From: Erysipelothrix urinaevulpis
GTDB lineage: Bacteria; Bacillota_I; Bacilli_A; Erysipelotrichales; Erysipelotrichaceae
Direction of reading: 5' to 3'
NCBI RefSeq assembly: GCF_009828835.1
Contig: NZ_WTTB01000003.1
Span: forward strand, 124,001 to 188,000
Length of the DNA stretch: 64,000 nucleotides
Position numbers and translations under genes: made by a program
Part shown: positions 1 through 64,000 of the stretch, one piece after another
Numbering within the stretch: position 1 is the first letter of the stretch
How the letters are laid out: every line of letters starts with the position of its first letter
The notes under the pieces: generated by a model
Database searches by the model: none
The model's input: only the letters and a program-made list of their open reading frames with translations
What the model was told of the DNA's origin: nothing

Positions 1-416
1 CCACGTTCTTCACATAATGTTTTAAACTCACTAACTGTAAAAGCTGATATATACGATCCTCTATCACCTTTCCTTCTTATCATTTGTGTTTCATATCGAG
101 GAGAGTAGCTGAAATAAATTCTATTGTTATTCATTTCATTACCTTTAAAACCCTTCAACTTCCAATAAAACTTCTCTTGTTTTTCACGTTCTTCGATTGG
201 TGTTAGTGAATATTTAATTGTAAGGTTTATTAATTCGGTTTTTCTTTCAAGGTCCATGTCTTTAAATTCAATATAGTCAGTGTCAATTATTCCAATTATT
301 TTTTTGTTTATTTGTATCAGTGCATTTTCTCCATCTTTTGTTATGAAAATCTGACCGTTATCAAATATTTTATACCCCAATTTATTTAATTCAACAGTAA
401 ACTCTTTAGTAGTCAT
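1..416 (-). CDS. Hypothetical phage protein, 3' end outside window
   Basis: The reading frame starts at ATG 416-414, after a GAGGAGG ribosome site eight bases upstream, and runs off the left edge with no stop. The visible part (about 138 residues) begins MTTKEFTVELNKLGYKIFD and is rich in charged residues, with no signal peptide or membrane segment. It belongs to the leftward early operon of the prophage. Its start overlaps the stop of the 59-residue gene upstream (ATGA), so the two are probably translationally coupled. I do not recognise a family. Confidence that it is a real gene is high; its function is unknown. Confidence 0.8.
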   Translation of the reverse strand, partial: MTTKEFTVELNKLGYKIFDNGQIFITKDGENALIQINKKIIGIIDTDYIEFKDMDLERKTELINLTIKYSLTPIEEREKQEKFYWKLKGFKGNEMNNNRIYFSYSPRYETQMIRRKGDRGSYISAFTVSEFKTLCEER

Positions 417-592
417 GTTTCATCCTCCTCAATTTTTACTACTACTAATCTATTTCCTTTATTTCGCCTTTTGTTTTCTGGTGTTGCTAAAAAATAGATT
501 GTATTTTTCTTTACATTCAAATAATCGGAGAGTTCTTGAGCAGTTCCAATCGTTATAAAATCATCGCCTTTGTAAAGGGCATACTCATTCAC
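413..592 (-). CDS. Small hypothetical phage protein (59 aa), GTG start
   Basis: This short frame starts at GTG 592-590, behind an AAGGAGGG site. The ATG just upstream (599) dies after four codons, so the GTG is the plausible start. The product begins MNEYALYKGDDFITIGTAQE and continues through a helix-like stretch (ELSDYLNVKKNTIYFLATPE) that resembles the small early-region phage proteins which often look like degenerate helix-turn-helix folds. It ends with an ATGA overlap with the next gene. The function is unknown. The tight packing and the strong ribosome site are the evidence that it is real. Confidence 0.75.
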   Translation of the reverse strand: MNEYALYKGDDFITIGTAQELSDYLNVKKNTIYFLATPENKRRNKGNRLVVVKIEEDET

Positions 593-607
593 TCTTCATC
601 CCTCCTT

Positions 608-880
608 TTAATTTTCATAATACCCTCTGTTTCTTTCTTGTTCGTTTTTAGCTTCTCTAAAATAATTTCCATATAAATCAGGAACAACTAATTGTTGATC
701 AAGTGCTTCTTTCAAATTAATAGCTTGGCCATCAATTCGAACAAAAAGTTCATTTGCTTTAAATACATTTACTTCAACATCATATTCAGTTTCAAGACTA
801 GCAATTACTTCATTTTTATTTTTGTTATTAAACATATCTGCAATTCCATATCGATGTGATTTCTTATGATATACTTTCAA
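608..880 (-). CDS. Hypothetical phage protein (90 aa), TTG start
   Basis: This is the first gene after the hairpin- and repeat-rich stretch at 882-1145 and is read leftward with the rest of the early operon. The start is TTG 880-878, preceded by GAAAGG about 12 bases upstream. That is a weak initiation region, so a different start is possible. The product is small and soluble, about 90 residues with a basic N-terminus (MKVYHKKSHRYG) and an acidic middle, and has no motif I recognise. It ends 15 bases before the next gene. Function unknown. Confidence 0.7.
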   Translation of the reverse strand: MKVYHKKSHRYGIADMFNNKNKNEVIASLETEYDVEVNVFKANELFVRIDGQAINLKEALDQQLVVPDLYGNYFREAKNEQERNRGYYEN

Positions 881-881
881 A

Positions 882-1145
882 TTGTTTTCAACCTTTCTTT
901 TTACGCGATTGTCAATGGAAGGGAAGGAGTTGTTGTTGTGCGTAAGCTATCGCACAACTACTTACCCATTGACCACCAGGGAAAATACTTGTATTACCCC
1001 CTTTAGGGGGTACTTTTTCTTCCCTAGGGAAATTCTCGGTATTTTCTCGAGTTTTTCACTAAGTAGGGAAACAGGGAAAATACTCGACTTTTTCCCTTAA
1101 AACTATTTAGGGAAAGAAAGAAAATAACTCGACATTTTCCTTTCC
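882..1145. other. Iteron- and hairpin-rich non-coding stretch, candidate phage replication origin
   Basis: This gap lies directly downstream of the primase-helicase gene and has dense structure. A nested inverted repeat spans 911-973. A 7-bp hairpin TACCCCC/GGGGGTA lies at 995-1012, followed by a T-run on the plus strand, and a perfect palindrome TTCCCTAGGGAA at 1020-1031. A family of direct repeats of the form AGGGAAAATACTYG recurs near 979, 1027, 1062 and 1110; the last two carry a longer shared block, AAAATA(A)CTCGAC then TTTTCC. Repeats of this kind beside a replication initiator gene are typical of phage and plasmid origins. That role is inferred, not shown. Confidence 0.5.
911..973. repeat. 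Nested inverted repeat (two-tier stem-loop)
   Basis: The outer arms GTCAATGG (911-918) and CCATTGAC (966-973) are perfect complements. Inside them lie perfect inner arms GTTGTGCG (935-942) and CGCACAAC (951-958) around an 8-base loop. In this AT-rich element such a structure is unlikely by chance. It may be part of an origin or a structured leader of the gene at 608-880. Confidence 0.7.
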
Positions 1146-3377
1146 CTATTTCTTCCCTACAATGCCTTCATCGATCCAAAAACCACCATGTTCTTTTATT
1201 CTATTTCTCACAGTTTTTTCTGTTACTCCCATGTATTCTGCCAGTTCATCTATTGTTATTTCATCACCTAAATCTAGCGTATTATAAGCGGTTTCTATCG
1301 CCTCTTTTCGTTCGCTTTTTCGTTCTTCAGCTGTTTTCTTTTTGGAAAAATTCTTCTTCCATGTTTGCTGATTCATTCCTTCTGGATCTAAATCTGCAAG
1401 AACACCGACCTCATCCACTAAGTGTGTTGGATAATTAAACCATAGATTCACCGGTGGAAATTTAGGGTATTCACGAAGAGTTCCCTCGACTCGCCAAGCT
1501 GATAAATTGCTCATTTCTTTTTCTAACTGTTGAACTCTAACATCTATTTGACTAACGTCTTTTTTGGATAAAACATTATTTAAATACGTTCTCATTTGTG
1601 CTTTTGATAATTTATCATCTTCACTAACAACTTCTTCAAAATAATCAGGCTTGCGTTTTTCTAGTTCTTCTGCGTATATTCGAGCAGTGTTCCTATCGCG
1701 TTCATGGTCCAACAATTTATCAGTAAGTTCTAACTCCACTAAATCAATAAGAGCATCAGGGTCACGAGCAAATACTCCCGAACCACTTGCACGGTCCATA
1801 GATTTCTTGCCGCCCTGGCTACCTTTCGAATGGTGATGACAATAGATGACTGATGAACCTAATTCACTGGCCACTTTGTCAAATTGATTTGTAAAGTGTG
1901 CCATTTGGTCCGCAGAGTTTTCATCACCAGTAATAACCTTATAGATAGGGTCAATAATAACAGCAATGTAATCTTTCTTCTGTGCACGTCTAATTAATTT
2001 TGGAGCTAACTTATCCATAGGCACTACTTTCCCACGTAAGTTCCAAATATCGATATTTCCTACATTATTTGGAGGTATCCCTAAAGCTTGATATACATCT
2101 TTAAACCTATGTAGTGCTGACGCTCTATCAAGTTCCAAGTTTACATAGAGAACTCTTCCTTGTGTACAATTCCAACCAAACCATTTACCGCCTTCGGCAA
2201 TAGCAATACTAAGGCCTATTAATGCAAATGACTTTCCTGCTTTAGAAGGTCCGGCCATAAGCATTTTATGACCTTGTCTAAGCACGCCTTCAATCAAAGG
2301 TGGAGCTAGTTCTGGTAAATTATCGAATACATCTGTTAGTGGTTCTGGATCAGGTAGGTCATCATTCACTCCCTCAATCCATTCTTGCCATTCATCCCAT
2401 GAGCTTTTACCTATATTGACGTCCATAAGGAATTGTTTTCTGTCATTCCTTCGAATACCTGGTAAACGTGATAATCTACTTGGGTTTCTATTTTGTGTGT
2501 CAATTACCAAACCATTGTTTTTACAAACGTCGTATAAGTAATTAACTCGTTTTCTATATTCTTGTGCATCGTCGGCTTCAATTCGAACAATGGCATGAAC
2601 TGACTTCCCGCCACTATAAACTAATGCTGCAACCGGTAGTTCTAATTCTCTAATAATTGCATTTTGTCTTTCGAGTGCAACAGTATCTGATTCTACTAAC
2701 GCATATTTGAAATCAGTTACGTTCTGATTTTTTACATCAACACCATCAAGTGGGTTGAACCTTATCCAAGCCCCTGCTTTGGGATTGTAATCTCCAAGCA
2801 CAGCTCCAATGTCACCATTAGCCTTACTTAACGCTTCAATTAATTGACCAGCCGTGCGGTCATAATTTCCTTTGGTTGGAAGAAACCTACCATCATCATT
2901 TTCATAAGTACTCGTTACATAACCAACATGTTCCGTTGATTCAAACAATGTTTGTAAGTAAGTGATGATTTCATGTGTAGGATTCCACTGCTCATCTTTT
3001 GGCTCATTTAATTCTCTATCTTCTAGCCAATTTTCATCTATGATTACTAAACTTTCGGCTGAAATCTCGGAATCCCAATCCAACTCATAATCCTGCTTAT
3101 TACTTTTAAACTCAAATCCTTGTTCTTTAGCATACTGAACAATCGTTCCACCCGTTACAATTGCACCAGCATCTTCGTTGAATGTTTCCCACTTTCGATA
3201 ACACTCTCCCGATTTGTAACGAGCTGAATCACGCGCTGACCATTGATCCCAATCGTAAGCGGTGTAGCCCTCGTGTTTGAGAGCCATACCGACATTGGTC
3301 CAACCGAGATAATCTAATCGTGCTGGATCAATTCCTTTTAATATTTGAATTAAGTCTAATTCATTTCGCATAAACAT
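1146..3377 (-). CDS. Phage AEP-type primase / RecA-fold helicase fusion
   Basis: A 743-residue replication protein with several modules. Residues 1-90 resemble the PriCT_2-type segment (WTNVGMALK, then GGTIVQYAKEQGFEF). Residues about 200-315 look like an archaeo-eukaryotic primase core, with an acidic VESD motif near 228-231, the SGGKSVH motif at 255-261 and a QNRNPSRLSRLPG block near 295. Residues 370-560 are a RepA/DnaB-like RecA-fold ATPase: Walker A GPSKAGKS at 376-383, Walker B IAVIIDP at 471-477 and CHHHSKG at 513-519. The C-terminus (about 715-740) is a helix-turn-helix (ITIDELAEYMGVTEKTVRN). It probably primes and unwinds phage DNA, and the possible origin lies right downstream. The start MFMRNELD has two close ATG codons; either fits. 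Confidence 0.88.
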   Translation of the reverse strand: MFMRNELDLIQILKGIDPARLDYLGWTNVGMALKHEGYTAYDWDQWSARDSARYKSGECYRKWETFNEDAGAIVTGGTIVQYAKEQGFEFKSNKQDYELDWDSEISAESLVIIDENWLEDRELNEPKDEQWNPTHEIITYLQTLFESTEHVGYVTSTYENDDGRFLPTKGNYDRTAGQLIEALSKANGDIGAVLGDYNPKAGAWIRFNPLDGVDVKNQNVTDFKYALVESDTVALERQNAIIRELELPVAALVYSGGKSVHAIVRIEADDAQEYRKRVNYLYDVCKNNGLVIDTQNRNPSRLSRLPGIRRNDRKQFLMDVNIGKSSWDEWQEWIEGVNDDLPDPEPLTDVFDNLPELAPPLIEGVLRQGHKMLMAGPSKAGKSFALIGLSIAIAEGGKWFGWNCTQGRVLYVNLELDRASALHRFKDVYQALGIPPNNVGNIDIWNLRGKVVPMDKLAPKLIRRAQKKDYIAVIIDPIYKVITGDENSADQMAHFTNQFDKVASELGSSVIYCHHHSKGSQGGKKSMDRASGSGVFARDPDALIDLVELELTDKLLDHERDRNTARIYAEELEKRKPDYFEEVVSEDDKLSKAQMRTYLNNVLSKKDVSQIDVRVQQLEKEMSNLSAWRVEGTLREYPKFPPVNLWFNYPTHLVDEVGVLADLDPEGMNQQTWKKNFSKKKTAEERKSERKEAIETAYNTLDLGDEITIDELAEYMGVTEKTVRNRIKEHGGFWIDEGIVGKK

Positions 3378-3385
3378 CCATCTTT

Positions 3386-4717
3386 CTAAACAGTAGATTT
3401 ATATAATTCGTGACTTCCATCAAGAAGTTGTCTTTCTTCCTCAGTTAATGCATATCCTAAGTCTTGCAAATAATCATAGAGAATTTCTAAATCCTCTGTG
3501 CCCCAATTACTTGAAAAGTCTCCTTGATAATCAAAAGTTGTTCTATCTTCATTTTCTAAACTGAGATATTGTGTAGCAATCATCAATTTATTTAGAATAT
3601 TAGAATCCAGCAACTCAATTGAATTTATTTTAAATTCAGCATCAAATATGTCCTTATCAAACCCAAGTTCGTTTTTAAGTTTTTCCATATCTTTGTGTAC
3701 TAAACTGACGCTTAAATCATCAATTAACACATTTTTAATTAGGTGTATCCTAGAAATTTTTAGATGTTCTTCTGATATCTGTTTTGACAATAATTCTTTA
3801 ACAAATTCAAGCCTCAATTGATAATAGAATTTCAAACGTTGTTTGATTTTAGATTTTCGTTCTTTTCGTTCTTTTTGCTCTTTTTCGTGTTCTAGTTGTT
3901 CTGCAGATTTCTTAGTTTTTTCTTCAATTCGTGGAGCTTCTAAAGTGAATGACCATGACGTTTTTACGTAATAATAATCTCGCTCGCCAATATCATCTAG
4001 ATCATTAATCCTTTTGATAATGTCATTAAAATCATCTTCATCGTGAACTAATAATCTTAAGACCGTTACGTCATCCCAATTCTGTTCACCTTCTTCAATA
4101 CCTAGTTCATGTAGTTTTTCAATAACTTTATTTCTATATTCATTTTGAAGTTGTTCTTGATATGACTTTTCAACTTTTTGATTAAAGTTATCATCGCCAA
4201 TAAAACCTAATAACCTATTTCGTTCCTTCAAATCTTTTATTCGTTCTAAATTGATGTAATCTGTGATAGTTGCATTAACAGCGTTTTTAACTTTGTCTTG
4301 ATCAAGTTCAAGCATTTTTGTACGTTGTCTAATCGTTGTTTTGCTTAGACCCGTTTTTGTGCTGATTTCATCCATGCTCATGCCAAAATCTAAACATTGC
4401 TGAAACCCTTGTGCTTGTTCATATGCACTTAGATCGATTCGTTGCATGTTTTCTAAAAGCATTGTTGAATATTGTGTTGCTTCATCCATTTCAACCACAA
4501 CACACGGAACTGTTTTAAGTCCGGCTAAGGTCGCTGCCGCTAATCGTCTATGACCAATGATTACTCGGTACACATCTACTGTTTCAGTCGGAACGACTGT
4601 TAGATTTTGTAAAATTCCACGTTCTTTGATGCTATCGGCTAACTCGTGAACATCACCGACGGATTTCCTTGGATTATCTGGGTGTGCAACTAATTTATAT
4701 GTTTCAATTTGTCTCAT
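3386..4717 (-). CDS. ParB/Spo0J-like nuclease-domain protein of the prophage
   Basis: The N-terminal 90 residues carry a ParB-type domain: HPDNPRK at 12-18 and the diagnostic box GHRRLAAATLAG near 54-65. A helix-turn-helix of the KorB/ParB kind follows at about 112-135 (MSMDEISTKTGLSKTTIRQR). The remaining 300 residues are a charged, helical, phage-specific tail. ParB-like proteins in phage early operons are usually DNA-binding or nicking replication accessories rather than partition proteins, and no parA is visible here. The gene sits 8 bases upstream of the primase-helicase gene in the same leftward operon, consistent with a role in origin function. The exact activity is inferred. Confidence 0.8.
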   Translation of the reverse strand: MRQIETYKLVAHPDNPRKSVGDVHELADSIKERGILQNLTVVPTETVDVYRVIIGHRRLAAATLAGLKTVPCVVVEMDEATQYSTMLLENMQRIDLSAYEQAQGFQQCLDFGMSMDEISTKTGLSKTTIRQRTKMLELDQDKVKNAVNATITDYINLERIKDLKERNRLLGFIGDDNFNQKVEKSYQEQLQNEYRNKVIEKLHELGIEEGEQNWDDVTVLRLLVHDEDDFNDIIKRINDLDDIGERDYYYVKTSWSFTLEAPRIEEKTKKSAEQLEHEKEQKERKERKSKIKQRLKFYYQLRLEFVKELLSKQISEEHLKISRIHLIKNVLIDDLSVSLVHKDMEKLKNELGFDKDIFDAEFKINSIELLDSNILNKLMIATQYLSLENEDRTTFDYQGDFSSNWGTEDLEILYDYLQDLGYALTEEERQLLDGSHELYKSTV

Positions 4718-4735
4718 TTAAATAATTCCTCCTTG

Positions 4736-6325
4736 TTATATTTCTGGTTTATATTCTTTAGGGTTAACACCCTTTGGTGCGCCTCGCCATCCACTGGCAG
4801 CAATTCTGCTAATCATGTTACTTGCGGAATCGAACGACCAATTTCCAACATGTTGAAAATCATAACGTTCTAATAATCTAATTTGTTTTGGTGTAGCTAA
4901 ACCTGCTTCTTTTCTTTTATTAATACGATCAATAAGCAATGACGCCTTTCCTGCATTATCAACAGCATCGGGCAATATCCCTTCTTTTTCTAATCTCTTA
5001 AGTTGTGTTTCAGTTGGTGGACCTAGTTCCCATCCAAAACTCGGAACATAAGAACTTAAATCTTCTGCTTGAATACTCATTTCGAATTGCAAAGGGTCAA
5101 CTAATGAACGCTTACGTTTTCGCATTTCTTTCAGCTTTTCCGCAAGGGCTTCTTCTCGTTGTTCAATAACATCTTCAGCACCTTGAACTTCCAACTCTTC
5201 TAAATCCATTTCAACGTTTGGATTTTCTTCACTAATTTTAGTCATTGCTTGTGCTACTTCATCATTTTCTGCGATTAGATGTGCTGGATGAACTAATTCA
5301 TGTCGTTCCGTGTGCCATAAGAAATCTAACAATAGTAAGTCTTCTTTCCCTGGAAATAATCTTGTTCCACGGCCCACCATTTGAGAATACAAGCTTCTAA
5401 CTTTTGTTGGTCTTAATACCACAATGCAATCCACTTCTGGACTATCCCAGCCTTCAGTAAGAAGCATTGAGTTGCACAAGACGTTATAGTGATTGTTTTC
5501 AAAATCTTCTAATACTTGTTCTCTATCTTTACTCATCCCATTTACTTCAGCTGCTTTTAAACCTTTTTCATTTAATATGCTCGTAAACTTTTGTGATGTA
5601 GAAATTAAAGGTAAAAATACAACTGTTTTTCTATTCATACAGTGCTGAACCATTTCATCGGCTATTTGATGAAGATATGGATCCAATGCAGTTCCTAAAT
5701 CACCAACTTTGAAATCACCTGCAGATTGGCCAACGTTTGTTAAATCTAATTTCAATGGAATGGTTAATGCCTTAATCGGAGTAAGATAACCTTCCTTTAT
5801 TGCTTGTGGTAAAGAATACTGAAATGCTAGTGATTCGAAATAAATACCTAAGTTCTTCATATCACCACGATCAGGTGTTGCAGTGACCCCTAATACTTCA
5901 GCATTTTCAAAATAATTTAAAACTGTTAAATAACTATTAGAAATAGCATGATGCGCCTCGTCAACGATAATTACATCAAAATGGTCGAGTTCAAACTGAT
6001 TGAGTCTTTTTTCTCTCATTAAAGTTTGGACACTTCCAACAACTACTCTTTCCCAACTATCAAGACTTGTCGACTCTGCTTTTTCTAAAGATGTTTTCAG
6101 TCCTGAAACTTTGTACAATTTATCTGAAGCTTGTTCTAACAATTCACTTCTATGAGCAAGGACAAGCACACGCTTGCCCTCCATCACTTTTTCTTCGATT
6201 ATCTTGGAGAAGACAATTGTCTTTCCTGTTCCTGTGGGAAGCACTAATAATGTTTTTTTAATTCCGTCATCCCATTCATTTAGAACAGATGCCATTGCCT
6301 GATTTTGGTACGGTCTTAATTCCAT
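4736..6325 (-). CDS. Phage SF2 DEAH-box DNA helicase
   Basis: A 529-residue superfamily 2 helicase. Motif I is TGTGKT near residue 32-37, motif II is DEAH (VDEAHHA), motif III is TATPDRGD, and motif VI is QMVGRGTRLFPG, followed by LLLLDF. It opens directly with MELRPYQNQAM, the Q-motif-like start usual for the compact phage ResIII-type helicases of Firmicutes phages. The C-terminal 100 residues (TETQLKRLEKEGI, then TPKQIRLLERYDF) are the small repeated helical modules found in these phage proteins. It lies between the DUF669 gene and the ParB-like gene and most likely unwinds DNA during replication or recombination. Confidence 0.9.
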   Translation of the reverse strand: MELRPYQNQAMASVLNEWDDGIKKTLLVLPTGTGKTIVFSKIIEEKVMEGKRVLVLAHRSELLEQASDKLYKVSGLKTSLEKAESTSLDSWERVVVGSVQTLMREKRLNQFELDHFDVIIVDEAHHAISNSYLTVLNYFENAEVLGVTATPDRGDMKNLGIYFESLAFQYSLPQAIKEGYLTPIKALTIPLKLDLTNVGQSAGDFKVGDLGTALDPYLHQIADEMVQHCMNRKTVVFLPLISTSQKFTSILNEKGLKAAEVNGMSKDREQVLEDFENNHYNVLCNSMLLTEGWDSPEVDCIVVLRPTKVRSLYSQMVGRGTRLFPGKEDLLLLDFLWHTERHELVHPAHLIAENDEVAQAMTKISEENPNVEMDLEELEVQGAEDVIEQREEALAEKLKEMRKRKRSLVDPLQFEMSIQAEDLSSYVPSFGWELGPPTETQLKRLEKEGILPDAVDNAGKASLLIDRINKRKEAGLATPKQIRLLERYDFQHVGNWSFDSASNMISRIAASGWRGAPKGVNPKEYKPEI

Positions 6326-6336
6326 TTAAATACCTC

Positions 6337-6789
6337 CTAAAAACTGTAACTATTTTGTTGTGGTGCTGCTTCAGGTTCTAAAAACTTTTTGACATTGTTA
6401 TAAGTGTTGTCATTGTATGTTCTATGTTCGATTTCACACTTACCGGTTTTACCAACCACACCACTCCAATTAGGCTTTAATCTCTCACCGACTTCCATCA
6501 TGCCTAGTCCTACGAAGAATTGACCAATTAGCCACTCCATTTTTGAATGGAGCAATAGTTGATGTTTTACAATTACTTCTTGATCTGATTTTGGATCGAT
6601 TATTGATAAATCGAATTCTGCTTTATTGCATGGAGGCATTTTTTCGCTTCCATCAAAACGTCCACGTGTGAATGATTTTACTGTGAATTCGTAGATACCT
6701 GGATCTAATAAAATAAACTCCATCTCAGTTGCTTCAATCTCATCATCCCATCCAAACTCTCTTTCAATTTGATTATTATTCATTGTCAT
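6337..6789 (-). CDS. DUF669-family phage protein (ssDNA-binding candidate)
   Basis: A 150-residue protein with the features of DUF669: an acidic N-terminus (FGWDDEIEATEMEFILLDPGIYEFTV), a beta-rich core, a KAEFDLSI strand and a short Gln/Ser tail ending in a hydrophobic residue (NSYSF). In Firmicutes phages this family lies next to a RecA-core ATPase and an SF2 helicase, exactly as here, and is thought to bind single-stranded DNA. The acidic or aromatic tail is reminiscent of SSB tails. The single-strand-binding role is family knowledge plus inference. Confidence 0.82.
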   Translation of the reverse strand: MTMNNNQIEREFGWDDEIEATEMEFILLDPGIYEFTVKSFTRGRFDGSEKMPPCNKAEFDLSIIDPKSDQEVIVKHQLLLHSKMEWLIGQFFVGLGMMEVGERLKPNWSGVVGKTGKCEIEHRTYNDNTYNNVKKFLEPEAAPQQNSYSF

Positions 6790-6815
6790 TTTTTAATTTC
6801 CTCTCTCTTTCTTTT

Positions 6816-7916
6816 TTAAAATGGTAAATCTTGATTTGCTATATCTAATATAGGTTCACGATGTTCACTAATATCTGTAATCACTTTAATCCAATTTGCA
6901 ATAATTCCTTTTAGATAATCTTCAGGCATATTATTGAACGGCATTTCTTTAGGAAAGTGTCCTTTACCTGAGAAATATTCTCTAAATTCATTTTCAGTTA
7001 CACGATCCTGTTTCATTAAATCTTGTAATGCTTTTGGAAACATACTAAATGGATTAACTGACTTTACCTGTGTAGCAGCAGCTTGTTTAGGTTCCGTTTT
7101 TGGTTGTTGCTTAGGTACTTCTTTAGTTTGTGCTTGATTTGTCGCTTTTACTTCTGCTTGAACTGGTTTAGTAGTGTTTGCTTGTTGAGTAATAATATGT
7201 GAAGCAATTTGATTAAAGTCAAACGGAAGCTTATCTGCTAGTCCCCATCTGTTCTTTGCATCCCATGCTGGATTATGACTCGTATACATTACTCGCGAAC
7301 CACCCTGTGCTTTATTCTTACCTTTAGCGGCTCCTTGATTGTCGACATTTACCACATGAATTTCATAAGTTGCAAACATTACTGCATCTGCCCATTCTTT
7401 TAATAATGGTGATACTTTCTTTTCAAGTTTCAACTCCCAACGATCATACGAACCAATTTCTTGAGGCTGTTCAAACTTACGCATATGCGCGTGTGCTAAC
7501 ACTAGAACGTTTATTCCAACATCAACAACTTCTTGGAGTTTATTCAGTAACCTTCCAAATTCTTCCGCCAACATGGTGTAACCTTTTCCATATCCGTAAT
7601 CTTCAATTGATTTAATTCGAGCATCTGATGCAGAATTAATTACATATTCTTTAGCCAAAGATTCTGCCCAGTCGGCAGTGTCAATAACATATGTTGAACA
7701 TGGTTTGTTTTGTTTAACATATTCGACTTGAGCCATCAACATTGACCATGATGTTGGTTTATCAAATCGAGCAACATCTAAATGCGTTGTAGATCCTTCA
7801 GTATCACTAAATAAAGGATTTGGAAACTTCGATGCAAACGTTGATTTCCCTATTCCTTCAGGACCATACAAAATAACTTTTTGTGCCTTTCTTATTTTTC
7901 CAGTCGTAATATTCAT
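6816..7916 (-). CDS. Phage RecA-core ATPase (AAA_24 / Sak4-like)
   Basis: The N-terminal 230 residues form a compact RecA-like nucleotide-binding domain: Walker A GPEGIGKST near 19-27, Walker B STYVIDTADW near 94-103, and VLVLAHAHMRKF as the sensor strand. After this core comes a Gln/Lys/Pro-rich linker (about 255-290) and a small C-terminal module. This layout matches phage AAA_24 proteins of the Sak4 type, which help single-strand annealing recombination. The neighbours (DUF669 and an SMC-like ATPase) support a recombination and replication cassette. A pure annealase role without ATP hydrolysis cannot be excluded. Confidence 0.85.
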   Translation of the reverse strand: MNITTGKIRKAQKVILYGPEGIGKSTFASKFPNPLFSDTEGSTTHLDVARFDKPTSWSMLMAQVEYVKQNKPCSTYVIDTADWAESLAKEYVINSASDARIKSIEDYGYGKGYTMLAEEFGRLLNKLQEVVDVGINVLVLAHAHMRKFEQPQEIGSYDRWELKLEKKVSPLLKEWADAVMFATYEIHVVNVDNQGAAKGKNKAQGGSRVMYTSHNPAWDAKNRWGLADKLPFDFNQIASHIITQQANTTKPVQAEVKATNQAQTKEVPKQQPKTEPKQAAATQVKSVNPFSMFPKALQDLMKQDRVTENEFREYFSGKGHFPKEMPFNNMPEDYLKGIIANWIKVITDISEHREPILDIANQDLPF

Positions 7917-7919
7917 AAA

Positions 7920-9203
7920 TTAAAAATCCCATCCTTTCGTTTCAATTTCTTCTTTTTCAACTTCATATTGTGACTCTTGACCTTGAACATATCCATCTTC
8001 AATAATCAGGCTGCATTCTTCGCCTTTTGAAACACGTGTTGCGATTGCTTGTAAATCTTCTTGTTCTAACCATTTACCAAAATCGTTCATTGTATCGATA
8101 TCCATTTGTTCTAACTTATCGATTAATACGAATCCACATTCAGGCTTTAGCTTACGTACAATCGCAGTGGCAACTCTTAATTGCTCCGAGCCACTCATGT
8201 TGTCCCATTGCTGATTGTTATAAGTTAGTTCACCATCAACAACGCTAAGCCCTGGCAACGGCAAGTCTGCACCTTTCAATAGATCTAAACGTTCTTTTCG
8301 AATTGCTTCAATTTGTTCCGTTAAGTCTTTATATTGTTGTGCATAATATTCAGCTTCTTGTTCGGCATTTTCTTTATCAAGGTTGACTCTAATTTTTGCG
8401 TTTAATGCATCCACATCAGCAATGTTTTTCTCAAGTTCTTCAGTTGATTCATCATGTAGATCAAGTGCTGATTTGCGAGCATCTTCTAAGTCCTTTTCAT
8501 TGGCCACAAGCTTCGTTTGATAGTCTGCAATGATTTCCTTTAGGCGTTTGTTTTCGCCTTCCAAATGAACTAGGTTTTGACGCTTACGTTCTTTTTCAGC
8601 ATTACGTGAAAGAATATCCTGTTGTTGTTTAATTAAATCTGAAGCACTTACTAGCGAATCAGGAACTCCTTCATGACGTTCCATTTCATCTGCATACTTT
8701 TTCTTTTGGTCCGCAGTCTGTCCAATAAAACGACGTTCTTGATAGATTTTATCTTCCTGGTTATCCAATTCGAATAACTTGTCACCAACTCCGATTATTT
8801 CTAATAGTGTTCTTGCTTTATCTTTGTTTGACGATTCCATAAATTTCGGCAAGTTTAAAGCAAATTCTTCAACAAATGAATCAAGTAATGCTTGACCTGC
8901 TTTATTACCAGATGGATCTAATACTTTTAAATCACTGTTCTTACCTTTGCGTTCAACAATTAGTCCATTACTCAGTTCGACCTTTAATGTTGGCGGTGTC
9001 ACTGACCCTTCGCGTTGTGCATTTGACGGTTGATATCTTTTGCCACCAAGAGCCCAAGCGATTGAATCTAACACGGATGTTTTACCTTGATTGTTATTTC
9101 CACCTATTACCGTTAATCCGTTTTGAGTCGGCTCAACTTTAACAGCCTTAACTCGTTTAACATTCTCTATTTCTAATTTATTAATCTTAATTTTTTCTGA
9201 CAT
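7920..9203 (-). CDS. Phage SMC/RecF-like ATPase with coiled coil
   Basis: A 427-residue ATPase of the AAA_23/SbcC type. The Walker A motif GGNNNQGKTSVLDSI lies at about 34-48. A long charged coiled coil covers about 170-310, and the C-terminal half carries the ABC-like signature MSGSEQLRVATAI and a Walker B strand ECGFVLIDKLEQMD. The D-loop region is short, as in small phage members. It probably works with DNA ends or nucleases during phage recombination. It lies 4 bases upstream of the RecA-core ATPase gene, so the two are co-translated. No separate nuclease gene is visible beside it in this window. Confidence 0.87.
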   Translation of the reverse strand: MSEKIKINKLEIENVKRVKAVKVEPTQNGLTVIGGNNNQGKTSVLDSIAWALGGKRYQPSNAQREGSVTPPTLKVELSNGLIVERKGKNSDLKVLDPSGNKAGQALLDSFVEEFALNLPKFMESSNKDKARTLLEIIGVGDKLFELDNQEDKIYQERRFIGQTADQKKKYADEMERHEGVPDSLVSASDLIKQQQDILSRNAEKERKRQNLVHLEGENKRLKEIIADYQTKLVANEKDLEDARKSALDLHDESTEELEKNIADVDALNAKIRVNLDKENAEQEAEYYAQQYKDLTEQIEAIRKERLDLLKGADLPLPGLSVVDGELTYNNQQWDNMSGSEQLRVATAIVRKLKPECGFVLIDKLEQMDIDTMNDFGKWLEQEDLQAIATRVSKGEECSLIIEDGYVQGQESQYEVEKEEIETKGWDF

Positions 9204-9204
9204 T

Positions 9205-9474
9205 TTAATTTTTCTCCCTTAAATTTGAATTTTCTAATAAGATGTCAATTCTTCTTTTTGCTAGCGATGCATATGCATAATTATTTGCAAATTTTGAGTG
9301 ATTGAACGCAACGTAATGTGGATCTAATGTTTCAAAATGTTCTGGTGTAATATGTGCAGCTGTGTCGCCAGTGTGGAACCATGCGAAGCATCCACGCTCA
9401 GTCACTCTCTTTACTACTCCGATTTCATTTTTCATTTTATATAAGATGTAATCACCTGCTTTTACCTGTTTCAT
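9205..9474 (-). CDS. Hypothetical phage protein (89 aa)
   Basis: A small soluble protein whose N-terminal 50 residues (VKAGDYILYKMKNEIGVVKRV) look like a short SH3- or KOW-like beta barrel. The rest is charged. Its start overlaps the stop of the membrane-anchored gene upstream by four bases, and its own stop is followed after one base by the SMC-like ATPase gene, so it is firmly inside the operon. Family not recognised; function unknown. Confidence 0.75.
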   Translation of the reverse strand: MKQVKAGDYILYKMKNEIGVVKRVTERGCFAWFHTGDTAAHITPEHFETLDPHYVAFNHSKFANNYAYASLAKRRIDILLENSNLREKN

Positions 9475-10037
9475 CTATTTAATTCCTCCTTATATATTTG
9501 AGTGAATTCTTTCAAATCACTTGGACCACATTGGCAATATCTATTTCTAATTGACTTCAAGTCATATCCGTATGCTTTAACATATTCACTTAACAAAATT
9601 CTTAAGTCATGTTTCCCTTGTTCTTTCGTTTCATAAACTTTATATTTTCCTGTGTGAGCATCTTTGATGCCGCCTGCATTGTTTTGTTTAGTCCACAGTG
9701 AACTAGTTCCGTTGCCTGTTTCTATTCGCCATGTAGACTCCACTAATGCTTCAAACTCATTGTTTTCGTAGTCAGTAACATCTACAGTTTCTCTTGGCTC
9801 CTGGTATGTTGAACTTGTAGCTACTTCATCAATTTCATTCAATCGATTTGTTATCATAACCTGCTCAAACTCGACTTTTTTCATATCCTGTTTTAAATTG
9901 TTTAATCGAACTTGAATTGCTTGTTGCTCAATTTTATTGATATAATGTAAATGAGTTGATAAACTCATCAATGCGATTAGAACTAATGCAGCGACGCCAA
10001 TCTTTGCAAGTTCAATCGCTTTTTTATTGTTTTTCAT
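9471..10037 (-). CDS. Membrane-anchored phage protein with lysozyme-like C-terminal domain
   Basis: The protein has a basic N-terminus, one membrane helix at about residues 10-28 (IGVAALVLIALMSLS), a coiled-coil spacer (29-70) and a C-terminal domain from about 90. That domain contains WRIETGNGTSSLW, NNAGGIKD and YVKAYGYDLKSIRNRYC, close to the glucosaminidase/lysozyme-like fold with an E in the usual catalytic place (RIETG). Two cysteines lie near its end (CQC). If exported in this topology, the domain faces the cell wall. It is odd to find it inside a replication cluster rather than with lysis genes. Enzyme activity is inferred only. Confidence 0.65.
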   Translation of the reverse strand: MKNNKKAIELAKIGVAALVLIALMSLSTHLHYINKIEQQAIQVRLNNLKQDMKKVEFEQVMITNRLNEIDEVATSSTYQEPRETVDVTDYENNEFEALVESTWRIETGNGTSSLWTKQNNAGGIKDAHTGKYKVYETKEQGKHDLRILLSEYVKAYGYDLKSIRNRYCQCGPSDLKEFTQIYKEELNR

Positions 10038-10321
10038 AATTCCTCCTGTTTTAATTGTTGAAGCATTTCATACTGTTTCTTCATAAAACTGTAATTAATC
10101 TTAGTAATCTTCAAAACTGTTTGAACTTGTGCCTGATGTGGCCTAGGATCAATAGAACAACGTTCCTTTTCAATTCTTTTTGCTTCTTCAAAGATTTGTG
10201 TGGCCGTCTCAGTACTAGAGCCCAAGGCATCTCTAATCGTTGATTTCGGTACATAATATTCAGTTAGAAAACTTTTAATTGCTTTTTCTTTTCTGCTTGG
10301 GACTTTACTTCCTTTGTTCAT
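10034..10321 (-). CDS. Small helical phage regulator-like protein (95 aa)
   Basis: A 95-residue basic helical protein. Residues 25-50 (YYVPKSTIRDALGSSTETATQIFEEA) look like a helix-turn-helix, which suggests DNA binding, perhaps as an excisionase-like or replication accessory factor. Its stop overlaps the start of the membrane-anchored gene (ATGA). It lies 17 bases downstream of the antirepressor gene, so it belongs to the same early transcript. No family assignment is made. Confidence 0.65.
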   Translation of the reverse strand: MNKGSKVPSRKEKAIKSFLTEYYVPKSTIRDALGSSTETATQIFEEAKRIEKERCSIDPRPHQAQVQTVLKITKINYSFMKKQYEMLQQLKQEEL

Positions 10322-10338
10322 TTCAAAACTTCCTTTCG

Positions 10339-11106
10339 TTATTTTTCGATAATTGGTAAAACATCGTTATTTTTTAGCAATTCATAAAGGAATAATCGTC
10401 CTTTTTGTGTCCACTTGGTGTTCATGACAGTTTTTTCATGACCCATTGAATTTGTGATTACTGTTGTTTCTGAATGTGTGTACCCTTTTGCTTGGTGTTT
10501 TCTATAAAGTAACCATTGATTGGACTGTTTAAATTGGACTCCATACTCATTTAATAATTTATTCATTGCTTGTCCGCTCAAGCCATAGTCCTTCGCAATT
10601 TGTGTTATTGTAACTAGCGATTTTGATTTAAGAATTCGATCAGTATAATCTGCTTTCGGTTGTAACTCACCAATAACTTGATTTTTAGTATCCAATTCAA
10701 TTTGTAACTCTTCTTTTTCTTTTGCAACGATTAACGCCATTTGCAATGCTTCAATCATGTTCGTTGGTGCTTGAAGCTGCAATTGTTGTTCCATTTTATT
10801 GAACGCTTCGATATATTTGAGTTTCCACTCAAGAACTCCTTTCGTGTTATTGAAGCTCATCACTAATAAAGAGAATCCATCACGATTCATAAAATATTTC
10901 TTTTCATTCTTCCCACGTTTTACATAATATCCTTCATAAAACATCTCGCTACTCAATTTTGAGTTGCCACTTTCTTTTAAGTCTTTAATATGTTCTTCGA
11001 TATCTCTAATCACATTTGCATGTCTCTTGTTAAAAACTTCAGCAATCATTAAGCTTGTTGTTACTGCTTGTTTATTTTCTAAAATAACAATTTCTTTCAT
11101 TCTCAT
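10339..11106 (-). CDS. Phage antirepressor, Rha N-terminal and KilAC C-terminal domains
   Basis: Residues about 8-110 form a Rha-type regulatory domain (TTSLMIAEVFNKRHANVIRDI, then YFMNRDGFSLLVMSF and WKLKYIEAFNKME). Residues about 140-250 are a KilAC/ANT-type domain (ADYTDRILKSKSLVTITQIAKDYGLSGQAMNKLL, then TKWTQKGRLFLYELL). Proteins built this way counteract prophage repressors or control early genes. The gene is second in the leftward early transcript, right behind the cro-like gene, the standard place. Two start codons occur (MRMKE); the second has the better spacing from GGAACAAATG-like sequence, but the difference is only two residues. Confidence 0.88.
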   Translation of the reverse strand: MRMKEIVILENKQAVTTSLMIAEVFNKRHANVIRDIEEHIKDLKESGNSKLSSEMFYEGYYVKRGKNEKKYFMNRDGFSLLVMSFNNTKGVLEWKLKYIEAFNKMEQQLQLQAPTNMIEALQMALIVAKEKEELQIELDTKNQVIGELQPKADYTDRILKSKSLVTITQIAKDYGLSGQAMNKLLNEYGVQFKQSNQWLLYRKHQAKGYTHSETTVITNSMGHEKTVMNTKWTQKGRLFLYELLKNNDVLPIIEK

Positions 11107-11131
11107 TTGTTCCTTTCTTTTTATCGATTCG

Positions 11132-11332
11132 TTATGTATGGTTTACAGTTTTTGTAAAAAAAATTTCAGATACGTTAACTTCAAAAAATGTCGCAATTTT
11201 TTCCATTGTTTCATAACTTGGAAGACCTCCATTTTCAATGGCACTAATAGTTTGTCTAGAAATATTAGTTTCTTCAGCCAAGCAAGCCTGGGAAATACCT
11301 TTTTTATTTCTAAATTCCTTTACTTGATTCAT
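11132..11332 (-). CDS. Cro-like XRE-family repressor
   Basis: A 66-residue protein that is almost all XRE helix-turn-helix (KGISQACLAEETNISRQTISAIENG). It lies divergently to the larger repressor gene, the normal cI/cro arrangement of temperate Firmicutes phages. It starts behind a strong AGGAGGTG site. Its last codons, reading KTVNHT and stop, are encoded by a copy of the phage operator (11134-11148), so the repressor may also bind inside the end of this gene. Confidence 0.88.
   Translation of the reverse strand: MNQVKEFRNKKGISQACLAEETNISRQTISAIENGGLPSYETMEKIATFFEVNVSEIFFTKTVNHT
11134..11148. promoter_or_regulatory. Operator copy within the end of the cro-like gene
   Basis: The 15-mer ATGTATGGTTTACAG here is the exact reverse complement of 11344-11358 in the divergent control region. 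It overlaps the last codons of the cro-like gene, ahead of the antirepressor, where bound repressor could block or tune read-through. Confidence 0.7.
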
Positions 11333-11343
11333 TCTTTCACCTC

Positions 11344-11396
11344 CTGTAAACCATACATTACATCAATTGTTTTTTGTTGTCAAGCATGGTTTACAG
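11344..11396. promoter_or_regulatory. Divergent lysogeny control region: early promoter and operators
   Basis: The leftward promoter has TTGACA (complement of 11378-11383), a 17-base spacer and TAATGT (complement of 11355-11360). Two operators flank it as an inverted pair: CTGTAAACCATACAT at 11344-11358 covers the -10 side, and ATGGTTTACAG at 11386-11396 lies just upstream of the -35. The rightward repressor gene has a TATAAT at 11433-11438 with no clear -35. A dimeric repressor at these sites would shut the cro-like operon; the sites are seen, the binding is inferred. Confidence 0.8.
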
Positions 11397-11453
11397 AATT
11401 TGTATTGAAAAGTGGTAAAGTTTAGTTTACACTATAATTAAGGAGTGTAAATT

Positions 11454-11960
11454 ATGACTTACAATAATTTGTTTGGAAAAAAATTAAAAGAATTAAGAGG
11501 CGATATGTCTTTAAGAGAATTTTCGGACTTGATTGGAATCAGCCATACTTATTTAAGCAGCTTGGAAAAAGGGGTTTCTCCTAGGACTGGAAAACCTGTC
11601 AACATTACAGCAGATACCGTAATTACCATTTCAAAAAATCTAAATATTGATTCTTCTGAATTGTTCAATTTAATGATTAAGGATTCGTCCCAGAAAGATC
11701 ACTTTGATGAAAATGAAATTACATATATGGAGGAAATTCCTTCTGCTACATTTTTAAAACCTGAAGAATCTGACAATAAATATGGTGACCACAACAAGAA
11801 CTTAGAATATTTTTCAGATAAACCAGAATTATTGGAATTATATAAAGATATCCATGAAAGTGAGAATTTGCAATTGTTGTTTGACACAGCACGAAATTTA
11901 ACACCGGAAGAATTAGAAGCAGTGTTAAATGTGATTAATATGATACACAAGGGGGAATGA
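11454..11960 (+). CDS. Prophage CI-like XRE repressor
   Basis: The N-terminal 70 residues are an XRE helix-turn-helix (MSLREFSDLIGISHTYLSSLEKG) of the subgroup with a long wing-like insertion (SPRTGKPVNITADT). The C-terminal 90 residues are acidic, ending in LTPEELEAVLNVINMIHKG, the short helical tail of many phage and ICE repressors. No Ser/Lys autocleavage domain of the LexA type is seen. Induction may therefore depend on the ImmA-like peptidase encoded next, by analogy with ImmR/ImmA. The start follows AAGGAG. The gene is the first of the rightward lysogeny operon. Confidence 0.87.
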   Translation: MTYNNLFGKKLKELRGDMSLREFSDLIGISHTYLSSLEKGVSPRTGKPVNITADTVITISKNLNIDSSELFNLMIKDSSQKDHFDENEITYMEEIPSATFLKPEESDNKYGDHNKNLEYFSDKPELLELYKDIHESENLQLLFDTARNLTPEELEAVLNVINMIHKGE

Positions 11961-11961
11961 T

Positions 11962-12255
11962 ATGAATGAGTTTGAACAGTTTTGTGAGGAGAATAATTTA
12001 CGGGTTATACTGACTGATAATTTAATGACAATGCCAAAAGGGATGTGTTACCCGTATAATGGACAGTACTATGTTGTCCTTAACAATAAACACTCATTTA
12101 AGCAATTACAAAAGACCACAATACATGAGATCATCCATGTATTAGAAAACCACTTCCACTACCCTACTAATATGGCTGAGAAACTTGAAAAAGAGGTTGA
12201 AGAATTAATCGATAATTTATATCAAAAGTTTATTATAGAATTTAGTTATGTATAA
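11962..12255 (+). CDS. Short ImmA/IrrE-like metallopeptidase
   Basis: A 97-residue protein with the zinc-peptidase signature HEIIH near residues 55-59 (TTIHEIIHVLENHF), preceded by a strand pattern typical of ImmA (GMCYPYNGQYYVVLNN). It is shorter than usual ImmA proteins (about 130-190 residues), and a third zinc ligand is not obvious beyond the acidic EKEVEEL helix. It begins one base after the repressor stop, so the pair is coupled. By family knowledge such peptidases cleave the neighbouring repressor during induction; here that is inferred. Confidence 0.8.
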   Translation: MNEFEQFCEENNLRVILTDNLMTMPKGMCYPYNGQYYVVLNNKHSFKQLQKTTIHEIIHVLENHFHYPTNMAEKLEKEVEELIDNLYQKFIIEFSYV

Positions 12256-12267
12256 GGAGGATTAAGA

Positions 12268-13182
12268 GTGAGTTTATTTGATTTGGAAAAGAGGGTGGAC
12301 CTTCCTACTGAAATTAAAAGATTAACATTATTTATCGAGAACAACAATATTGAATGCATGTATAGAACACAAACTATTAGTAGTATTTATAGAAACGCTA
12401 CAATTTTTAACTACATTGAAACAGAGTTCATTAAATGGGAAAATCGAGGACTTGCTTTTAATCCACACGATTATTTTAACTCATTCTCAATTTTCAGTAG
12501 TATTTCAGATGCTTACACCTTTCTCTCAAGCGGAGAATGCGTGAATGCGGAATATTTACTTTACTATTTAGAGTTTTTATTAAACCAAATGTACTTTTTA
12601 TTTTTATTTGATAAATCTATTTTCAAACTAAGTGATGATGAAAACACTTTTCAAAAAATAGTTGCAATAATGAACAACATCAATAATATTATTGATAATA
12701 TTAATTACACCTATGACGTTCTAGAAAAAGAGAAAAAAGTTATCCTTAGAAAAAGAGATGCTCAGTTAGATGCAGCAATAAATAGTATAAATGACAAAGA
12801 TATTACACTCTATATTCTTTCTTATTTGGATCATAGAAATAGAGATAACATTAGAGAAAAAACTACAATAATTGCAAATCTTTATAAGTTTTTTGAAAAA
12901 GAAGTTCACAATAATACACCAACAGTTAAATTCAAACTTAATAGAAAAGAGAAAGATATTGATTTACTTTCTGATTTCAACTTCATATGTAATGAATTTG
13001 ATATGAGACATTGGCCAAAAAATATACTTAAAAAAACAGGAACAACAAATATTCCTGATAACGAAATGTTAGAACTTCTAGATGTTTGTTATTATTTGGC
13101 ATTACAAATTATTAATTCAAATCACATTGTAGTTAATAATAAAACGGTTCTTGATTATAAAAAGAAATACGAATTTATTTAA
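12268..13182 (+). CDS. Unknown accessory protein of the prophage lysogeny operon
   Basis: A 304-residue protein of unrecognised family with a GTG start behind AAGGAGG. It is mostly helical, very rich in Asn, Ile and Lys, and has no signal peptide. Residues about 95-120 are hydrophobic (YLLYYLEFLLNQMYFLFLF), perhaps a buried helix pair rather than a true membrane anchor. A central charged helix lies at 150-175. The gene is notably AT-rich compared with the early genes. It sits between the repressor/peptidase pair and the integrase, the classic place for superinfection-exclusion or abortive-infection genes. A defence role is suggested by position only. Confidence 0.7.
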   Translation: MSLFDLEKRVDLPTEIKRLTLFIENNNIECMYRTQTISSIYRNATIFNYIETEFIKWENRGLAFNPHDYFNSFSIFSSISDAYTFLSSGECVNAEYLLYYLEFLLNQMYFLFLFDKSIFKLSDDENTFQKIVAIMNNINNIIDNINYTYDVLEKEKKVILRKRDAQLDAAINSINDKDITLYILSYLDHRNRDNIREKTTIIANLYKFFEKEVHNNTPTVKFKLNRKEKDIDLLSDFNFICNEFDMRHWPKNILKKTGTTNIPDNEMLELLDVCYYLALQIINSNHIVVNNKTVLDYKKKYEFI

Positions 13183-13189
13183 TAAAAAA

Positions 13190-13250
13190 CACCGGCGGCA
13201 ACCGGTGCTAGTACAGATTAATATCCTGACAGATATCCTTTTTCTGTACT
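13190..13250. terminator. Hairpin pair between the accessory gene and the integrase
   Basis: A GC-rich hairpin CACCGG (13190-13195) / CCGGTG (13202-13207) stands directly after the unknown gene. It is preceded by an A-run, so it would be a U-tract terminator for leftward transcripts and a plain hairpin for rightward ones. A second, larger inverted repeat AGTACAG (13210-13216) / CTGTACT (13244-13250) follows, with ATATCC repeated inside. The integrase start lies 38 bases further on. Confidence 0.6.
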
Positions 13251-13287
13251 CTAATTATAACATAAAATTATAAAAGGAGTGATTTAA

Positions 13288-14319
13288 ATGGCAGTATATA
13301 AAACTAAAACAGGTAAGTGGCAAGCAGTTATAAGTTGGCGTGACGAGAACGATAAGTTTCATAAGAAAAAGAAAACATTCAATTTAAAACGTGAAGCTCA
13401 GAATTTTGAAGTAGAATTCTTAAAAGAAATAGATTCTCAATTAGATGAATCAATTACATTTGATGAAGTTTTTAAAGAGTATCTAGATAATATGCGAGTG
13501 AATTCAAATGAGAATAGCATCATGGAAAAAGAAAGAATAACAAGACTGTTTTTGAGTGATTTAAACGGTAAGAAAATGTCAAAAATTACAAAAAGAGATT
13601 ATCTAACCTTATTTCAGAAGATAGCTACATCTAATTATGCTTACAGTTACCGCAAAAAAATAATTACACAAATGAAGTCAATCGCTCATTTTGCTTATAC
13701 ATTTCATAATATCCAAGACAATACAAAAACACTCCCACCACTAAAAAAACAAGTAAGTGATCATGTTGAAATGCACGTTTGGGACGAGGAAGAATTTAAT
13801 AAGTTTATTGAATACGTTGATGATATAACATTTAAGACTTTTTTTCACACTCTATTCTATACAGGATTGCGAAGAGGTGAAGCCTTAGCTTTACAAAAAT
13901 CTGATTTAAAGAACGGACAACTGATAATTTCAAAATCTATTAAACATGCGAAAAATGGTTTCATACCACTCAAAACAGCAACAAGCAGAAGAAAGATTCA
14001 GCTAGATAATAAAACACTTGAAATGATTAAATATTTGAAAGATAATATTGAAGGTGATTTTCTTTTTGGAGGATATGAGCCGGTTGGTATATCTACAATT
14101 CAAAGGAACTTCACAAAAGCAAAACAAGCTTCAGGTGTGACCGATATTAGATTACATGACTTAAGACACTCTCATGCATCTTTGCTCATAAATAAGGGTG
14201 CTAATATTGTTGCTGTGTCAAAACGATTAGGACACGCAAACACAAAAACAACACTAGAAGTTTATACTCATTTACTTGAAGAAACTCAAGATGAATTAGT
14301 TGCGATTTTGAATGAGTAA
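13288..14319 (+). CDS. int: Tyrosine-family phage integrase
   Basis: A 343-residue site-specific recombinase with three parts: an N-terminal AP2-like arm-binding domain (KTGKWQAVISW, 8-45), a SAM-like core-binding domain (about 55-150) and the catalytic domain (165-343). The catalytic set is complete: R195 in TGLRRGE, H290 and R293 in HDLRHSH, H316 in RLGHA and Y326 in EVYTHL. The start follows AAAGGAGTG. The gene points at the attachment site 110 bases downstream, and its stop codon overlaps a tandem repeat that looks like an arm-binding site. It should integrate and excise the element at the tRNA-Gly 3' end. Confidence 0.95.
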   Translation: MAVYKTKTGKWQAVISWRDENDKFHKKKKTFNLKREAQNFEVEFLKEIDSQLDESITFDEVFKEYLDNMRVNSNENSIMEKERITRLFLSDLNGKKMSKITKRDYLTLFQKIATSNYAYSYRKKIITQMKSIAHFAYTFHNIQDNTKTLPPLKKQVSDHVEMHVWDEEEFNKFIEYVDDITFKTFFHTLFYTGLRRGEALALQKSDLKNGQLIISKSIKHAKNGFIPLKTATSRRKIQLDNKTLEMIKYLKDNIEGDFLFGGYEPVGISTIQRNFTKAKQASGVTDIRLHDLRHSHASLLINKGANIVAVSKRLGHANTKTTLEVYTHLLEETQDELVAILNE

Positions 14320-14340
14320 AAGTACCACAAAAGTACCACA
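14319..14340 (+). repeat. Two tandem 11-bp repeats, likely integrase arm sites
   Basis: AAAGTACCACA occurs twice head to tail, starting on the last base of the integrase stop. Directly repeated 10-12 bp motifs between int and the attachment core are typical arm-type sites bound by the N-terminal domain of the integrase. That use is inferred from position. Confidence 0.7.
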
Positions 14341-14428
14341 ATTTGTTAAAACGTATAAATCAGTAGTACAAATACACCGTAAACAGTGGGGTTTTGAGTG
14401 TTTAATGCAGTGTGAACCAGGGTTAATG

Positions 14429-14448
14429 ATTTCCCCTCACCCGCTCCA
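14429..14448 (+). other. Candidate attR: 3' end of a tRNA-Gly gene
   Basis: The segment ends in CACCCGC-T-CCA at 14438-14448, which matches an acceptor strand, U73 discriminator and CCA of bacterial tRNA-Gly (5' partner would be GCGGGTG). Only the 3' part is present; the T-loop side diverges. A hairpin terminator follows. This is what an element integrated into a tRNA 3' end leaves at its distal edge. The full tRNA would lie at the left junction, outside the window. Confidence 0.7.
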
Positions 14449-14468
14449 GGAGAAGACTTAATTATCTA

Positions 14469-14497
14469 AAGTCCACTTATCAGTGGCTTTTTTTATG
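14469..14497 (+). terminator. Terminator behind the tRNA-Gly remnant
   Basis: A short stem (AAG-CCAC with one bulged T, pairing with GTGG-CTT around 14468-14489) is followed by a run of seven Ts. It lies 20 bases after the CCA end and is probably the native terminator of the tRNA now separated from its gene body. Confidence 0.65.
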
Positions 14498-14520
14498 TTT
14501 AAAATGATTCAAATATATCT

Positions 14521-14553
14521 AAAGGACTACAAAAGGACTACAAAAGGACTACA
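14521..14553 (+). repeat. Three tandem 11-bp repeats beyond attR
   Basis: AAAGGACTACA is repeated three times without gaps. It has the same 11-base period as the integrase-proximal repeat AAAGTACCACA and matches it at 9 of 11 positions, but lies outside the presumed attachment core. It may be an arm-site cluster of an older or tandem element at the same tRNA. Confidence 0.75.
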
Positions 14554-14855
14554 AATAAAGTTTTAGTTATTCAAAATAACTCACGGTTTACCACTTATTA
14601 AATTGTCAAATAAACCAGTAACAGCAATCCTAAACACCCAATTCTAATAACAAGTTTTTACTTAGTAAAGGAATGATCGAATACCCTTCAATGAGTTGCT
14701 CAAACAAAAGAATATAAAGGAGTTCCGTACGATAAGGAACTCCTTTTGCCATCTAAAGAACACTCTTCATTACATCTAATAATCTTTTTATACATCCTAG
14801 TTCAATGTCTTTCCCTTAGTCGATATACTTTTACTAAAGTGAAAGGAGCTTTATT
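14554..14855. other. Gene-free stretch with one strong hairpin
   Basis: No convincing frame is present. The one clear structure is a perfect 11-bp stem AAAGGAGTTCC (14716-14726) / GGAACTCCTTT (14736-14746), a terminator-like hairpin on either strand with only a short T-run. Together with the repeats at 14521 this may be scar DNA left by past integrations. The next gene has AAAGGAG ahead of its start and a possible TATACT -10 at 14824-14829. Confidence 0.6.
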
Positions 14856-15857
14856 ATGAGATTATCAGTCGTAAAATCATTTCCTCCCAAAATATTAAAG
14901 GAAGAGTCTAAATTTTGTATTTCAATATATCTACCAACCAACACTGAAAATAGAAATCAAGATATTCGTAATTTTAAAGAACTTATCGACGTCTTGGAAG
15001 CGTCAGGTTCTTTTAAAGAACAAGTTATTTATCTAAGATCATTACAAAACGATTTGGAGTTTTGGAAAAGCAATCTCAATAGTTTAGCAATACTTTTAAA
15101 TCAAGAGCATGTCGCAATCAATAAATTAATGCTAGTTGTCGATGAACAAATCCATATTAGCGATCACTTTTATGTCTTACCTTTGATTGAAAATTATCAG
15201 AAAAACCACCGCTATTTTTTATTAACACTTGAAGAAAATTCATTTAAACTCTACTTCGGTAATTTATATGGTGTATTTGAACTCGATATCATTGATAAAA
15301 TCAGCACAAACCAAGAACTTTCCATCGAAAACTATTACCGCTTAATTGATCAATTTATAGACGATAACTTTACAACAGTTTATCGTTCACCATTACTCAT
15401 CTCTGCATCACCAAACCTCTATGAAACATTCCATAACATAAGTCAAAATCCAATGCTTTTATCGATTCATATGGACTCAACCTCAATAGATGCCACAACA
15501 AAAGATATTCATACTAAATCTTGGCACGTTATGGAATCATTACAAAATGAAAAAATAGATCAACTCAACACCGATTACCATAATCTAAATAAACATGATT
15601 ATATTTTTTGCGATATCCAAGACATTATCCCTGCCATTAGAAATTTTGAAATTGATTATCTCATCCTCAATCGACAAAAAAAGTTAAATGGTTTTATTGG
15701 CTTTGATGGTCACAATTTTGAGATAAATGAGCATGGCGACTCTCTAATTAATCATCTCGCTGAATTCGCTTTAAAGTATGATACAGAGGTCATTTTGTTA
15801 AACACAGACCAAATGCCATCAGATGATGATTATATTGCAGTCCGTAAAAGTAAATAA
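14856..15857 (+). CDS. Bacterial archaeo-eukaryotic release-factor-like (baeRF) protein
   Basis: A 333-residue protein with the layout of bacterial eRF1/pelota homologues. It has the N-terminal box KFCISIYLPTNTENRNQD (about 20-38), a FWKSNLNSLAIL segment, the HFYVLPLIEN strand and a RYFLLTLEENSFKLYFGN core (about 122-140). A C-terminal domain contains FEIDYLILN, FIGFDG and DTEVILLNTDQMP, as in the eRF1 domain-3-like fold. No GGQ peptide-release motif is present. Known relatives act at or near the ribosome, in hibernation or rescue, and some occur in conflict loci. The gene stands alone behind AAAGGAG. The exact baeRF subfamily was not determined. Confidence 0.75.
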   Translation: MRLSVVKSFPPKILKEESKFCISIYLPTNTENRNQDIRNFKELIDVLEASGSFKEQVIYLRSLQNDLEFWKSNLNSLAILLNQEHVAINKLMLVVDEQIHISDHFYVLPLIENYQKNHRYFLLTLEENSFKLYFGNLYGVFELDIIDKISTNQELSIENYYRLIDQFIDDNFTTVYRSPLLISASPNLYETFHNISQNPMLLSIHMDSTSIDATTKDIHTKSWHVMESLQNEKIDQLNTDYHNLNKHDYIFCDIQDIIPAIRNFEIDYLILNRQKKLNGFIGFDGHNFEINEHGDSLINHLAEFALKYDTEVILLNTDQMPSDDDYIAVRKSK

Positions 15858-15932
15858 TCTGTAAAGTTTTAAACATTTTTCATACATTTATTATTATTTT
15901 TGATATAATAAAGATGAAAAGAAGGTGATTTT

Positions 15933-16220
15933 ATGGATCAATATAAGTTAATGAAAGCTTTGTTTGATTCTGGGGAAGAAGAGTTTAGTCTTGAAGAAAT
16001 TGCCAATCTCAGTGGTAAGAAAGGGACCGACCTAGAAAAACATGTGGAAATTCTTTGCAAAAAGCGATACCTAAAGAAAACAGATGATACGTATCACTTT
16101 ACCGAAAATGCAAGAATAGAATTTGCAAATGATTTTTCTAAACGAGTATTTATCATGCTCATTCTAGCTTCATTTTTTATCACTGCCATCTTATATGTTA
16201 TTGCTAGGTCATTAAGCTAG
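15933..16220 (+). CDS. Winged-helix protein with C-terminal membrane anchor (95 aa)
   Basis: Residues 1-60 read as a winged helix-turn-helix (EFSLEEIANLSGKKGTDLEKHVEILCKKRYLKKTDDTYHFT). A short linker leads to one membrane helix at about 70-92 (VFIMLILASFFITAILYVIA). This would be a small membrane-tethered regulator or a degenerate domain used for protein contacts. The promoter has TTGATATAAT-like sequence 20 bases upstream, and the ribosome site is AAGAAGG. No neighbour gives a pathway. A terminator follows. Confidence 0.75.
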   Translation: MDQYKLMKALFDSGEEEFSLEEIANLSGKKGTDLEKHVEILCKKRYLKKTDDTYHFTENARIEFANDFSKRVFIMLILASFFITAILYVIARSLS

Positions 16221-16230
16221 ATGACATTGA

Positions 16231-16257
16231 AAAAGCCGTCCAATGGACGGCTTTTTT
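16231..16257. terminator. Bidirectional terminator
   Basis: A perfect 11-bp stem AAAAGCCGTCC / GGACGGCTTTT around a three-base loop, flanked by A and T runs, serves the small winged-helix gene on one side and the sensor kinase gene on the other. Confidence 0.9.
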
Positions 16258-17567
16258 TAACGACGTGGTATATGAAGATAGGCAATGAATTCTTGATCTT
16301 GAGTGTCCCAAGAGAAGACACCACCAATTGATTCCATCGTCTTTGAAACTATTTTTGTACCTAACCCTCTATTTCCTTCTGTTGTTGTTTTGGTTGAACT
16401 TAAATCATCATGAATGTTACCATCAAATGAGTTTTTAATGACAATATCCAACCAGTGATCACGCGCATTGGAAGAGACTGTAATATAACGTGCCTGAGAA
16501 TCCCCTGCTGCCTCGAATGCATTCGTCAATAAATTTGTAAATAAACGAACAATTGTTAGCTCATCCATACTGATTGCTTCATCCCAATACAATATTCCAT
16601 CAAAGTGGATTTCATTCTCAACACAGCGATTGGCATATTCTTGAAATACTGCATCCAAAAGAGGATAGTTAGAGTATTGTTTATGCGCAACTTCATTGGA
16701 TGCAAGCGTTACTCCCATCTCATCGAGTATATGTATGGCCTCTTCAAATTGATTATTTCTTAATAAACTATTAATAGTCGACAACATTCTTTTATAATCA
16801 TGTCTAAATTCTCTAAAACCTTCCGTATATTTTTGATAGGAACGATAATGACTGATTTGCATTGACAATTGATTTTGTAAAGCCACTGTTTGTTTTTCAT
16901 GCTCTAAACTTTCTGAAACACTAATTCCATTTTGTAAAGCAGAATACGCAACCACACCCACTATAATAGCTGTGATTAAATGAACTGAGGAATACCAAAT
17001 TTCATTCAATGTATAACGACTTCCAAACGTAATAACCATCATATACAATCCTAAAATTGTTTTATTAAAAAGAATATACCGTAATTGTCCAGGATTAGCA
17101 AAAACATAGTTCATGCGCTCAGTTGTTAAGATAAACTTATTCCAGTAAACAAATAAAACAACGACAAGCATCGCACTTATTTGAAAGATCATTAGCGCGT
17201 GGTAGCCTCCCTGTTTTAATACAGCGATTGGAATTTGAACAAACAAAGAATAAACAGACATGACACCAGACCGCATAACAAATAAATAGAACACGTAATG
17301 AATGGCTCCAAAGTAAGCAAGCGTAGCCGATGTATTAAATACAACCATAAACCAAATAAACATCAGAACTAAAAACACCAAATACGCAACAAATGTTGGA
17401 TAATACTTCGCTTGAAAATGCGCAAAGAACACTGAATTTAATGGCATCAGTACAAAAACCAATATTTTTCCATATTTACGATAATCAGCATACCTCGAAA
17501 AATTTTTAAACGTTAAATAAATTAATAAATATACCGAAAGGGACGTTGAAAGTATCAAAAGTTTCAT
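16257..17567 (-). CDS. AgrC-like sensor histidine kinase (HPK10, GHKL ATPase)
   Basis: The N-terminal 210 residues contain about six membrane helices. A linker leads to the phospho-acceptor helix FREFRHDYKRML (His at about 256 from this start) and an ATPase domain with the N-box LFTNLLTNAFEAAGD and the G-box GNRGLGTKIV. The reversed-order, short catalytic part is typical of the AgrC/ComD peptide-sensing class. I start it at ATG 17567, one base after the regulator stop; an upstream ATG (17600) would overlap the regulator by 32 bases and lacks a ribosome site. The partner regulator precedes it. No peptide precursor or AgrB is next to it. Confidence 0.88.
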   Translation of the reverse strand: MKLLILSTSLSVYLLIYLTFKNFSRYADYRKYGKILVFVLMPLNSVFFAHFQAKYYPTFVAYLVFLVLMFIWFMVVFNTSATLAYFGAIHYVFYLFVMRSGVMSVYSLFVQIPIAVLKQGGYHALMIFQISAMLVVVLFVYWNKFILTTERMNYVFANPGQLRYILFNKTILGLYMMVITFGSRYTLNEIWYSSVHLITAIIVGVVAYSALQNGISVSESLEHEKQTVALQNQLSMQISHYRSYQKYTEGFREFRHDYKRMLSTINSLLRNNQFEEAIHILDEMGVTLASNEVAHKQYSNYPLLDAVFQEYANRCVENEIHFDGILYWDEAISMDELTIVRLFTNLLTNAFEAAGDSQARYITVSSNARDHWLDIVIKNSFDGNIHDDLSSTKTTTEGNRGLGTKIVSKTMESIGGVFSWDTQDQEFIAYLHIPRR

Positions 17568-17568
17568 G

Positions 17569-18297
17569 TTATGATTCCCATCGATTGACGACATAATCAT
17601 TAAATTCTTTCTTTAAATCAGAAAGATATGTTTTACCAATCGGAATTTCACTACCATCAGTCAATAGAAGCGTATCTTTTTTGAATACTGCTACATGTCT
17701 TAAATTAACAAGATATGCACGATGAGTTCTCGCGAAACCTTGACCCTCTAACTGCTTTGTTAAGTTATCCATTGTTTCGTAAAACTCAAAAAAATCAGAT
17801 AAATAATAAACTCTCATGACGCGGCGGTAAATCGCAAAATAAGTAATATCTTTCATTGGGATTTTTCGAACTTCTGCTCCCATTGAACAATCAAAATACT
17901 TATCTTGATTTTGATCGACTTCTTCAACCACTTTTAAAAACACTTCTTTAAATCGTTCGTTACTCAATTCTTGTTTAACAAGGTAGTGAAACGAACGTAC
18001 ATCAAACGCTTCAAAAACAAAATCATGGGATGTTGTTAAGAAAATAATTTCACCATCATAGCCATCATCTCTCAACTTACGTGCTGTTTCCATTCCATTT
18101 ATTTTATCCATAAAGATATCTAAAAAGATGATGTCTGGAATATCTCGTCGATCATCCATATGAAAAAGCATGTCTTCTGCTCGTTTAAACGTAGACAACG
18201 TTATACTCAGGTTATTTTCTAGTGAATTTTTCTGAATCATTTCTTTTGTTTGGGCGATGACCTCTTCATTGTCATCACATAAGTAGATATTAATCAT
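17569..18297 (-). CDS. LytTR-family response regulator (AgrA-like)
   Basis: The receiver domain (1-120) has DD near the start, the phosphorylation site FLDIFMDKINGME (Asp about 60) and the conserved Thr and Lys. The C-terminal domain is LytTR: KIPMKDITYF, FEFYETMDNLTKQLEGQGFARTHRAYLVN and IPIGKTYLSDL. Such regulators bind paired direct repeats. I place the start at ATG 18297, eight bases from AAGGGG, rather than at the in-frame GTG (18306). It is first in a two-gene operon with its kinase. Confidence 0.9.
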   Translation of the reverse strand: MINIYLCDDNEEVIAQTKEMIQKNSLENNLSITLSTFKRAEDMLFHMDDRRDIPDIIFLDIFMDKINGMETARKLRDDGYDGEIIFLTTSHDFVFEAFDVRSFHYLVKQELSNERFKEVFLKVVEEVDQNQDKYFDCSMGAEVRKIPMKDITYFAIYRRVMRVYYLSDFFEFYETMDNLTKQLEGQGFARTHRAYLVNLRHVAVFKKDTLLLTDGSEIPIGKTYLSDLKKEFNDYVVNRWES

Positions 18298-18351
18298 TGT
18301 AATCACCCCTTGTATTCTTTGGTCCTATTCTCTATATTATACCACGATTTT

Positions 18352-19425
18352 TTACTTGTTTAAAACAACATAATTTTTGGCATTAAACCATTCATTTTTT
18401 ACACTATCCTTATTCTCAACCAATTGAGCTAATCGATATCCTATGATTGGACCACTTGTTAACCCTGACGAACCAAGACCACTGGCAACATAGATTCCTT
18501 TTTGACTAATCTCACCATAATAAGGTGTATAGTCTGAACTATGTGCCCTTATACCAACACGATAGCCATCTATATCCTTTTCGTTCAAACTTGGTAAATG
18601 ACGACTCGCTTCTTCTTTTAATTCATTTAAGATGTGCCAATCAACCGCTTCATCTACATAATCATTCTCATGACTTGCCCCCACAACTAAAGACCCTTTT
18701 TGATCGAATAGAAAATCGATTTCTCCTTTAGGCATGATAACAGGATATACTTTATCACTTGTCGTATCAAATTCAATAAGTTGGCCTTTTTGTTTTCTTA
18801 CATCCACTGAATAATGACTTAAGAAATTTAAACTTTCTTTCAGCCATGCGCCTGCAGCAAAAATTATTTCATCGAAAACATAACCATTGATACTATATTG
18901 ATCATTTAAACACTGAGTGTTTGCCCATTCATTTTTATAAATCATCCCTTGGTTTATCGCTTTGTCTTTGAGCGTTTGGACAAGCTTTTGACCATCAACT
19001 CGTGCAGCTCCTTCAACGTACACACCTGATTCCCACATAAAACCAGGTGGTGTCAAATCGTCTGCTAGACCCACTTTTTTTATCTCGCCAATTTTCGATG
19101 TTTCTTTTTGGCGTTTTTTACCTAAATTATAGATTTTGTCTTCCATTTTTTCATTAATATATAGGCCACCAATTTTCTCGTAAAAATCGCTATTTTTCAT
19201 ATCACAGATTAAAGTATCATAAAACTCTGCCCCATCTTGAACCAATTGATACCAAAATTGATTTCTCCTTTGACTCAGCCACGGACAAACAATTCCAACT
19301 GCTGCGGAAGTAGCTTGAAGCTCTCCATCATCAAACATCATTAATTCAATTTCTTTGTTTTTGGATAAATAAAATGCCGCAGTTGCTCCAACAACCCCAC
19401 CACCTACGATTGCAATTCTTTTCAT
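18352..19425 (-). CDS. FAD-dependent D-amino-acid oxidase/dehydrogenase-like enzyme
   Basis: A DAO-family flavoprotein of about 357 residues. The Rossmann dinucleotide motif GGGVVGATAAFYLS lies at the N-terminus, FD ends the second strand, GIVCPWLSQRRNQFWYQL follows, and the FAD-binding C-terminus reads GIYVASGLGSSGLTSGP. Members oxidise glycine or D-amino acids to the keto acid (DadA, glycine oxidase). The substrate cannot be read from sequence, and no thiamine or cell-wall gene is adjacent. I prefer ATG 19425, with AAAGAG nine bases upstream, over the ATG three codons earlier. The gene is divergent from the P-type ATPase gene. Confidence 0.85.
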   Translation of the reverse strand: MKRIAIVGGGVVGATAAFYLSKNKEIELMMFDDGELQATSAAVGIVCPWLSQRRNQFWYQLVQDGAEFYDTLICDMKNSDFYEKIGGLYINEKMEDKIYNLGKKRQKETSKIGEIKKVGLADDLTPPGFMWESGVYVEGAARVDGQKLVQTLKDKAINQGMIYKNEWANTQCLNDQYSINGYVFDEIIFAAGAWLKESLNFLSHYSVDVRKQKGQLIEFDTTSDKVYPVIMPKGEIDFLFDQKGSLVVGASHENDYVDEAVDWHILNELKEEASRHLPSLNEKDIDGYRVGIRAHSSDYTPYYGEISQKGIYVASGLGSSGLTSGPIIGYRLAQLVENKDSVKNEWFNAKNYVVLNK

Positions 19426-19453
19426 CTTAATCATCTCTTTCTAAATAAATTGC

Positions 19454-19482
19454 TTGTACTTGTTGTACTAATACACTATGAT
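19454..19482 (+). promoter_or_regulatory. Promoter of the P-type ATPase gene
   Basis: TTGTAC (19454-19459), a 17-base spacer and TATGAT (19477-19482), followed 30 bases later by the AAGGAG site of the gene. Confidence 0.7.
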
Positions 19483-19512
19483 AATAGAGTAGTTATCAAG
19501 GAGTGTGTCATT

Positions 19513-21843
19513 ATGAAATTCGTCGGATTAACACAAGAAGAAGTTCAAGAAAAAATCTCGAATCAACACGTTAATACTTTACCTAAACCCGAAATAAAAA
19601 CTAACGGGCAAATAATACGTCAACACGTTTTTACCTTTTTTAATCTCTATAGTATTATTATAGCCTCTGCATTACTTTATGTAAAAGCCTACTCTAGTTT
19701 GTTCTTCATTTTTGTAATGTTTACGAATACTGTCATGTTTATTATTCAAGAAATAAGGTCTCGTAATCTTATTAGCGAACTTAACATTATTATTTCCCCC
19801 AAAACAAAAGTCTTACGGGATGGTCAACTTATTGAGATTGATAATGAGGATATCGTCCTTGATGACATCGTCTATTATGAATCAGGAAACCAAATCAGTG
19901 CCGATGCTACCATAATCGATGGATTTGTCGAGGTGAATGAATCCCTTCTATCAGGTGAAGTGGACGCCATTGAAAAACATGAAGGCGATCCATTATTATC
20001 CGGTAGTTTTATCATTAGTGGCGGCTGTTATGCAAAAACAATCCATGTTGGTGCTGACAACTATGCCGTAAAAATTACTCAGGCTGTGAAAACTGATCGT
20101 GAATCTAATTCAGAATTACTTAAAACATTTAAAAAAATTACTCGATATACAAGTTTATTTGTTATTCCGATTGGTTCAATCCTATTGTATCAAGGTCTGA
20201 TTGTTCGCGAACAAACATTAAAAAGTGTCTTTGTTAATACTTCATCAGCGTTGTTAGGTATGTTACCGCAAGGCCTTGTTTTATTGACAACACTTTCTTT
20301 GATTGCAAGTGCATTGAAACTTGGTTCAAAGAAAACCCTCATCCAAGACCTTTATGCTATTGAAATTTTGTCTCAATCAGATGTTCTTTGTTTAGATAAA
20401 ACAGGAACTCTAACCCATGGAGAAATGACGTTAAAATCAGTTCATGAATATGATCCAAGATTTGAAGAATATATTCAAACTTATGTTAATTTCACTCATG
20501 ATAATAATGCGACAGCTTTAGCTTTAAAGAAAGCATTTACAGGAAACACTCGCTTGAATGTGGTTCAAGAAATTCCGTTTTCTTCCGCTAGAAAATGGTC
20601 AGCATTAAATCTTGATAACAATACCTCTTTAATCTTAGGTGCTCCAGAGGTTTTAGCAAACGACCTGGATTTACCTTCATCGATGAGTTTAGAGCGTTCC
20701 AATGGTTCTCGTATCATTCTAGCAGGCCTTAGTACCGAAACGATTGATTTAAACTATAGCCCAAACAATCTCACTCCCCTTGCTTTCATAGCGATTCAAG
20801 ATCCTTTACGTGACGATGCAGCGAATGCCATTAATTTTTTCACCGAAAACGATGTCGCAATTAAAATTATTTCTGGGGATAGTGTTGAAACTGTTCAAGC
20901 AATAGCAAGTCAAGCGAATGTTCCAAATGCTAACCATACCGTCGATGCTCGGACTTTAACAACCGATGAAGAAATTGAACATGCAATCTTAAACTATAGT
21001 GTCTTTGGGCGAGCTACACCAAATCAAAAATTAAGATTTGTGGAAGCCTTACAAAGAAACAAAAAGAAAGTTGCAATGACTGGTGATGGTATCAATGATG
21101 TTCTTGCTTTAAAGAAAGCTGATTGTTCCATTGCAATGGGAGAAGGAAGTGACGCGGCTTTACAAATATCACAGGTTGTGATTATGGACGGACAATTATC
21201 AACACTTGTGGATGTTGTTAAAGAAGGACGTCAAGTGATGAATCACATCACCCGATCTGCCTCAATGTATTATCTTCGAACTATTTTAACCTTCTTTGTT
21301 TCATTTATCGCAATCATGATGAATGTTCCATTCCCGTTCATCCCCTTCCAAATCACACTTACTAATATGTTTGTTGATGGTTTCCCATCCTTTATGTTGC
21401 TCTTTGAACAAAATATTGATAAGCCCAAAGAAAGTTTATTTATGCATGTATTTAGACACTCTGTGCCTAATGCTGCTGCAATCATCTTCTTCTGGTTCAT
21501 TCTCAATGTCTTTAATCAAACCTTTAATCTTGATGTCGAGAGTTCTCAAACAATGATGTATTTCCTTAACGGTTACATTTCAATTCATATGATTTATCGA
21601 ATTTACAAACCACTTAACTTATATAGGGTTGCTGTCTTAATCATCGATTTTGTCGGCTTCCTTCTCTCAAGTTTGATTTTCTGGCCATTACTTGAACTAG
21701 AACGTCTTAACTTCTATCACATTAAGTTAATGCTTGTCTTTGTTGCTGTATCACACCTTATCGTATACTGTGTCCACCAGATCGTTAAAAGCATCATTAA
21801 ACGCTCAAATTCTTCAAAAAACAACAATTTTTCAGAAGCATGA
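19513..21843 (+). CDS. Cation-transporting P-type ATPase (CtpE-like P-II/P-III type)
   Basis: A 776-residue membrane pump. The actuator motif is SGEVD (LLSGEVDAIE, about 146) instead of the canonical TGES. The phosphorylation loop is DKTGTLTHGEM (Asp about 295), and the hinge is MTGDGINDVLALKKADCSIAMG. The membrane segment before the catalytic loop holds the Pro motif GMLPQGLVLLTTLSL, as in the CtpE-type Ca2+-linked pumps of Gram-positives, which have shorter C-terminal membrane parts. The ion is not certain. The start is ATG 19513, behind AAGGAG; longer in-frame starts lie upstream of the promoter. The following ankyrin gene has its own promoter inside the stop region. Confidence 0.85.
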   Translation: MKFVGLTQEEVQEKISNQHVNTLPKPEIKTNGQIIRQHVFTFFNLYSIIIASALLYVKAYSSLFFIFVMFTNTVMFIIQEIRSRNLISELNIIISPKTKVLRDGQLIEIDNEDIVLDDIVYYESGNQISADATIIDGFVEVNESLLSGEVDAIEKHEGDPLLSGSFIISGGCYAKTIHVGADNYAVKITQAVKTDRESNSELLKTFKKITRYTSLFVIPIGSILLYQGLIVREQTLKSVFVNTSSALLGMLPQGLVLLTTLSLIASALKLGSKKTLIQDLYAIEILSQSDVLCLDKTGTLTHGEMTLKSVHEYDPRFEEYIQTYVNFTHDNNATALALKKAFTGNTRLNVVQEIPFSSARKWSALNLDNNTSLILGAPEVLANDLDLPSSMSLERSNGSRIILAGLSTETIDLNYSPNNLTPLAFIAIQDPLRDDAANAINFFTENDVAIKIISGDSVETVQAIASQANVPNANHTVDARTLTTDEEIEHAILNYSVFGRATPNQKLRFVEALQRNKKKVAMTGDGINDVLALKKADCSIAMGEGSDAALQISQVVIMDGQLSTLVDVVKEGRQVMNHITRSASMYYLRTILTFFVSFIAIMMNVPFPFIPFQITLTNMFVDGFPSFMLLFEQNIDKPKESLFMHVFRHSVPNAAAIIFFWFILNVFNQTFNLDVESSQTMMYFLNGYISIHMIYRIYKPLNLYRVAVLIIDFVGFLLSSLIFWPLLELERLNFYHIKLMLVFVAVSHLIVYCVHQIVKSIIKRSNSSKNNNFSEA

Positions 21844-21865
21844 TATAATAAGAGTGATAAGGAGG
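21841..21865 (+). promoter_or_regulatory. Extended -10 promoter and ribosome site of the ankyrin gene
   Basis: TGATATAAT (TG at 21841-21842, TATAAT at 21844-21849) is an extended -10 that overlaps the ATPase stop codon. AAGGAGG follows at 21859-21865. RNA started 6-8 bases after the -10 would have a very short leader, which excludes the GTG at 21854 as start. Confidence 0.65.
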
Positions 21866-21871
21866 AATATT

Positions 21872-22468
21872 ATTCATAATTCACTCATCGAGGCGATTCA
21901 AAATTCACAGATGGATGATGTAGAAAATATCATTGAAAAAAACCGTGATATCTTAAGCAATGAATTTACATTATCCGATGATATCCCAGGAGGTTCAATC
22001 TTACAGTTTACCATTCAAAACAACAAACCAAAGATTGCACGATATTTAATTGATTTAGGTGTGGATATAAATCAAAAAGTTCCTGGTCCCCTTGAAGGTT
22101 GGACAATGCCAATACTGCACGTTGCAATTCAAGCAACGATGGCCCAAAGCAGATTTCCAAGACGTGCTGCTGATGGACCCAAAAATGACGGTGTATTATT
22201 TAATGAACTTCTTGACCTTGTAGATTATATGATCAAACATGGTGCCAACATCCATCAAACTGATTCATATGGAAACGTTGCCATCATGCGAGCAGTCTTA
22301 GACGCACTTGCTCTTGATATTACAATCACTGATGAAGAAATGGACGAAGATATTCGGTCATTATTCAAAGTTCTCATTCATAATGGTGCTGATTTAGATG
22401 AAAGCACCAAAACACGAGAATCGGTCAATGATATGTTTAGAAATAATGACATCATAAAATATTTTTAA
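21872..22468 (+). CDS. Ankyrin-repeat protein with apparent ATT start
   Basis: A protein of about 198 residues with ankyrin-type repeats: SLIEAIQNSQMDDVENIIEK, then GGSILQFTIQNNKPKIARYLIDLGVDIN, then ILHVAIQA, LLDLVDYMIKHGANIHQTD, YGNVAIMRAVLDA and LFKVLIHNGADLDE. Such repeats bind partner proteins; the partner is unknown. The AAGGAGG site at 21859-21865 is followed at proper spacing by ATT codons (21869 and 21872) and no ATG, GTG or TTG. The next ATG (21911) has no ribosome site and would cut into the first repeat. An AUU start, known for infC, is the simplest reading. Confidence 0.75.
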   Translation: MHNSLIEAIQNSQMDDVENIIEKNRDILSNEFTLSDDIPGGSILQFTIQNNKPKIARYLIDLGVDINQKVPGPLEGWTMPILHVAIQATMAQSRFPRRAADGPKNDGVLFNELLDLVDYMIKHGANIHQTDSYGNVAIMRAVLDALALDITITDEEMDEDIRSLFKVLIHNGADLDESTKTRESVNDMFRNNDIIKYF

Positions 22469-22506
22469 AAAGAACTGCCGACATTTATTTGTCAGCAGTT
22501 CTTTTT
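22467..22506. terminator. Bidirectional terminator between the ankyrin gene and nagA
   Basis: Stem AAAAAGAACTGC / GCAGTTCTTTTT extended by CGACA / TGTCA with one mismatch, flanked by A and T runs. Confidence 0.9.
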
Positions 22507-22528
22507 TTATTCATAAATTGGTTATTAT

Positions 22529-23680
22529 CTATTTTTGAAACGATAGGACACCACGGCAAATTGTCGCTTGAACATTAATATCATTATCAACTATAACGAT
22601 GTCCGCATCTTTACCGGCAGTTAAACTACCTTTACGATCAAAGACCTCTAAATGCTTGGCACTGTTAGCACTCGACATTTTAACAAGATCCTCCATCGAA
22701 CATCCTGTAAAATCTCTTAAGTTTCTGACAACAAAGTCCATTTCAGCAACACTACCTGCTAGAGATCCTGATTCAATACGGCATTCTTTACCTTTTTTAT
22801 AAACAGTTTGTCCACCTAAATCATATTCACCATCCGGTAATCCTTTAGCACGCATTGCATCAGTAATTGCAATAACATTGTCGACACCTTTAATCTTATA
22901 ACTTGCATCAACAATATGAGGATGTAAATGAATACCATCCACAATGAGTTCTGCTTTAAGTTCTGGGTACATGAATCCCGCTGTAACAACACCAGGTTCA
23001 CGATGATGATGAGGCGTCATCGCATTGTGGAAATGCGTCAAATTAGACAAACCTTCTGGAATTTCAGCAACAATCTGATCAAAAGTTGAATCGGTATGCC
23101 CAGCAGATGGGATAACACCCAGCTCGCGCAAGCGGTTTGTAAATCCTTTTTCTGCTTCTTCTGGTGCATAAGTAATTAATTTTATTTTTCCTTTTGCCGT
23201 TTTCCAGAAATGGTTAAACGAATCAATCGTTGGTTTTTGAACATAATCAGGGTTTTGGGCTCCAACATGTTTTTTTGAAATAAAAGGTCCTTCCAAATGA
23301 ATACCTAAAATTTCTGCTTCGCCTGGTTTATTATCAGTTTCCACATACTTAACAATTTCTTCCAATGCTTTGTCAACATTTTCAACAGACTGCGTCATTG
23401 TCGTTGCCAGATATGACGTCGTCCCTTCTTTAGGTAAGAAAGAAGCTATATCTTTCAATGCCTTTTGGGTTGCATCCATATGGTCAGCACCATTGGCACC
23501 ATGAATATGCTGATCAATAAAACCTGGTAAAACATTCATACCTTCAGCATCAATTATTGTGTCATCTTTTGGTGCAAATTCCATTTTTCCTAATGAAATT
23601 ATTTTATCATTTTCAATTTTGATATATCCATTATCAATGACTCTATCTTCTAAATAGAGTTTTCCGTTAATTATTAACAT
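22529..23680 (-). CDS. nagA: N-acetylglucosamine-6-phosphate deacetylase
   Basis: Removes the acetyl group from GlcNAc-6-phosphate in the cytoplasm, giving GlcN-6-P for NagB. The amidohydrolase signature is complete: the metal motif GFIDQHIHGANGADHMD, HLEGPFIS, PSAGHTDSTF, LTHFHNAMTPHHHREPG, and the catalytic Asp in VIAITDAMRAKG. The C-terminal strand set GKDADIVIVD rebuilds the beta sandwich. The start is ATG 23680, five bases after GGAGG; the ATG four codons upstream overlaps the ribosome site itself. The gene is divergent from nagB with a 109-base shared control region. Confidence 0.95.
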   Translation of the reverse strand: MLIINGKLYLEDRVIDNGYIKIENDKIISLGKMEFAPKDDTIIDAEGMNVLPGFIDQHIHGANGADHMDATQKALKDIASFLPKEGTTSYLATTMTQSVENVDKALEEIVKYVETDNKPGEAEILGIHLEGPFISKKHVGAQNPDYVQKPTIDSFNHFWKTAKGKIKLITYAPEEAEKGFTNRLRELGVIPSAGHTDSTFDQIVAEIPEGLSNLTHFHNAMTPHHHREPGVVTAGFMYPELKAELIVDGIHLHPHIVDASYKIKGVDNVIAITDAMRAKGLPDGEYDLGGQTVYKKGKECRIESGSLAGSVAEMDFVVRNLRDFTGCSMEDLVKMSSANSAKHLEVFDRKGSLTAGKDADIVIVDNDINVQATICRGVLSFQK

Positions 23681-23703
23681 AATTACCTCCATCTAACATT
23701 GTT

Positions 23704-23760
23704 ATTATACCACTATTCAAAGCATCTTGCATTTGCATTTATTAGCAAATTCTTTATAAT
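23704..23760. promoter_or_regulatory. Divergent nagA/nagB promoters
   Basis: For nagB: TTGCAT (23733-23738), 16-base spacer, TATAAT (23755-23760). For nagA: an extended -10 TGGTATAAT, the complement of 23704-23712. The -35 parts of both overlap around 23725-23738, where GCATTTGCATTTATTAGC could hold a regulator; no proven operator is recognised. Confidence 0.65.
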
Positions 23761-23789
23761 AGTATTGATTAGAAAAGTGAGGAAACAAA

Positions 23790-24500
23790 ATGGAACTTAT
23801 TGTTGTTGAAAACCCACAAGAGGGGGCAAAAGTTGGTTTTAACATAATCAACGATGTAATGAAAGCAAACGAAATCAACGTCTTAGGACTTGCTACAGGA
23901 AGTACACCTGTTGAAATGTATAAATTAATCTCAGAAAGTGATTTAGACTTCAGTGATGTTGTCTCAATAAACTTAGATGAGTATATTGGTATTGGAAAAG
24001 ACCACGACCAAAGCTATGACTATTTCATGCGCAAGAATTTATTTGAAGCTAAACCTTTCAAAGCTAACTATTTACCTGATGGATTAGAAACAGATGAAGC
24101 GAAGGAATGCGATCGTTATAACCAATTAATCGAGGATAACCCTATCGATTTACAAATCTTAGGGATTGGTGGAAATGGTCATATCGGCTTTAATGAACCA
24201 GGTGCATCTTTTGACTCATTAACAGAAAAAGTAGCATTAGCTCCATCTACCATTGAAGCAAATGCGCGTTTCTTTGAAACAAAAGATGATGTTCCAAAAT
24301 TCGCATACTCAATGGGTATTAAATCAATTATGTCAGCTAAAAAAATCGTTTTATTCGCTTATGGCGAAGGAAAACAAGATGCAATTAAAGGTCTCTTCGA
24401 AGGCGAAATCACCGAAGATCTACCAGCAAGCGCACTACGTAATCACCCTAACGTTACTGTTGTTGTGGACAAAGCAGCAGCTGGAAAATTAAGCTTATAA
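23790..24500 (+). CDS. nagB: Glucosamine-6-phosphate deaminase
   Basis: Converts glucosamine-6-phosphate to fructose-6-phosphate and ammonia. Motifs of the family are all present in 236 residues: LGLATGSTPVEMYK, SINLDEYIG (catalytic Asp), QILGIGGNGHIGFNEPG (catalytic His) and the C-terminal YGEGKQDAIKGL. The length is that of the short monomeric Gram-positive enzymes without the allosteric tail of the E. coli hexamer. It is divergently transcribed from nagA; a NagE-like PTS permease is encoded 11 kb away, so import, deacetylation and deamination are all in this window. Confidence 0.96.
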   Translation: MELIVVENPQEGAKVGFNIINDVMKANEINVLGLATGSTPVEMYKLISESDLDFSDVVSINLDEYIGIGKDHDQSYDYFMRKNLFEAKPFKANYLPDGLETDEAKECDRYNQLIEDNPIDLQILGIGGNGHIGFNEPGASFDSLTEKVALAPSTIEANARFFETKDDVPKFAYSMGIKSIMSAKKIVLFAYGEGKQDAIKGLFEGEITEDLPASALRNHPNVTVVVDKAAAGKLSL

Positions 24501-24502
24501 TT

Positions 24503-24544
24503 AAAAAAGATTGTCTACATGTTAATGTAAACAATCTTTTTTTA
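24503..24544. terminator. Bidirectional terminator between nagB and the zinc-ribbon gene
   Basis: Long stem AAAAAAGATTGT / ACAATCTTTTTT continued by TACAT / ATGTA around a GTTA loop. Confidence 0.92.
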
Positions 24545-24886
24545 TGCTTTTTTTACAAATTCAGATTTTAGTTTCATTGGTCCAAAGCCATCAACTTTAC
24601 AATCAATATCATGACCATCAGCTGGGTTGGATATTAAGGTAATCGCCTTAACCTTTGTGCCTTGTTTAATTGGATTTGAACTCCCTTTAACTTTTAAATC
24701 TTTTACAACAATGACATCATCACCATCATTCAACACAGTTCCATTCGCATCTTTAATAAGTTCTGCTTCTGCATCAAGTGCTGCTGATAATTCAGTCCAT
24801 TCGTGCGCACATTCAGGACAAACTAATAAATTTCCATCCTCATACACATATGAAGAATCACATTTTGGACAATTTGGTAACGCCAT
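24542..24886 (-). CDS. PhnA/YjdM-family zinc-ribbon protein
   Basis: A 114-residue protein with an N-terminal zinc ribbon (CPKC at 6-9 and CPEC at 23-26) and a C-terminal KOW/SH3-like domain ([16 protein letters not shown], then [13 protein letters not shown]), which is the full PhnA/YjdM family pattern. Despite the historical link to phosphonates, the molecular role of this family is not settled, and no C-P lyase or phosphonatase gene is nearby. Single gene with its own ribosome site AAGGGTG. Confidence 0.9.
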
Positions 24887-24939
24887 TCATATCACCCTTT
24901 CTTTTTCAAGTATAGCTTATATATTTTACTTGTCAAAAA

Positions 24940-25488
24940 TTAAACGAAATTTCCAATAAATTCGACGATAATTCCGCACATTCCAGTCAATACAATAACA
25001 AAGATTGGATCTTTTTTATAATTTCTTACTAAAAATAATGCAAGAAGCAATAATATTCCATTAAATAATAACTGTGAGCCACCTAATGCATTTCTTACAA
25101 TTGTAAGGCCTGCAGTTGCAATTAGTGCCACAACCGTCGGTCTTAATCCAGTAATAACACCTGAGATGACTTTTATCGTACTAAAACGATAATACACATA
25201 TGCAAGAATGCTTACGATAATAAATGATGGCAGGACATTCCCTATAGTCGCAACAATGGCGCCTGGAAAACCAGCAACCTGCAATCCTACAAAACTAGCA
25301 GCATTAAGAGCAATGGGACCCGGTGTCATCTCGGAGATTGTGACTAAGTCCGTAAATTGTGCAAGACTCAGCCAACCATGATTCTGAACAACCTGTTCTT
25401 GTATTAAAGGCATTGCAGCATAGCCACCACCGATACTGAACATGCCAATTTGACAAAAACTGATAAATAATTCGATGAGTGTTGTCAT
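24940..25488 (-). CDS. Chromate transporter family protein, half 2
   Basis: A short CHR protein (182 residues, about six membrane helices) with the family motifs FCQIGMFSIGGGYAAMPLIQ, EMTPGPIALNAASFVG and GFPGAIVATIG. Its ATG overlaps the stop of the sister gene (ATGA). In Firmicutes the two halves replace one long ChrA and work as a heterodimer with opposite topology. Transport of chromate is the family name; the physiological substrate is open. Confidence 0.9.
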   Translation of the reverse strand: MTTLIELFISFCQIGMFSIGGGYAAMPLIQEQVVQNHGWLSLAQFTDLVTISEMTPGPIALNAASFVGLQVAGFPGAIVATIGNVLPSFIIVSILAYVYYRFSTIKVISGVITGLRPTVVALIATAGLTIVRNALGGSQLLFNGILLLLALFLVRNYKKDPIFVIVLTGMCGIIVEFIGNFV

Positions 25489-26030
25489 TGTTTAGCACCT
25501 CTCAAACTCGACCAAGCACCAATACTTCCTGCAAATAGGATGATAATCAGTACATTCACTTTAAAAACTGATGCCGCTATAAAGGACACTACCATGATGA
25601 CTAAACTCAGTGTTTTTTTTGTTTTAATAATCTGAGAAGCCATGGTATACACTACATCAATAATCACTGCAGCAACACCTGCTTGCATTGCATTTAATGC
25701 TGCACCAACATAACGATTATCTCTAAATTCTACATAAAACAATGAAATAATCGATAGAATAAATAATGGTGGTAACATTGTTCCAAGGGTCGTAACTAAA
25801 GCACCAGGAAACCCTGCGACTTTAAATCCTACCAAAATTGATGCGTTTACAGCAATTGAACCTGGTGATGATTGAGCAATGGCCACCAAATCAGTCATCT
25901 CATCTTCATCAATCCATCCTAAATCGTCAACAAATTGTTTTTTCATTAGGGGTATAATGACATAGCCTCCCCCAAAAGTAAAACTACTCAAGTAAAACGT
26001 TGAGCTAAATAATTTCCAATACTTTTTCAA
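25485..26030 (-). CDS. Chromate transporter family protein, half 1
   Basis: The upstream partner of the pair (181 residues), with the matching motifs SSFTFGGGYVIIPLMKKQ, QSSPGSIAVNASILVG and GFPGALVTTLG. It differs from its sister mainly in the loop charges, as expected for an antiparallel heterodimer. Both genes are co-translated through the four-base overlap. There is no metal regulator gene beside them. Confidence 0.9.
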   Translation of the reverse strand: MKKYWKLFSSTFYLSSFTFGGGYVIIPLMKKQFVDDLGWIDEDEMTDLVAIAQSSPGSIAVNASILVGFKVAGFPGALVTTLGTMLPPLFILSIISLFYVEFRDNRYVGAALNAMQAGVAAVIIDVVYTMASQIIKTKKTLSLVIMVVSFIAASVFKVNVLIIILFAGSIGAWSSLRGAKQ

Positions 26031-26062
26031 TCTTCATTCCTCATTCCTCTGGTTATTATATC

Positions 26063-26090
26063 AAAAAAAGCCTCTTCTTCCAAAGAGGCT
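26063..26090 (-). terminator. Terminator of mgtA
   Basis: Stem AGCCTCTT / AAGAGGCT with seven Ts on the leftward transcript, seven bases after the mgtA stop codon. Confidence 0.88.
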
Positions 26091-26096
26091 ATATTT

Positions 26097-28772
26097 TTAT
26101 AATAATTCACCATATCGTTTCATAAAGAATCGTTTGGCAACTGTAACCAATAACATATAACCCAAGATTGTGACAGCTAACCAACCAAAATAATTGAGAG
26201 GTAATCGTGCCAATCCAATACTTTGACCAAAGCCTGTAAACGGAATCGCTGTCAAGAGTAAGATTCCTGCAAAGGTTGTAATGGTAACAAGTGCTGAAGC
26301 ACTGCTTTCAATAAATGGAATCTTAGGCGTTCTTAGCATATGTATCACCAGTGTTTGTGACCACATCGATTCAACAAACCAGCCTGCTTGGAATACTGCG
26401 ATGAACAAGGCTTTTGTTTGTGGATCAGTGATTTGTGCGTATTGCATACCAGTCACTTGAGGCGCTATCAGGAAGAACATTAAGAAATAGGTCGTGATAT
26501 CAAAGACAGAACTTGTTGGACCTAAAACAATCATAAAGTTACGAATTGATTCAGCATCCCATTTTCGTGGCACTTCCAAATAATCTTCGTCCACATTATC
26601 CCATGGAATAACCATGGATGATAAATCATAAATCAAGTTTAGAAGCACAAGGTGCATCGCCTCCATTGGTAAGAACGGTAGAAACGCACTTGCAACTAAG
26701 ACAGAAAAGACATTTCCAAAGTTGGAACTTGCTGTCATTTTAATGTATTTAATCATGTTTGCATAGGTCTTACGTCCCTCAATAATCCCCTTAACCAGTA
26801 CGTTTAAATCTTTTTCAAGGAGAATAACCTCAGATGATTCTTTCGCAATATCAACTGCTGTATCCACAGAAATACCAATATCTGCTTCAGTCATAGCGGG
26901 TGCATCGTTGATGCCATCACCTAAAAATCCGACCGTATGTCCCATTTCTCTTAATACTGAAACCAGTTTTTGTTTTTGGAGTGGGGCTAATTTAGCAAAT
27001 ACATTTGAACTTTGAACAAGATCTTTGAGTTCTTCGTCAGTTTTACCATCTAAATCACTACCCAAAACAATATTGCTTGTATCAATACCGATCATATCGC
27101 AAATACTCTTTGTAACAACATCGTTGTCACCTGTCATGACCTTTGTTTGTACGCCATAACGTGCTAATTCATCAATAGCTTGCATCGCTGATTCTTTTGG
27201 TGGATCTAAGAATGACAGATAACCCATGAGTACCATATCCTTCTCATCCGCGACTGAAAATTCACCAACCGGTCTTGGATTTGTTTTTTGAGCTACAGCA
27301 ATGACTCTCATTCCACGCTCGTTCAACCCATGAACCGTTTCCAAAATTTTGGCTGATAGTTCTTCGGTTAGTTCCATTACTTCATGGTTATACTCAACAA
27401 ATGAACAAACAGATAACATTTCTTCAACGGCACCTTTGGTAATCATTTGTGTTTTATTTCTTGAATCAGCAACAACTACAGACATTCTCCGACGATTGAA
27501 ATCAAAGGGTACTTCATCAACTTTAATATAAGCATTAAACAAGTTATCAAAGTTTTCATTTGATTCTGCGATTTCCATCGTTTTTTCAATAATCGATTTA
27601 TCCATCAAGTTTTTTAAGCCTGTTTGATAGTAACTATTCAAAAAAGCATGACGCAGAATTCGATCATCTTCGTTCCCCATAACATCAAGATGATATTCTA
27701 ATACAACTTTGTCTTGTGTTAAGGTCCCTGTTTTATCAGTACAAAGAATGTCCATTGAGCCTAAATCTTGAATCGAATTTAAACTCTTAACAATCGTTTT
27801 TTCTTTTGACATAGCAACCGCACCCTTAGCAAGGGAGGTTGTTACAATCATTGGCAACATTTCTGGTGTTAGCCCAACTGCAATTGATACAGAAAACAGA
27901 AGAGCACTCAACCAATCATTTTTTCCAACTCCATTAATAACAAAGACAATTGGAACCATAACAGCCATGAAACGAATTAGAAGCCAACTTACTGAGTTTA
28001 CTCCTTTTTCAAAGGTGGTTGCATCAGGTTCTTCTTGAACTTGCTCTGAAATTTCTCCAAATAATGTATCATTTCCTGTTGAGAGAACAAGTGCTTGTGA
28101 GTATCCACTAATAACATCACTTCCCATGAAAATTAAATTACTTCGGTCCGTTAGTGTTGAGCTTTCATCGATAATTTTACTTGTCTTTTCAACATGATAG
28201 CTCTCGCCGGTCAATGCTGATTGTGTAACGAATAAATCTTTAGCCTCTAAGACAAGCATATCTGCTGGTATCATATCTCCTGCTGACAGTTGAATAATAT
28301 CACCAACAACAACATCCTCAATTGGAATTTCTGTAGGTTCTTGGTTCCTTCTTATCACAAGTGTAGTGGTTTGAACCATTTCACTTAATCGTTTGGCTGC
28401 ATTACCAGAACGAGTTTCTTGAATAAATTGTAACAATCCACTCACAACGACCATCGTTGTGATAATAACAACCGTCATATATTCGCGTTCATTTTTTGGT
28501 AAACCATAAATATCCGTAAAATATGAAACAATTGCTAGAGCAATTAATATCGAGGTAAATGGATTAATGAATGCATCGACCAGACGTCGGAACATACTTA
28601 CTTCTTTACCTGTATCAATTTGGTTATCTCCGAACTCTTTTCGGTTCATCTCGACACGATCTGGATGCAATCCTTTCCGTGTTGTTTTTAACGCTGTGAT
28701 GACTGTTTCTTTTGATTCTTTTGATGCCCAGTCTAATCTTTCTTTAGCATCAATTAAAAAGTTTTTTAGCAT
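26097..28772 (-). CDS. mgtA: Mg2+-importing P-type ATPase
   Basis: An 891-residue P-IIIB ATPase for Mg2+ uptake. Seen: the actuator TGES at 188-191, the membrane motif [12 protein letters not shown] (299-310, diagnostic of MgtA/MgtB), [10 protein letters not shown] with the phosphorylated Asp at 346, KGAVEEML in the nucleotide-binding domain, TGDND, and [19 protein letters not shown]. Start ATG 28772 follows GGAGGG with good spacing. A long leader with an M-box riboswitch and a terminator lies upstream, so it should be expressed when Mg2+ is low. A terminator closes the single-gene unit. Confidence 0.95.
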
Positions 28773-28893
28773 GATAATCCCTCCTATTGCTAGTTGAGAT
28801 TTGGACGTAATGAAACAAATCTCAACATCATTTTTGTACTAAACCGTCGTTCACACTGATCCATTCCACCACTCCCTTTCATTCCTAAGACAA

Positions 28894-28928
28894 TAAAAAA
28901 CCACACCTATACAAGTGGTAGGCATGGT
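28894..28928 (-). terminator. Intrinsic terminator of the mgtA leader
   Basis: On the leftward strand the arms ACCATGCCTA and TAGGTGTGGT pair (10 bp, two G-U pairs) and run into six Ts. It stands between the M-box aptamer and mgtA, where it acts as the off-state of the riboswitch. Confidence 0.85.
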
Positions 28929-28930
28929 TA

Positions 28931-29110
28931 AAATATCTCTATAAAAAATATTATCGTCACGTTCAAGCTTTAACTCCAAAAGGCAATGAAACTACATTAT
29001 CCTAAGCCTTCGCGACCTAGTCTGTTCAAACCAACTCCATAGTGTCTCCACTACTCTGCGGCAGTAATCCGTATCCTTTTGGTAGCCTCACCTACCGTTA
29101 TTCTATTGTC
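28931..29110 (-). ncRNA. M-box (ykoK) Mg2+ riboswitch
   Basis: On the minus strand the leader opens with GGTAGGTGAGGCTACC (29096-29081), followed by GGATACGGATTACTGCCGC, a GTGGAGACACTAT segment and later GTTTCATTGCC and GGAGTTAAAGCTTGAACG. These are the conserved blocks of the M-box class in order. The position, just before a terminator and mgtA, fits. By family knowledge, high Mg2+ favours the terminator. Recognised from memory of the consensus; not scored against a covariance model. Confidence 0.82.
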
Positions 29111-29121
29111 GTTCCTTGGGT

Positions 29122-29151
29122 ATCATACCTTAAGTCTTTGAGGTATGTCAA
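29122..29151 (-). promoter_or_regulatory. Promoter of the M-box/mgtA transcript
   Basis: Leftward TTGACA (complement of 29146-29151), an 18-base spacer and TATGAT (complement of 29122-29127), ending about 15 bases before the riboswitch starts. Confidence 0.8.
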
Positions 29152-29152
29152 C

Positions 29153-29974
29153 CTATTTAGGCATAGATTCAATATGAATTGTATTCGTATTGAATGGAAC
29201 TTCAATGTTTTCTTCTTCTAAAATCTCTAAAATAAATCGTCTCAAATCACGCTCTACGGCCCAATTTTTTCCCGTATGACATTTACACACAACCCCCAGT
29301 AACAGTGCACTATCGCCATATTCACTGATCCCTAATACTTCAGGATGACTAATCGTATTTCCATCAACAAAATAACGATCTAATTTATCTTGCATAACTT
29401 TCATTAAATAATTTAAATTAACATCATAAGGAACCGGAACCTGCACAATTGCATTGATATAATCTCTTGAATAATTCTTTACACCACGAATTTCACCATT
29501 AGGAATTATGCATTGTTCTCCCTTAGCAGTCCTTAAAATAGTCGTTCTTAGGCTCATTTTTTCAACAACACCTGTATATTCTGCAACTTCAATAAGATCA
29601 TCCACATTAAATTGATTCTCCGCCAAAATAAACAAACCAGAAATAATGTCTTTAACAAGCGCTTGTGCACCAAACCCTAATGCAACACTTCCAACGCTAG
29701 CAACAGCTAGGATTGACTTAGTCGAGATACCAAACAATTCTAAAATAATCATGACCGTAATAAAATATATAATGTATTTAACGGTGCTAGATAAGACTGT
29801 GAACAGGGTCATTTTTTTCTGATTATGTTCACCACTGTACAATACTTTACCCAAAGTTTTGATGATGAAATTCATCACCACACTTGCGACAACAAAGATT
29901 AAAATTGAAACACCAATTTTTTTAATGAACCCAAACGCTGGTTCTGTTAACATAATTTTTTCAAACATCTCCAC
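29153..29974 (-). CDS. Small-conductance mechanosensitive channel (MscS family)
   Basis: A 273-residue MscS protein. Two membrane helices (about 18-40 and 62-84) lead to the pore helix SILAVASVGSVALGFGAQALVKDIISG, which has the Ala/Gly packing of MscS, followed by the beta domain (FNVDDLIEVAEYTGVVEKMSLRTTILR). Opens under membrane tension to release solutes during osmotic downshock. There are two close ATG starts (MEMFEK). The single gene is followed directly by the mgtA promoter; its 3' end has no hairpin of its own that I can see. Confidence 0.92.
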   Translation of the reverse strand: MEMFEKIMLTEPAFGFIKKIGVSILIFVVASVVMNFIIKTLGKVLYSGEHNQKKMTLFTVLSSTVKYIIYFITVMIILELFGISTKSILAVASVGSVALGFGAQALVKDIISGLFILAENQFNVDDLIEVAEYTGVVEKMSLRTTILRTAKGEQCIIPNGEIRGVKNYSRDYINAIVQVPVPYDVNLNYLMKVMQDKLDRYFVDGNTISHPEVLGISEYGDSALLLGVVCKCHTGKNWAVERDLRRFILEILEEENIEVPFNTNTIHIESMPK

Positions 29975-30052
29975 ACTCTCACTTCCTTTATGAATAGTTT
30001 TATTATATCATATGAATACATTAGTTTTTGGGAAAGAGAGTGATTTTATATC

Positions 30053-30826
30053 ATGTTATTTAACTATATATATTGGTTAATTTATGCTTTTTTTGGTTAC
30101 ATTATTGAAACTTTATATGTGTCAATTCCGAATAAAAAATTTGTTCAAAGAGGCTTTTTACATGGTCCAGTTATTCCTATCTATGCTTTTGGTGCTATGG
30201 CGATTCTATACTTCTTAGAACCATTTTTTGAGTATCCATCCCTTGTTTTTATCTTAGGAATTTTTGTTACAAGTGGTCTTGAGTACATCACAAGTTTTGC
30301 TATGGAAAAAATATTTGATATGAGATGGTGGGATTATTCGAAGAGAAAATTTAACATCAAGGGGAGAATTTGTTTGCGTAATAGCCTTCTATTTGGGTTG
30401 CTTTCAGTCATTTTAGTAGAATGGATCCATCCTATTGTTAAAGATATCGTCAAGATTGTTCCAGTAAATACACTTCAATTGATTGCTTCTATTTCATTTG
30501 TTATCTTGATGATTGATTTTATAAGTAGTGTCTTAGTTGCCGTTAATATAAAACGATACATCGAAGATCTCGAAGTTGTAAAAGAGGAAATTCTTACTAA
30601 ATTGAGCACGGATAATATAAGCATTAGCATCGAGGAATTCCTTGATGCAGGCCAAGAGTTGTTGAATGAGTTCGATGATCACATCAAGCAAATTCAAGTT
30701 CGTCTCAAACAAAGCCATGCACGTTTTCGTAAACGTGAACATAACCTATTAAAACGGTTCCCGACTGTGAAATCACGTAAATTCTCAAAAACACTTGAAG
30801 AACTCAAAAATAAGTTAAAGCAATAA
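30053..30826 (+). CDS. CmpB-type membrane protein (putative ABC transporter type IV, PF06541-like)
   Basis: The N-terminal 165 residues hold about five membrane helices and begin with LFNYIYWLIYAFFGYIIETLYVS and the conserved RGFLHGPVIPIYAFGA, MEKIFDMRWWDYSKRKFNIKGRICLRNSLLFG. These mark the family annotated as putative ABC-transporter permease (CmpB). A cytoplasmic helical tail (170-257) is basic at its end. No ATPase partner is nearby and the real function is not known to me. Divergent from the MscS gene. Confidence 0.82.
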   Translation: MLFNYIYWLIYAFFGYIIETLYVSIPNKKFVQRGFLHGPVIPIYAFGAMAILYFLEPFFEYPSLVFILGIFVTSGLEYITSFAMEKIFDMRWWDYSKRKFNIKGRICLRNSLLFGLLSVILVEWIHPIVKDIVKIVPVNTLQLIASISFVILMIDFISSVLVAVNIKRYIEDLEVVKEEILTKLSTDNISISIEEFLDAGQELLNEFDDHIKQIQVRLKQSHARFRKREHNLLKRFPTVKSRKFSKTLEELKNKLKQ

Positions 30827-30855
30827 AAAAGCGAAAAATAAATTTCGCTTTTTTT
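30825..30855. terminator. Bidirectional terminator
   Basis: AAAAAAGCGAAA / TTTCGCTTTTTT stem between the CmpB-type gene and the convergent YeeE/YedE gene. Confidence 0.88.
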
Positions 30856-30862
30856 ATTTATG

Positions 30863-32158
30863 TTATTGTGATACTTTATCAAAAATTAGTTTTTGGAATG
30901 TATTCCCCAAGATACCCCCCACAATGAGTGCAAGTAAGAAAAACCAGCCCGATAAAGACATATGTGCGATTGGCGTGAACAAGCCTCCAGCATTACAGCC
31001 TTTTGCTAAACGAGTTCCCACTCCCATTGTTAATCCACCAAGCATAAAGAGGAACCATTGAATTTTTGGATAATTAAAGAAATTCTGACTTGTTTCTTTC
31101 ATTTGACCACTTGTTAATAAATAAGTAAGTGCTCCGATAAAAATTCCCATGTTTTGAATTCCTGTACCATTTGAGAAAATAGATGCACTGAAGAACTCAG
31201 GTTCTTGTCCTGCATAGTTTGCTAGTGTCTCTGCTTTTACACCAAACACCATAATTACTTTAGCAAACCAATTACCAAAAGGTCCTGATGCACCCCATCC
31301 ACCTTTTGTTGCTGCCACAATAATAATAAAGATAACCGCAATTAATAAAGCTCCAGTATAAACTGACCATGAATTTACAAACACTTTATTGAAAACATAC
31401 GTAAATAATTGGTCCTTTTCAGCCGGAACCTCTATATGGCGTTCATTTTCAGCCTTAAGTTCTGACGGAACAACACCTAATGTGCCTTTACGTTTACGAT
31501 ATGATTCATAAGCATAAGCGAGTACGATAACAATCAAAGCAAGAATTCCAGTTAGTATAACGCCCCCAAGCATATTATATAAACTACTTCCATTGAATAA
31601 ATCAGGGAAAAATACACCATTGTTTTCTCCAGCAGTAAACCATGAATTATTGACCCATGAAGCTTTGTCAAATGGCATCCCTAAGACAACGCCCATTCCA
31701 AAGAAAAACATGGTAATAATTGCTTTCGGTGCTTCATTTGCTAAATCACTCATCATGCCTGATGCACAGCATGAGCTCATTGACATTCCAAAACCAAACA
31801 TCATAGCACCAAGGATTAAACCAAGGTTAATTGGCTTAACATTTAAACCATACTCCACTAAAACAGTTTGTGTTTCTGGGTTAAGATTGAAAACTAATAA
31901 ACCAGCAACACCAAGTGCAGCTACAAAGAACATAATCATCATTGCTCGCATTAATTTAGTAGAACCGGTTGTATAGGCTCGATTCACTGACCCAGCAAAT
32001 CCGGTGTATGCTCTAGCAAAGACATAACCAAGCGAGATTCCGATAAGTAATCTAAAGACTAACATATCACTTGCAAGCTTAGCTTTTCCTAATAATATAA
32101 CGCCAAATAATACAATGAGTCCAATGATAAACTCTGTATAATTAATTTTTTTATTCAT
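30863..32158 (-). CDS. YeeE/YedE-family sulfur-compound transporter
   Basis: A polytopic membrane protein of about 431 residues with two related halves. The first half has the conserved Cys motif GFGMSMSSCCASGMMSDLA; the second has the matching GVGTRLAKGCNAGGLF. These buried cysteines are characteristic of the YeeE/YedE (TsuA-type) family, which takes up thiosulfate or related sulfur species. The start is ATG 32158, behind GGAG; a longer frame exists upstream but has no ribosome site. It lies about 5 kb from the persulfide-type operon, but its upstream region has no copy of that operator. Exact substrate inferred. Confidence 0.87.
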   Translation of the reverse strand: MNKKINYTEFIIGLIVLFGVILLGKAKLASDMLVFRLLIGISLGYVFARAYTGFAGSVNRAYTTGSTKLMRAMMIMFFVAALGVAGLLVFNLNPETQTVLVEYGLNVKPINLGLILGAMMFGFGMSMSSCCASGMMSDLANEAPKAIITMFFFGMGVVLGMPFDKASWVNNSWFTAGENNGVFFPDLFNGSSLYNMLGGVILTGILALIVIVLAYAYESYRKRKGTLGVVPSELKAENERHIEVPAEKDQLFTYVFNKVFVNSWSVYTGALLIAVIFIIIVAATKGGWGASGPFGNWFAKVIMVFGVKAETLANYAGQEPEFFSASIFSNGTGIQNMGIFIGALTYLLTSGQMKETSQNFFNYPKIQWFLFMLGGLTMGVGTRLAKGCNAGGLFTPIAHMSLSGWFFLLALIVGGILGNTFQKLIFDKVSQ

Positions 32159-32390
32159 TCTTTCTCCTTCTCTTTCTATGACCGACCTTCTGTCTTCTCT
32201 CCTAAAATTCACAGAAGTTGAGTCCTATTGCTAACTTATTGTATCATTGGTAATTTTTAAACTTAAGGTTAAATCATCAAAGCATTATAACTTATAAGTC
32301 ATAGTGACTTGTTTTGTGTTGCTTCATCCATCACATTTAGCGAATTCAAAAACTTTGTGAATCCATGCACTACATGATCAAGGAAATAAA

Positions 32391-32422
32391 AAAACAACAC
32401 TCAGTTATCTGAATGTTGTTTT
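32391..32422 (-). terminator. Terminator of the DUF349 gene
   Basis: Stem AAAACAACA-c-TCAG / CTGA-a-TGTTGTTTT around TTAT, with a T-run on the leftward strand. The 230 bases between here and the YeeE/YedE start hold its promoter region but no further clear feature. Confidence 0.8.
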
Positions 32423-32436
32423 CGTTAAAACTATTT

Positions 32437-33594
32437 TTAGAAACGATCAAGTTGACTATCAATTGAATTTATTTGTTGATGATACTCATCTAAACGAGCT
32501 TCATTATTTTTTAAATTCTCTTCAAGTTCAAGTTTTTCTTTTTCTTGATTTTCATCAAGAGTATCCATGTTAGCAAATGTATCTAACTTAATACGAATCA
32601 TTTCTGTGATTTCTTCTAAAGCACTGATGCGGATATCAAGACGTTTTGCCTCTTCTTCCAAATCCCAACGACGCTCTTCAGCATTTGATCGTTGATACTC
32701 ATTGAAACGTGTATAGAACTCATCTTGATGACTTCTAAATGCGTCCCAAAGTTTTTGTTCATTGGCACGTCCACTTGATCCAGCTTCTTTCCAGCGTTCG
32801 AATAAATTGTCCATTTTTTCTTTTGCGCCATCAAAGCTAAATGATTGTGCTAATTCACGAGCATCTTCAATTAAACCTTCTTTAATTTTACGAGCTTCGT
32901 CATGACGTTGTCTCATTTCATCAAAATGCTCATGTTGACGTTGATAAAAATGTTGACGGGCACCATTGAAACGTTCCCATAATTCATCTTCTTTTTCTCT
33001 AGAAGCAAATCCAACCTCTTTCCAACGATTCATTAAATCACGCATAACTGATGACGTTTCTTTCCAATCTTCTGAGTCTTTATGACTTTCAGCTTCTTGG
33101 ATCAATTGTTCTTTTTGTTCAGCTGCTTCTTCTTGATGAACTTCTCGTTTTTCAAAAAATTCATTTTGACGATTGAAGAAAACATCATTCGCTGCTGAAA
33201 ATGCATCCCAAAGTTCTTGATCTGCACCTTGACCTGAAAAACCAGCTTCTCGCCATGTAACTTGCATCTCTTGAAGACGCTTCGATGTTTTTGCCCAGCG
33301 TGTTGATTCTTGTAAATCTTGCGCTTCTTTAACTAAATTTTCTTTAGTTGTTTTAGCTGCAAGTAATTTATTTTGACTCTCTTCATAAACTTTAAGTGCA
33401 TTTTGGAATTCAGCTTCAAGATAACTATCATCATTATCTGCAGCCGCTTCTTCCCACTCTTGTTTAATCGATTCAATATGACCGTCAACGTCAACGACAT
33501 TTCGATATCGACGAACTTCAGCAATGAGTTCTTTTTGACGTGATTGCTCCACAGAGGCTAAACTTTCCCAGCTTAGATTTGTCGCAGGTTCCAT
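32437..33594 (-). CDS. DUF349-repeat coiled-coil protein
   Basis: A 385-residue highly charged helical protein with about four DUF349 repeats, each carrying the W-[KR]-E-[AV]-G-x[SA]-[GR] motif (TWREAGFSGQGADQELWDAF, RWKEVGFASREKEDELWERF, RWKEAGSSGRANEQKLWDAF). The end is coiled coil. The family occurs in many bacteria and is poorly understood; some members are linked to stress or RNA/ribosome-related roles. I start it at ATG 33594, which has AGGAG six bases upstream. A GTG at 33657 would add 21 residues. Confidence 0.85.
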   Translation of the reverse strand: MEPATNLSWESLASVEQSRQKELIAEVRRYRNVVDVDGHIESIKQEWEEAAADNDDSYLEAEFQNALKVYEESQNKLLAAKTTKENLVKEAQDLQESTRWAKTSKRLQEMQVTWREAGFSGQGADQELWDAFSAANDVFFNRQNEFFEKREVHQEEAAEQKEQLIQEAESHKDSEDWKETSSVMRDLMNRWKEVGFASREKEDELWERFNGARQHFYQRQHEHFDEMRQRHDEARKIKEGLIEDARELAQSFSFDGAKEKMDNLFERWKEAGSSGRANEQKLWDAFRSHQDEFYTRFNEYQRSNAEERRWDLEEEAKRLDIRISALEEITEMIRIKLDTFANMDTLDENQEKEKLELEENLKNNEARLDEYHQQINSIDSQLDRF

Positions 33595-33749
33595 AATTGT
33601 CTCCTGTTCATCCATCTCCAAGTGATCGTTTTTGTGATCATTATTAATAATAAACACCTCTTTCCTTTTATTGTACTTTATTATTGTAGCATGATTTAGC
33701 CTTTGAGTTAAGCCTAAGGATAGATTTTACACATTTATGGGCAAGTTGC

Positions 33750-33778
33750 TTGGACATTAATACCCCATGAGGTATATT
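33750..33778 (+). promoter_or_regulatory. Promoter with CsoR/CstR-type operator
   Basis: TTGGAC (33750-33755), 17-base spacer, TATATT (33773-33778). The spacer holds ATACCCCATGAGGTAT (33760-33775), an ATACC-N6-GGTAT palindrome that matches the operator before trxA at 39156-39171. A repressor bound there would block RNA polymerase. Confidence 0.75.
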
Positions 33779-33798
33779 TTATATAGAAAGGAGCTGTT

Positions 33799-34275
33799 AT
33801 GTTTCAAGAAGCGATTGATTTATTAAAAACGAAAAAATATATGATCCAAGGAATAGCTTTCAGTCTAGTCTTTATGTTTATTTATACACTGATTGATTCT
33901 TTCAATATGTCTTATACAGTGATGAGCCATACCTTTGGTTTCTATCTTGTTATTATAAATATTGTCATTAACCTTGTAATGGCAATGCTAAGTGCTCTTT
34001 TAATGAACCTTAGCTCTGCCATGGTTATTTTAAAAGGGAATGAAGCCAAGGGCGCAAACCTTAGCTTTGTTTCAATTCTTTTTGGTATCTTAACTTATGG
34101 ATGCACGCCTTGTGTCATTGCATTTTTTGCTAATATAGGAATTACATTTTCTGTCTTTGTCCTTCCATTAGCAGGACTCCCATATAAATTATTCAGTTTA
34201 CTACTCATAGGTATAGGGCTTTGGTGGACCAAAAGAGAAATTGATAAAGGAGTTTGTAAAGTTAAATTTACTTAA
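33799..34275 (+). CDS. Small four-helix membrane protein with CTPC motif, CsoR-type regulon member
   Basis: A 158-residue protein with four membrane helices: about 16-35, 48-72, 90-115 and 120-142. A conserved-looking patch in the third helix reads TYGCTPCVIAFFANIG, with cysteines spaced as CxxC and a nearby Pro. I do not recognise the family. Its promoter carries the same ATACC-N6-GGTAT operator as the trxA-CoADR-csoR operon, so it is probably induced by the same signal, likely reactive sulfur. A role in sulfide, persulfide or electron export or in membrane thiol chemistry is a guess from this linkage. Confidence 0.75.
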   Translation: MFQEAIDLLKTKKYMIQGIAFSLVFMFIYTLIDSFNMSYTVMSHTFGFYLVIINIVINLVMAMLSALLMNLSSAMVILKGNEAKGANLSFVSILFGILTYGCTPCVIAFFANIGITFSVFVLPLAGLPYKLFSLLLIGIGLWWTKREIDKGVCKVKFT

Positions 34276-34285
34276 TTACCTTAAG

Positions 34286-34315
34286 CTTGCTTCTTGTAAA
34301 AGCAAGTTTTTTTTA
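34286..34315 (+). terminator. Terminator of the small membrane protein gene
   Basis: Stem CTTGCTT / AAGCAAG with eight Ts. Confidence 0.88.
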
Positions 34316-34359
34316 TAGTGCTATGGTATAATAATTACAAATGCGTAGGAGGGGATCGC

Positions 34360-35190
34360 ATGAAAATTACCAAGGTTTTTAATAATAATTGTGTTGCGAC
34401 AGTTGTCGATAAGAATGAAGTAATTGTGACAGGATCAGGAATAGGTTTTCAAAAGAAAGTTGGTCATCATATTGATGAAGCTTTAATTGAAAAAACATTC
34501 CAAATCATGAATGAAAAAATGGCAGAATTTGAGCAACTTATCTCTAAAATACCTATCGAATATTTCATAACTACACGAAGAATTGTTGAATATGCAAATC
34601 AATACCTAGACGACTCGCTCAATGATTCAATCACTATTTCACTAACCGATCATATCTCTTATGCTGTTTTACGAGCTCAGGAAGATATTGTTCTACCTGG
34701 TCTATTTAATGATGAGCTTAAACTTTTTTATCCTGAAGAATATGAGGTAGGGCGATGGGCGTTAAGTCTTATTAATGAAAGCTACTCTGTGATATTACCA
34801 AACGATGAAATCGGCTACATTACCATTCATATTGTTAATGCGCGACAACACAATCATTCTTTACAAGCTCAGAATACTATGTTTTTTCTAAAAGAAATAC
34901 TCAACATTATTCAAAACGAGTTAGACGTTGAAATAAATAAAGATTCTCTTGCTTATTCACGCCTAACAACTCATTTAAAATACTTATCCCGACGAGTCTT
35001 TGGAAATGATGAAAATACTAAGGTTGAAACACTTGATGAGTTAACATTATTAATATCATCAAAACTTCATCATTACAATGCATGCGTCAATAAAATTGCA
35101 TCGTTTGTTTCTAAACGCTTCGAATATACTTTATCACTCGAAGAAAGAATGTACTTATCAATTCATTTATACCAAATCATCCAAAAATAA
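34360..35190 (+). CDS. LicT/BglG-family transcription antiterminator
   Basis: A 276-residue RNA-binding antiterminator. Residues 1-55 are the CAT domain (MKITKVFNNNCVATVVD, then GSGIGFQKKVG). Two PTS regulation domains follow, with the phospho-accepting histidines in SLTDHISYAVLR and YITIHIVNARQH (PRD1) and in LTTHLKYLSRR and YLSIHLYQ (PRD2). The start is ATG 34360, behind AGGAGGGG. It is convergent to the PTS permease gene at 35223, whose leader carries a RAT element, so it is most likely the regulator of that permease: sugar present, PRD1 dephosphorylated, RAT bound, terminator avoided. Confidence 0.9.
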   Translation: MKITKVFNNNCVATVVDKNEVIVTGSGIGFQKKVGHHIDEALIEKTFQIMNEKMAEFEQLISKIPIEYFITTRRIVEYANQYLDDSLNDSITISLTDHISYAVLRAQEDIVLPGLFNDELKLFYPEEYEVGRWALSLINESYSVILPNDEIGYITIHIVNARQHNHSLQAQNTMFFLKEILNIIQNELDVEINKDSLAYSRLTTHLKYLSRRVFGNDENTKVETLDELTLLISSKLHHYNACVNKIASFVSKRFEYTLSLEERMYLSIHLYQIIQK

Positions 35191-35224
35191 ACCAACTCTG
35201 AATTTAGAGTTGGTTTATTTTTTT
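35185..35224. terminator. Bidirectional terminator between antiterminator and PTS genes
   Basis: Perfect 15-bp stem AAATAAACCAACTCT / AGAGTTGGTTTATTT flanked by T and A runs. Confidence 0.93.
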
Positions 35225-36656
35225 ATTTTAATAACTTTTTAAATTCATCAGCAACAAATTGAACTTCAGTTCCAATAATCACATGAACTGACTGACCCCC
35301 TGGCTTCATAATTCCAGCTGATCCAGTCTTTTTAATGGCAACTTCATCAATCAAATCAAGATTCTCAAGTTCGAGTCTTAATCGTGTTGTACAATAATCA
35401 CTTGATACTACGTTTTCTTTACCACCTAAAGCAGTCAACACATCACGTGCTTGTTTCAAAAATCTTTCTTCTGAAGCAAATTCAACATCCATTTCAATGT
35501 GTTCTTCTCGTCCGGGTGTCATAAAATTAAACTTAACAATCAACACTCTGAATATTGCATAATAAACAAAGAAATAAAAGACTCCAAACACTAAGATCAT
35601 ATACGGATTATTCGCAAGTGGTAATCGTGAACTAAGAATAAAATCAACAAATCCAGCACTAAATCCAAACCCTGCTGTCCATTTTAATGTAGAGATAATA
35701 AATAAAGAAATACCCGTTAATACGGCATGAACAAAATATAAAAATGGTGCAACAAACATAAACGCAAATTCTAGTGGTTCAGTAACTCCTGTAAAGAATG
35801 CTGAGAATCCCGCGGCAAGCATTAGCGATCCTACTGTTTTCTTATTTTCTGGTTTGGCTGTTTGATACATTGCTAATGCAGCACCAACTAACCCAAACAT
35901 CATGACTGGAAAGAAACCTGCTTGATACATCCCCGTAACACCCTTAACACCAGTACTCCCCCAGAAATTACCAATATCATTAATCCCGATTGTATCAAAC
36001 CAAAAGACTGAATTTAATGCATGATGTAATCCAGTTGGAATGAGCAAACGGTTAAAAAACCCAAAGAGACCAGCACCAACTGGACCAAGATTTGAAATCG
36101 ATGTACCAAATGCAACAAGTGAACCATAAACCACTGGCCACACATAAAGTAATATTAAAGCAATTGGCATCATAATAACCGAAGTCATGATAGGTGCTAA
36201 GCGTTTACCACTAAAGAATGCAAGAGCAGTTGGCAATTGTTTCTTATGGAAACGGTTGTACATCATCGCACCAACAACCCCTGAAATAATACCAATAAAA
36301 GCATTGTTTATCTTGGCAAACCCTGGATCAACTTGATCAAGTGGAATACTTTGCAACATCGCAACATTTTCACTCTTTAATAAAGTTGTCAGCAATAAAA
36401 ATCCAATAAGTCCACTTAACGATGCGGCACCATCTTTATCTTCTGATAATCCATAAGCTAACCCTACCGCAAATATAATTGGTAGATTATCGATGATTGC
36501 CTTTCCTGAACTAATTAAAAATGCTGCAATGACACTATTTGCACCCCATCCGGATGGATCGATCCAATAACCAACCCCCATGAGCAGCCCAGCAGCAGGT
36601 AACACAGCAACTGGAAGCATCAAAGCACGTCCTAATTTTTGTAAATGTTTCATCAT
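35223..36656 (-). CDS. nagE: PTS EIICB permease, glucose/GlcNAc family
   Basis: A 477-residue membrane permease. The EIIC domain (1-375) has the glucose-family motifs LGRALMLPVAVLPAAGLLMG, TGLHHALNSVFWF and FTGVTEPLEFAFMFVAPFLY. The EIIB domain (395-477) carries the phosphorylated Cys422 in DYCTTRLRLEL. There is no EIIA, so it must borrow one. The GFFPVMMFGLVGAALAMY stretch and the presence of nagA and nagB in the same window favour N-acetylglucosamine, but glucose is possible; the symbol is a best guess. Expression is set by the RAT/terminator upstream and the LicT-like protein encoded convergently. Confidence 0.78.
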   Translation of the reverse strand: MMKHLQKLGRALMLPVAVLPAAGLLMGVGYWIDPSGWGANSVIAAFLISSGKAIIDNLPIIFAVGLAYGLSEDKDGAASLSGLIGFLLLTTLLKSENVAMLQSIPLDQVDPGFAKINNAFIGIISGVVGAMMYNRFHKKQLPTALAFFSGKRLAPIMTSVIMMPIALILLYVWPVVYGSLVAFGTSISNLGPVGAGLFGFFNRLLIPTGLHHALNSVFWFDTIGINDIGNFWGSTGVKGVTGMYQAGFFPVMMFGLVGAALAMYQTAKPENKKTVGSLMLAAGFSAFFTGVTEPLEFAFMFVAPFLYFVHAVLTGISLFIISTLKWTAGFGFSAGFVDFILSSRLPLANNPYMILVFGVFYFFVYYAIFRVLIVKFNFMTPGREEHIEMDVEFASEERFLKQARDVLTALGGKENVVSSDYCTTRLRLELENLDLIDEVAIKKTGSAGIMKPGGQSVHVIIGTEVQFVADEFKKLLK

Positions 36657-36701
36657 ATATCTTTACTCCTCCCCATTATGATGTGTACTGAAGCATATAA
36701 A

Positions 36702-36743
36702 AAGACCTACAAATATGGCGTAAGTGTCATATTTGTAGGTCTT
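36702..36743 (-). terminator. Leader terminator of the PTS gene
   Basis: Perfect 16-bp stem (36702-36717 with 36728-36743; arms AAGACCTACAAATATG and its complement) and a T-run on the leftward strand. It overlaps the RAT and is the default off-state. Confidence 0.92.
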
Positions 36744-36763
36744 GCCTTCTTCAGTAACAATCC
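36738..36763 (-). promoter_or_regulatory. RAT antiterminator-binding RNA site
   Basis: On the leftward strand the site reads GGATTGTTACTG, then AAGAAGGCAAGACC, the classic ribonucleic antiterminator sequence. Its last six bases are shared with the terminator stem, so antiterminator and terminator are mutually exclusive. Confidence 0.92.
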
Positions 36764-36854
36764 TATCTACATGCATAAGATTAACACATGTTGTAACCGC
36801 TGTCAATAGTTTTTGGTTCTTTGGTCTATACCTAGATTAAAAGAACACTCTGAT

Positions 36855-36889
36855 GAAAAAATAAACCCTGTCTTTTAAACAGAGTTTAT
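36855..36889 (-). terminator. Terminator of the trxA-CoADR-csoR operon
   Basis: Stem ATAAACcCTGT / ACAGaGTTTAT overlapping the csoR stop codon, with a T-run leftward. Confidence 0.82.
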
Positions 36890-37134
36890 CGTGATCTTAC
36901 CAATAAATTCACGGCATCTTCAACCAGTTTATCAGATGTCTCTGGTGATTCCATGGTTTCCATTAGATTATTGACAGCAACCAAGCTAATCACCTTTTCT
37001 ACACTAGAACGTACGGCCATCAGTTGTGTGAGGACATCCTGGCAAGCCGCATCATTATCGAGCATTTTAATAATTCCGCGTACCTGGCCTTCTGTTCTGC
37101 TAAGACGGTTTCTTAAATCTTTGTTGCAAATCAT
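36886..37134 (-). CDS. CsoR/CstR-family (DUF156) repressor
   Basis: An 82-residue all-helical metal- or thiol-sensing repressor (LRNRLSRTEGQVRGIIKMLD, DAACQDVLTQLMAVRSSVEKV). The first conserved cysteine, C31, is present. The His and second Cys of copper CsoR, or the second Cys of persulfide-sensing CstR, expected near 56 and 60, are Asn and Thr here. An extra cysteine, C3, lies at the N-terminus. It is the last gene of an operon with a CoA-disulfide reductase-rhodanese and a thioredoxin, which argues for persulfide or thiol sensing rather than copper. It likely binds ATACC-N6-GGTAT at 33760 and 39156. Confidence 0.87.
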   Translation of the reverse strand: MICNKDLRNRLSRTEGQVRGIIKMLDNDAACQDVLTQLMAVRSSVEKVISLVAVNNLMETMESPETSDKLVEDAVNLLVRSR

Positions 37135-37149
37135 GCAATCACTCCATTT

Positions 37150-38796
37150 CTATTTTTTACCTAGATTCTCTGGTTTCATTTTACCATAAATTCTCAACCC
37201 ACCATCAAGATTTTTAACTTTTAATCCTGATTGTTTCAAAATACGTTCGGCAGCATAACTTAATTGTCCACTAGCACAAGACGTAATAATTGTTTGATCA
37301 TAAGGTAATTCGTGCAATCGACACCTCAAAAAGTGTAAAGGGATGTTATGCGATCCTTTAATATGACCTTGATTATGACTTACACCATCACGAACATCAA
37401 GTAGGAATGCACCTTTCTCAAGCTCATCATCCAATTCAGACCATTGAATTGAATCACTAAGATTTTCTTTAATATTTAATGCAGCATAACCCAATAAGTT
37501 AATCATATCTTTTGCCGCACCATAAGGTGGAGCATAGGACAACTCTAATTCAGGTAGATCATCAATCGTTAACTTTGCTTTAATTGAAGTTGCTAGAACG
37601 TCTATCCGTTTATCAACACCTTCGTAACCAAAACCTTGTGCACCATAAATAACACCAGTATCTTTATTAAAGAGTAATTTAAATGTCATTGGCATCGCAT
37701 TAGGAAAATAAGAAACATGATGAGTTGATGTTACATGAACTGTTTCATAATCATAATTTAGTGCATCCAATTGCTTTTGATTTAGTCCTGTACTCGCAAA
37801 GGCTTGATTGAAAACTCTGACAATCGAGGTTCCAAGACTTCCTTTGTTTGAGCGTTCAATGCCTGAAATAATATCTGCGACTTGGCGTCCTTGTCGATTT
37901 GCAGGAGATGCAAGTGCAATTAGGACATCTTCATTTGTTATCGAATGTTTAACCGCGATTGCATCGCCAACAGCATAAATATTTGGATCCGAAGTTTGAT
38001 AATTAGCATCAACTTTTATACTTCCCTTAATCCCTAGTTCTAAACCTGCATCTTTCGCTAATTTATTTTCGGGTTGAACTCCAATCGAAAGAATCACTAA
38101 GTCCGCATTAATTTCTCGACCATCATCCAACACCACTGTTTTTTCTTTAAATTCAGAAGCGGCCTTGGAGGTGATTACATTAATGCCTTGATGAATTAAT
38201 TCATCTTGAGCATGGACTGCCATTTCTTTATCTAAGGGTGGTAAAATCTGATCTGCCATTTCAACAAGGCTAACTTTTAATCCTTTATTATGGAGGGATT
38301 CTGCCATTTCAACACCAATAAATCCACCACCAACAACAAGTGCATTTTTCACTTCATTATTCTTGATATAATTATCAATCGCATCTATATCAGGAATATT
38401 TCTTACCGAAAATATGTGGTTAAATTCATGAATCCCTTTTATATTTGGGATAATTGCCTTGGCGCCTGGCGATAAAATTAAGGCATCATATGCTAAATCA
38501 TAGGTATTATTTTCATCTTGAATAACAACCGTTTTATCTTCTTTATTGATTTTAATTACTTCACTCTTAACACGAATATCAAGTTGATACCGTGTATTCA
38601 ATACTTCTGGACGTTGAACAATTAAGTCTTCTCGATTGGGAATTTCTCTTGATATATAATAAGGTAATCCACAATTTGCAAAGGAAACATAAGGTCCTTT
38701 TTCAAGAACGACAATTTCAGCCATCTCATTCAATCGTCTTAAGCGTGTCGCGGCAGACATACCACCCGCAACACCGCCAACAATTACAATTCGCAT
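37150..38796 (-). CDS. CoA-disulfide reductase fused to rhodanese domain (CoADR-RHD)
   Basis: A 548-residue flavoprotein. Residues 1-440 are a CoA-disulfide/persulfide reductase with the FAD motif IVGGVAGGMSAATRLRRL, the single redox Cys42 in SFANCGLPYY, NADH motif VVGGGFIGVEMAE and dimer domain YAPPYGAAKDMINLLG. Residues 460-545 are a rhodanese domain with HNQGHIKGSHNIPLH and its catalytic Cys507 in TSCASGQLSY. Fusions of this type reduce CoA persulfide or sulfane sulfur and release sulfide. It lies 6 bases after trxA and 15 before the CsoR-type gene. Confidence 0.93.
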   Translation of the reverse strand: MRIVIVGGVAGGMSAATRLRRLNEMAEIVVLEKGPYVSFANCGLPYYISREIPNREDLIVQRPEVLNTRYQLDIRVKSEVIKINKEDKTVVIQDENNTYDLAYDALILSPGAKAIIPNIKGIHEFNHIFSVRNIPDIDAIDNYIKNNEVKNALVVGGGFIGVEMAESLHNKGLKVSLVEMADQILPPLDKEMAVHAQDELIHQGINVITSKAASEFKEKTVVLDDGREINADLVILSIGVQPENKLAKDAGLELGIKGSIKVDANYQTSDPNIYAVGDAIAVKHSITNEDVLIALASPANRQGRQVADIISGIERSNKGSLGTSIVRVFNQAFASTGLNQKQLDALNYDYETVHVTSTHHVSYFPNAMPMTFKLLFNKDTGVIYGAQGFGYEGVDKRIDVLATSIKAKLTIDDLPELELSYAPPYGAAKDMINLLGYAALNIKENLSDSIQWSELDDELEKGAFLLDVRDGVSHNQGHIKGSHNIPLHFLRCRLHELPYDQTIITSCASGQLSYAAERILKQSGLKVKNLDGGLRIYGKMKPENLGKK

Positions 38797-38802
38797 CGTT
38801 AA

Positions 38803-39117
38803 CTAAACAAGCTTACTTTCAAGGTATTGTTTCAAGTTTTCTTTTGGCTGAAATCCCATAACCTTTTCAAGTGGCTTTCCATCTTGAAATAAGATCATTG
38901 TCGGAATACTCATAATTCCAAATTCAGATGCTGTGTTACGATTTTCTTCTATATTTAATTTAGCAATCGTCACTTTACCTTCTAATTCTTCTGAAAGCTC
39001 GTCTAAAACCGGACTTAGCATTCGACATGGACCACACCATTCTGCCCAAAAGTCTACAAACACTAATCCCTTTGAAATCTCTTCTTTAAAGTTACTATCT
39101 GTTAATTGTACTGTCAT
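38803..39117 (-). CDS. trxA: Thioredoxin
   Basis: A 104-residue standard thioredoxin: VDFWAEWCGPCRMLSPVLDEL with active cysteines 28 and 31, cis-Pro in SIPTMILF and GFQPKENL at the end. It is the first gene of the persulfide-type operon, with the operator ATACCCCCTATGGTAT in its promoter, so it is a stress-induced rather than a housekeeping copy. It can reduce protein persulfides and supply electrons to the rhodanese cycle; this is inferred from context. Confidence 0.92.
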   Translation of the reverse strand: MTVQLTDSNFKEEISKGLVFVDFWAEWCGPCRMLSPVLDELSEELEGKVTIAKLNIEENRNTASEFGIMSIPTMILFQDGKPLEKVMGFQPKENLKQYLESKLV

Positions 39118-39152
39118 AAATAATCTCTCCTTCTCTTATGATTTACAAGTAC

Positions 39153-39181
39153 ATTATACCCCCTATGGTATATAAGTAAAG
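39153..39181 (-). promoter_or_regulatory. trxA operon promoter with CsoR/CstR-type operator
   Basis: The leftward -10 is TATAAT (complement of 39153-39158) with a weak -35 (CTTTAC, complement of 39176-39181). The operator ATACCCCCTATGGTAT at 39156-39171 overlaps the -10 and spacer. It has the same 16-base length and ATACC...GGTAT arms as the site at 33760. Confidence 0.8.
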
Positions 39182-39190
39182 TGCATTGCT

Positions 39191-39220
39191 CAAAAAAAAA
39201 CTACCAAAATCATGGTAGTT
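39191..39220 (-). terminator. Terminator of the atp-ktr operon
   Basis: Stem AACTACCA / TGGTAGTT with nine Ts leftward, beginning within the ktrA stop codon. Confidence 0.9.
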
Positions 39221-39890
39221 AATCAATCTCCTCAAGTTCCTTATATTTCTCTAAATCCTGTTCTTCAACTAAGACAACAAATAAATCGCCTTCTTGAATA
39301 ACATAGTCTGGTTGGATTAGTATTTGGAATTCCTGACTATTTTGACGTTTCATTCCTAGAATATTAAATCCATAAACTTGACGCATATTCAATTGGCTAA
39401 TGCTTTTGCCATGCCATTTTCCAATTGCGTGTATTTCAACAATATTATATTTGTCATCAATCTTTAATGAATCGATGATACTGTTTTTAGCAATTTCATT
39501 TCCCAATCGGCGTCCCATTTCAACCTCGGGAAGAACAATCCGATCGGCACCTACTTTTTTTAAGACCTCATAATAATCTCTATTTTTTGTTTTAACAATT
39601 ACGGTTTGTACACCTAGTTTTTTTAAGTTTAAAATCCCCATAATTGTGTCTTCTAAGCGTTCTCCAGTAGCAACAACAGCAACATCAGCACTGCCAATAT
39701 CCGCTGCTTCGAGTTGTTCTAATTTCGTAAAATCACCTTGCACTGCATGCCCAACAATATCCATCACACCTTCAACACATGTCATATTGCGATCCATCGC
39801 AATAACATCATGGTGATGTCTTCCTAATGTACGAGCAACTGAGGTTCCAAAGAGTCCTAATCCTAATACTGCAACGGTTTTCTTTTCCAT
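39219..39890 (-). CDS. ktrA: KtrA-type K+ uptake regulatory (RCK) protein
   Basis: A 223-residue cytosolic RCK protein. The N-terminal Rossmann domain has GLGLFGTSVARTLG and the acidic end of the second strand (AMDRN); the C-terminal RCK_C domain starts near 135 (NIVEIHAIGKWHGKSISQL). It binds ATP/ADP and gates KtrB. It follows ktrB after nine bases, closing the operon. The ribosome site is AGGAG. Confidence 0.94.
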   Translation of the reverse strand: MEKKTVAVLGLGLFGTSVARTLGRHHHDVIAMDRNMTCVEGVMDIVGHAVQGDFTKLEQLEAADIGSADVAVVATGERLEDTIMGILNLKKLGVQTVIVKTKNRDYYEVLKKVGADRIVLPEVEMGRRLGNEIAKNSIIDSLKIDDKYNIVEIHAIGKWHGKSISQLNMRQVYGFNILGMKRQNSQEFQILIQPDYVIQEGDLFVVLVEEQDLEKYKELEEID

Positions 39891-39899
39891 TTTTGTCTC

Positions 39900-41243
39900 C
39901 TATCCTACCAGAATATTTTCTTCTGGATATGAAATTAATGGTCTTCTCTCATCTGGATGAGCACTAAAGCTAATGAAGAAGGTCAAAAGACCAATACGTC
40001 CGGCAAACATCATAACAATAAGAATAATTTTTCCAATGCTACTTAAATGGGGTGTTAATCCCATTGTCAATCCAACAGTCCCAAAACATGAGACGACTTC
40101 AACTAAGATATATTCAATACCAAAGCCTTTTGGAATTGTTTCCGTTAATAATAATAACATTGTTGCGATCATAATCATACTAATACCAATAAAAATTATC
40201 AAAATTGCTTTTGATACTTTTTCTTTCGCAATGGCTCGATTACCGTATCGTACATCCTCATCATTAAATTTTGCTTTAATATACAAGGCTATGGTGGCAA
40301 ATGTTGTGACTTTAACCCCTCCACCTGTCGAACCTGAAGAGGCTCCAACAAACATTAATAAAATGGTAATAAACACACCAAAGTGTGAAACGTTCGCATA
40401 ATTAATGTTAGCATAACCAGCTGTTCGAGGTGTCACCGCCATAAAAAAGGTATTCATTAGCTGATTAGGAATACTTAACTCAGCAAAAGTACCGTGTCGT
40501 ATTTCACTAAATGATAATAAAATAAAACTGATAAGTAAGATGAATCCCGTTGTTTTCAATGTCAATCGTGTATGCAATAACAAACTTCTATGCTTTTTAT
40601 AGTTTAGGACATCTCGCCATACAATAAATCCTAATCCACCAAAAATAATAAGAAATGCAATCGTAAACATTACTAACGGATTTTGAGTAAAGCCTTCTAA
40701 ACTATTTCCAAATAAATCAAATCCAGCATTACAAAATGCTGAGATACTGTGAAATGCTGAAAAATAGACACCTTTGAAAAATCCAAATCGTGGAATAAAA
40801 TCAATGGATAAGATAAGCGCTCCAATAAATTGAACTGATAGTGAAAACTTTATAATGTATCGAATGATATTTTGAGCATCTTTTAAATTGTCTGTATTAA
40901 CTGCTTCTTTAACCAACAAACGTTGTTTAAGTGTTAATCGTTTCCCCATAAAAACAAAAACTAATACAATGATGGACATGAAACCAAGTCCACCTATTTC
41001 TATTAGTGTAATGATTACAGTCTTACCAAAATAAGACCAATGTTCTGCAGTATTTAGCGTTACTTGTCCAGTCACACATATGGCTGATGTCGCCGTAAAT
41101 AAAGCATCAATAAAATTTGTAAACTCACCACTACTTGAAGAAATAGGGAGAGACAAAAGAATTGCCCCAACAAATATGCAGGCAAAGAAACCAAATGCTA
41201 TTTGTTGGGGAATTGATAGATTTTTTAGGTATTTCGTGGTCAT
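39900..41243 (-). CDS. ktrB: KtrB-type K+ channel/transporter subunit
   Basis: A 447-residue membrane protein with the four M1-P-M2 repeats of Trk/Ktr/HKT proteins. The selectivity Gly are visible in each P-loop: SAICVTGQVTL, SAFCNAGFDLFG, TPRTAGYANI and SCFGTVGLTMG. The third repeat has the flexible Gly/Ser gate region GASSGSTGGGVK. By family knowledge Ktr systems take up K+ with Na+ dependence. The ATG overlaps the atpC stop by four bases, which ties it to the ATP synthase transcript, an arrangement I regard as unusual. Confidence 0.94.
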   Translation of the reverse strand: MTTKYLKNLSIPQQIAFGFFACIFVGAILLSLPISSSSGEFTNFIDALFTATSAICVTGQVTLNTAEHWSYFGKTVIITLIEIGGLGFMSIIVLVFVFMGKRLTLKQRLLVKEAVNTDNLKDAQNIIRYIIKFSLSVQFIGALILSIDFIPRFGFFKGVYFSAFHSISAFCNAGFDLFGNSLEGFTQNPLVMFTIAFLIIFGGLGFIVWRDVLNYKKHRSLLLHTRLTLKTTGFILLISFILLSFSEIRHGTFAELSIPNQLMNTFFMAVTPRTAGYANINYANVSHFGVFITILLMFVGASSGSTGGGVKVTTFATIALYIKAKFNDEDVRYGNRAIAKEKVSKAILIIFIGISMIMIATMLLLLTETIPKGFGIEYILVEVVSCFGTVGLTMGLTPHLSSIGKIILIVMMFAGRIGLLTFFISFSAHPDERRPLISYPEENILVG

Positions 41244-41629
41244 TGTCTTAATTTCAACCTCGCTAGAGAACGTTGAAGCGCAAGCTCTGCTCGTCGCATA
41301 TCAACTGAATCTTGTTTTTCTTTTAAACGTTCTTCTGCTCTCTGTTTTGCTTTTTCTGCACGGTTAAAGTCAATATCTGTTTGGCTTTCCACTGCATTCA
41401 CTAAGAGCAGTCCTTCGTTATTTTCAAATGTAAATAACCCCTCAGAAAGGAAAAACTTTGTTGTTTCACCTTTGACTTTATAATACATGATTCCAATGGT
41501 CAATGGCAAGACAGTTGCCATATGATTTGAAAGCATGGTCCGCTGACCATCAATTGTTGGTAAGGTAATTGAGTCTATCTCAAGTTCACTGTAAACACCT
41601 TCTGGACTTACAATTCTTAAGTTAAACAT
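41240..41629 (-). CDS. atpC: ATP synthase epsilon subunit
   Basis: A 129-residue epsilon subunit: the N-terminal beta sandwich (FNLRIVSPEGVYSELEIDSITLPT, HMATVLPLTIG) and the C-terminal helix pair (AEKAKQRAEERLKEKQ, AELALQRSLARLKL), which can inhibit hydrolysis. It is the last atp gene, five bases after atpD, and overlaps ktrB. Confidence 0.95.
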   Translation of the reverse strand: MFNLRIVSPEGVYSELEIDSITLPTIDGQRTMLSNHMATVLPLTIGIMYYKVKGETTKFFLSEGLFTFENNEGLLLVNAVESQTDIDFNRAEKAKQRAEERLKEKQDSVDMRRAELALQRSLARLKLRQ

Positions 41630-41634
41630 AACTA

Positions 41635-43023
<1,389 letters not shown>

Positions 43024-43806
43024 CTAACTTACCTCCATTCCTGAAACAATTTCAGATATTTCCTGGGTAATTGCTTCTTGACGTGCTTGGTTATATGATC
43101 TTTGTAGTTCTTCAATCATATCTTGCGCACTGTCTGTTGCTTTTTCCATCGCTATTCGTCGAGTCGTATGCTCACTAACTTTCGACATTAAAAAGCTATA
43201 ACGAATTAAACTATTTAATGTTTGTTTGACTAACATTTTTGATGTTTCTTCAAAATTTGGTTCATAGATTACATCGTCTCTTTGATCTTTAATTTGTGTC
43301 CACAACGGATAGTGATTAAACATCATTTCAACTGAACCTTTATATTCGGGAATAATTGTAATAATATTCTTTTTCCCAATGTATGTACTGACTTCTTTAA
43401 CAATCTCATCAAGGTCTAAGCGTTCACTCGATACAGCATCGTTAATAATTGGAATTCCTTTTTTTATCATTAAATCATGGAACTGAGTGCCATATGTAAG
43501 GACTTCATCTCCATCTTCGATTGTTGCAAGAACTTGTTTCATTAAACCCTGTGTATAAGCTGAGCATAAGCCTAAATCAGGCATAAAAATAACATATAGT
43601 TTATCTAAATCACTGTGTTCCTTCTCGAATGGCAAGAATTGATCGGAGACACCACTAACTGCTTCAAAATACGGTTCAAACTCATTCAAATAACGGCGAT
43701 ATTTCTGTAATTTTGATAACGAAACGAGTTTCATCGCTTTTGTTATTTTCTGAGTTGAGGTAATAGAATTAATTCGTTGTTTAATTCCTGCAGTATTAGA
43801 CGCCAT
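43024..43806 (-). CDS. atpG: ATP synthase gamma subunit
   Basis: The rotor shaft of F1 (260 residues), with the N-terminal helix [28 protein letters not shown] and the C-terminal helix [34 protein letters not shown]. It is shorter than typical (about 285), mainly through trimmed loops in the Rossmann-like middle. It overlaps the alpha gene by 11 bases. Confidence 0.95.
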
Positions 43807-45319
43807 GATATCCCGCCTGGAATTCGTTCAAGCAGCCATCCATTACAGTTTTAATTTTTTCAATCAATGCGTCATCAAGTTTAAATTCTTCACGTATTTC
43901 ATCAAGAATATCTTGGTGTTCTTTTTCAAAACGTTGATGAATAAACTTTTCAAATGCAAGAACATCTTTAACAGCAAGTTTATCCAAATAACCATAACGG
44001 TTAAGGAATAAACTTAAAACCATTAACTCATGTTCAACTTTATTCAATGCACCTTGTTTAAGTAATTCTGTTAAACGATCACCATGATCAATCGTTGCTT
44101 GTGTTTGCTCATCAATATCTGAACTAAATTGAGCAAAAGATTGCAGTTCATGATAAGTTGCTAATTCAAGTTTTAAGGATGCTGCAACGTGTTTCATTGC
44201 TGATGTTTGAGCTGCAGAACCAACACGCGAAACAGACATACCACTATCAACCGCTGGACGAACACCACTATTAAATGAATCCAAGTTCAAGAATAGTTGA
44301 CCATCCGTAATTGAAATAACATTCGTTGGAATATAAGCAGAAATATCACCTGCTTGTGTTTCGATTATCGGTAAAGCAGTCATTGAACCACCACCATAAT
44401 TATCATTTAGCTTAGCTGAACGTTCTAAAAGACGTGAATGAAGATAGAAAACATCTCCTGGATATGCCTCACGTCCTGCTGGACGACGAAGTAGAAGTGA
44501 AATGGTACGGTATGCAACAGCATGTTTTGACAAGTCATCATAGACAATTAAAACATCATCACCATTATCCATCCAATATTCACCAATCGCACACCCTGTA
44601 TAAGGCGCCATATATTGCAACGGTGCAAGTTCACTTGCAGTACTTGAGACGATCACTGTATAGTCTAATGCGTCGTGTTCTTTTAGTTTTTCAACGACCA
44701 TTGCAACGGTTGATGCTTTTTGACCAATCGCTACATAGATACATTTTACACCTTGACCTTTTTGGTTAATGATTGCATTCAGTGCAATACTAGTTTTTCC
44801 TGTTTGGCGATCACCAATGATAAGTTCACGTTGACCTTTCCCAATTGGAATCATTGAATCAACAACTTTTAATCCCGTATGAAGTGGCTCATGAACACTT
44901 TCACGTGTCATAACTCCTGGAGCAATTCGTTCAATTGGACGTGTTTCCACAGATTCAATGTTGCCCTTACCATCAATCGGTTGGCCTAATGCATCAACAA
45001 CACGCCCAAGTAATTGATCCCCAACACCCACTTCAATAATTTTATTCGTACGATACACAGTATCGCCTTCTTTAATGTTTTGATCATTTCCTAATAAAAC
45101 TACACCAACTTGATTTTCTTCTAAGTTCAAAGCCAAGCCATAAACTTCATTATCAAATTGTAACATTTCACCTGCAAGGACTTGATCTAAACCACGAACA
45201 AAAGCAATTCCATCACCAACTTTAAAGACTGTTCCAACATCTACACTAGAATTGTCAAATTCGATGGTAGAAATTTGTTCTTTCAACATCTGTAAAATGT
45301 TTTCAGATTGTTTACTCAT
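43796..45319 (-). CDS. atpA: ATP synthase alpha subunit
   Basis: A 507-residue non-catalytic alpha subunit. The nucleotide-binding loop is GDRQTGKT at 169-176, and the Arg finger region reads [11 protein letters not shown] with the upstream SVSR. It overlaps the delta gene by eight bases and the gamma gene by eleven, as in compact operons. Confidence 0.97.
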
Positions 45320-45845
45320 GTTTTAATCCTCCCTGTGCTAAAATTTGCTTAAATTTATTTTTAATACTTGTATCATAAACATCATTATTTACTCGTATTT
45401 TTAATCCACCAATTAACGATGGATCTTCTTTGTATTGAACATCTAGTATTCCTTTATAGTGTTTAGAAACATTCGTAACAATCTCGTCAATTTCTGTTTT
45501 TGATAATGCGGAAGCACTCTCAACATTTACACCATAAATCAACTCATGATCAATCAGTAAATCCCGATATTCTGCGACAATTCGATCGAAAGCATAGATT
45601 AAAGATGCTTCCTGAATAATTCTTAAAAAATTGATAACTTCAGGGCTAAATACTTTATTTAGACTCTCCCAAAAATTATCGAACACTCGATAATCAGAAA
45701 CTGATTTACTTAAAATATTATGGACTTCTAGATCGTCCAACACTGCTGAAAAATCTTTAAGTTCTTCATAATATTTCATTTCAAGTTTTTTTTCTAGTGC
45801 AAGCTCAAAGAGCGCTAGGGTATAGGTCTCAATGCTTATAATCAT
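45312..45845 (-). CDS. atpH: ATP synthase delta subunit
   Basis: A 177-residue delta (OSCP) subunit linking the stator b to alpha. The C-terminal signature [25 protein letters not shown] is clear; the N-terminus begins [17 protein letters not shown]. It overlaps the b gene by 17 bases. Divergent in the middle, as is common for this subunit. Confidence 0.93.
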
Positions 45846-46341
45846 GAGAATCCATTTCCTTTTCTAGCGCCTTAACCATTTGTGCTTGGTCAATTTGAAT
45901 GTCTTCCAACACCTTACGGTTAACTTCGACGGCTGCCTCTAGAACATACTGCTGTGCCTCATTGAACAATGCTTCTCGTTCTTCTTGATAATCTTGTTCT
46001 AATTGAGCTTCTCGACGATCAATTTCAACTTGAGCAGACGCGATGATTTCTTTTTTACGTGCCTGAGCATCGTGAATCATATCTGCTTCAATCGTCTTGA
46101 TTCTTTCCATAGCTTCCTGGTATTCATCCAATGCCTTCACACTTGTTTGTTCAGCATTAATGCGAAGCGCTTGTGCTTCTGTTACCTCAGACTCTATTAA
46201 ATCAGCTCGTTTTTCTAAATAATCTTGGACTGGCTCATTCAAATATTTTCGATACATCAAAAATATAACACCAGTCGCTAGAAGTTGGACAATCATTGTT
46301 ACGATATTAGGAAACAGCAAATTTGCTATATCAATATCCAT
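45829..46341 (-). CDS. atpF: ATP synthase b subunit
   Basis: A 170-residue stator subunit with one N-terminal membrane helix (VTMIVQLLATGVIFLMYRKYL) followed by a long charged helix (LEKRADLIESEVTEAQ, KKEIIASAQVEIDRREAQLEQDYQ) that dimerises. It lies between the c and delta genes, as usual. Confidence 0.94.
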   Translation of the reverse strand: MDIDIANLLFPNIVTMIVQLLATGVIFLMYRKYLNEPVQDYLEKRADLIESEVTEAQALRINAEQTSVKALDEYQEAMERIKTIEADMIHDAQARKKEIIASAQVEIDRREAQLEQDYQEEREALFNEAQQYVLEAAVEVNRKVLEDIQIDQAQMVKALEKEMDSHDYKH

Positions 46342-46353
46342 ATTGTCCTCCTA

Positions 46354-46593
46354 TTAGAATACAAAGATTAATAATAAACCAATTAACATACCATAAATAG
46401 CAGCTGTTTCAGCAATACCCGCACCAAGAATTAACATTGCACGAATTTTACTTTCTGCTTCTGGGTTTTTTCCGACTGCCTCAACTGCTTTAGCTGCTGC
46501 ATACCCTTGTCCTATTGTTGAAAAAATACCTGTCATTGTTGCTAACGCTGCACCAATTGCAACTAAACCTTTTCCTACACTTACTGAATCCAT
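46354..46593 (-). CDS. atpE: ATP synthase c subunit, possible Na+-type ring
   Basis: A 79-residue hairpin of two membrane helices. The ion-carrying Glu62 is in GAGIAETAAIYG. Relative to the Na+ c subunits of Ilyobacter and Propionigenium, the spacing of Gln (Q29, in GQGYAA), Glu (E62), Ser/Thr (T63) and Tyr (Y67) is kept, while the second Thr is Ala64. H+-type Bacillus rings lack this Gln and hydroxyl residue. The pattern suggests Na+ binding is possible, not proven. The loop KNPEAESKIR is canonical. Confidence 0.95.
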   Translation of the reverse strand: MDSVSVGKGLVAIGAALATMTGIFSTIGQGYAAAKAVEAVGKNPEAESKIRAMLILGAGIAETAAIYGMLIGLLLIFVF

Positions 46594-46608
46594 AATTTAA
46601 TTTCCTCC

Positions 46609-47283
46609 TTATTCTGAATACTCGACTGCAATCATAATTGATGTCAGTGAGATAAATATAAATGCCTGCAAAAATGCAGAGAACATATCAAAGTACAAAT
46701 GTAAAACTGGGGCGACAATAACCCCTATTGGGTTAAGACCACCTATCACTGGAACGAAACTACTTAACCAAGCTGTGAAACTATAAAGTAAGGTCATAAT
46801 AACTGTTCCTGACAAAATATTTCCAAACAACCTAAGTGACAAACTAATTAAGGGAGCAATTGTCCCAAAAACGTTAGGAATAACAAATGGGAAGAAAGGC
46901 TCAAAGAATCCTTTGAAATATCCACCCCAACCATTTTCCTGAACTTTAGCCATTTGAATCAAGATCCAAGTTATAAACGCCAAAGTTAGGGTAACACTAA
47001 AGTTACTTGTTGGCGCACTTAGTCCTAATAAACCTGACATATTGAAGACAAGAATCATAATAAAGACAGTCCCTATATAAGCTGACATTCTTTTACCATG
47101 TTTTTCGCCCATATTTTCAATCGTCAGTTTAGACAATGTTTGCACATATAATACCGCCAACAACGCTAAACCTTTGGGTTTGCTTTTTGGATCAAGTCCT
47201 TTAAGTTTCGTACCAACAATATAAAACAAAGCACCTAGGAATACTGTTAGGATTAGTATTGAAATTTGTTCACTTTGAAACAT
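46609..47283 (-). CDS. atpB: ATP synthase a subunit
   Basis: A 224-residue membrane subunit with about five helices. The essential Arg is in LISLSLRLFGNILSGTVIM, and the last helix carries VAPVLHLYFDMFSAFLQAFIFISLTSIMI. It forms the ion half-channels against the c ring. It overlaps the upstream AtpI-like gene by 14 bases. Confidence 0.95.
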   Translation of the reverse strand: MFQSEQISILILTVFLGALFYIVGTKLKGLDPKSKPKGLALLAVLYVQTLSKLTIENMGEKHGKRMSAYIGTVFIMILVFNMSGLLGLSAPTSNFSVTLTLAFITWILIQMAKVQENGWGGYFKGFFEPFFPFVIPNVFGTIAPLISLSLRLFGNILSGTVIMTLLYSFTAWLSSFVPVIGGLNPIGVIVAPVLHLYFDMFSAFLQAFIFISLTSIMIAVEYSE

Positions 47284-47620
47284 ACACCGACTCCTTCTTA
47301 AACGCTCTTCCTACAAATAAAATAAACCGATCAATAAAATAAGCTGAAACCAACACGTATGGGTTCAACACTGTTGGAAACATAAAAGCAAGAACAGGCG
47401 GGATCCATAAGATTACAAAGACAAACACAATGTAAGCTATATACTTCCCAACACTAAACGATGCTTCTGTTAAAATTATCGAATAGTATTTCTCTCTAAA
47501 ATAGGATAGTACAATTAAACTTGACCATCCTACTATCCAAGCAAGCCCATATGTATGATTCAAAATAAATAGAATCACTGCACCAATTCCTGCGATTGAA
47601 ATTCTTATTTTGTTCTCCAT
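47270..47620 (-). CDS. atpI: AtpI-like membrane protein heading the atp operon
   Basis: A 116-residue protein with three to four membrane helices (ISIAGIGAVILFILNH, YIAYIVFVFVILWIPPVLAFMFP and ISAYFIDRFILFVG-like), at the standard atpI place before the a subunit. AtpI helps c-ring assembly or ion supply in other bacteria. Sequence conservation of this family is low, so the call rests mainly on position and topology. Confidence 0.8.
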   Translation of the reverse strand: MENKIRISIAGIGAVILFILNHTYGLAWIVGWSSLIVLSYFREKYYSIILTEASFSVGKYIAYIVFVFVILWIPPVLAFMFPTVLNPYVLVSAYFIDRFILFVGRAFKKESVYVSK

Positions 47621-47688
47621 ACACTCACTCCTATTTTTAACTCATTCACCTTGATCAAATCTTTATTTCATATTGTGAATACCTTCAA

Positions 47689-47717
47689 ATCCTAACATAT
47701 CCACTGTCTTTTTTCAA
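47689..47717 (-). promoter_or_regulatory. Promoter of the atp-ktr operon
   Basis: Leftward TTGAAA (complement of 47712-47717), 17-base spacer and TAGGAT (complement of 47689-47694), giving a leader of about 60 bases before atpI. The DNA between here and the terminator of tex holds only a small CTAGAC/GTCTAG hairpin (47790-47809). Confidence 0.65.
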
Positions 47718-47855
47718 TAACATTCACTTGCGTAAAACTACAGTTCAAACGATGGTTTGTGCACTTTAACCTTGTTTCAAAGCCGATAACTAGACCGTTT
47801 CTTGTCTAGGAGTGTGAACAACGCTATTCTATGGGAATTAAAACAAACCACATCA

Positions 47856-47890
47856 CAAAAAAAAACATCCTTACCTTCGTAAGAATGTTT
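47856..47890 (-). terminator. Terminator of the folT-fhs-papain-tex operon
   Basis: Stem AACATcCTTAC / GTAAGaATGTT around a four-base loop, with a run of eight or more Ts on the leftward strand just after the tex stop. Confidence 0.88.
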
Positions 47891-47898
47891 GAGTTTCC

Positions 47899-50052
47899 TT
47901 ATTGTTTTTGTTGTAACATTGTTAATTGAATTCTTCCACGTTGAACATCAACATCTTTAATCCAAACCTTAACAACATCACCCACAGCAACAACATCCGA
48001 AGGATGTTTAATAAAGCGACTTGCTAATTGAGAAATGTGAACGAGGCCATCTTCACCGACTCCAATATCAACAAAGGCACCAAAATCAACCACATTTCGG
48101 ACAGTTCCCGTTAATTCCATTCCTTGTTTTAAATCTTCTATACTCAGAACATCTTGTCGTAAGACAGGCCCATCCATCGACTCACGAATGTCTCGTCCAG
48201 GAGCAATTAATGCTTCGACAATATCTTTTAATGTTTCGTATCCGATTTCATGAGCTTCTGCATAATCTTTTACTGAAACATTCTCTAACTTTTCTGCAAT
48301 CAGCGCTGTTCCTAAATCCGAATCTTTAAGATCGTTATCTTTCATGAATTGTTTCGCAACTGCATAACTCTCGGGGTGAATTGCTGTTTTATCTAAAATG
48401 TTTTTACCTTCAGAGACTCGCAAGAATCCGATTGCTTGTTCAAATGTCTTCGGTCCAAATCGTTTAACTTTTTTAATTTGCTTACGATCATTGAAACTGC
48501 CAATTTCTAATCGGTAGTCGACTAAATTTTGTGCTGTTTGTTTTGTCAATCCCGAAACATAGGTTAATAATTCAGCTGAAGCTGTGTTGACATCGACACC
48601 CACTTGGTTAACGACTGTTTCAACAACAAAACGCAATTGAGCATCTAAATCCTTTTGTGGGAGATCATGTTGATATTGACCCACACCCACTGATTTGGGA
48701 TCTATTTTAACAAGTTCTGCTAAAGGATCTTGAACTCGACGGGCGATTGAAATTGCTGAACGCATTTCAACCTGCAAGTCTGGAAATTCTTGACGTGCAA
48801 TCTCGCTTGCTGAATAGACCGAAGCTCCTGCTTCACTAACAATAATATAGGCAGCACTTAAACCTTGTTCACGAATTAAACTTGCGACAAAGTGTTCTGA
48901 CTCTCGGCTTGCCGTCCCATTACCAATCGCAATTAAATCAACATCATATTTTTTAATTAACTTATATAAATCTTCTTTTGCTTGTTTGGCTTTCGCATCT
49001 GAACTCGCATGTGGAAAAATTACACTTGTATTTAGTACATTTCCTTGCACATCAACAACCGCCAACTTACACCCAGTTCTAAAAGCAGGATCAAAGCCTA
49101 ATACAACTTTTTCTTTTAGTGGGGATTGGAGCAGTAAGTTTCTTAAATTCTCACTAAAGACTTCAATCGCTTGGGCTTGTGCTTTCTCACTTAACATATT
49201 TCTTAATTCACGTTCAATGGCAGGTTCAATAAATCGATGATATGCATCTTGGTATGCTGCAACAATCAATTCATTCACAGGACTTTCTGGATTATGAATT
49301 ATTTCTCGGGAAAGGTAACGTTCAATTGTTGCTTCATCACAATAGACTTTTACTTTTAGAACATCTTCTTTTTCAGCACGATTAAGAGCCAAGACTTGAT
49401 GGTCTTGAATCTTATTAATTGGAGATTTAAAGTCATAGTACATCTCATAAACTTTACGTTCATCAAGCGTTTCATCTTTCACTTCACCTAAAATTAAAGC
49501 GTTTTTAAAGGTGAAATTACGAATCCATTCCCGATACTCTGGGTTATCGCCTACAATCTCGGCAATGATTTCATGAACCCCTGCAAGAACTTGGTCTGTT
49601 GTTTCAAGTTCTTCATTTAAAAACTTTTCAGCTTCTGCTTCAAGATCTAAGTGATCCGGTTGACCATACACCAACAACGCAAGAGGTTCTAAACCTTGTT
49701 TTTTGGCTTTTCCTGCCAATGTTTGACGTTTTTGTTTGTATGGACGATACAAGTCTTCAACGCGTTGTAAGACCGTTGCTGCTTGAATTTCTTGTCTTAA
49801 ATCTTCTGTTAATTTTCCTTGTTCTTCTATATTAGCAATGACATCTTCTTTTCGTTTTTCTAAGTTTAGTAAATAGTCATGACGTTCAGCGATGTTTTGA
49901 ATTTCGACTTCATCCAAACCATTCGTTCTTTCTTTACGATAACGGGCAATAAATGGAATTGTATTTCCGTCCGCCAACAATTCAATCACCGCATCAATTT
50001 GATGACCTTTAATTGTATTTAATTCCTGTTTCAATAAATCTAATGCTTTCAT
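47899..50052 (-). CDS. tex: Tex-family S1-domain RNA-binding protein (YhgF-like)
   Basis: A 717-residue Tex protein. The N-terminal helical domain holds ADGNTIPFIARYRKERTNGLDEV; a YqgF/RNase H-like domain has LGFDPAFRTGCKLAVVD and IAIGNGTASRESE; a helix-hairpin-helix region reads VGVDVNTASAELLTYVSGLT; the C-terminal S1 domain starts at LTGTVRNVVDFGAFVDIGV. It binds nucleic acid and affects transcription and RNA handling. The start is ATG 50052, behind GGAAGG; an upstream ATG ten codons earlier has no good site. Last gene of a four-gene unit. Confidence 0.94.
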   Translation of the reverse strand: MKALDLLKQELNTIKGHQIDAVIELLADGNTIPFIARYRKERTNGLDEVEIQNIAERHDYLLNLEKRKEDVIANIEEQGKLTEDLRQEIQAATVLQRVEDLYRPYKQKRQTLAGKAKKQGLEPLALLVYGQPDHLDLEAEAEKFLNEELETTDQVLAGVHEIIAEIVGDNPEYREWIRNFTFKNALILGEVKDETLDERKVYEMYYDFKSPINKIQDHQVLALNRAEKEDVLKVKVYCDEATIERYLSREIIHNPESPVNELIVAAYQDAYHRFIEPAIERELRNMLSEKAQAQAIEVFSENLRNLLLQSPLKEKVVLGFDPAFRTGCKLAVVDVQGNVLNTSVIFPHASSDAKAKQAKEDLYKLIKKYDVDLIAIGNGTASRESEHFVASLIREQGLSAAYIIVSEAGASVYSASEIARQEFPDLQVEMRSAISIARRVQDPLAELVKIDPKSVGVGQYQHDLPQKDLDAQLRFVVETVVNQVGVDVNTASAELLTYVSGLTKQTAQNLVDYRLEIGSFNDRKQIKKVKRFGPKTFEQAIGFLRVSEGKNILDKTAIHPESYAVAKQFMKDNDLKDSDLGTALIAEKLENVSVKDYAEAHEIGYETLKDIVEALIAPGRDIRESMDGPVLRQDVLSIEDLKQGMELTGTVRNVVDFGAFVDIGVGEDGLVHISQLASRFIKHPSDVVAVGDVVKVWIKDVDVQRGRIQLTMLQQKQ

Positions 50053-50091
50053 TTGATCTTCCTTCCATAATAAAAAGCGCATTATACGCTT

Positions 50092-50619
50092 TTATAGTGT
50101 GTAGTCTCTTAATAGACCTTCATATTCTATCACAGCATCCTCTATTTCCATAAAGTGATTGGGACGAGTGAGGTATGGTGAACTTTTAAGAAGATTAATT
50201 TCTGAATCTTCCATAATCTCAGCCACAAACGAGGAACAAAAGTATTTATTTTTCCGTGGCATCGGTCGGTTTAGCATGACCCCCAATAAACCAATCAAAT
50301 TGTAATGATATTGATCTTTATGCTCAATGAACTCACGAACAGTTTGTTGAAGTTGTTGATAACTTTCCTGCTCAACCTCGAAACTTAAAACAACACAATT
50401 CGTGTTCTTAAATTTTTTAAAGGTACCATCATCCTTTTTTTCTTCAACAAAACCCGCAATAAAAGGATTATTGGCTTGACGACGTCCGAAACTATATAAG
50501 GTTTCAAGACTTGGATCAAACGCTATTGAAGCATGATTATATGGTTTACGCGTAAACAGTTTTATTGAACGCGTAAATAAACTTCCTGTGTCGCTTAGGA
50601 CAATATAAATCTTTTTCAT
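50092..50619 (-). CDS. Permuted papain-fold (YiiX/NlpC-like) hydrolase
   Basis: A 175-residue protein with the circularly permuted NlpC/P60 layout: the catalytic His comes first (KPYNHASIAFD, H29) and the Cys later (NKYFCSSFVAEIM, C128). Members include YiiX-like amidases and lipid or peptide hydrolases. There is no signal peptide, so it acts in the cytoplasm. It lies 8 bases after fhs and 40 before tex, so it shares the THF-riboswitch transcript, though the link to folate is unclear. Confidence 0.8.
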   Translation of the reverse strand: MKKIYIVLSDTGSLFTRSIKLFTRKPYNHASIAFDPSLETLYSFGRRQANNPFIAGFVEEKKDDGTFKKFKNTNCVVLSFEVEQESYQQLQQTVREFIEHKDQYHYNLIGLLGVMLNRPMPRKNKYFCSSFVAEIMEDSEINLLKSSPYLTRPNHFMEIEDAVIEYEGLLRDYTL

Positions 50620-50627
50620 TTCATCTC

Positions 50628-52253
50628 CTATTTTAGCCCGATTACCGTTCCATCATCCAGAACATCCATTCCAACTGCATTGGGTTTCTTGGGTAAACCT
50701 GGCATGGTCATCACTTTACCTAATAATACTACTACAAATCCTGCACCTTGAGATAGATAACATGATTTAACATGGATATCAAAATCTTGAGGAACATTTC
50801 TTAAGCTCGCATCATCACTGAGTGAGTATTGTGTTTTCGCAATACAAACTGGTAAGTTTTGATTTTTTATATTGCTTAACTCTTCAAGAGCTTCTTTGGA
50901 AAACTCGACACCTTTAGCACCATATATATTATGCGCAATTGTTTCGATTGTCTTTTTCAAGTCATTGGTATCTTGATAGAGCAGTCTAAATGTTGATTTT
51001 TCATTCGCAACTTCAACAACTTGTTTTGCTAAATCAAGTGAACCATCACCACCCTTTGTAAAGACATCGGCAAATGAAATGCGAACATGATTTTCTTTCG
51101 CAAAAGTTTCTAAGACAGCTTCTTCTTTATCTGTATCACTTTGAAAACGGTTTAGCGCAATGACCACTGGAACACCATACATCCCTAAATTGTAAAGATG
51201 CTTTTGTAAATGTTCTAAGCCACGATATAGCGAATCAAAATCTTCTTTGTCTAAATCTTTGAGCTTGGCTCCTCCATGATACTTCAAAGCTTTGATTGTG
51301 GCAACTAAAACTACCGCATCAGGCTGAAGGTTTGCACTTCTACATTTGATATCAAAAAACTTTTCCGCACCCAAATCAGCCCCAAACCCTGCCTCAGTAA
51401 CAACATAGTCTGCTAAATTGAGACCCATTTTTGTCGCAATGACCGAATTGCATCCATGAGCGATATTCGCGAAAGGTCCACCATGGATCAATGCCGGTCC
51501 ACCCTCACTGGTCTGGACTAAATTTGGACGAAGCGCATCTTTTAGAAGCACAGACATCGCCCCTACCGCTTGAAGATCTGAAGCCAGAACTTCTTTCCCA
51601 TCGGTCGTATAAGCAACAAGTATGTTCCCCAGTCTTGCTTTAAGATCAGACATGTTTTCTGCTAGACACAGGATTGCCATAATTTCAGACGCGACGGTAA
51701 TATCAAATTTTGATGTTCTATTCTTCAAGTCAATACGACGTAAGGCACGATCATTCATATCCATCACCCTGTTCCACTGAACTCTGCTTGGATCAATCGA
51801 TAATTCATTGCCATGAAAAATATGATTATCCACCATCGCCGCTAGTAAGTTATGCGCTGAGGTAATGGCGTGAAAATCTCCTGTAAAGTGCATATTGATG
51901 TCAACCATAGGATGAACTTGGGCATATCCGCCACCTGTCGCGCCACCCTTCATACCAAAACAAGGTCCAAGAGATGGTTCTCTTAAGGCTGAAATTGCGT
52001 TAACCCCAATTTTATTAAGCGCCATCGATAAACCAATATTCATGGTTGTTTTCCCCTCACCTGCCGGAGTTGGGTTAATTGAGGTCATTAAAATAAGTTT
52101 TCCATCTTGTTTTCCTTCAAGCAAATCTAAATCTAACTTTGCTTTATAAGGTCCGTACAATTCAAGTTTATCTTCATCAAGTCCTAATTTATGAGCAACC
52201 TCATTAATTGCTTGTAAATTCATTAATTGATCTAACTCTACATCACTTTTCAT
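50628..52253 (-). CDS. fhs: Formate-tetrahydrofolate ligase
   Basis: A 541-residue 10-formyl-THF synthetase. The ATP loop TPAGEGKTTMNIGLSMALNKIG, the stretch REPSLGPCFGMKGGATGGGYAQV and the downstream HFTGDFHAITSAHNLL are diagnostic. It makes 10-formyl-THF from formate, THF and ATP for purine and fMet synthesis. The ATG overlaps the folT stop by four bases, so folate uptake and use are coupled behind the THF riboswitch. Confidence 0.97.
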   Translation of the reverse strand: MKSDVELDQLMNLQAINEVAHKLGLDEDKLELYGPYKAKLDLDLLEGKQDGKLILMTSINPTPAGEGKTTMNIGLSMALNKIGVNAISALREPSLGPCFGMKGGATGGGYAQVHPMVDINMHFTGDFHAITSAHNLLAAMVDNHIFHGNELSIDPSRVQWNRVMDMNDRALRRIDLKNRTSKFDITVASEIMAILCLAENMSDLKARLGNILVAYTTDGKEVLASDLQAVGAMSVLLKDALRPNLVQTSEGGPALIHGGPFANIAHGCNSVIATKMGLNLADYVVTEAGFGADLGAEKFFDIKCRSANLQPDAVVLVATIKALKYHGGAKLKDLDKEDFDSLYRGLEHLQKHLYNLGMYGVPVVIALNRFQSDTDKEEAVLETFAKENHVRISFADVFTKGGDGSLDLAKQVVEVANEKSTFRLLYQDTNDLKKTIETIAHNIYGAKGVEFSKEALEELSNIKNQNLPVCIAKTQYSLSDDASLRNVPQDFDIHVKSCYLSQGAGFVVVLLGKVMTMPGLPKKPNAVGMDVLDDGTVIGLK

Positions 52254-52756
52254 TGCGTCATCCCTTTCATTTGATTCCCAATTTTGGGTAATAAATATAA
52301 GTTAACTGCGATCTGTAACGGTATCATAACCACTTCTTTAAACACACGAACTTTAATCAGTGCCCAAAATGGTTGTTGTTGTAAAATGCTAAGCCAGTAG
52401 GTATTCATTCCTAAATGTAAGACAAGCGATTTAATCAGGACTACAATGATAATCCACTTTCTTAAATCGTTCCCCTCTTTTTTATGAAAGAGTCCATACA
52501 ATAACCCTACACAACCCGCTGTAAAGGTAAACCCCCAAAAATAAGGTCCACTTGGCCACAAGATTGACCGAATTAAATCGGCACTCACAGCAACAATCGC
52601 AGTGAATAGTGAACCATGCAGCAAGCCTGATACCCCTAAAACAACAAAAGAGAAACTAATCCGAGCAATCGGGGTTGTTACTCCTATGAATTTCGTTACC
52701 ACTATGTTTAAGACAATGTACATGGATAAATGCGATAAATATTTAGTTGACTTCAT
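52250..52756 (-). CDS. folT: ECF transporter S component for folate
   Basis: A 168-residue membrane protein with five to six helices and the FolT features TPIARISFSFVVLGVSGLLHG, AVSADLIRSILWPSG and YFWGFTFTAG. It binds folate and works with the shared ECF energising module, which is encoded elsewhere. The start ATG follows GAGGG inside a leader hairpin. The THF riboswitch directly upstream supports the assignment strongly. Confidence 0.93.
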   Translation of the reverse strand: MKSTKYLSHLSMYIVLNIVVTKFIGVTTPIARISFSFVVLGVSGLLHGSLFTAIVAVSADLIRSILWPSGPYFWGFTFTAGCVGLLYGLFHKKEGNDLRKWIIIVVLIKSLVLHLGMNTYWLSILQQQPFWALIKVRVFKEVVMIPLQIAVNLYLLPKIGNQMKGMTQ

Positions 52757-52764
52757 GTCAATCC

Positions 52765-52796
52765 CTCTTTTCTATTATTCAAGCAATAGAAAAAAG
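52765..52796 (-). promoter_or_regulatory. Ribosome-site hairpin of folT (expression platform)
   Basis: On the leftward strand CTTTTTTCTATT pairs with AATAGAAAAGAG (one G-U pair) around an eight-base loop. The 3' arm contains the GAG of the GAGGG ribosome site. No T-tract follows, so control is probably translational. Confidence 0.7.
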
Positions 52797-52800
52797 CACT

Positions 52801-52888
52801 GCAACGGAGGCAATAACACATCGCGCATTTGCTTCGTCACACAGCAACTTCCCATCTGCATGCACTTAACGCGTGTTATCTACTTTGC
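52801..52888 (-). ncRNA. Tetrahydrofolate riboswitch (THF-I, folT leader)
   Basis: On the leftward strand the leader reads GTAGATAACACGCGTTAAGTG, followed by ATGGGAAGTTGCTGTGTGACG, AAGCAAATGCGCGATGTG and TTATTGCCTCCG, closed by GCAA/TTGC. These are the conserved blocks of the class I THF riboswitch, with the long-range CGCGUUAAGUG and GAUGGG elements. A promoter TTGCTT-17-TATCCT (complement of 52926-52931 and 52903-52908) starts the RNA just ahead of it. It should lower FolT and Fhs synthesis when THF is plentiful. Confidence 0.92.
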
Positions 52889-52935
52889 TTGAACATGTAT
52901 AAAGGATAACAATATTCACCTTAATAAGCAATGAA

Positions 52936-53721
52936 TTATCTGTCACCTTTATCCAAAAATTGAATTAATTTCGATTTTTGAGTTATCGGTTTATCCTCAT
53001 CTCTAAAAACGAAATTAATACAATATCCTGCATATATAACCCAAGAAATAAACCAACCAGAAATTAAAAGAATCATAAACGACGCTAAAGGTCCATAAAT
53101 TGTTTGATAATTAGAGTATTCATTAATGTAGAAAAAGAAAATTCTTCCAAAGACAGCAATCGCTACCGATGAAAACACCGCGCCATACCAGACATCCTTA
53201 AACCCTGTATATTTGAACGATAACAAACGATAAAAAAGTAAAAAGAATATAAATAAAATCCAAGGAATAGAAAAGCGATTAATAAATGGAAAAAATCCAA
53301 TCACAAACGCTACAAGACCAACCCCAATAATAATAAAGACGAAGTAAATGATTGCTAAAATGCGTAAAAAGAAGTGACGTGTTTCAACCCCATCGTGTTC
53401 TGAACTTAAGAGCAAAAACGAATATACACTTTTTGACGCTAACCAAACACTTGCTCCCAACAGTGACACAATCAGCCACAGATTGCTCATATCACTTGCC
53501 GTTAAATACTCCACAAACGGAATCACAAGATCAGCTGGCACAAATCGTTGAAGAAAATCCATCAATTGGTCAACATTATAAACATAACGTCCCACAAAAA
53601 CGACGGCAATAATAATAAAGGGAGCAATCCCAGCAATAATTGAGTAAGCAAACGCATAGGTAAAAAGCGTCCCCTCATTTGACGTCATCATTTCCAAAAT
53701 TTTAATTAATTTGTCTTTCAT
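52936..53721 (-). CDS. YihY/BrkB-family inner membrane protein
   Basis: A 261-residue protein with about six membrane helices. Family features: EGTLFTYAFAYSIIAGIAPFIII near the N-terminus, ADLVIPFVEYL, GASVWLASKSVYSFL, and the C-terminal YGPLASFMILLISGWFISWVIYAGYCIN. Once mis-named RNase BN. Function unsettled; some members are linked to transport. Single gene; the promoter of folT lies in and after its 3' end. Confidence 0.9.
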   Translation of the reverse strand: MKDKLIKILEMMTSNEGTLFTYAFAYSIIAGIAPFIIIAVVFVGRYVYNVDQLMDFLQRFVPADLVIPFVEYLTASDMSNLWLIVSLLGASVWLASKSVYSFLLLSSEHDGVETRHFFLRILAIIYFVFIIIGVGLVAFVIGFFPFINRFSIPWILFIFFLLFYRLLSFKYTGFKDVWYGAVFSSVAIAVFGRIFFFYINEYSNYQTIYGPLASFMILLISGWFISWVIYAGYCINFVFRDEDKPITQKSKLIQFLDKGDR

Positions 53722-53794
53722 ATCGGTACCTCTTCCTATCTAATGTACCAAAAACCATTGGTTCTTTCCACTATCGCTTATTCCCACAAATTAA

Positions 53795-53817
53795 AAGACC
53801 AAGTTTAGCTTGGTCTT
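53795..53817 (-). terminator. Terminator behind the truncated glutaredoxin copy
   Basis: AAGACCAAG / CTTGGTCTT stem. It closely resembles the hairpin at 54109-54129 and probably is the original terminator of the glutaredoxin-like gene, now 1.26 kb away from the intact copy. Confidence 0.75.
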
Positions 53818-53821
53818 AAAG

Positions 53822-54055
53822 ATCGTATCCTTATTATATCTCATTTCTTTTTAATTTGGAAGATTACTCATTTTGGTGTTTTTTTAAGAATTCCACAACG
53901 TTTTCTGCAGATGTATCCCTCAAAACATCATCACCTGCAATTAAAACAGGTGTTGACATAATACGATGTTTTCGTACAAGTGTTATAAACTCTTTTTCAT
54001 TCTTTTGTCGGTGGATAACCTCAATAGAATCCTTATATTCATTGCCAAAACCCTT
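53822..54055. repeat. 234-bp direct repeat, left copy
   Basis: Aligns without gaps to 55083-55316 with 13 differences (about 94% identity by hand count). It covers the last 64 codons of a glutaredoxin-like gene and about 40 bases after its stop. Confidence 0.9.
53864..54055 (-). pseudogene. 5'-truncated copy of the glutaredoxin-like gene
   Basis: The frame is open for the last 63 or so residues (KGFGNEYKDSIEVIHRQKNE to KKHQNE and stop) and lacks the first 22 codons, including the CxxC site. In-frame TAA codons stand directly upstream, so it cannot be made. Most differences from the intact copy are silent or mild (K to Q, V to I, N to D), so it diverged while still selected, probably in another strain. 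Confidence 0.88.
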
Positions 54056-54103
54056 TTAAAGTTAATTTAATAGATTATAAATTAATTACCACGGTCGCTA
54101 AAA

Positions 54104-54129
54104 GCAAAAAACCAAGATAAACTTGGTTT
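54104..54129 (-). terminator. Terminator of the Abi-like gene
   Basis: AAACCAAG / CTTGGTTT stem followed by five to six Ts on the leftward strand, 47 bases after the Abi stop codon. Confidence 0.78.
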
Positions 54130-54175
54130 GCGCTGTTCGTTACTTGAACTTTTTACATATATAGTATAACTAATT

Positions 54176-55032
54176 TTACGTGTATATGTCAATGAATTTG
54201 TCACTAATTTTTAATTCATCAAACAACCTTCTATATTTTCTAGATTCTGGAGCATACCTCAGGGAGTTTTTTCTTACATTTCGGTACCGAATTAATATTT
54301 CAATACTATTCCTATGAGAAACACAATTCCTAATTTCTCTTAAAACTTTAAATCTTATCAGAAACTCACAAATATTACCTGTATTTAAATTTAATTCATG
54401 TTTTTTTAATGTTGTAAAAACCTCATTTTGTAAGTATAGATCAAGTCCAGATATTAATATTTCCCAATTCCCCAAATTTAAGTGATCAAAGAATACAAAA
54501 ATATCATCAGTATTTTTTAAAGCACCTAAAACAGATTTATACCAATAATCAACGTTAGAGAGTGTGAAATTTTTACCCAAAAGTGGACTGTTTTTTGCTT
54601 CATCACGACATTTTGTTAAGAAATCTTCTAAAATTTTTGAATTAACTATTTCTTTACCTTTTATTTTTTTGTTCAATAAGAATAACATGTGAAGAAATTG
54701 ATTTAAATTGACTCTCAAACACATCAATATTGTCACGTACGACAGGATAAGATCTTCTTTCCTCTTTATAAAACTCTAGAAATTGTGAAAATTCCGTTTC
54801 ATTTGGGTATTGATGCTTATTATTAGAATCTTTGTAGGTTATCTTTTTACCTTTTCTAAACTTTTGCGCAATTTTATGCTTAAAACGGTGTCACAACATT
54901 AACATAATTATTTTTCCACAAAATAACCTTAGCTTCTTCTTCCGAAATAACATTAAATCTAATTTTTTTGTTTGTATATAAATATCTTATAAGTTCGTCC
55001 ATACTTTTTGTACTTTTATATTGCTTCATCAT
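54176..55032 (-). pseudogene. Abi_2 (AbiD/AbiF)-family abortive infection gene, two frameshifts
   Basis: Three consecutive frames rebuild one protein of about 285 residues. Part A starts at ATG 55032 after GTGAGGGA (MMKQYKSTKSMDELI, ending VNVVTP). Part B continues FKHKIAQKFRKGKKITYK to SSHVILIEQK. Part C continues IKGKEIVNSKILEDFL to IDIYT and has the Abi_2 hallmark LREIRNCVSHRNSI. The breaks fall in homopolymers: one extra base in A4 at 54882-54885 and one missing base in the T7 at 54664-54670. Intact relatives cause abortive infection of phage. Either a dead gene, phase-variable, or two base-calling errors. Confidence 0.78.
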
Positions 55033-55082
55033 TCCCTCACTTTTAATGCTTGTCATATATACATCTATATTTAATTACTAAA

Positions 55083-55316
55083 ATCGTATCATTATTATAT
55101 CTCATTTCTTTTTAATTTTGAAGTTTACTCATTTTGATGTTTTTTTAAGAATTCCACAACGTTCTCAGCAGATGTATCCCTTAAAACATTATCACCAGCA
55201 ATTAAAACAGGTGTTGACATAATACGATGTTTTCGTACAAGTGTTACAAACTCTTTTTCATTCTTTTTACGGTGGATAACCTCAATAGAATCCTTATATT
55301 CATTGCCTAAACCCTT
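55083..55316. repeat. 234-bp direct repeat, right copy
   Basis: Partner of 53822-54055. It covers the 3' three quarters of the intact glutaredoxin-like gene and the bases after its stop. The repeats are 1,261 bp apart and enclose the Abi-like gene. Confidence 0.9.
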
Positions 55317-55382
55317 GTCCAAGAACTCATCCAAAACAATACATTTAGGACAGTTATCTTGCGTTAACATTTTTATTTTCAT
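55125..55382 (-). CDS. Glutaredoxin/NrdH-like thiol-disulfide protein (85 aa)
   Basis: A small thioredoxin-fold protein with the active site CPKC at 11-14, after the first strand KIKMLTQDN, and the cis-Pro in MSTPVLIAGD. Such proteins pass electrons to reductases or act as stress thiol donors. The start ATG follows a weak site (AGGAGTATAGGAAAA). Downstream of its stop the sequence departs from the left repeat copy, so the gene has lost its own terminator to the inserted Abi segment. Confidence 0.87.
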   Translation of the reverse strand: MKIKMLTQDNCPKCIVLDEFLDKGLGNEYKDSIEVIHRKKNEKEFVTLVRKHRIMSTPVLIAGDNVLRDTSAENVVEFLKKHQNE

Positions 55383-55548
55383 TTTTCCTATACTCCTTTT
55401 ACTTCAAGTATGCCATATCTTCAATGAGTTTTCTCTACAAATAACCGTGGTATAGCATTCCTTTATAGCAATAGATATTTTTGGGTTGCGCATTCATTTC
55501 ATTTTTAAGCAGGATTTGTTAATCTATAAGCATGAGAGGTGCAAAGAA

Positions 55549-56154
55549 ATGAATTACATATTTAAAGACAATAAAAGTGATAAAACACTCGTATTATTTC
55601 ACGGAACAGGAGGCGATGAAAAAGTATTATTACCGATTGCGAATCAAGTCGCGCCAAGCATGAATCATTTGTCATTGCAAGGAGAAATCGTATCGTTTGG
55701 AAAACGTCGTTTTTCAAAAGTTTCGCATCCTGACCAATTGGTTGATGAAGATGACTTACTATCAAGAGTTCCTGGCATTTTAAAAACAGTTGAAGACTTA
55801 AAAGAAAAGTATCAATTAGGTAAACTGTGGGCTTTAGGTTTTTCAAATGGATCTATGACTTTAACGGGCATGATTTTGACAGAAGAGACACCATTTGATA
55901 AAGTAATCTTACTAAGACCCCTTGATTTTAAGCAAGAATTTGAAGCTAAAAACTTGAGTGGCTTGGATATCTTAATCCATAGTGGTAAACACGACCCAGT
56001 CACACCATCTATTTCTGCTGTTCATTTAGAACAGAAGTTATTACGGTTAGGGGCACGCGTTAACCATAAAATTTACCCCCTTGATCATCGGATGAATATG
56101 AGTGAAATTAAGGATATAAAAGAGTGGTTTGATAAGGAGCTTGATAACAAATGA
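55549..56154 (+). CDS. Alpha/beta hydrolase (carboxylesterase/YpfH type)
   Basis: A 201-residue serine hydrolase. The oxyanion segment is LVLFHGTGGDE; the nucleophile is S99 in LGFSNGSM; the acid is D149 in SGKHDPVTP; the base is H180 in YPLDHRMN. This is the small phospholipase/carboxylesterase group with cytosolic members acting on esters. I start it at ATG 55549, behind GAGAGG, since the 21 residues upstream have no ribosome site. Its stop overlaps the next gene (ATGA). Confidence 0.9.
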   Translation: MNYIFKDNKSDKTLVLFHGTGGDEKVLLPIANQVAPSMNHLSLQGEIVSFGKRRFSKVSHPDQLVDEDDLLSRVPGILKTVEDLKEKYQLGKLWALGFSNGSMTLTGMILTEETPFDKVILLRPLDFKQEFEAKNLSGLDILIHSGKHDPVTPSISAVHLEQKLLRLGARVNHKIYPLDHRMNMSEIKDIKEWFDKELDNK

Positions 56155-56543
56155 AACCCTATGATATTTTAACTCAAAGTAAGTCTTTTGCAGTTGTCGG
56201 AATGAATCCCGATCCAGATAAGTACGCTTATAAAATCTATCAACTGTTAAAAGAAAAAGGGAAAACAGTCTATGGACTGAACCCAAAATACGATGAAATT
56301 GAACACGAAAGAATTTACAAAGATCTTGATGATCTCAATAAAGATCTTGATGTTGTTGTCTTTGTCGTTAACCCTAAAATCGGTATCCATATGTTAGCGT
56401 CAATTAAAGAACGTGGTATCAAACATTTATGGATGCAACCTGGCACAATGGATGAAGCCTTAATTGCGAAAGCTGATGAATTAGGTCTTGAATTAATTGA
56501 TGCTTGTGTGTTAGCTGTCTATGCAATCAATGAACCTAAATAA
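56151..56543 (+). CDS. CoA-binding (YccU-type) protein
   Basis: A 130-residue single Rossmann domain: SFAVVGMNPDPDKYAYKIYQLLKEKGKTVYGLNPKY near the N-terminus, VVVFVVNPKIG in the middle and HLWMQPGTMDEALIAKADELG near the end. The family binds CoA; physiological roles are poorly known. It is translationally coupled to the hydrolase gene upstream. Confidence 0.92.
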   Translation: MKPYDILTQSKSFAVVGMNPDPDKYAYKIYQLLKEKGKTVYGLNPKYDEIEHERIYKDLDDLNKDLDVVVFVVNPKIGIHMLASIKERGIKHLWMQPGTMDEALIAKADELGLELIDACVLAVYAINEPK

Positions 56544-56617
56544 TATTTAATAATAACTTCCTTTGCACTTCAAGTATAGCTTTGCTATATTTGTTATATA
56601 CAAGGAGGTTTTTTATA

Positions 56618-57184
56618 ATGAAATCATTGATTGTTTATGCTCATCCATGGGATGGGAGTTTTAATCAACATGTCCTGCTTGAAACAAAAAAAATTTTAGA
56701 GAGCCGTGGGGACAATATTGATATTATCGATCTATACAAAGATGGATTTAATCCCGTTTTAGATCAAGCTGACTTGAAGGTGTTTGGTCAAGGGAATTAC
56801 GCTGATCCGATTGCTGAGGACTATGCAAACCGATTAAAACAAGCCGACAATGTCATCTTTGTCTTTCCTATCTGGTGGTATGGTCCCCCAGCAATCCTTA
56901 AAGGATTCTTTGATAAAGTATTCTTGAAAAATCACACTTATAAGCAAAACGACAAAGGTGAGATGACCGGAATCCTAACAGGTAAAAAAGCAATAGCTCT
57001 AACGACTGCTAACATTGACCAATACACCTTAATGAATTACCTTGGAAACCCTATTGAAAATACCTATCTAAACGGTATTATGAAATTGTGTGGTATTCCT
57101 GAAACAAAATGGGTTCATTGTCCAACAGTCCATCTTGAAGAGTCAAGAACACAATTTTTAAAAGAAATTAAAGAAAGCGTTTAA
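56618..57184 (+). CDS. NAD(P)H oxidoreductase, flavodoxin-fold quinone reductase family
   Basis: A 188-residue member of the MdaB/KefF/NQO-type family: SLIVYAHPWDGSFNQHVL at the start, FPIWWYGPPAILKGFFDKVFL as the FMN/FAD loop and GKKAIALTTANI as the middle strand. It reduces quinones or similar compounds with NAD(P)H. The start is ATG 56618, behind AAGGAGG. It is a single gene with a terminator. Confidence 0.92.
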   Translation: MKSLIVYAHPWDGSFNQHVLLETKKILESRGDNIDIIDLYKDGFNPVLDQADLKVFGQGNYADPIAEDYANRLKQADNVIFVFPIWWYGPPAILKGFFDKVFLKNHTYKQNDKGEMTGILTGKKAIALTTANIDQYTLMNYLGNPIENTYLNGIMKLCGIPETKWVHCPTVHLEESRTQFLKEIKESV

Positions 57185-57191
57185 CGCCAAT

Positions 57192-57218
57192 AGGAATGAC
57201 GTTCGTCGTTCCTTTTTT
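57192..57218 (+). terminator. Terminator of the oxidoreductase gene
   Basis: AGGAATGAC / GTCGTTCCT stem (one G-U pair) with seven Ts. Confidence 0.9.
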
Positions 57219-57261
57219 TATTTATTTGGAGTACTATTAACACTTAGAAGAGGTTAAACTT

Positions 57262-57888
57262 ATGAAAGAAACGATGAAATATAATATTAATAAATATCAA
57301 TTAAGAGAGTTTGCATTAACTAAAATCCTGGACATTATCCACAAACAAGCGACAACCGCCAAGCACCAGCCTCTTTTCTTTGGTGATTCACTCATCGAAG
57401 GCATCCCATCTCAGTATCCAATTCTAAATCATGGGATCAGTGGAATGAGCAGTGAAATGCTTGAGCATCTGCTCGACGAACTTGTCATCAAATTTGAACC
57501 CAGTCACGTATTTTTACATATAGGGATTAATGATCTTGCAACCACAACACTTGCAAGTCCTCGTGATATCGCATGGAACATTGTACGAATTATGTTGATT
57601 TTAAATCAATGTCTTCCCAATACAAAACTTTATGTTATTTCAACGTTGCCTTGTATTGATGAACTTTCTAGTTTTAAGCAAACTGGCAAAGGCATTCGTT
57701 GCAATGACATGGTCAATGTTTTGAATGAAGAAATTCAAGAACATATCGTTCATACTCAAGCAAAATTCATCGATCTTAATTCAAAATTATATAACGATGA
57801 TAAGAGCCTTAAACAAGTGTATTATCGTGATGGTATGCATCTTAACGATGAAGGTTATCATTATTTAGCTCAATATTTTACCCAATAA
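57262..57888 (+). CDS. SGNH/GDSL hydrolase, copy 1
   Basis: A 208-residue SGNH hydrolase with the full catalytic set: S43 in FFGDSLIEG, G in the GISGMSS block, N90 in HIGINDL, and D190/H193 in YRDGMHLND. There is no signal peptide, so it works in the cytoplasm, probably as a small-molecule esterase such as a sugar acetylesterase. A close paralogue with identical catalytic positions lies at 60864-61505, and between them are a lactose/cellobiose PTS and its regulator. This suggests deacylation of an imported sugar. Confidence 0.9.
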   Translation: MKETMKYNINKYQLREFALTKILDIIHKQATTAKHQPLFFGDSLIEGIPSQYPILNHGISGMSSEMLEHLLDELVIKFEPSHVFLHIGINDLATTTLASPRDIAWNIVRIMLILNQCLPNTKLYVISTLPCIDELSSFKQTGKGIRCNDMVNVLNEEIQEHIVHTQAKFIDLNSKLYNDDKSLKQVYYRDGMHLNDEGYHYLAQYFTQ

Positions 57889-57924
57889 TAAACAGGACCT
57901 CCAAATTTAGAGGTCCTGTTTATT
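57887..57924. terminator. Bidirectional terminator
   Basis: Perfect 15-bp stem AATAAACAGGACCTC / GAGGTCCTGTTTATT around an eight-base loop; it ends the SGNH gene and the convergent RpiR gene. Confidence 0.92.
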
Positions 57925-58737
57925 GATAACCCAATCTCTATCTTCTAATTCAATTCCTTTTCGGTTTGAATAAACAATGAAGATCAGATCAATAATAATT
58001 AATTGAGCATACACTGATGAGTTGATAATTTTGGTACTGGACATCGTTTCACCATTACCGAGTTGAAGATGGGTTGCTAAGGAAATAGGATTTTTTCCTT
58101 TTTGCGTTAATGAAACTGTTTTAATGCCATCTTTTTTTGCATGATTAATCAAAGAAAGAACTTCCTCAGATAAACCTGAATTTGATATAGATAGTAGACA
58201 TGATTGATCTTGATATTTCTGCATCATGAATTTAGCAGTTGCGATATCGGTCACAAGATGAACATTTAAACCGTAGCGGATAGCCTTTTGATAAAAGCTT
58301 TCTGCAGCTAAGGCCGATAAACCCGTTCCATGGACAAACACCATATCTGCATCAACAAGTATGTCCACAAAATCGTTCATAATTTGTTGATTATCATCAT
58401 GTAAAGCAGACTCTATAGAAGCGCAAGCATAGTCCAATAAAGAATTTGAAACAACACTTAGATTACTCCCTGTAAATACCTCTGAACTTTTTCTAGCCGG
58501 ATTCTTTGCTAAGTACTTTCCGATATCGATTCTAAAATCGACAAAGCGGTCATAGCCATTTTTCCTTACAAAACGAGTGATTGCTGAGGTACTCGTTTCT
58601 GTTTTTATTGCAAGTTCTGAAATTGTTAGATCGGGAATTTCTCTTGAATTATTTCGTATGAATGAATAAATTTTATGATCTGCATCAGTATAGAGTTCAT
58701 AATTTTCATTCATCTTTTGCATTGCGTCTTGTTTCAT
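57907..58737 (-). CDS. MurR/RpiR-family transcriptional regulator
   Basis: A 276-residue regulator with an N-terminal HTH_6 domain (ISELAIKTETSTSAITRFVRKNGYDRFVDFR, about 38-70) and a C-terminal SIS sugar-phosphate-binding domain (VFVHGTGLSALAAESFYQKAIR, SISNSGLSEEVLSLINHAKK). It lies 56 bases after the EIIB gene and probably controls the PTS operon and the adjacent SGNH gene in response to the phosphorylated sugar. Candidate sites with TTGAAAATAAT arms lie at 60728 and 60824. The start ATG follows GGAGG. Confidence 0.9.
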   Translation of the reverse strand: MKQDAMQKMNENYELYTDADHKIYSFIRNNSREIPDLTISELAIKTETSTSAITRFVRKNGYDRFVDFRIDIGKYLAKNPARKSSEVFTGSNLSVVSNSLLDYACASIESALHDDNQQIMNDFVDILVDADMVFVHGTGLSALAAESFYQKAIRYGLNVHLVTDIATAKFMMQKYQDQSCLLSISNSGLSEEVLSLINHAKKDGIKTVSLTQKGKNPISLATHLQLGNGETMSSTKIINSSVYAQLIIIDLIFIVYSNRKGIELEDRDWVINKQDL

Positions 58738-58793
58738 TGTTCATTCCTCCGTAAGTCTATTTTACATGAAAAAAGAGAATAAATCTCTTTTTT

Positions 58794-59096
58794 CTAAACG
58801 AATGCTTGAACCTGTTTTAATAACTTTGGACCACCTAAAGGTGAATATGCCATCGGTTCAATCATTTCACAAGGTACATTCACATCGTTTGCTTGTTCTT
58901 TTAATAACTTAAAACGATGCTTTATTTGTGGGGCAATGAGTGCACATGTATATCCATTCATAATTTCTTCAGAAAATTCTTGTGTACTAACTGCTTTGAC
59001 TTTCATCTCGATGCCTTGTTTAGTGGCTTCTTGTAATAGGGCTTGGACAGCAATTTCACTAGACATCCCTTGTGAACAAACAAATAATACATTCAT
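58794..59096 (-). CDS. PTS EIIB, lactose/cellobiose family
   Basis: A 100-residue EIIB with the phosphorylated Cys7 in LFVCSQGMSSEIAVQALL. It is similar in length to CelA/ChbB proteins. It overlaps the EIIC gene by one base and passes phosphate from EIIA to the sugar. Sugar specificity cannot be read. Confidence 0.92.
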   Translation of the reverse strand: MNVLFVCSQGMSSEIAVQALLQEATKQGIEMKVKAVSTQEFSEEIMNGYTCALIAPQIKHRFKLLKEQANDVNVPCEMIEPMAYSPLGGPKLLKQVQAFV

Positions 59097-60373
59097 TATA
59101 ATTCAACACCTGCTTGTTCTTGCTCTAACATTTTCTTATCATATGCTTTCACAAATGGTGCATAGATTAATAAAAGCAGGACAAGATTAAATAAGACTAA
59201 GACTGTCCCTCTCCAGTCTCCACCTGTTGCTAAAAAGCCACTAATTGGTGCTGGAACTGTAAATGGCATATCCACTGAAATGCGTGATACCCAATCCATC
59301 TTCATTGCAAAATATGCAGTTGATGCTGTAATGACTGGCCCTAAAATAAATGGAATCGCTAAAATCGGATTTAACACAACAGGTGCACCGAAGATAATCG
59401 GTTCATTAATGTTAAAGATTCCTGGAATAATGGACAAGCGACCAATTTGTTTTAAATACGTCGATTTGGCTCGTGTAAAGAGAATCGCCATTGCCAAGGT
59501 ACCACCTGCACCACCAATCGCAACAAACAGACCAATTAAACCTTCTGTACCAATGTTTTGAGCTACACCACCATTAGCAACAGCCATCATGTTCTCAGCC
59601 ATTAGAACAGCCCAAACAGGACGGAAGATTGAACCAATGATTGAATAACCATGAACACCCGATGCCCATAATAAACTAATAAATAAAACTGGAATAATTA
59701 CACCAATATAAGTATTTCCTGCAATTTTAACAAGTGGTGAGAACAACTGTAACAACGCTTCATTAATATTAAACCCAAGGAAATGAGTAATAAACCACAC
59801 AGAAACAATAATAATAAATCCTGGAATCAATGCCTCAAATGAACGGCTTACTGATTTAGGAACTTGTGGCGGCATTTTAATTGTAATATTTTTTTCTTTA
59901 CAAAAACGCAAGACCTCAACAGCAAAGATCATCGTTAAGATAGCTGTAAACATTCCACTACCATCAAGACCCGTCATTGGAATAACATTACCTAATGCAT
60001 CACCAGCTGCTGTCATACCAGGTTGAGGGTATGCAGTGAGTAAAAACGCCGACATCGACAATACTCCACCTGAAATACCATCCATATCATAAGTCTTAGC
60101 CAATGCATAACCCATTCCATATGCAGCATACACCGACATCAACCCTGTAGTTAATCTAAACGGAATCATCAAAGTCGCGACATGGTCAGCAACCAATGCT
60201 TTCCATGCAGGAACTGGAAATAATGCAATTAAAATAAAGAAACTTCCAATCATAATTACAGGCATTACCGAAATAATACCATCACGAATCGCACGTAAAT
60301 AACGAATCTCAGCAAACTTTGCCATCGGTGGCAATAACTTTTCTTCAACAAACTTAAAAATTTTGTCCATCAT
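59096..60373 (-). CDS. PTS EIIC, lactose/cellobiose family
   Basis: A 425-residue permease of about ten helices, beginning KFVEEKLLPPMAKFAEIRYLRAIRDGI, the standard start of CelB-type EIIC. The substrate-site stretches GIFNINEPIIFGAPVVLNPI and TVPAPISGFLATGGDWRG are present. It transports a beta-linked disaccharide or related sugar, with phosphorylation by EIIB. EIIA and EIIB genes overlap it on both sides. Confidence 0.94.
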   Translation of the reverse strand: MMDKIFKFVEEKLLPPMAKFAEIRYLRAIRDGIISVMPVIMIGSFFILIALFPVPAWKALVADHVATLMIPFRLTTGLMSVYAAYGMGYALAKTYDMDGISGGVLSMSAFLLTAYPQPGMTAAGDALGNVIPMTGLDGSGMFTAILTMIFAVEVLRFCKEKNITIKMPPQVPKSVSRSFEALIPGFIIIVSVWFITHFLGFNINEALLQLFSPLVKIAGNTYIGVIIPVLFISLLWASGVHGYSIIGSIFRPVWAVLMAENMMAVANGGVAQNIGTEGLIGLFVAIGGAGGTLAMAILFTRAKSTYLKQIGRLSIIPGIFNINEPIIFGAPVVLNPILAIPFILGPVITASTAYFAMKMDWVSRISVDMPFTVPAPISGFLATGGDWRGTVLVLFNLVLLLLIYAPFVKAYDKKMLEQEQAGVEL

Positions 60374-60660
60374 ACTCTCTCCTTAACCTCCATCATCTGA
60401 ACTAATTTCTCAATCATACTACGACTTTCAATCGCTGTCATAATATGATCTTGGGCATGAACCATTAAAAGTGTAAGAGACTCTTCCCCTCGTAATATCT
60501 CTTTTTGAACTTTTGAACTTTCCGCAATCAACTGATCTGCTTCAGCTAATAATTCATGAGCTTTTGTATAATCTTTATCTAGAGCTGCGTCAAAGGAATC
60601 AAAGCTTAACGCTTTTATCGATCCGGCAAACCCCATTAACATGAATGACTTCTCTTCCAT
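60370..60660 (-). CDS. PTS EIIA, lactose/cellobiose family
   Basis: A 96-residue three-helix EIIA with the active His68 in LLMVHAQDHIMTA and the typical start GFAGSIKALSFDSFDAA. It is the first gene of the PTS operon; its promoter lies at 60682-60710 and overlaps a palindrome that may be the RpiR operator. Confidence 0.92.
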   Translation of the reverse strand: MEEKSFMLMGFAGSIKALSFDSFDAALDKDYTKAHELLAEADQLIAESSKVQKEILRGEESLTLLMVHAQDHIMTAIESRSMIEKLVQMMEVKERV

Positions 60661-60681
60661 CTGAAACCCCTTTCCAAAAAA

Positions 60682-60843
60682 AGTCTATCACGAGAGAAAA
60701 CAATTTTCAACAGTTATTTTAGTGGTAATTATTTTCAATGTAAAGGGAAGTCTTAAAACCCCACTGTTTACGCCACATCTTTCATAACTCCAATTTTAAA
60801 AAATATTTTCATACTTGTCTTTTTTGAAAATAATATCTATAAT
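60682..60843. promoter_or_regulatory. Divergent PTS/SGNH promoter region with RpiR-type operator candidates
   Basis: The leftward promoter is TTGAAA-17-TAGACT (complements of 60705-60710 and 60682-60687), with the palindrome GAAAACAATTTTC (60696-60708) over its -35 and spacer. The rightward promoter is TTGTCT (60815-60820), 17 bases and TATAAT (60838-60843), with TTGAAAATAAT at 60824-60834 in the spacer. The exact reverse complement of that 11-mer stands at 60728-60738. These are likely sites for the RpiR regulator, inferred. Confidence 0.65.
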
Positions 60844-60863
60844 GTCAACGAAAGGATGATCTT

Positions 60864-61505
60864 ATGAAACTCAATATGCCCTACAACATTGATAAGTACC
60901 AATTCAGAGAAGGCGCACTTATCAAAATTTTAAACATTATCAAAAAGCAAAAAGAAACACCTAAAAACCAAACACTTTTTTTTGGAGACTCACTCGTAGA
61001 ACACATACCTAATCATTTCCCAATCATCAACAATGGAATTAGTGGGATGAGCAGCGCTCCTTTAGAGCACCTACTTGATGAACTCGTCGTTAAATTCGAA
61101 CCCAATCAAGTCTTCCTCCATATCGGAACCAATGATCTGGGAGGAACTAGTATGGTTAGCCCAAGAGAAATTGCTTGGAAGATTGTTAGAATCATGTTGA
61201 TATTACAACAATGCTTACCCGACGCTAAACTTTATGTAATCTCAACACTCCCTTGCTTAGACGAACTTGAAAGCTACCAAGCAACAGGTAAGGGCATCAG
61301 AAATAATGACCTTGTGGATATCATTAACAAAGAAGTTCAAGAACATTTAGTCCACACCAAAGCTCAATTCATCGATTTAAATTCAGCCATGAAAAATTCT
61401 GATGGAAGTATAAAAAAAGAATTCTACGTTGATGGACTGCATATCAAGACAGAAGCATATGAATATCTGTCAAAAAAAATAAAAAAAACGTCTGATATTT
61501 TGTGA
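60864..61505 (+). CDS. SGNH/GDSL hydrolase, copy 2
   Basis: A 213-residue paralogue of the hydrolase at 57262 with the same catalytic positions: S43 (FFGDSLVEH), N90 (HIGTNDL), D190 and H193 (YVDGLHI). About two thirds of residues match by eye, with the C-terminal tail most different. It is cytosolic and divergent from the PTS operon; its promoter holds a candidate RpiR operator. Together the pair suggests hydrolysis of acyl groups on one or two related imported sugars. Confidence 0.9.
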   Translation: MKLNMPYNIDKYQFREGALIKILNIIKKQKETPKNQTLFFGDSLVEHIPNHFPIINNGISGMSSAPLEHLLDELVVKFEPNQVFLHIGTNDLGGTSMVSPREIAWKIVRIMLILQQCLPDAKLYVISTLPCLDELESYQATGKGIRNNDLVDIINKEVQEHLVHTKAQFIDLNSAMKNSDGSIKKEFYVDGLHIKTEAYEYLSKKIKKTSDIL

Positions 61506-61563
61506 CGAACTTAATCCCATACCTAAAGAAAAAATATAAATGATAAATTTACCATCGAATAAA

Positions 61564-61624
61564 AAAAACTAGGATAACAACCTTTTCGTCAAGTAACGGT
61601 TAACTTCATCCTAGTTTCTTTTTT
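61564..61624. terminator. Large bidirectional terminator
   Basis: Arms AAACTAGGAT (61565-61574) and ATCCTAGTTT (61607-61616) enclose a 32-base interior that contains AACC/GGTT. T-runs lie on both outer sides, so it can end both xylB and the SGNH gene. Confidence 0.85.
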
Positions 61625-61690
61625 TTCTCTAAATCAATAGAATTATATCAATTCCATTATAATAAGTTTTTCCTTCATTTCCATTTTCGC

Positions 61691-63181
61691 TTATCTTAAC
61701 TTCGATAATGAATTATTAAGTTCTTTTGTGTTTCCATAAATAGATTTATACACTCGATAAATCTCATCATATATAATCACTTTTTCTTTCTCTGGATAAA
61801 CAGTTTTTTCTGACAGTTTTACCAAATCTTTAATTGCTGAATCATAATCACAATACCAACCTTCACTTACTGCAGCAATGATGGCAGCTCCAAATGCTGG
61901 TCCTTCTTCTTGTTTCAACGTCTTTATGGGAAGATTAAATATATTAGCTTGTATTTGTAACCAATAATCACTTTTAGCTCCTCCACCCACTGATACAAGC
62001 TGGTTTAGAAATATGTTCTCTGTTTTAAGAATCTCGTAAGTATCTCTTAAAGAAAATACAACTCCTTCTAATACAGCATTAACAAAATCTCCTTTTTTAT
62101 GTGTTTGATCGATTCCAACAAACGTACCTCGAATTTTTGAATCTAAGTGAGGTGTTCTTTCGCCACTTAAATACGGTGTAAATATAAGTCCGTTTGATCC
62201 TGTATTACTTGCTTGGGCATATTCAATCATTTCTTCAATTGTTTCATTCTCAAAAAAAGTGTTTTTTAACCAAGTTAAACTAGAGCCTGCCGCAAGTGTA
62301 ACGCCCATTGAATATTCTTTATCTGAGCTTGAATGAACAAATCTATGGATATTCTTATTTCTTTTGTTCATGTAAAAATGATTATTTACTAACAATACTC
62401 CTGATGTCCCAATACTTAACATACCTGTTTCAGAATCATTAATTCCTGTCGCTAAAGCGACTGATGCATTATCAGCAGCTCCCGCACAAACATTAATACT
62501 CCCAGATAAGGAAAGGTTATCTTTAACTGATTTTTTGAGTTTTCCAGCTACTTCACTTGAGTTTAATAATTTCGGTACTTTATTTATATCAATATTATAA
62601 GTATTTAGTATTTCTAAACTCCAATCTTTCTTCGTCATATCCATCAACAATGTTCCGCTAGCATCTGAATAATCCATCGTAAATTCACCTGTCAAATAAT
62701 AGACGAGATAATCTTTGGGAAGCATTATTTTACTTACTTTTTCCCAATTTTCTTTCTCATGTTTTTGAAGCCATAATATTTTTGGTAAGGTAAAGCCTTC
62801 AAGTGCTACATTTCCTGTAATGTCTACAATATCAAGATTTGAATTTATTTCTTCACATTCATCACTCGTTCTAACATCATTCCATAAAATTGCTGGTCGA
62901 ATAACTTTATCGTCTTGATCGAGTAAAACTAAACTATGCATTTGTCCAGCTACAGCAATTGAAGATAAATTATCACTAAAATTATCAATTCTATTAATAA
63001 TTTTTTTTACTACTGATTCAAATGCAATTACCCAATCGTTAGGATTTTGCTCACTATATCCTATTTTTTTGCTAAAAGTGTCATAAGAACTGCTTTCTGT
63101 AATAACTATTTGACCTTTTTCATTTAAAACAGTCCCCTTTAATGACCCAGTTCCTAGGTCTACTCCAAGTACATATTTCAT
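61691..63181 (-). CDS. xylB: Xylulokinase
   Basis: A 496-residue FGGY kinase: LGVDLGTGSLKGTVLNE as the phosphate-1 loop, VAGQMHSLVLLD, the DASGTLL block with the catalytic Asp, GTSGVLLV, YLSGERTPHLD and VGGGAKSDYWLQIQANIF near the C-terminus. Phosphorylates D-xylulose to xylulose-5-phosphate for the pentose phosphate pathway. The MHSL motif after AGQ is typical of xylulokinase. It lies eight bases after xylA. Confidence 0.95.
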   Translation of the reverse strand: MKYVLGVDLGTGSLKGTVLNEKGQIVITESSSYDTFSKKIGYSEQNPNDWVIAFESVVKKIINRIDNFSDNLSSIAVAGQMHSLVLLDQDDKVIRPAILWNDVRTSDECEEINSNLDIVDITGNVALEGFTLPKILWLQKHEKENWEKVSKIMLPKDYLVYYLTGEFTMDYSDASGTLLMDMTKKDWSLEILNTYNIDINKVPKLLNSSEVAGKLKKSVKDNLSLSGSINVCAGAADNASVALATGINDSETGMLSIGTSGVLLVNNHFYMNKRNKNIHRFVHSSSDKEYSMGVTLAAGSSLTWLKNTFFENETIEEMIEYAQASNTGSNGLIFTPYLSGERTPHLDSKIRGTFVGIDQTHKKGDFVNAVLEGVVFSLRDTYEILKTENIFLNQLVSVGGGAKSDYWLQIQANIFNLPIKTLKQEEGPAFGAAIIAAVSEGWYCDYDSAIKDLVKLSEKTVYPEKEKVIIYDEIYRVYKSIYGNTKELNNSLSKLR

Positions 63182-63189
63182 ACTATAAC

Positions 63190-64000
63190 CTAAACCAAAT
63201 AATCATTCAATTTGGATTTTACATATTCAATATGTGAAGAATCGTTTTCTATTTCGTTTAGTTCTAAAGCATACTCATATAACTCAAGAATATTTGTTTC
63301 TCCATCGATTATTTTTTTACCTATTCCATTATTGTATGAGTGATATCGTTTCTCTAATATTTTTTCAAAAAACTTATCTTCAATAATTTTTTCAACTGAT
63401 AATAAGGCTCTTGCATACGTATCCATTCCAGCAATATGTGCAAGCACTAGATCCTCCATCTCAAAAGAACTTCTTCTGACCTTGGCATCAAAGTTTATTC
63501 CACCTACTCCTAAACCACCAGCACGTATAATTTCATAAACTGCAAGAGTTGTATCGGCAACATTAGTAGGGAATTCATCAACATCCCACCCTAATAACAA
63601 ATCACCTTGATTTGCATCAATTGAACCCAACGAATTATTAATCGCTGCAACTCGAATTTCATGTTCAAATGTGTGACCAGCTAACGTTGCATGATTAGCT
63701 TCTAGATTTAGTTTAAAATATTCCATCAAGTCATACTTTTGAAGAAATGATAATGTTGTCGCTGCATCAAAGTCATATTGATGTTTCGTCGGCTCTTTTG
63801 GTTTTGGTTCTAATAGAAATTGCGGAAGATGATCAATACTCTTTGCATAATCAATTGCCATCTTATAAAAACTAGCTAAATTTTTTTCTTCTAAATCCAT
63901 ATCTGTATTTAAGAGTGTTTCGTAACCTTCACGTCCACCCCAAAATACATAATTTTTTCCATTTAACTTTTTACTAATATCTAAGCCTTTTTTAACTTGG
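63190..64000 (-). CDS. xylA: Xylose isomerase, 5' end outside window
   Basis: The frame is open to the right edge, with about 270 residues visible. Diagnostic motifs: [16 protein letters not shown] near the edge, [16 protein letters not shown] and [20 protein letters not shown], the metal- and substrate-binding segments, then [13 protein letters not shown]. Converts D-xylose to D-xylulose. It is first of the xylA-xylB pair here; anything further upstream, such as xylR, is not in view. Confidence 0.96.

Follow-up and report, generated by a model that had tools for sequence, protein, structure and literature searches.

By what means small single-gene defence systems move when they have neither a transposase nor an integrase is an open question. 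It is raised by a locus in a 64,000-nucleotide stretch of Erysipelothrix urinaevulpis DNA (the window), where a broken Abi-like gene separates two copies of the 3' end of a glutaredoxin-like gene. The features of the locus are listed below, following the minus strand.

55125–55382, minus strand: intact glutaredoxin-like gene, 85 aa, whose 3' end is repeat copy P; weak thioredoxin/glutaredoxin profile matches; one orthologue each in 11 of 12 further genomes of the genus
55080–55316, minus strand: repeat copy P, the last 63 codons and 45 bp of 3' UTR, fused to the intact 5' part of the gene
55094–55122, minus strand: promoter-like TTCAAA-17-TATAAT in the 3' UTR of copy P, directed into the abi gene; the scan that found it did no better than chance
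54056–55079, no strand assigned: cargo segment X between the copies, 1,024 bp, outside the repeats
54880–55056, minus strand: N-terminal piece of the AbiF/Abi_2-like gene, 58 aa, stopping at a frameshift; similar by inspection to the start of the L016, L017 and L019 proteins
54176–54736, minus strand: C-terminal piece of the AbiF/Abi_2-like gene, 186 aa, with the HEPN R-x4-H motif RNCVSH
54109–54129, minus strand: cargo terminator hairpin, stem ACCAAG/CTTGGT
53819–54055, minus strand: repeat copy D, a truncated 3' end (codons 23–85 and 45 bp) without a start codon
53795–53817, minus strand: native terminator of the glutaredoxin-like gene, adjoining copy D; the order gene, terminator, yihY is also found in nine other genomes of the genus
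52936–53721, minus strand: yihY/BrkB-family membrane protein gene, the native downstream neighbour

The initial annotation described a gap-free direct repeat of 234 bp, about 94% identical, with its copies 1,261 bp apart. The repeat is real and measures 237 bp (53819–54055 and 55080–55316), with 94.1% identity, 14 mismatches and no gaps at that spacing. It is the longest direct repeat in the 10 kb examined, and a chance origin for a repeat of this length and identity is far beyond expectation. It spans codons 23–85 of the 85-codon gene (74%) and a further 45 bp of 3' UTR, ending where the terminator hairpin of the native locus starts. Copy P completes the intact gene. Copy D lacks codons 1–22, has no start codon, and reads into the native terminator and then yihY. 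The order on the minus strand is therefore glutaredoxin-like gene, 45 bp of UTR (to 55080), cargo, copy D, terminator and yihY. Promoter-like sites are not enriched, as 10 were found against 11.5 expected in shuffles. The cargo and native terminators have the stem ACCAAG/CTTGGT in common (54111–54127 and 53798–53814), and these are the only two such hairpins in the 64 kb. Alignment of the two terminators gave p ~0.01, and the common stem is either a coincidence or a duplicated terminator.

An Abi_2-type gene had been reported between the copies. Its family assignment is supported, but it is not one open frame. The gene is spread over three frames with two single-base shifts, one at a run of four T near 54890 and one at a run of seven A near 54666. 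Both frameshifts are probably genuine, because long open frames cover most of the window (87% of it lies in 58 non-overlapping frames of 100 aa or more); sequencing error at the homopolymers is a possible source. The 186-aa piece scored 14.9 bits against Abi_2 (PF07751), under the Pfam cut-off of 25.6, and the joined 283-aa protein had no match in Pfam or PADLOC. The joined protein does match intact proteins of 271–276 aa in related genomes, one of which (L019) exceeds the Abi_2 cut-off at 47 bits, and it has the R-N-C-V-x-H HEPN motif (RNCVSH) as its homologues do. The assignment to Abi_2 is made on account of these homologues and the kept motif. Judged by its sequence, the cargo is an AbiF/Abi_2-like HEPN gene that is predicted to be a relic. 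AbiF is a toxin family under small-RNA regulation (PMC12373285). The homologues of the cargo belong to this family of RNA-regulated toxin systems and possess the R-x4-H motif, but the gene is broken here and no adjoining abiF RNA (RF03085) was recognised in 53600–55600.

The cargo segment contains no recombinase or integrase frame, as the initial annotation had stated. DNA closely matching it was not found in the other 12 genomes of the genus, and an apparent copy of its left end in three of them proved to be a 31-bp AT-rich similarity. No relatives were found when viral contigs, phages and plasmids were scanned with the Abi piece, or when genome contigs were scanned with the 85-aa glutaredoxin-like protein.

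Comparison across the genus reveals the state of the locus without the insert. The glutaredoxin-like gene is absent from the one remaining genome of the 12, and in nine other species it is followed by its terminator and yihY with nothing in between. Thus the empty target is single-copy and uninterrupted in nine species, and in E. urinaevulpis the insert is bracketed by long direct repeats of the target sequence, both as in insertion with long target duplication. The layout matches such an insertion, with an AbiF cargo that is dead in this genome. A survey of the same gene for other cargo, suggested by the initial annotation, found none among the nine grx-yihY loci. Different inserts behind the gene in G004 and G007, where yihY is absent nearby, were set aside as the gene sits behind nrdE/nrdF-like genes in a different context. 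It is very improbable that the two copies are ancient tandem paralogues, one of which was truncated later, with the abi gene between them by coincidence. The truncated copy keeps its frame, as this explanation would have it, but none of the genomes in the genus carries the gene twice, the repeat takes in 45 bp of UTR without a gap and ends at the terminator, and the layout recurs around other Abi_2 genes.

Insertion with a long, variable target duplication has been described for restriction-modification genes (Nobusato 2000; Furuta 2010, as cited in PMC3874152, PMC1643837, PMC3031569). Those insertions are like the present one in that a defence gene without a recombinase lies between long direct repeats derived from the target, which vary in length and measure on the order of 100 bp. 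In contrast to them, the cargo here is an AbiF/Abi_2 HEPN gene rather than a restriction-modification gene, and the repeats lie at the 3' ends of host genes, stacked in one case. No such layout was stated in the titles or abstracts found in a literature search that linked abortive infection with restriction-modification, target duplication and direct repeats, which does not prove its absence from the literature.

The initial annotation saw a cassette in this arrangement of host gene 3' end, defence gene and truncated 3' end copy with no recombinase. The arrangement recurs at other host genes of the order, at two of which sister species have empty sites. In spoIVA of another genus (L026/L052) the last 225 bp (93.8% identity) are repeated beyond an intact Abi_2 gene, the 5'-truncated copy is joined to the native flank, and the orthologous loci of sister species are uninterrupted. 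In L082/L133 the target is an ABC-ATPase gene, and a copy of its final 519 bp (96.5% identity) lies beyond a four-gene cargo consisting of Abi_2, DUF6414, an AAA ATPase and one further gene, and the site is empty in the sister species. A second copy of the gene end, shorter and more diverged, lies about 170 bp past the 519-bp copy in L082 and, by comparison with G047, leads into the native flank. The stacked array is as follows.

L133:1779–7780: intact ABC-ATPase gene, four-gene cargo, 519-bp truncated copy, about 170 bp, shorter older copy, native flank

Successive insertions beside an intact gene would leave just such a nesting, in which the oldest end lies farthest off. An identity jump within the ABC gene was considered as a mark of an imported 3' end and rejected, since it is not clear-cut at silent sites. 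Shorter cases were found at leuS (L074/L077), where the insertion is common to two genera, and at rpsI (L085), where there is a third copy. Repeat lengths among the cases range from about 60 to 519 bp, and the breakpoints vary from case to case, as they do between the two L082 events. The segments enclosed by the repeats in the window, L026 and L082 contain no recombinase.

The elements e14 and phage 21 at icd are large and integrase-driven, and bring with them a replacement 3' end of the target gene. The present layout resembles theirs in the replacement 3' end and in a repeat of similar size; unlike them, it has no large integrase-driven element. It could be the remnant of a site-specific integrative element of this type, or a cassette moved by one in trans, with the integrase lost or located elsewhere. 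We consider this rather unlikely. Gene 3' ends are classic targets of integrases, the repeats at L040 and L067 are tRNA ends, and L080, L081 and L085 have nearly the same 1.3-kb Abi unit at rpsI ends, with an integrase-like frame near L080; this rpsI group looks more like the integrase case than the others do. Against it stand the missing recombinase, the lack of a third gene-end copy elsewhere in the genome, and the need for large elements to have shrunk to a single gene repeatedly and independently. Furthermore, the differences in breakpoint between cases and within L082, along with those in repeat length, seem a poor fit to one fixed integrase core, although the glutaredoxin-like gene itself offers a single event.

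The rpsI-associated unit is near-identical (94–98% identity) in three genomes (L080:866–2208, L081:3674–4990 and L085:3596–4909). Each of the three lies next to an rpsI 3' end or to a duplicate of the rpsI tail (TTCTCAAAACGTTA in L080 and L081), in L080 with the integrase-like frame nearby. This unit is possibly a minimal non-autonomous integrative cassette.

The truncated copy in the window was initially held to have been imported from a diverged relative and not copied in place, on the basis of its mostly silent changes. Silent changes account for 6/9 coding differences between the window copies. If the copies had diverged in place with only P under selection, this share would have p ~0.03–0.13, depending on assumptions; the same model gives 0.007–0.08 for L082 and 0.28–0.56 for L026. 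A slight silent excess remains across the three loci. The outgroups of the window are too distant to polarise the differences between its copies, and the changes at L026 and L082 were polarised by sister species. Amino-acid changes make up 7/8 (L026) and 6/10 (L082) of the changes in the truncated copy, and silent changes make up 5/5 and 5/6, respectively, of those in the intact copy. The changes are thus mostly amino-acid changes in the truncated copy and mostly silent in the intact one, which places much of the divergence after insertion; on these counts the truncated copies in L026 and L082 have clearly decayed in place. The slight silent excess leaves a diverged donor possible and mildly favoured, not proven, but with these p values and with truncated analogues that decayed in place the argument from silent changes is weak by itself.

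The same polarised changes, silent in a constrained copy and amino-acid changing in an unconstrained one, would be produced by a local duplication of the target at insertion. A staggered break might have been filled, or the gene end might have been duplicated in tandem and the abi gene inserted, after which two initially identical copies diverged in place. The 6-bp stem of the cargo and native terminators also agrees with this explanation, as the terminator was perhaps duplicated too. It is opposed by silent differences slightly above the model in the window and in L082 (p ~0.01–0.13), and by the L082 copy at the native flank, which is the most unlike the sister species (85.7%, versus 94–96% for copies P and D1). 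We regard local duplication as unlikely; the repeat copies may nevertheless have been identical at insertion. Gene conversion between the copies, as L074/L077 suggest, blurs the dating further. Copy D is the one joined to the native terminator and yihY, so if either copy was imported, it is at least as likely to have been the one continuous with the intact gene.

One-sided homologous capture fits these loci best because of the variable breakpoints, the absence of a recombinase, the single-gene cargo and the stacking beside an intact gene. Incoming DNA containing the end of the same gene along with a defence gene would pair with the resident gene, and the non-homologous end of the incoming DNA would join illegitimately inside it. 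The host gene would stay intact since the copy beside its 5' part provides a full 3' end, leaving the other copy as a start-less remnant. New cargo would always land beside the intact gene, and the old 3' end would be displaced downstream. In E. urinaevulpis the two frameshifts would have inactivated the cargo later. Taken as a whole, an explanation in which P keeps the host gene intact, D is a remnant, the mechanism is likely one-sided homologous capture and the cargo decayed afterwards is the best available, and in our estimate it has about an even chance of being correct. We infer a donor from a related lineage, and recombination between the copies would be expected to remove the cargo.

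Displaced effector 3' ends in the type VI secretion (T6SS) arrays of Vibrio cholerae have been ascribed to homology-facilitated illegitimate recombination (PMC5361080). Those arrays likewise have a new module beside the intact gene and old 3' ends downstream in order of age. They differ in that the ends carry immunity genes of the same locus, whereas the target here is an unrelated housekeeping gene.

The recurrence at unrelated host genes, the empty sites in sister species and the one stacked array suggest a route in common with restriction-modification genes. The duplicated-gene-end layout appears to be one way in which solitary defence genes settle in chromosomes. Solitary AbiF-type toxin genes might even spread generally as single-gene cassettes that capture and re-supply host 3' ends, have no recombinase of their own and stack successively, with older ends downstream by age; we offer this extension tentatively and with some doubt. 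The loci found are concrete sites that could serve to tell homologous capture from target duplication and from the action of an integrase in trans.

The frequency of bracketing repeats was surveyed around 101 Abi_2 genes of the order and 219 other genes in the same stretches, counting direct repeats that scored 45 bits or more within 1.2 kb. Such repeats bracket 13/101 Abi_2 genes and 3/219 neighbouring genes (p = 4e-5). The raw 13/101 overstates the case, as other structures contribute to it. The repeats at L040 and L067 are tRNA 3'-end repeats, that at L090 belongs to an element with an apparent integrase remnant, and those at L195, L214 and L216, together with some at L074, are hairpins resembling abiF RNA on both sides of the gene and not target duplications. 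Dispersed repeats account for part of the excess as well. Repeats that include the stop codon of the flanking gene, as classified by eye, were found at 5/101 Abi_2 genes (4 independent) and at 0/219 others (p = 0.003–0.009). A sample from outside the order had no significant excess (4/39 versus 3/54), and 3/29 AbiEii genes were bracketed, by short repeats only. Among the Abi_2 genes of the order the layout is therefore found in a minority and is not a rule, and it may not be specific to them.

Several minor observations were made along the way. The copies on both sides of the Abi_2 gene at L214:2834–3871, L195:1338–2373, L216:2708–3700 and L074:3815–4961 are short, near-identical and hairpin-like by eye, and the downstream copy in L214 is a sub-threshold abiF RNA (RF03085). 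Copies of an antitoxin RNA on both sides of its toxin gene may constitute a distinct layout. In the window, a near-consensus promoter (TTGACA-18-TATACT) lies at the end of the abi gene with a terminator about 35 nt beyond (54109–54192, minus strand), and together they form a possible small RNA candidate. The window also contains an M-box riboswitch (28946–29106) and a THF riboswitch (52800–52889), the latter upstream of a small membrane protein gene and a formate-tetrahydrofolate ligase-like gene.
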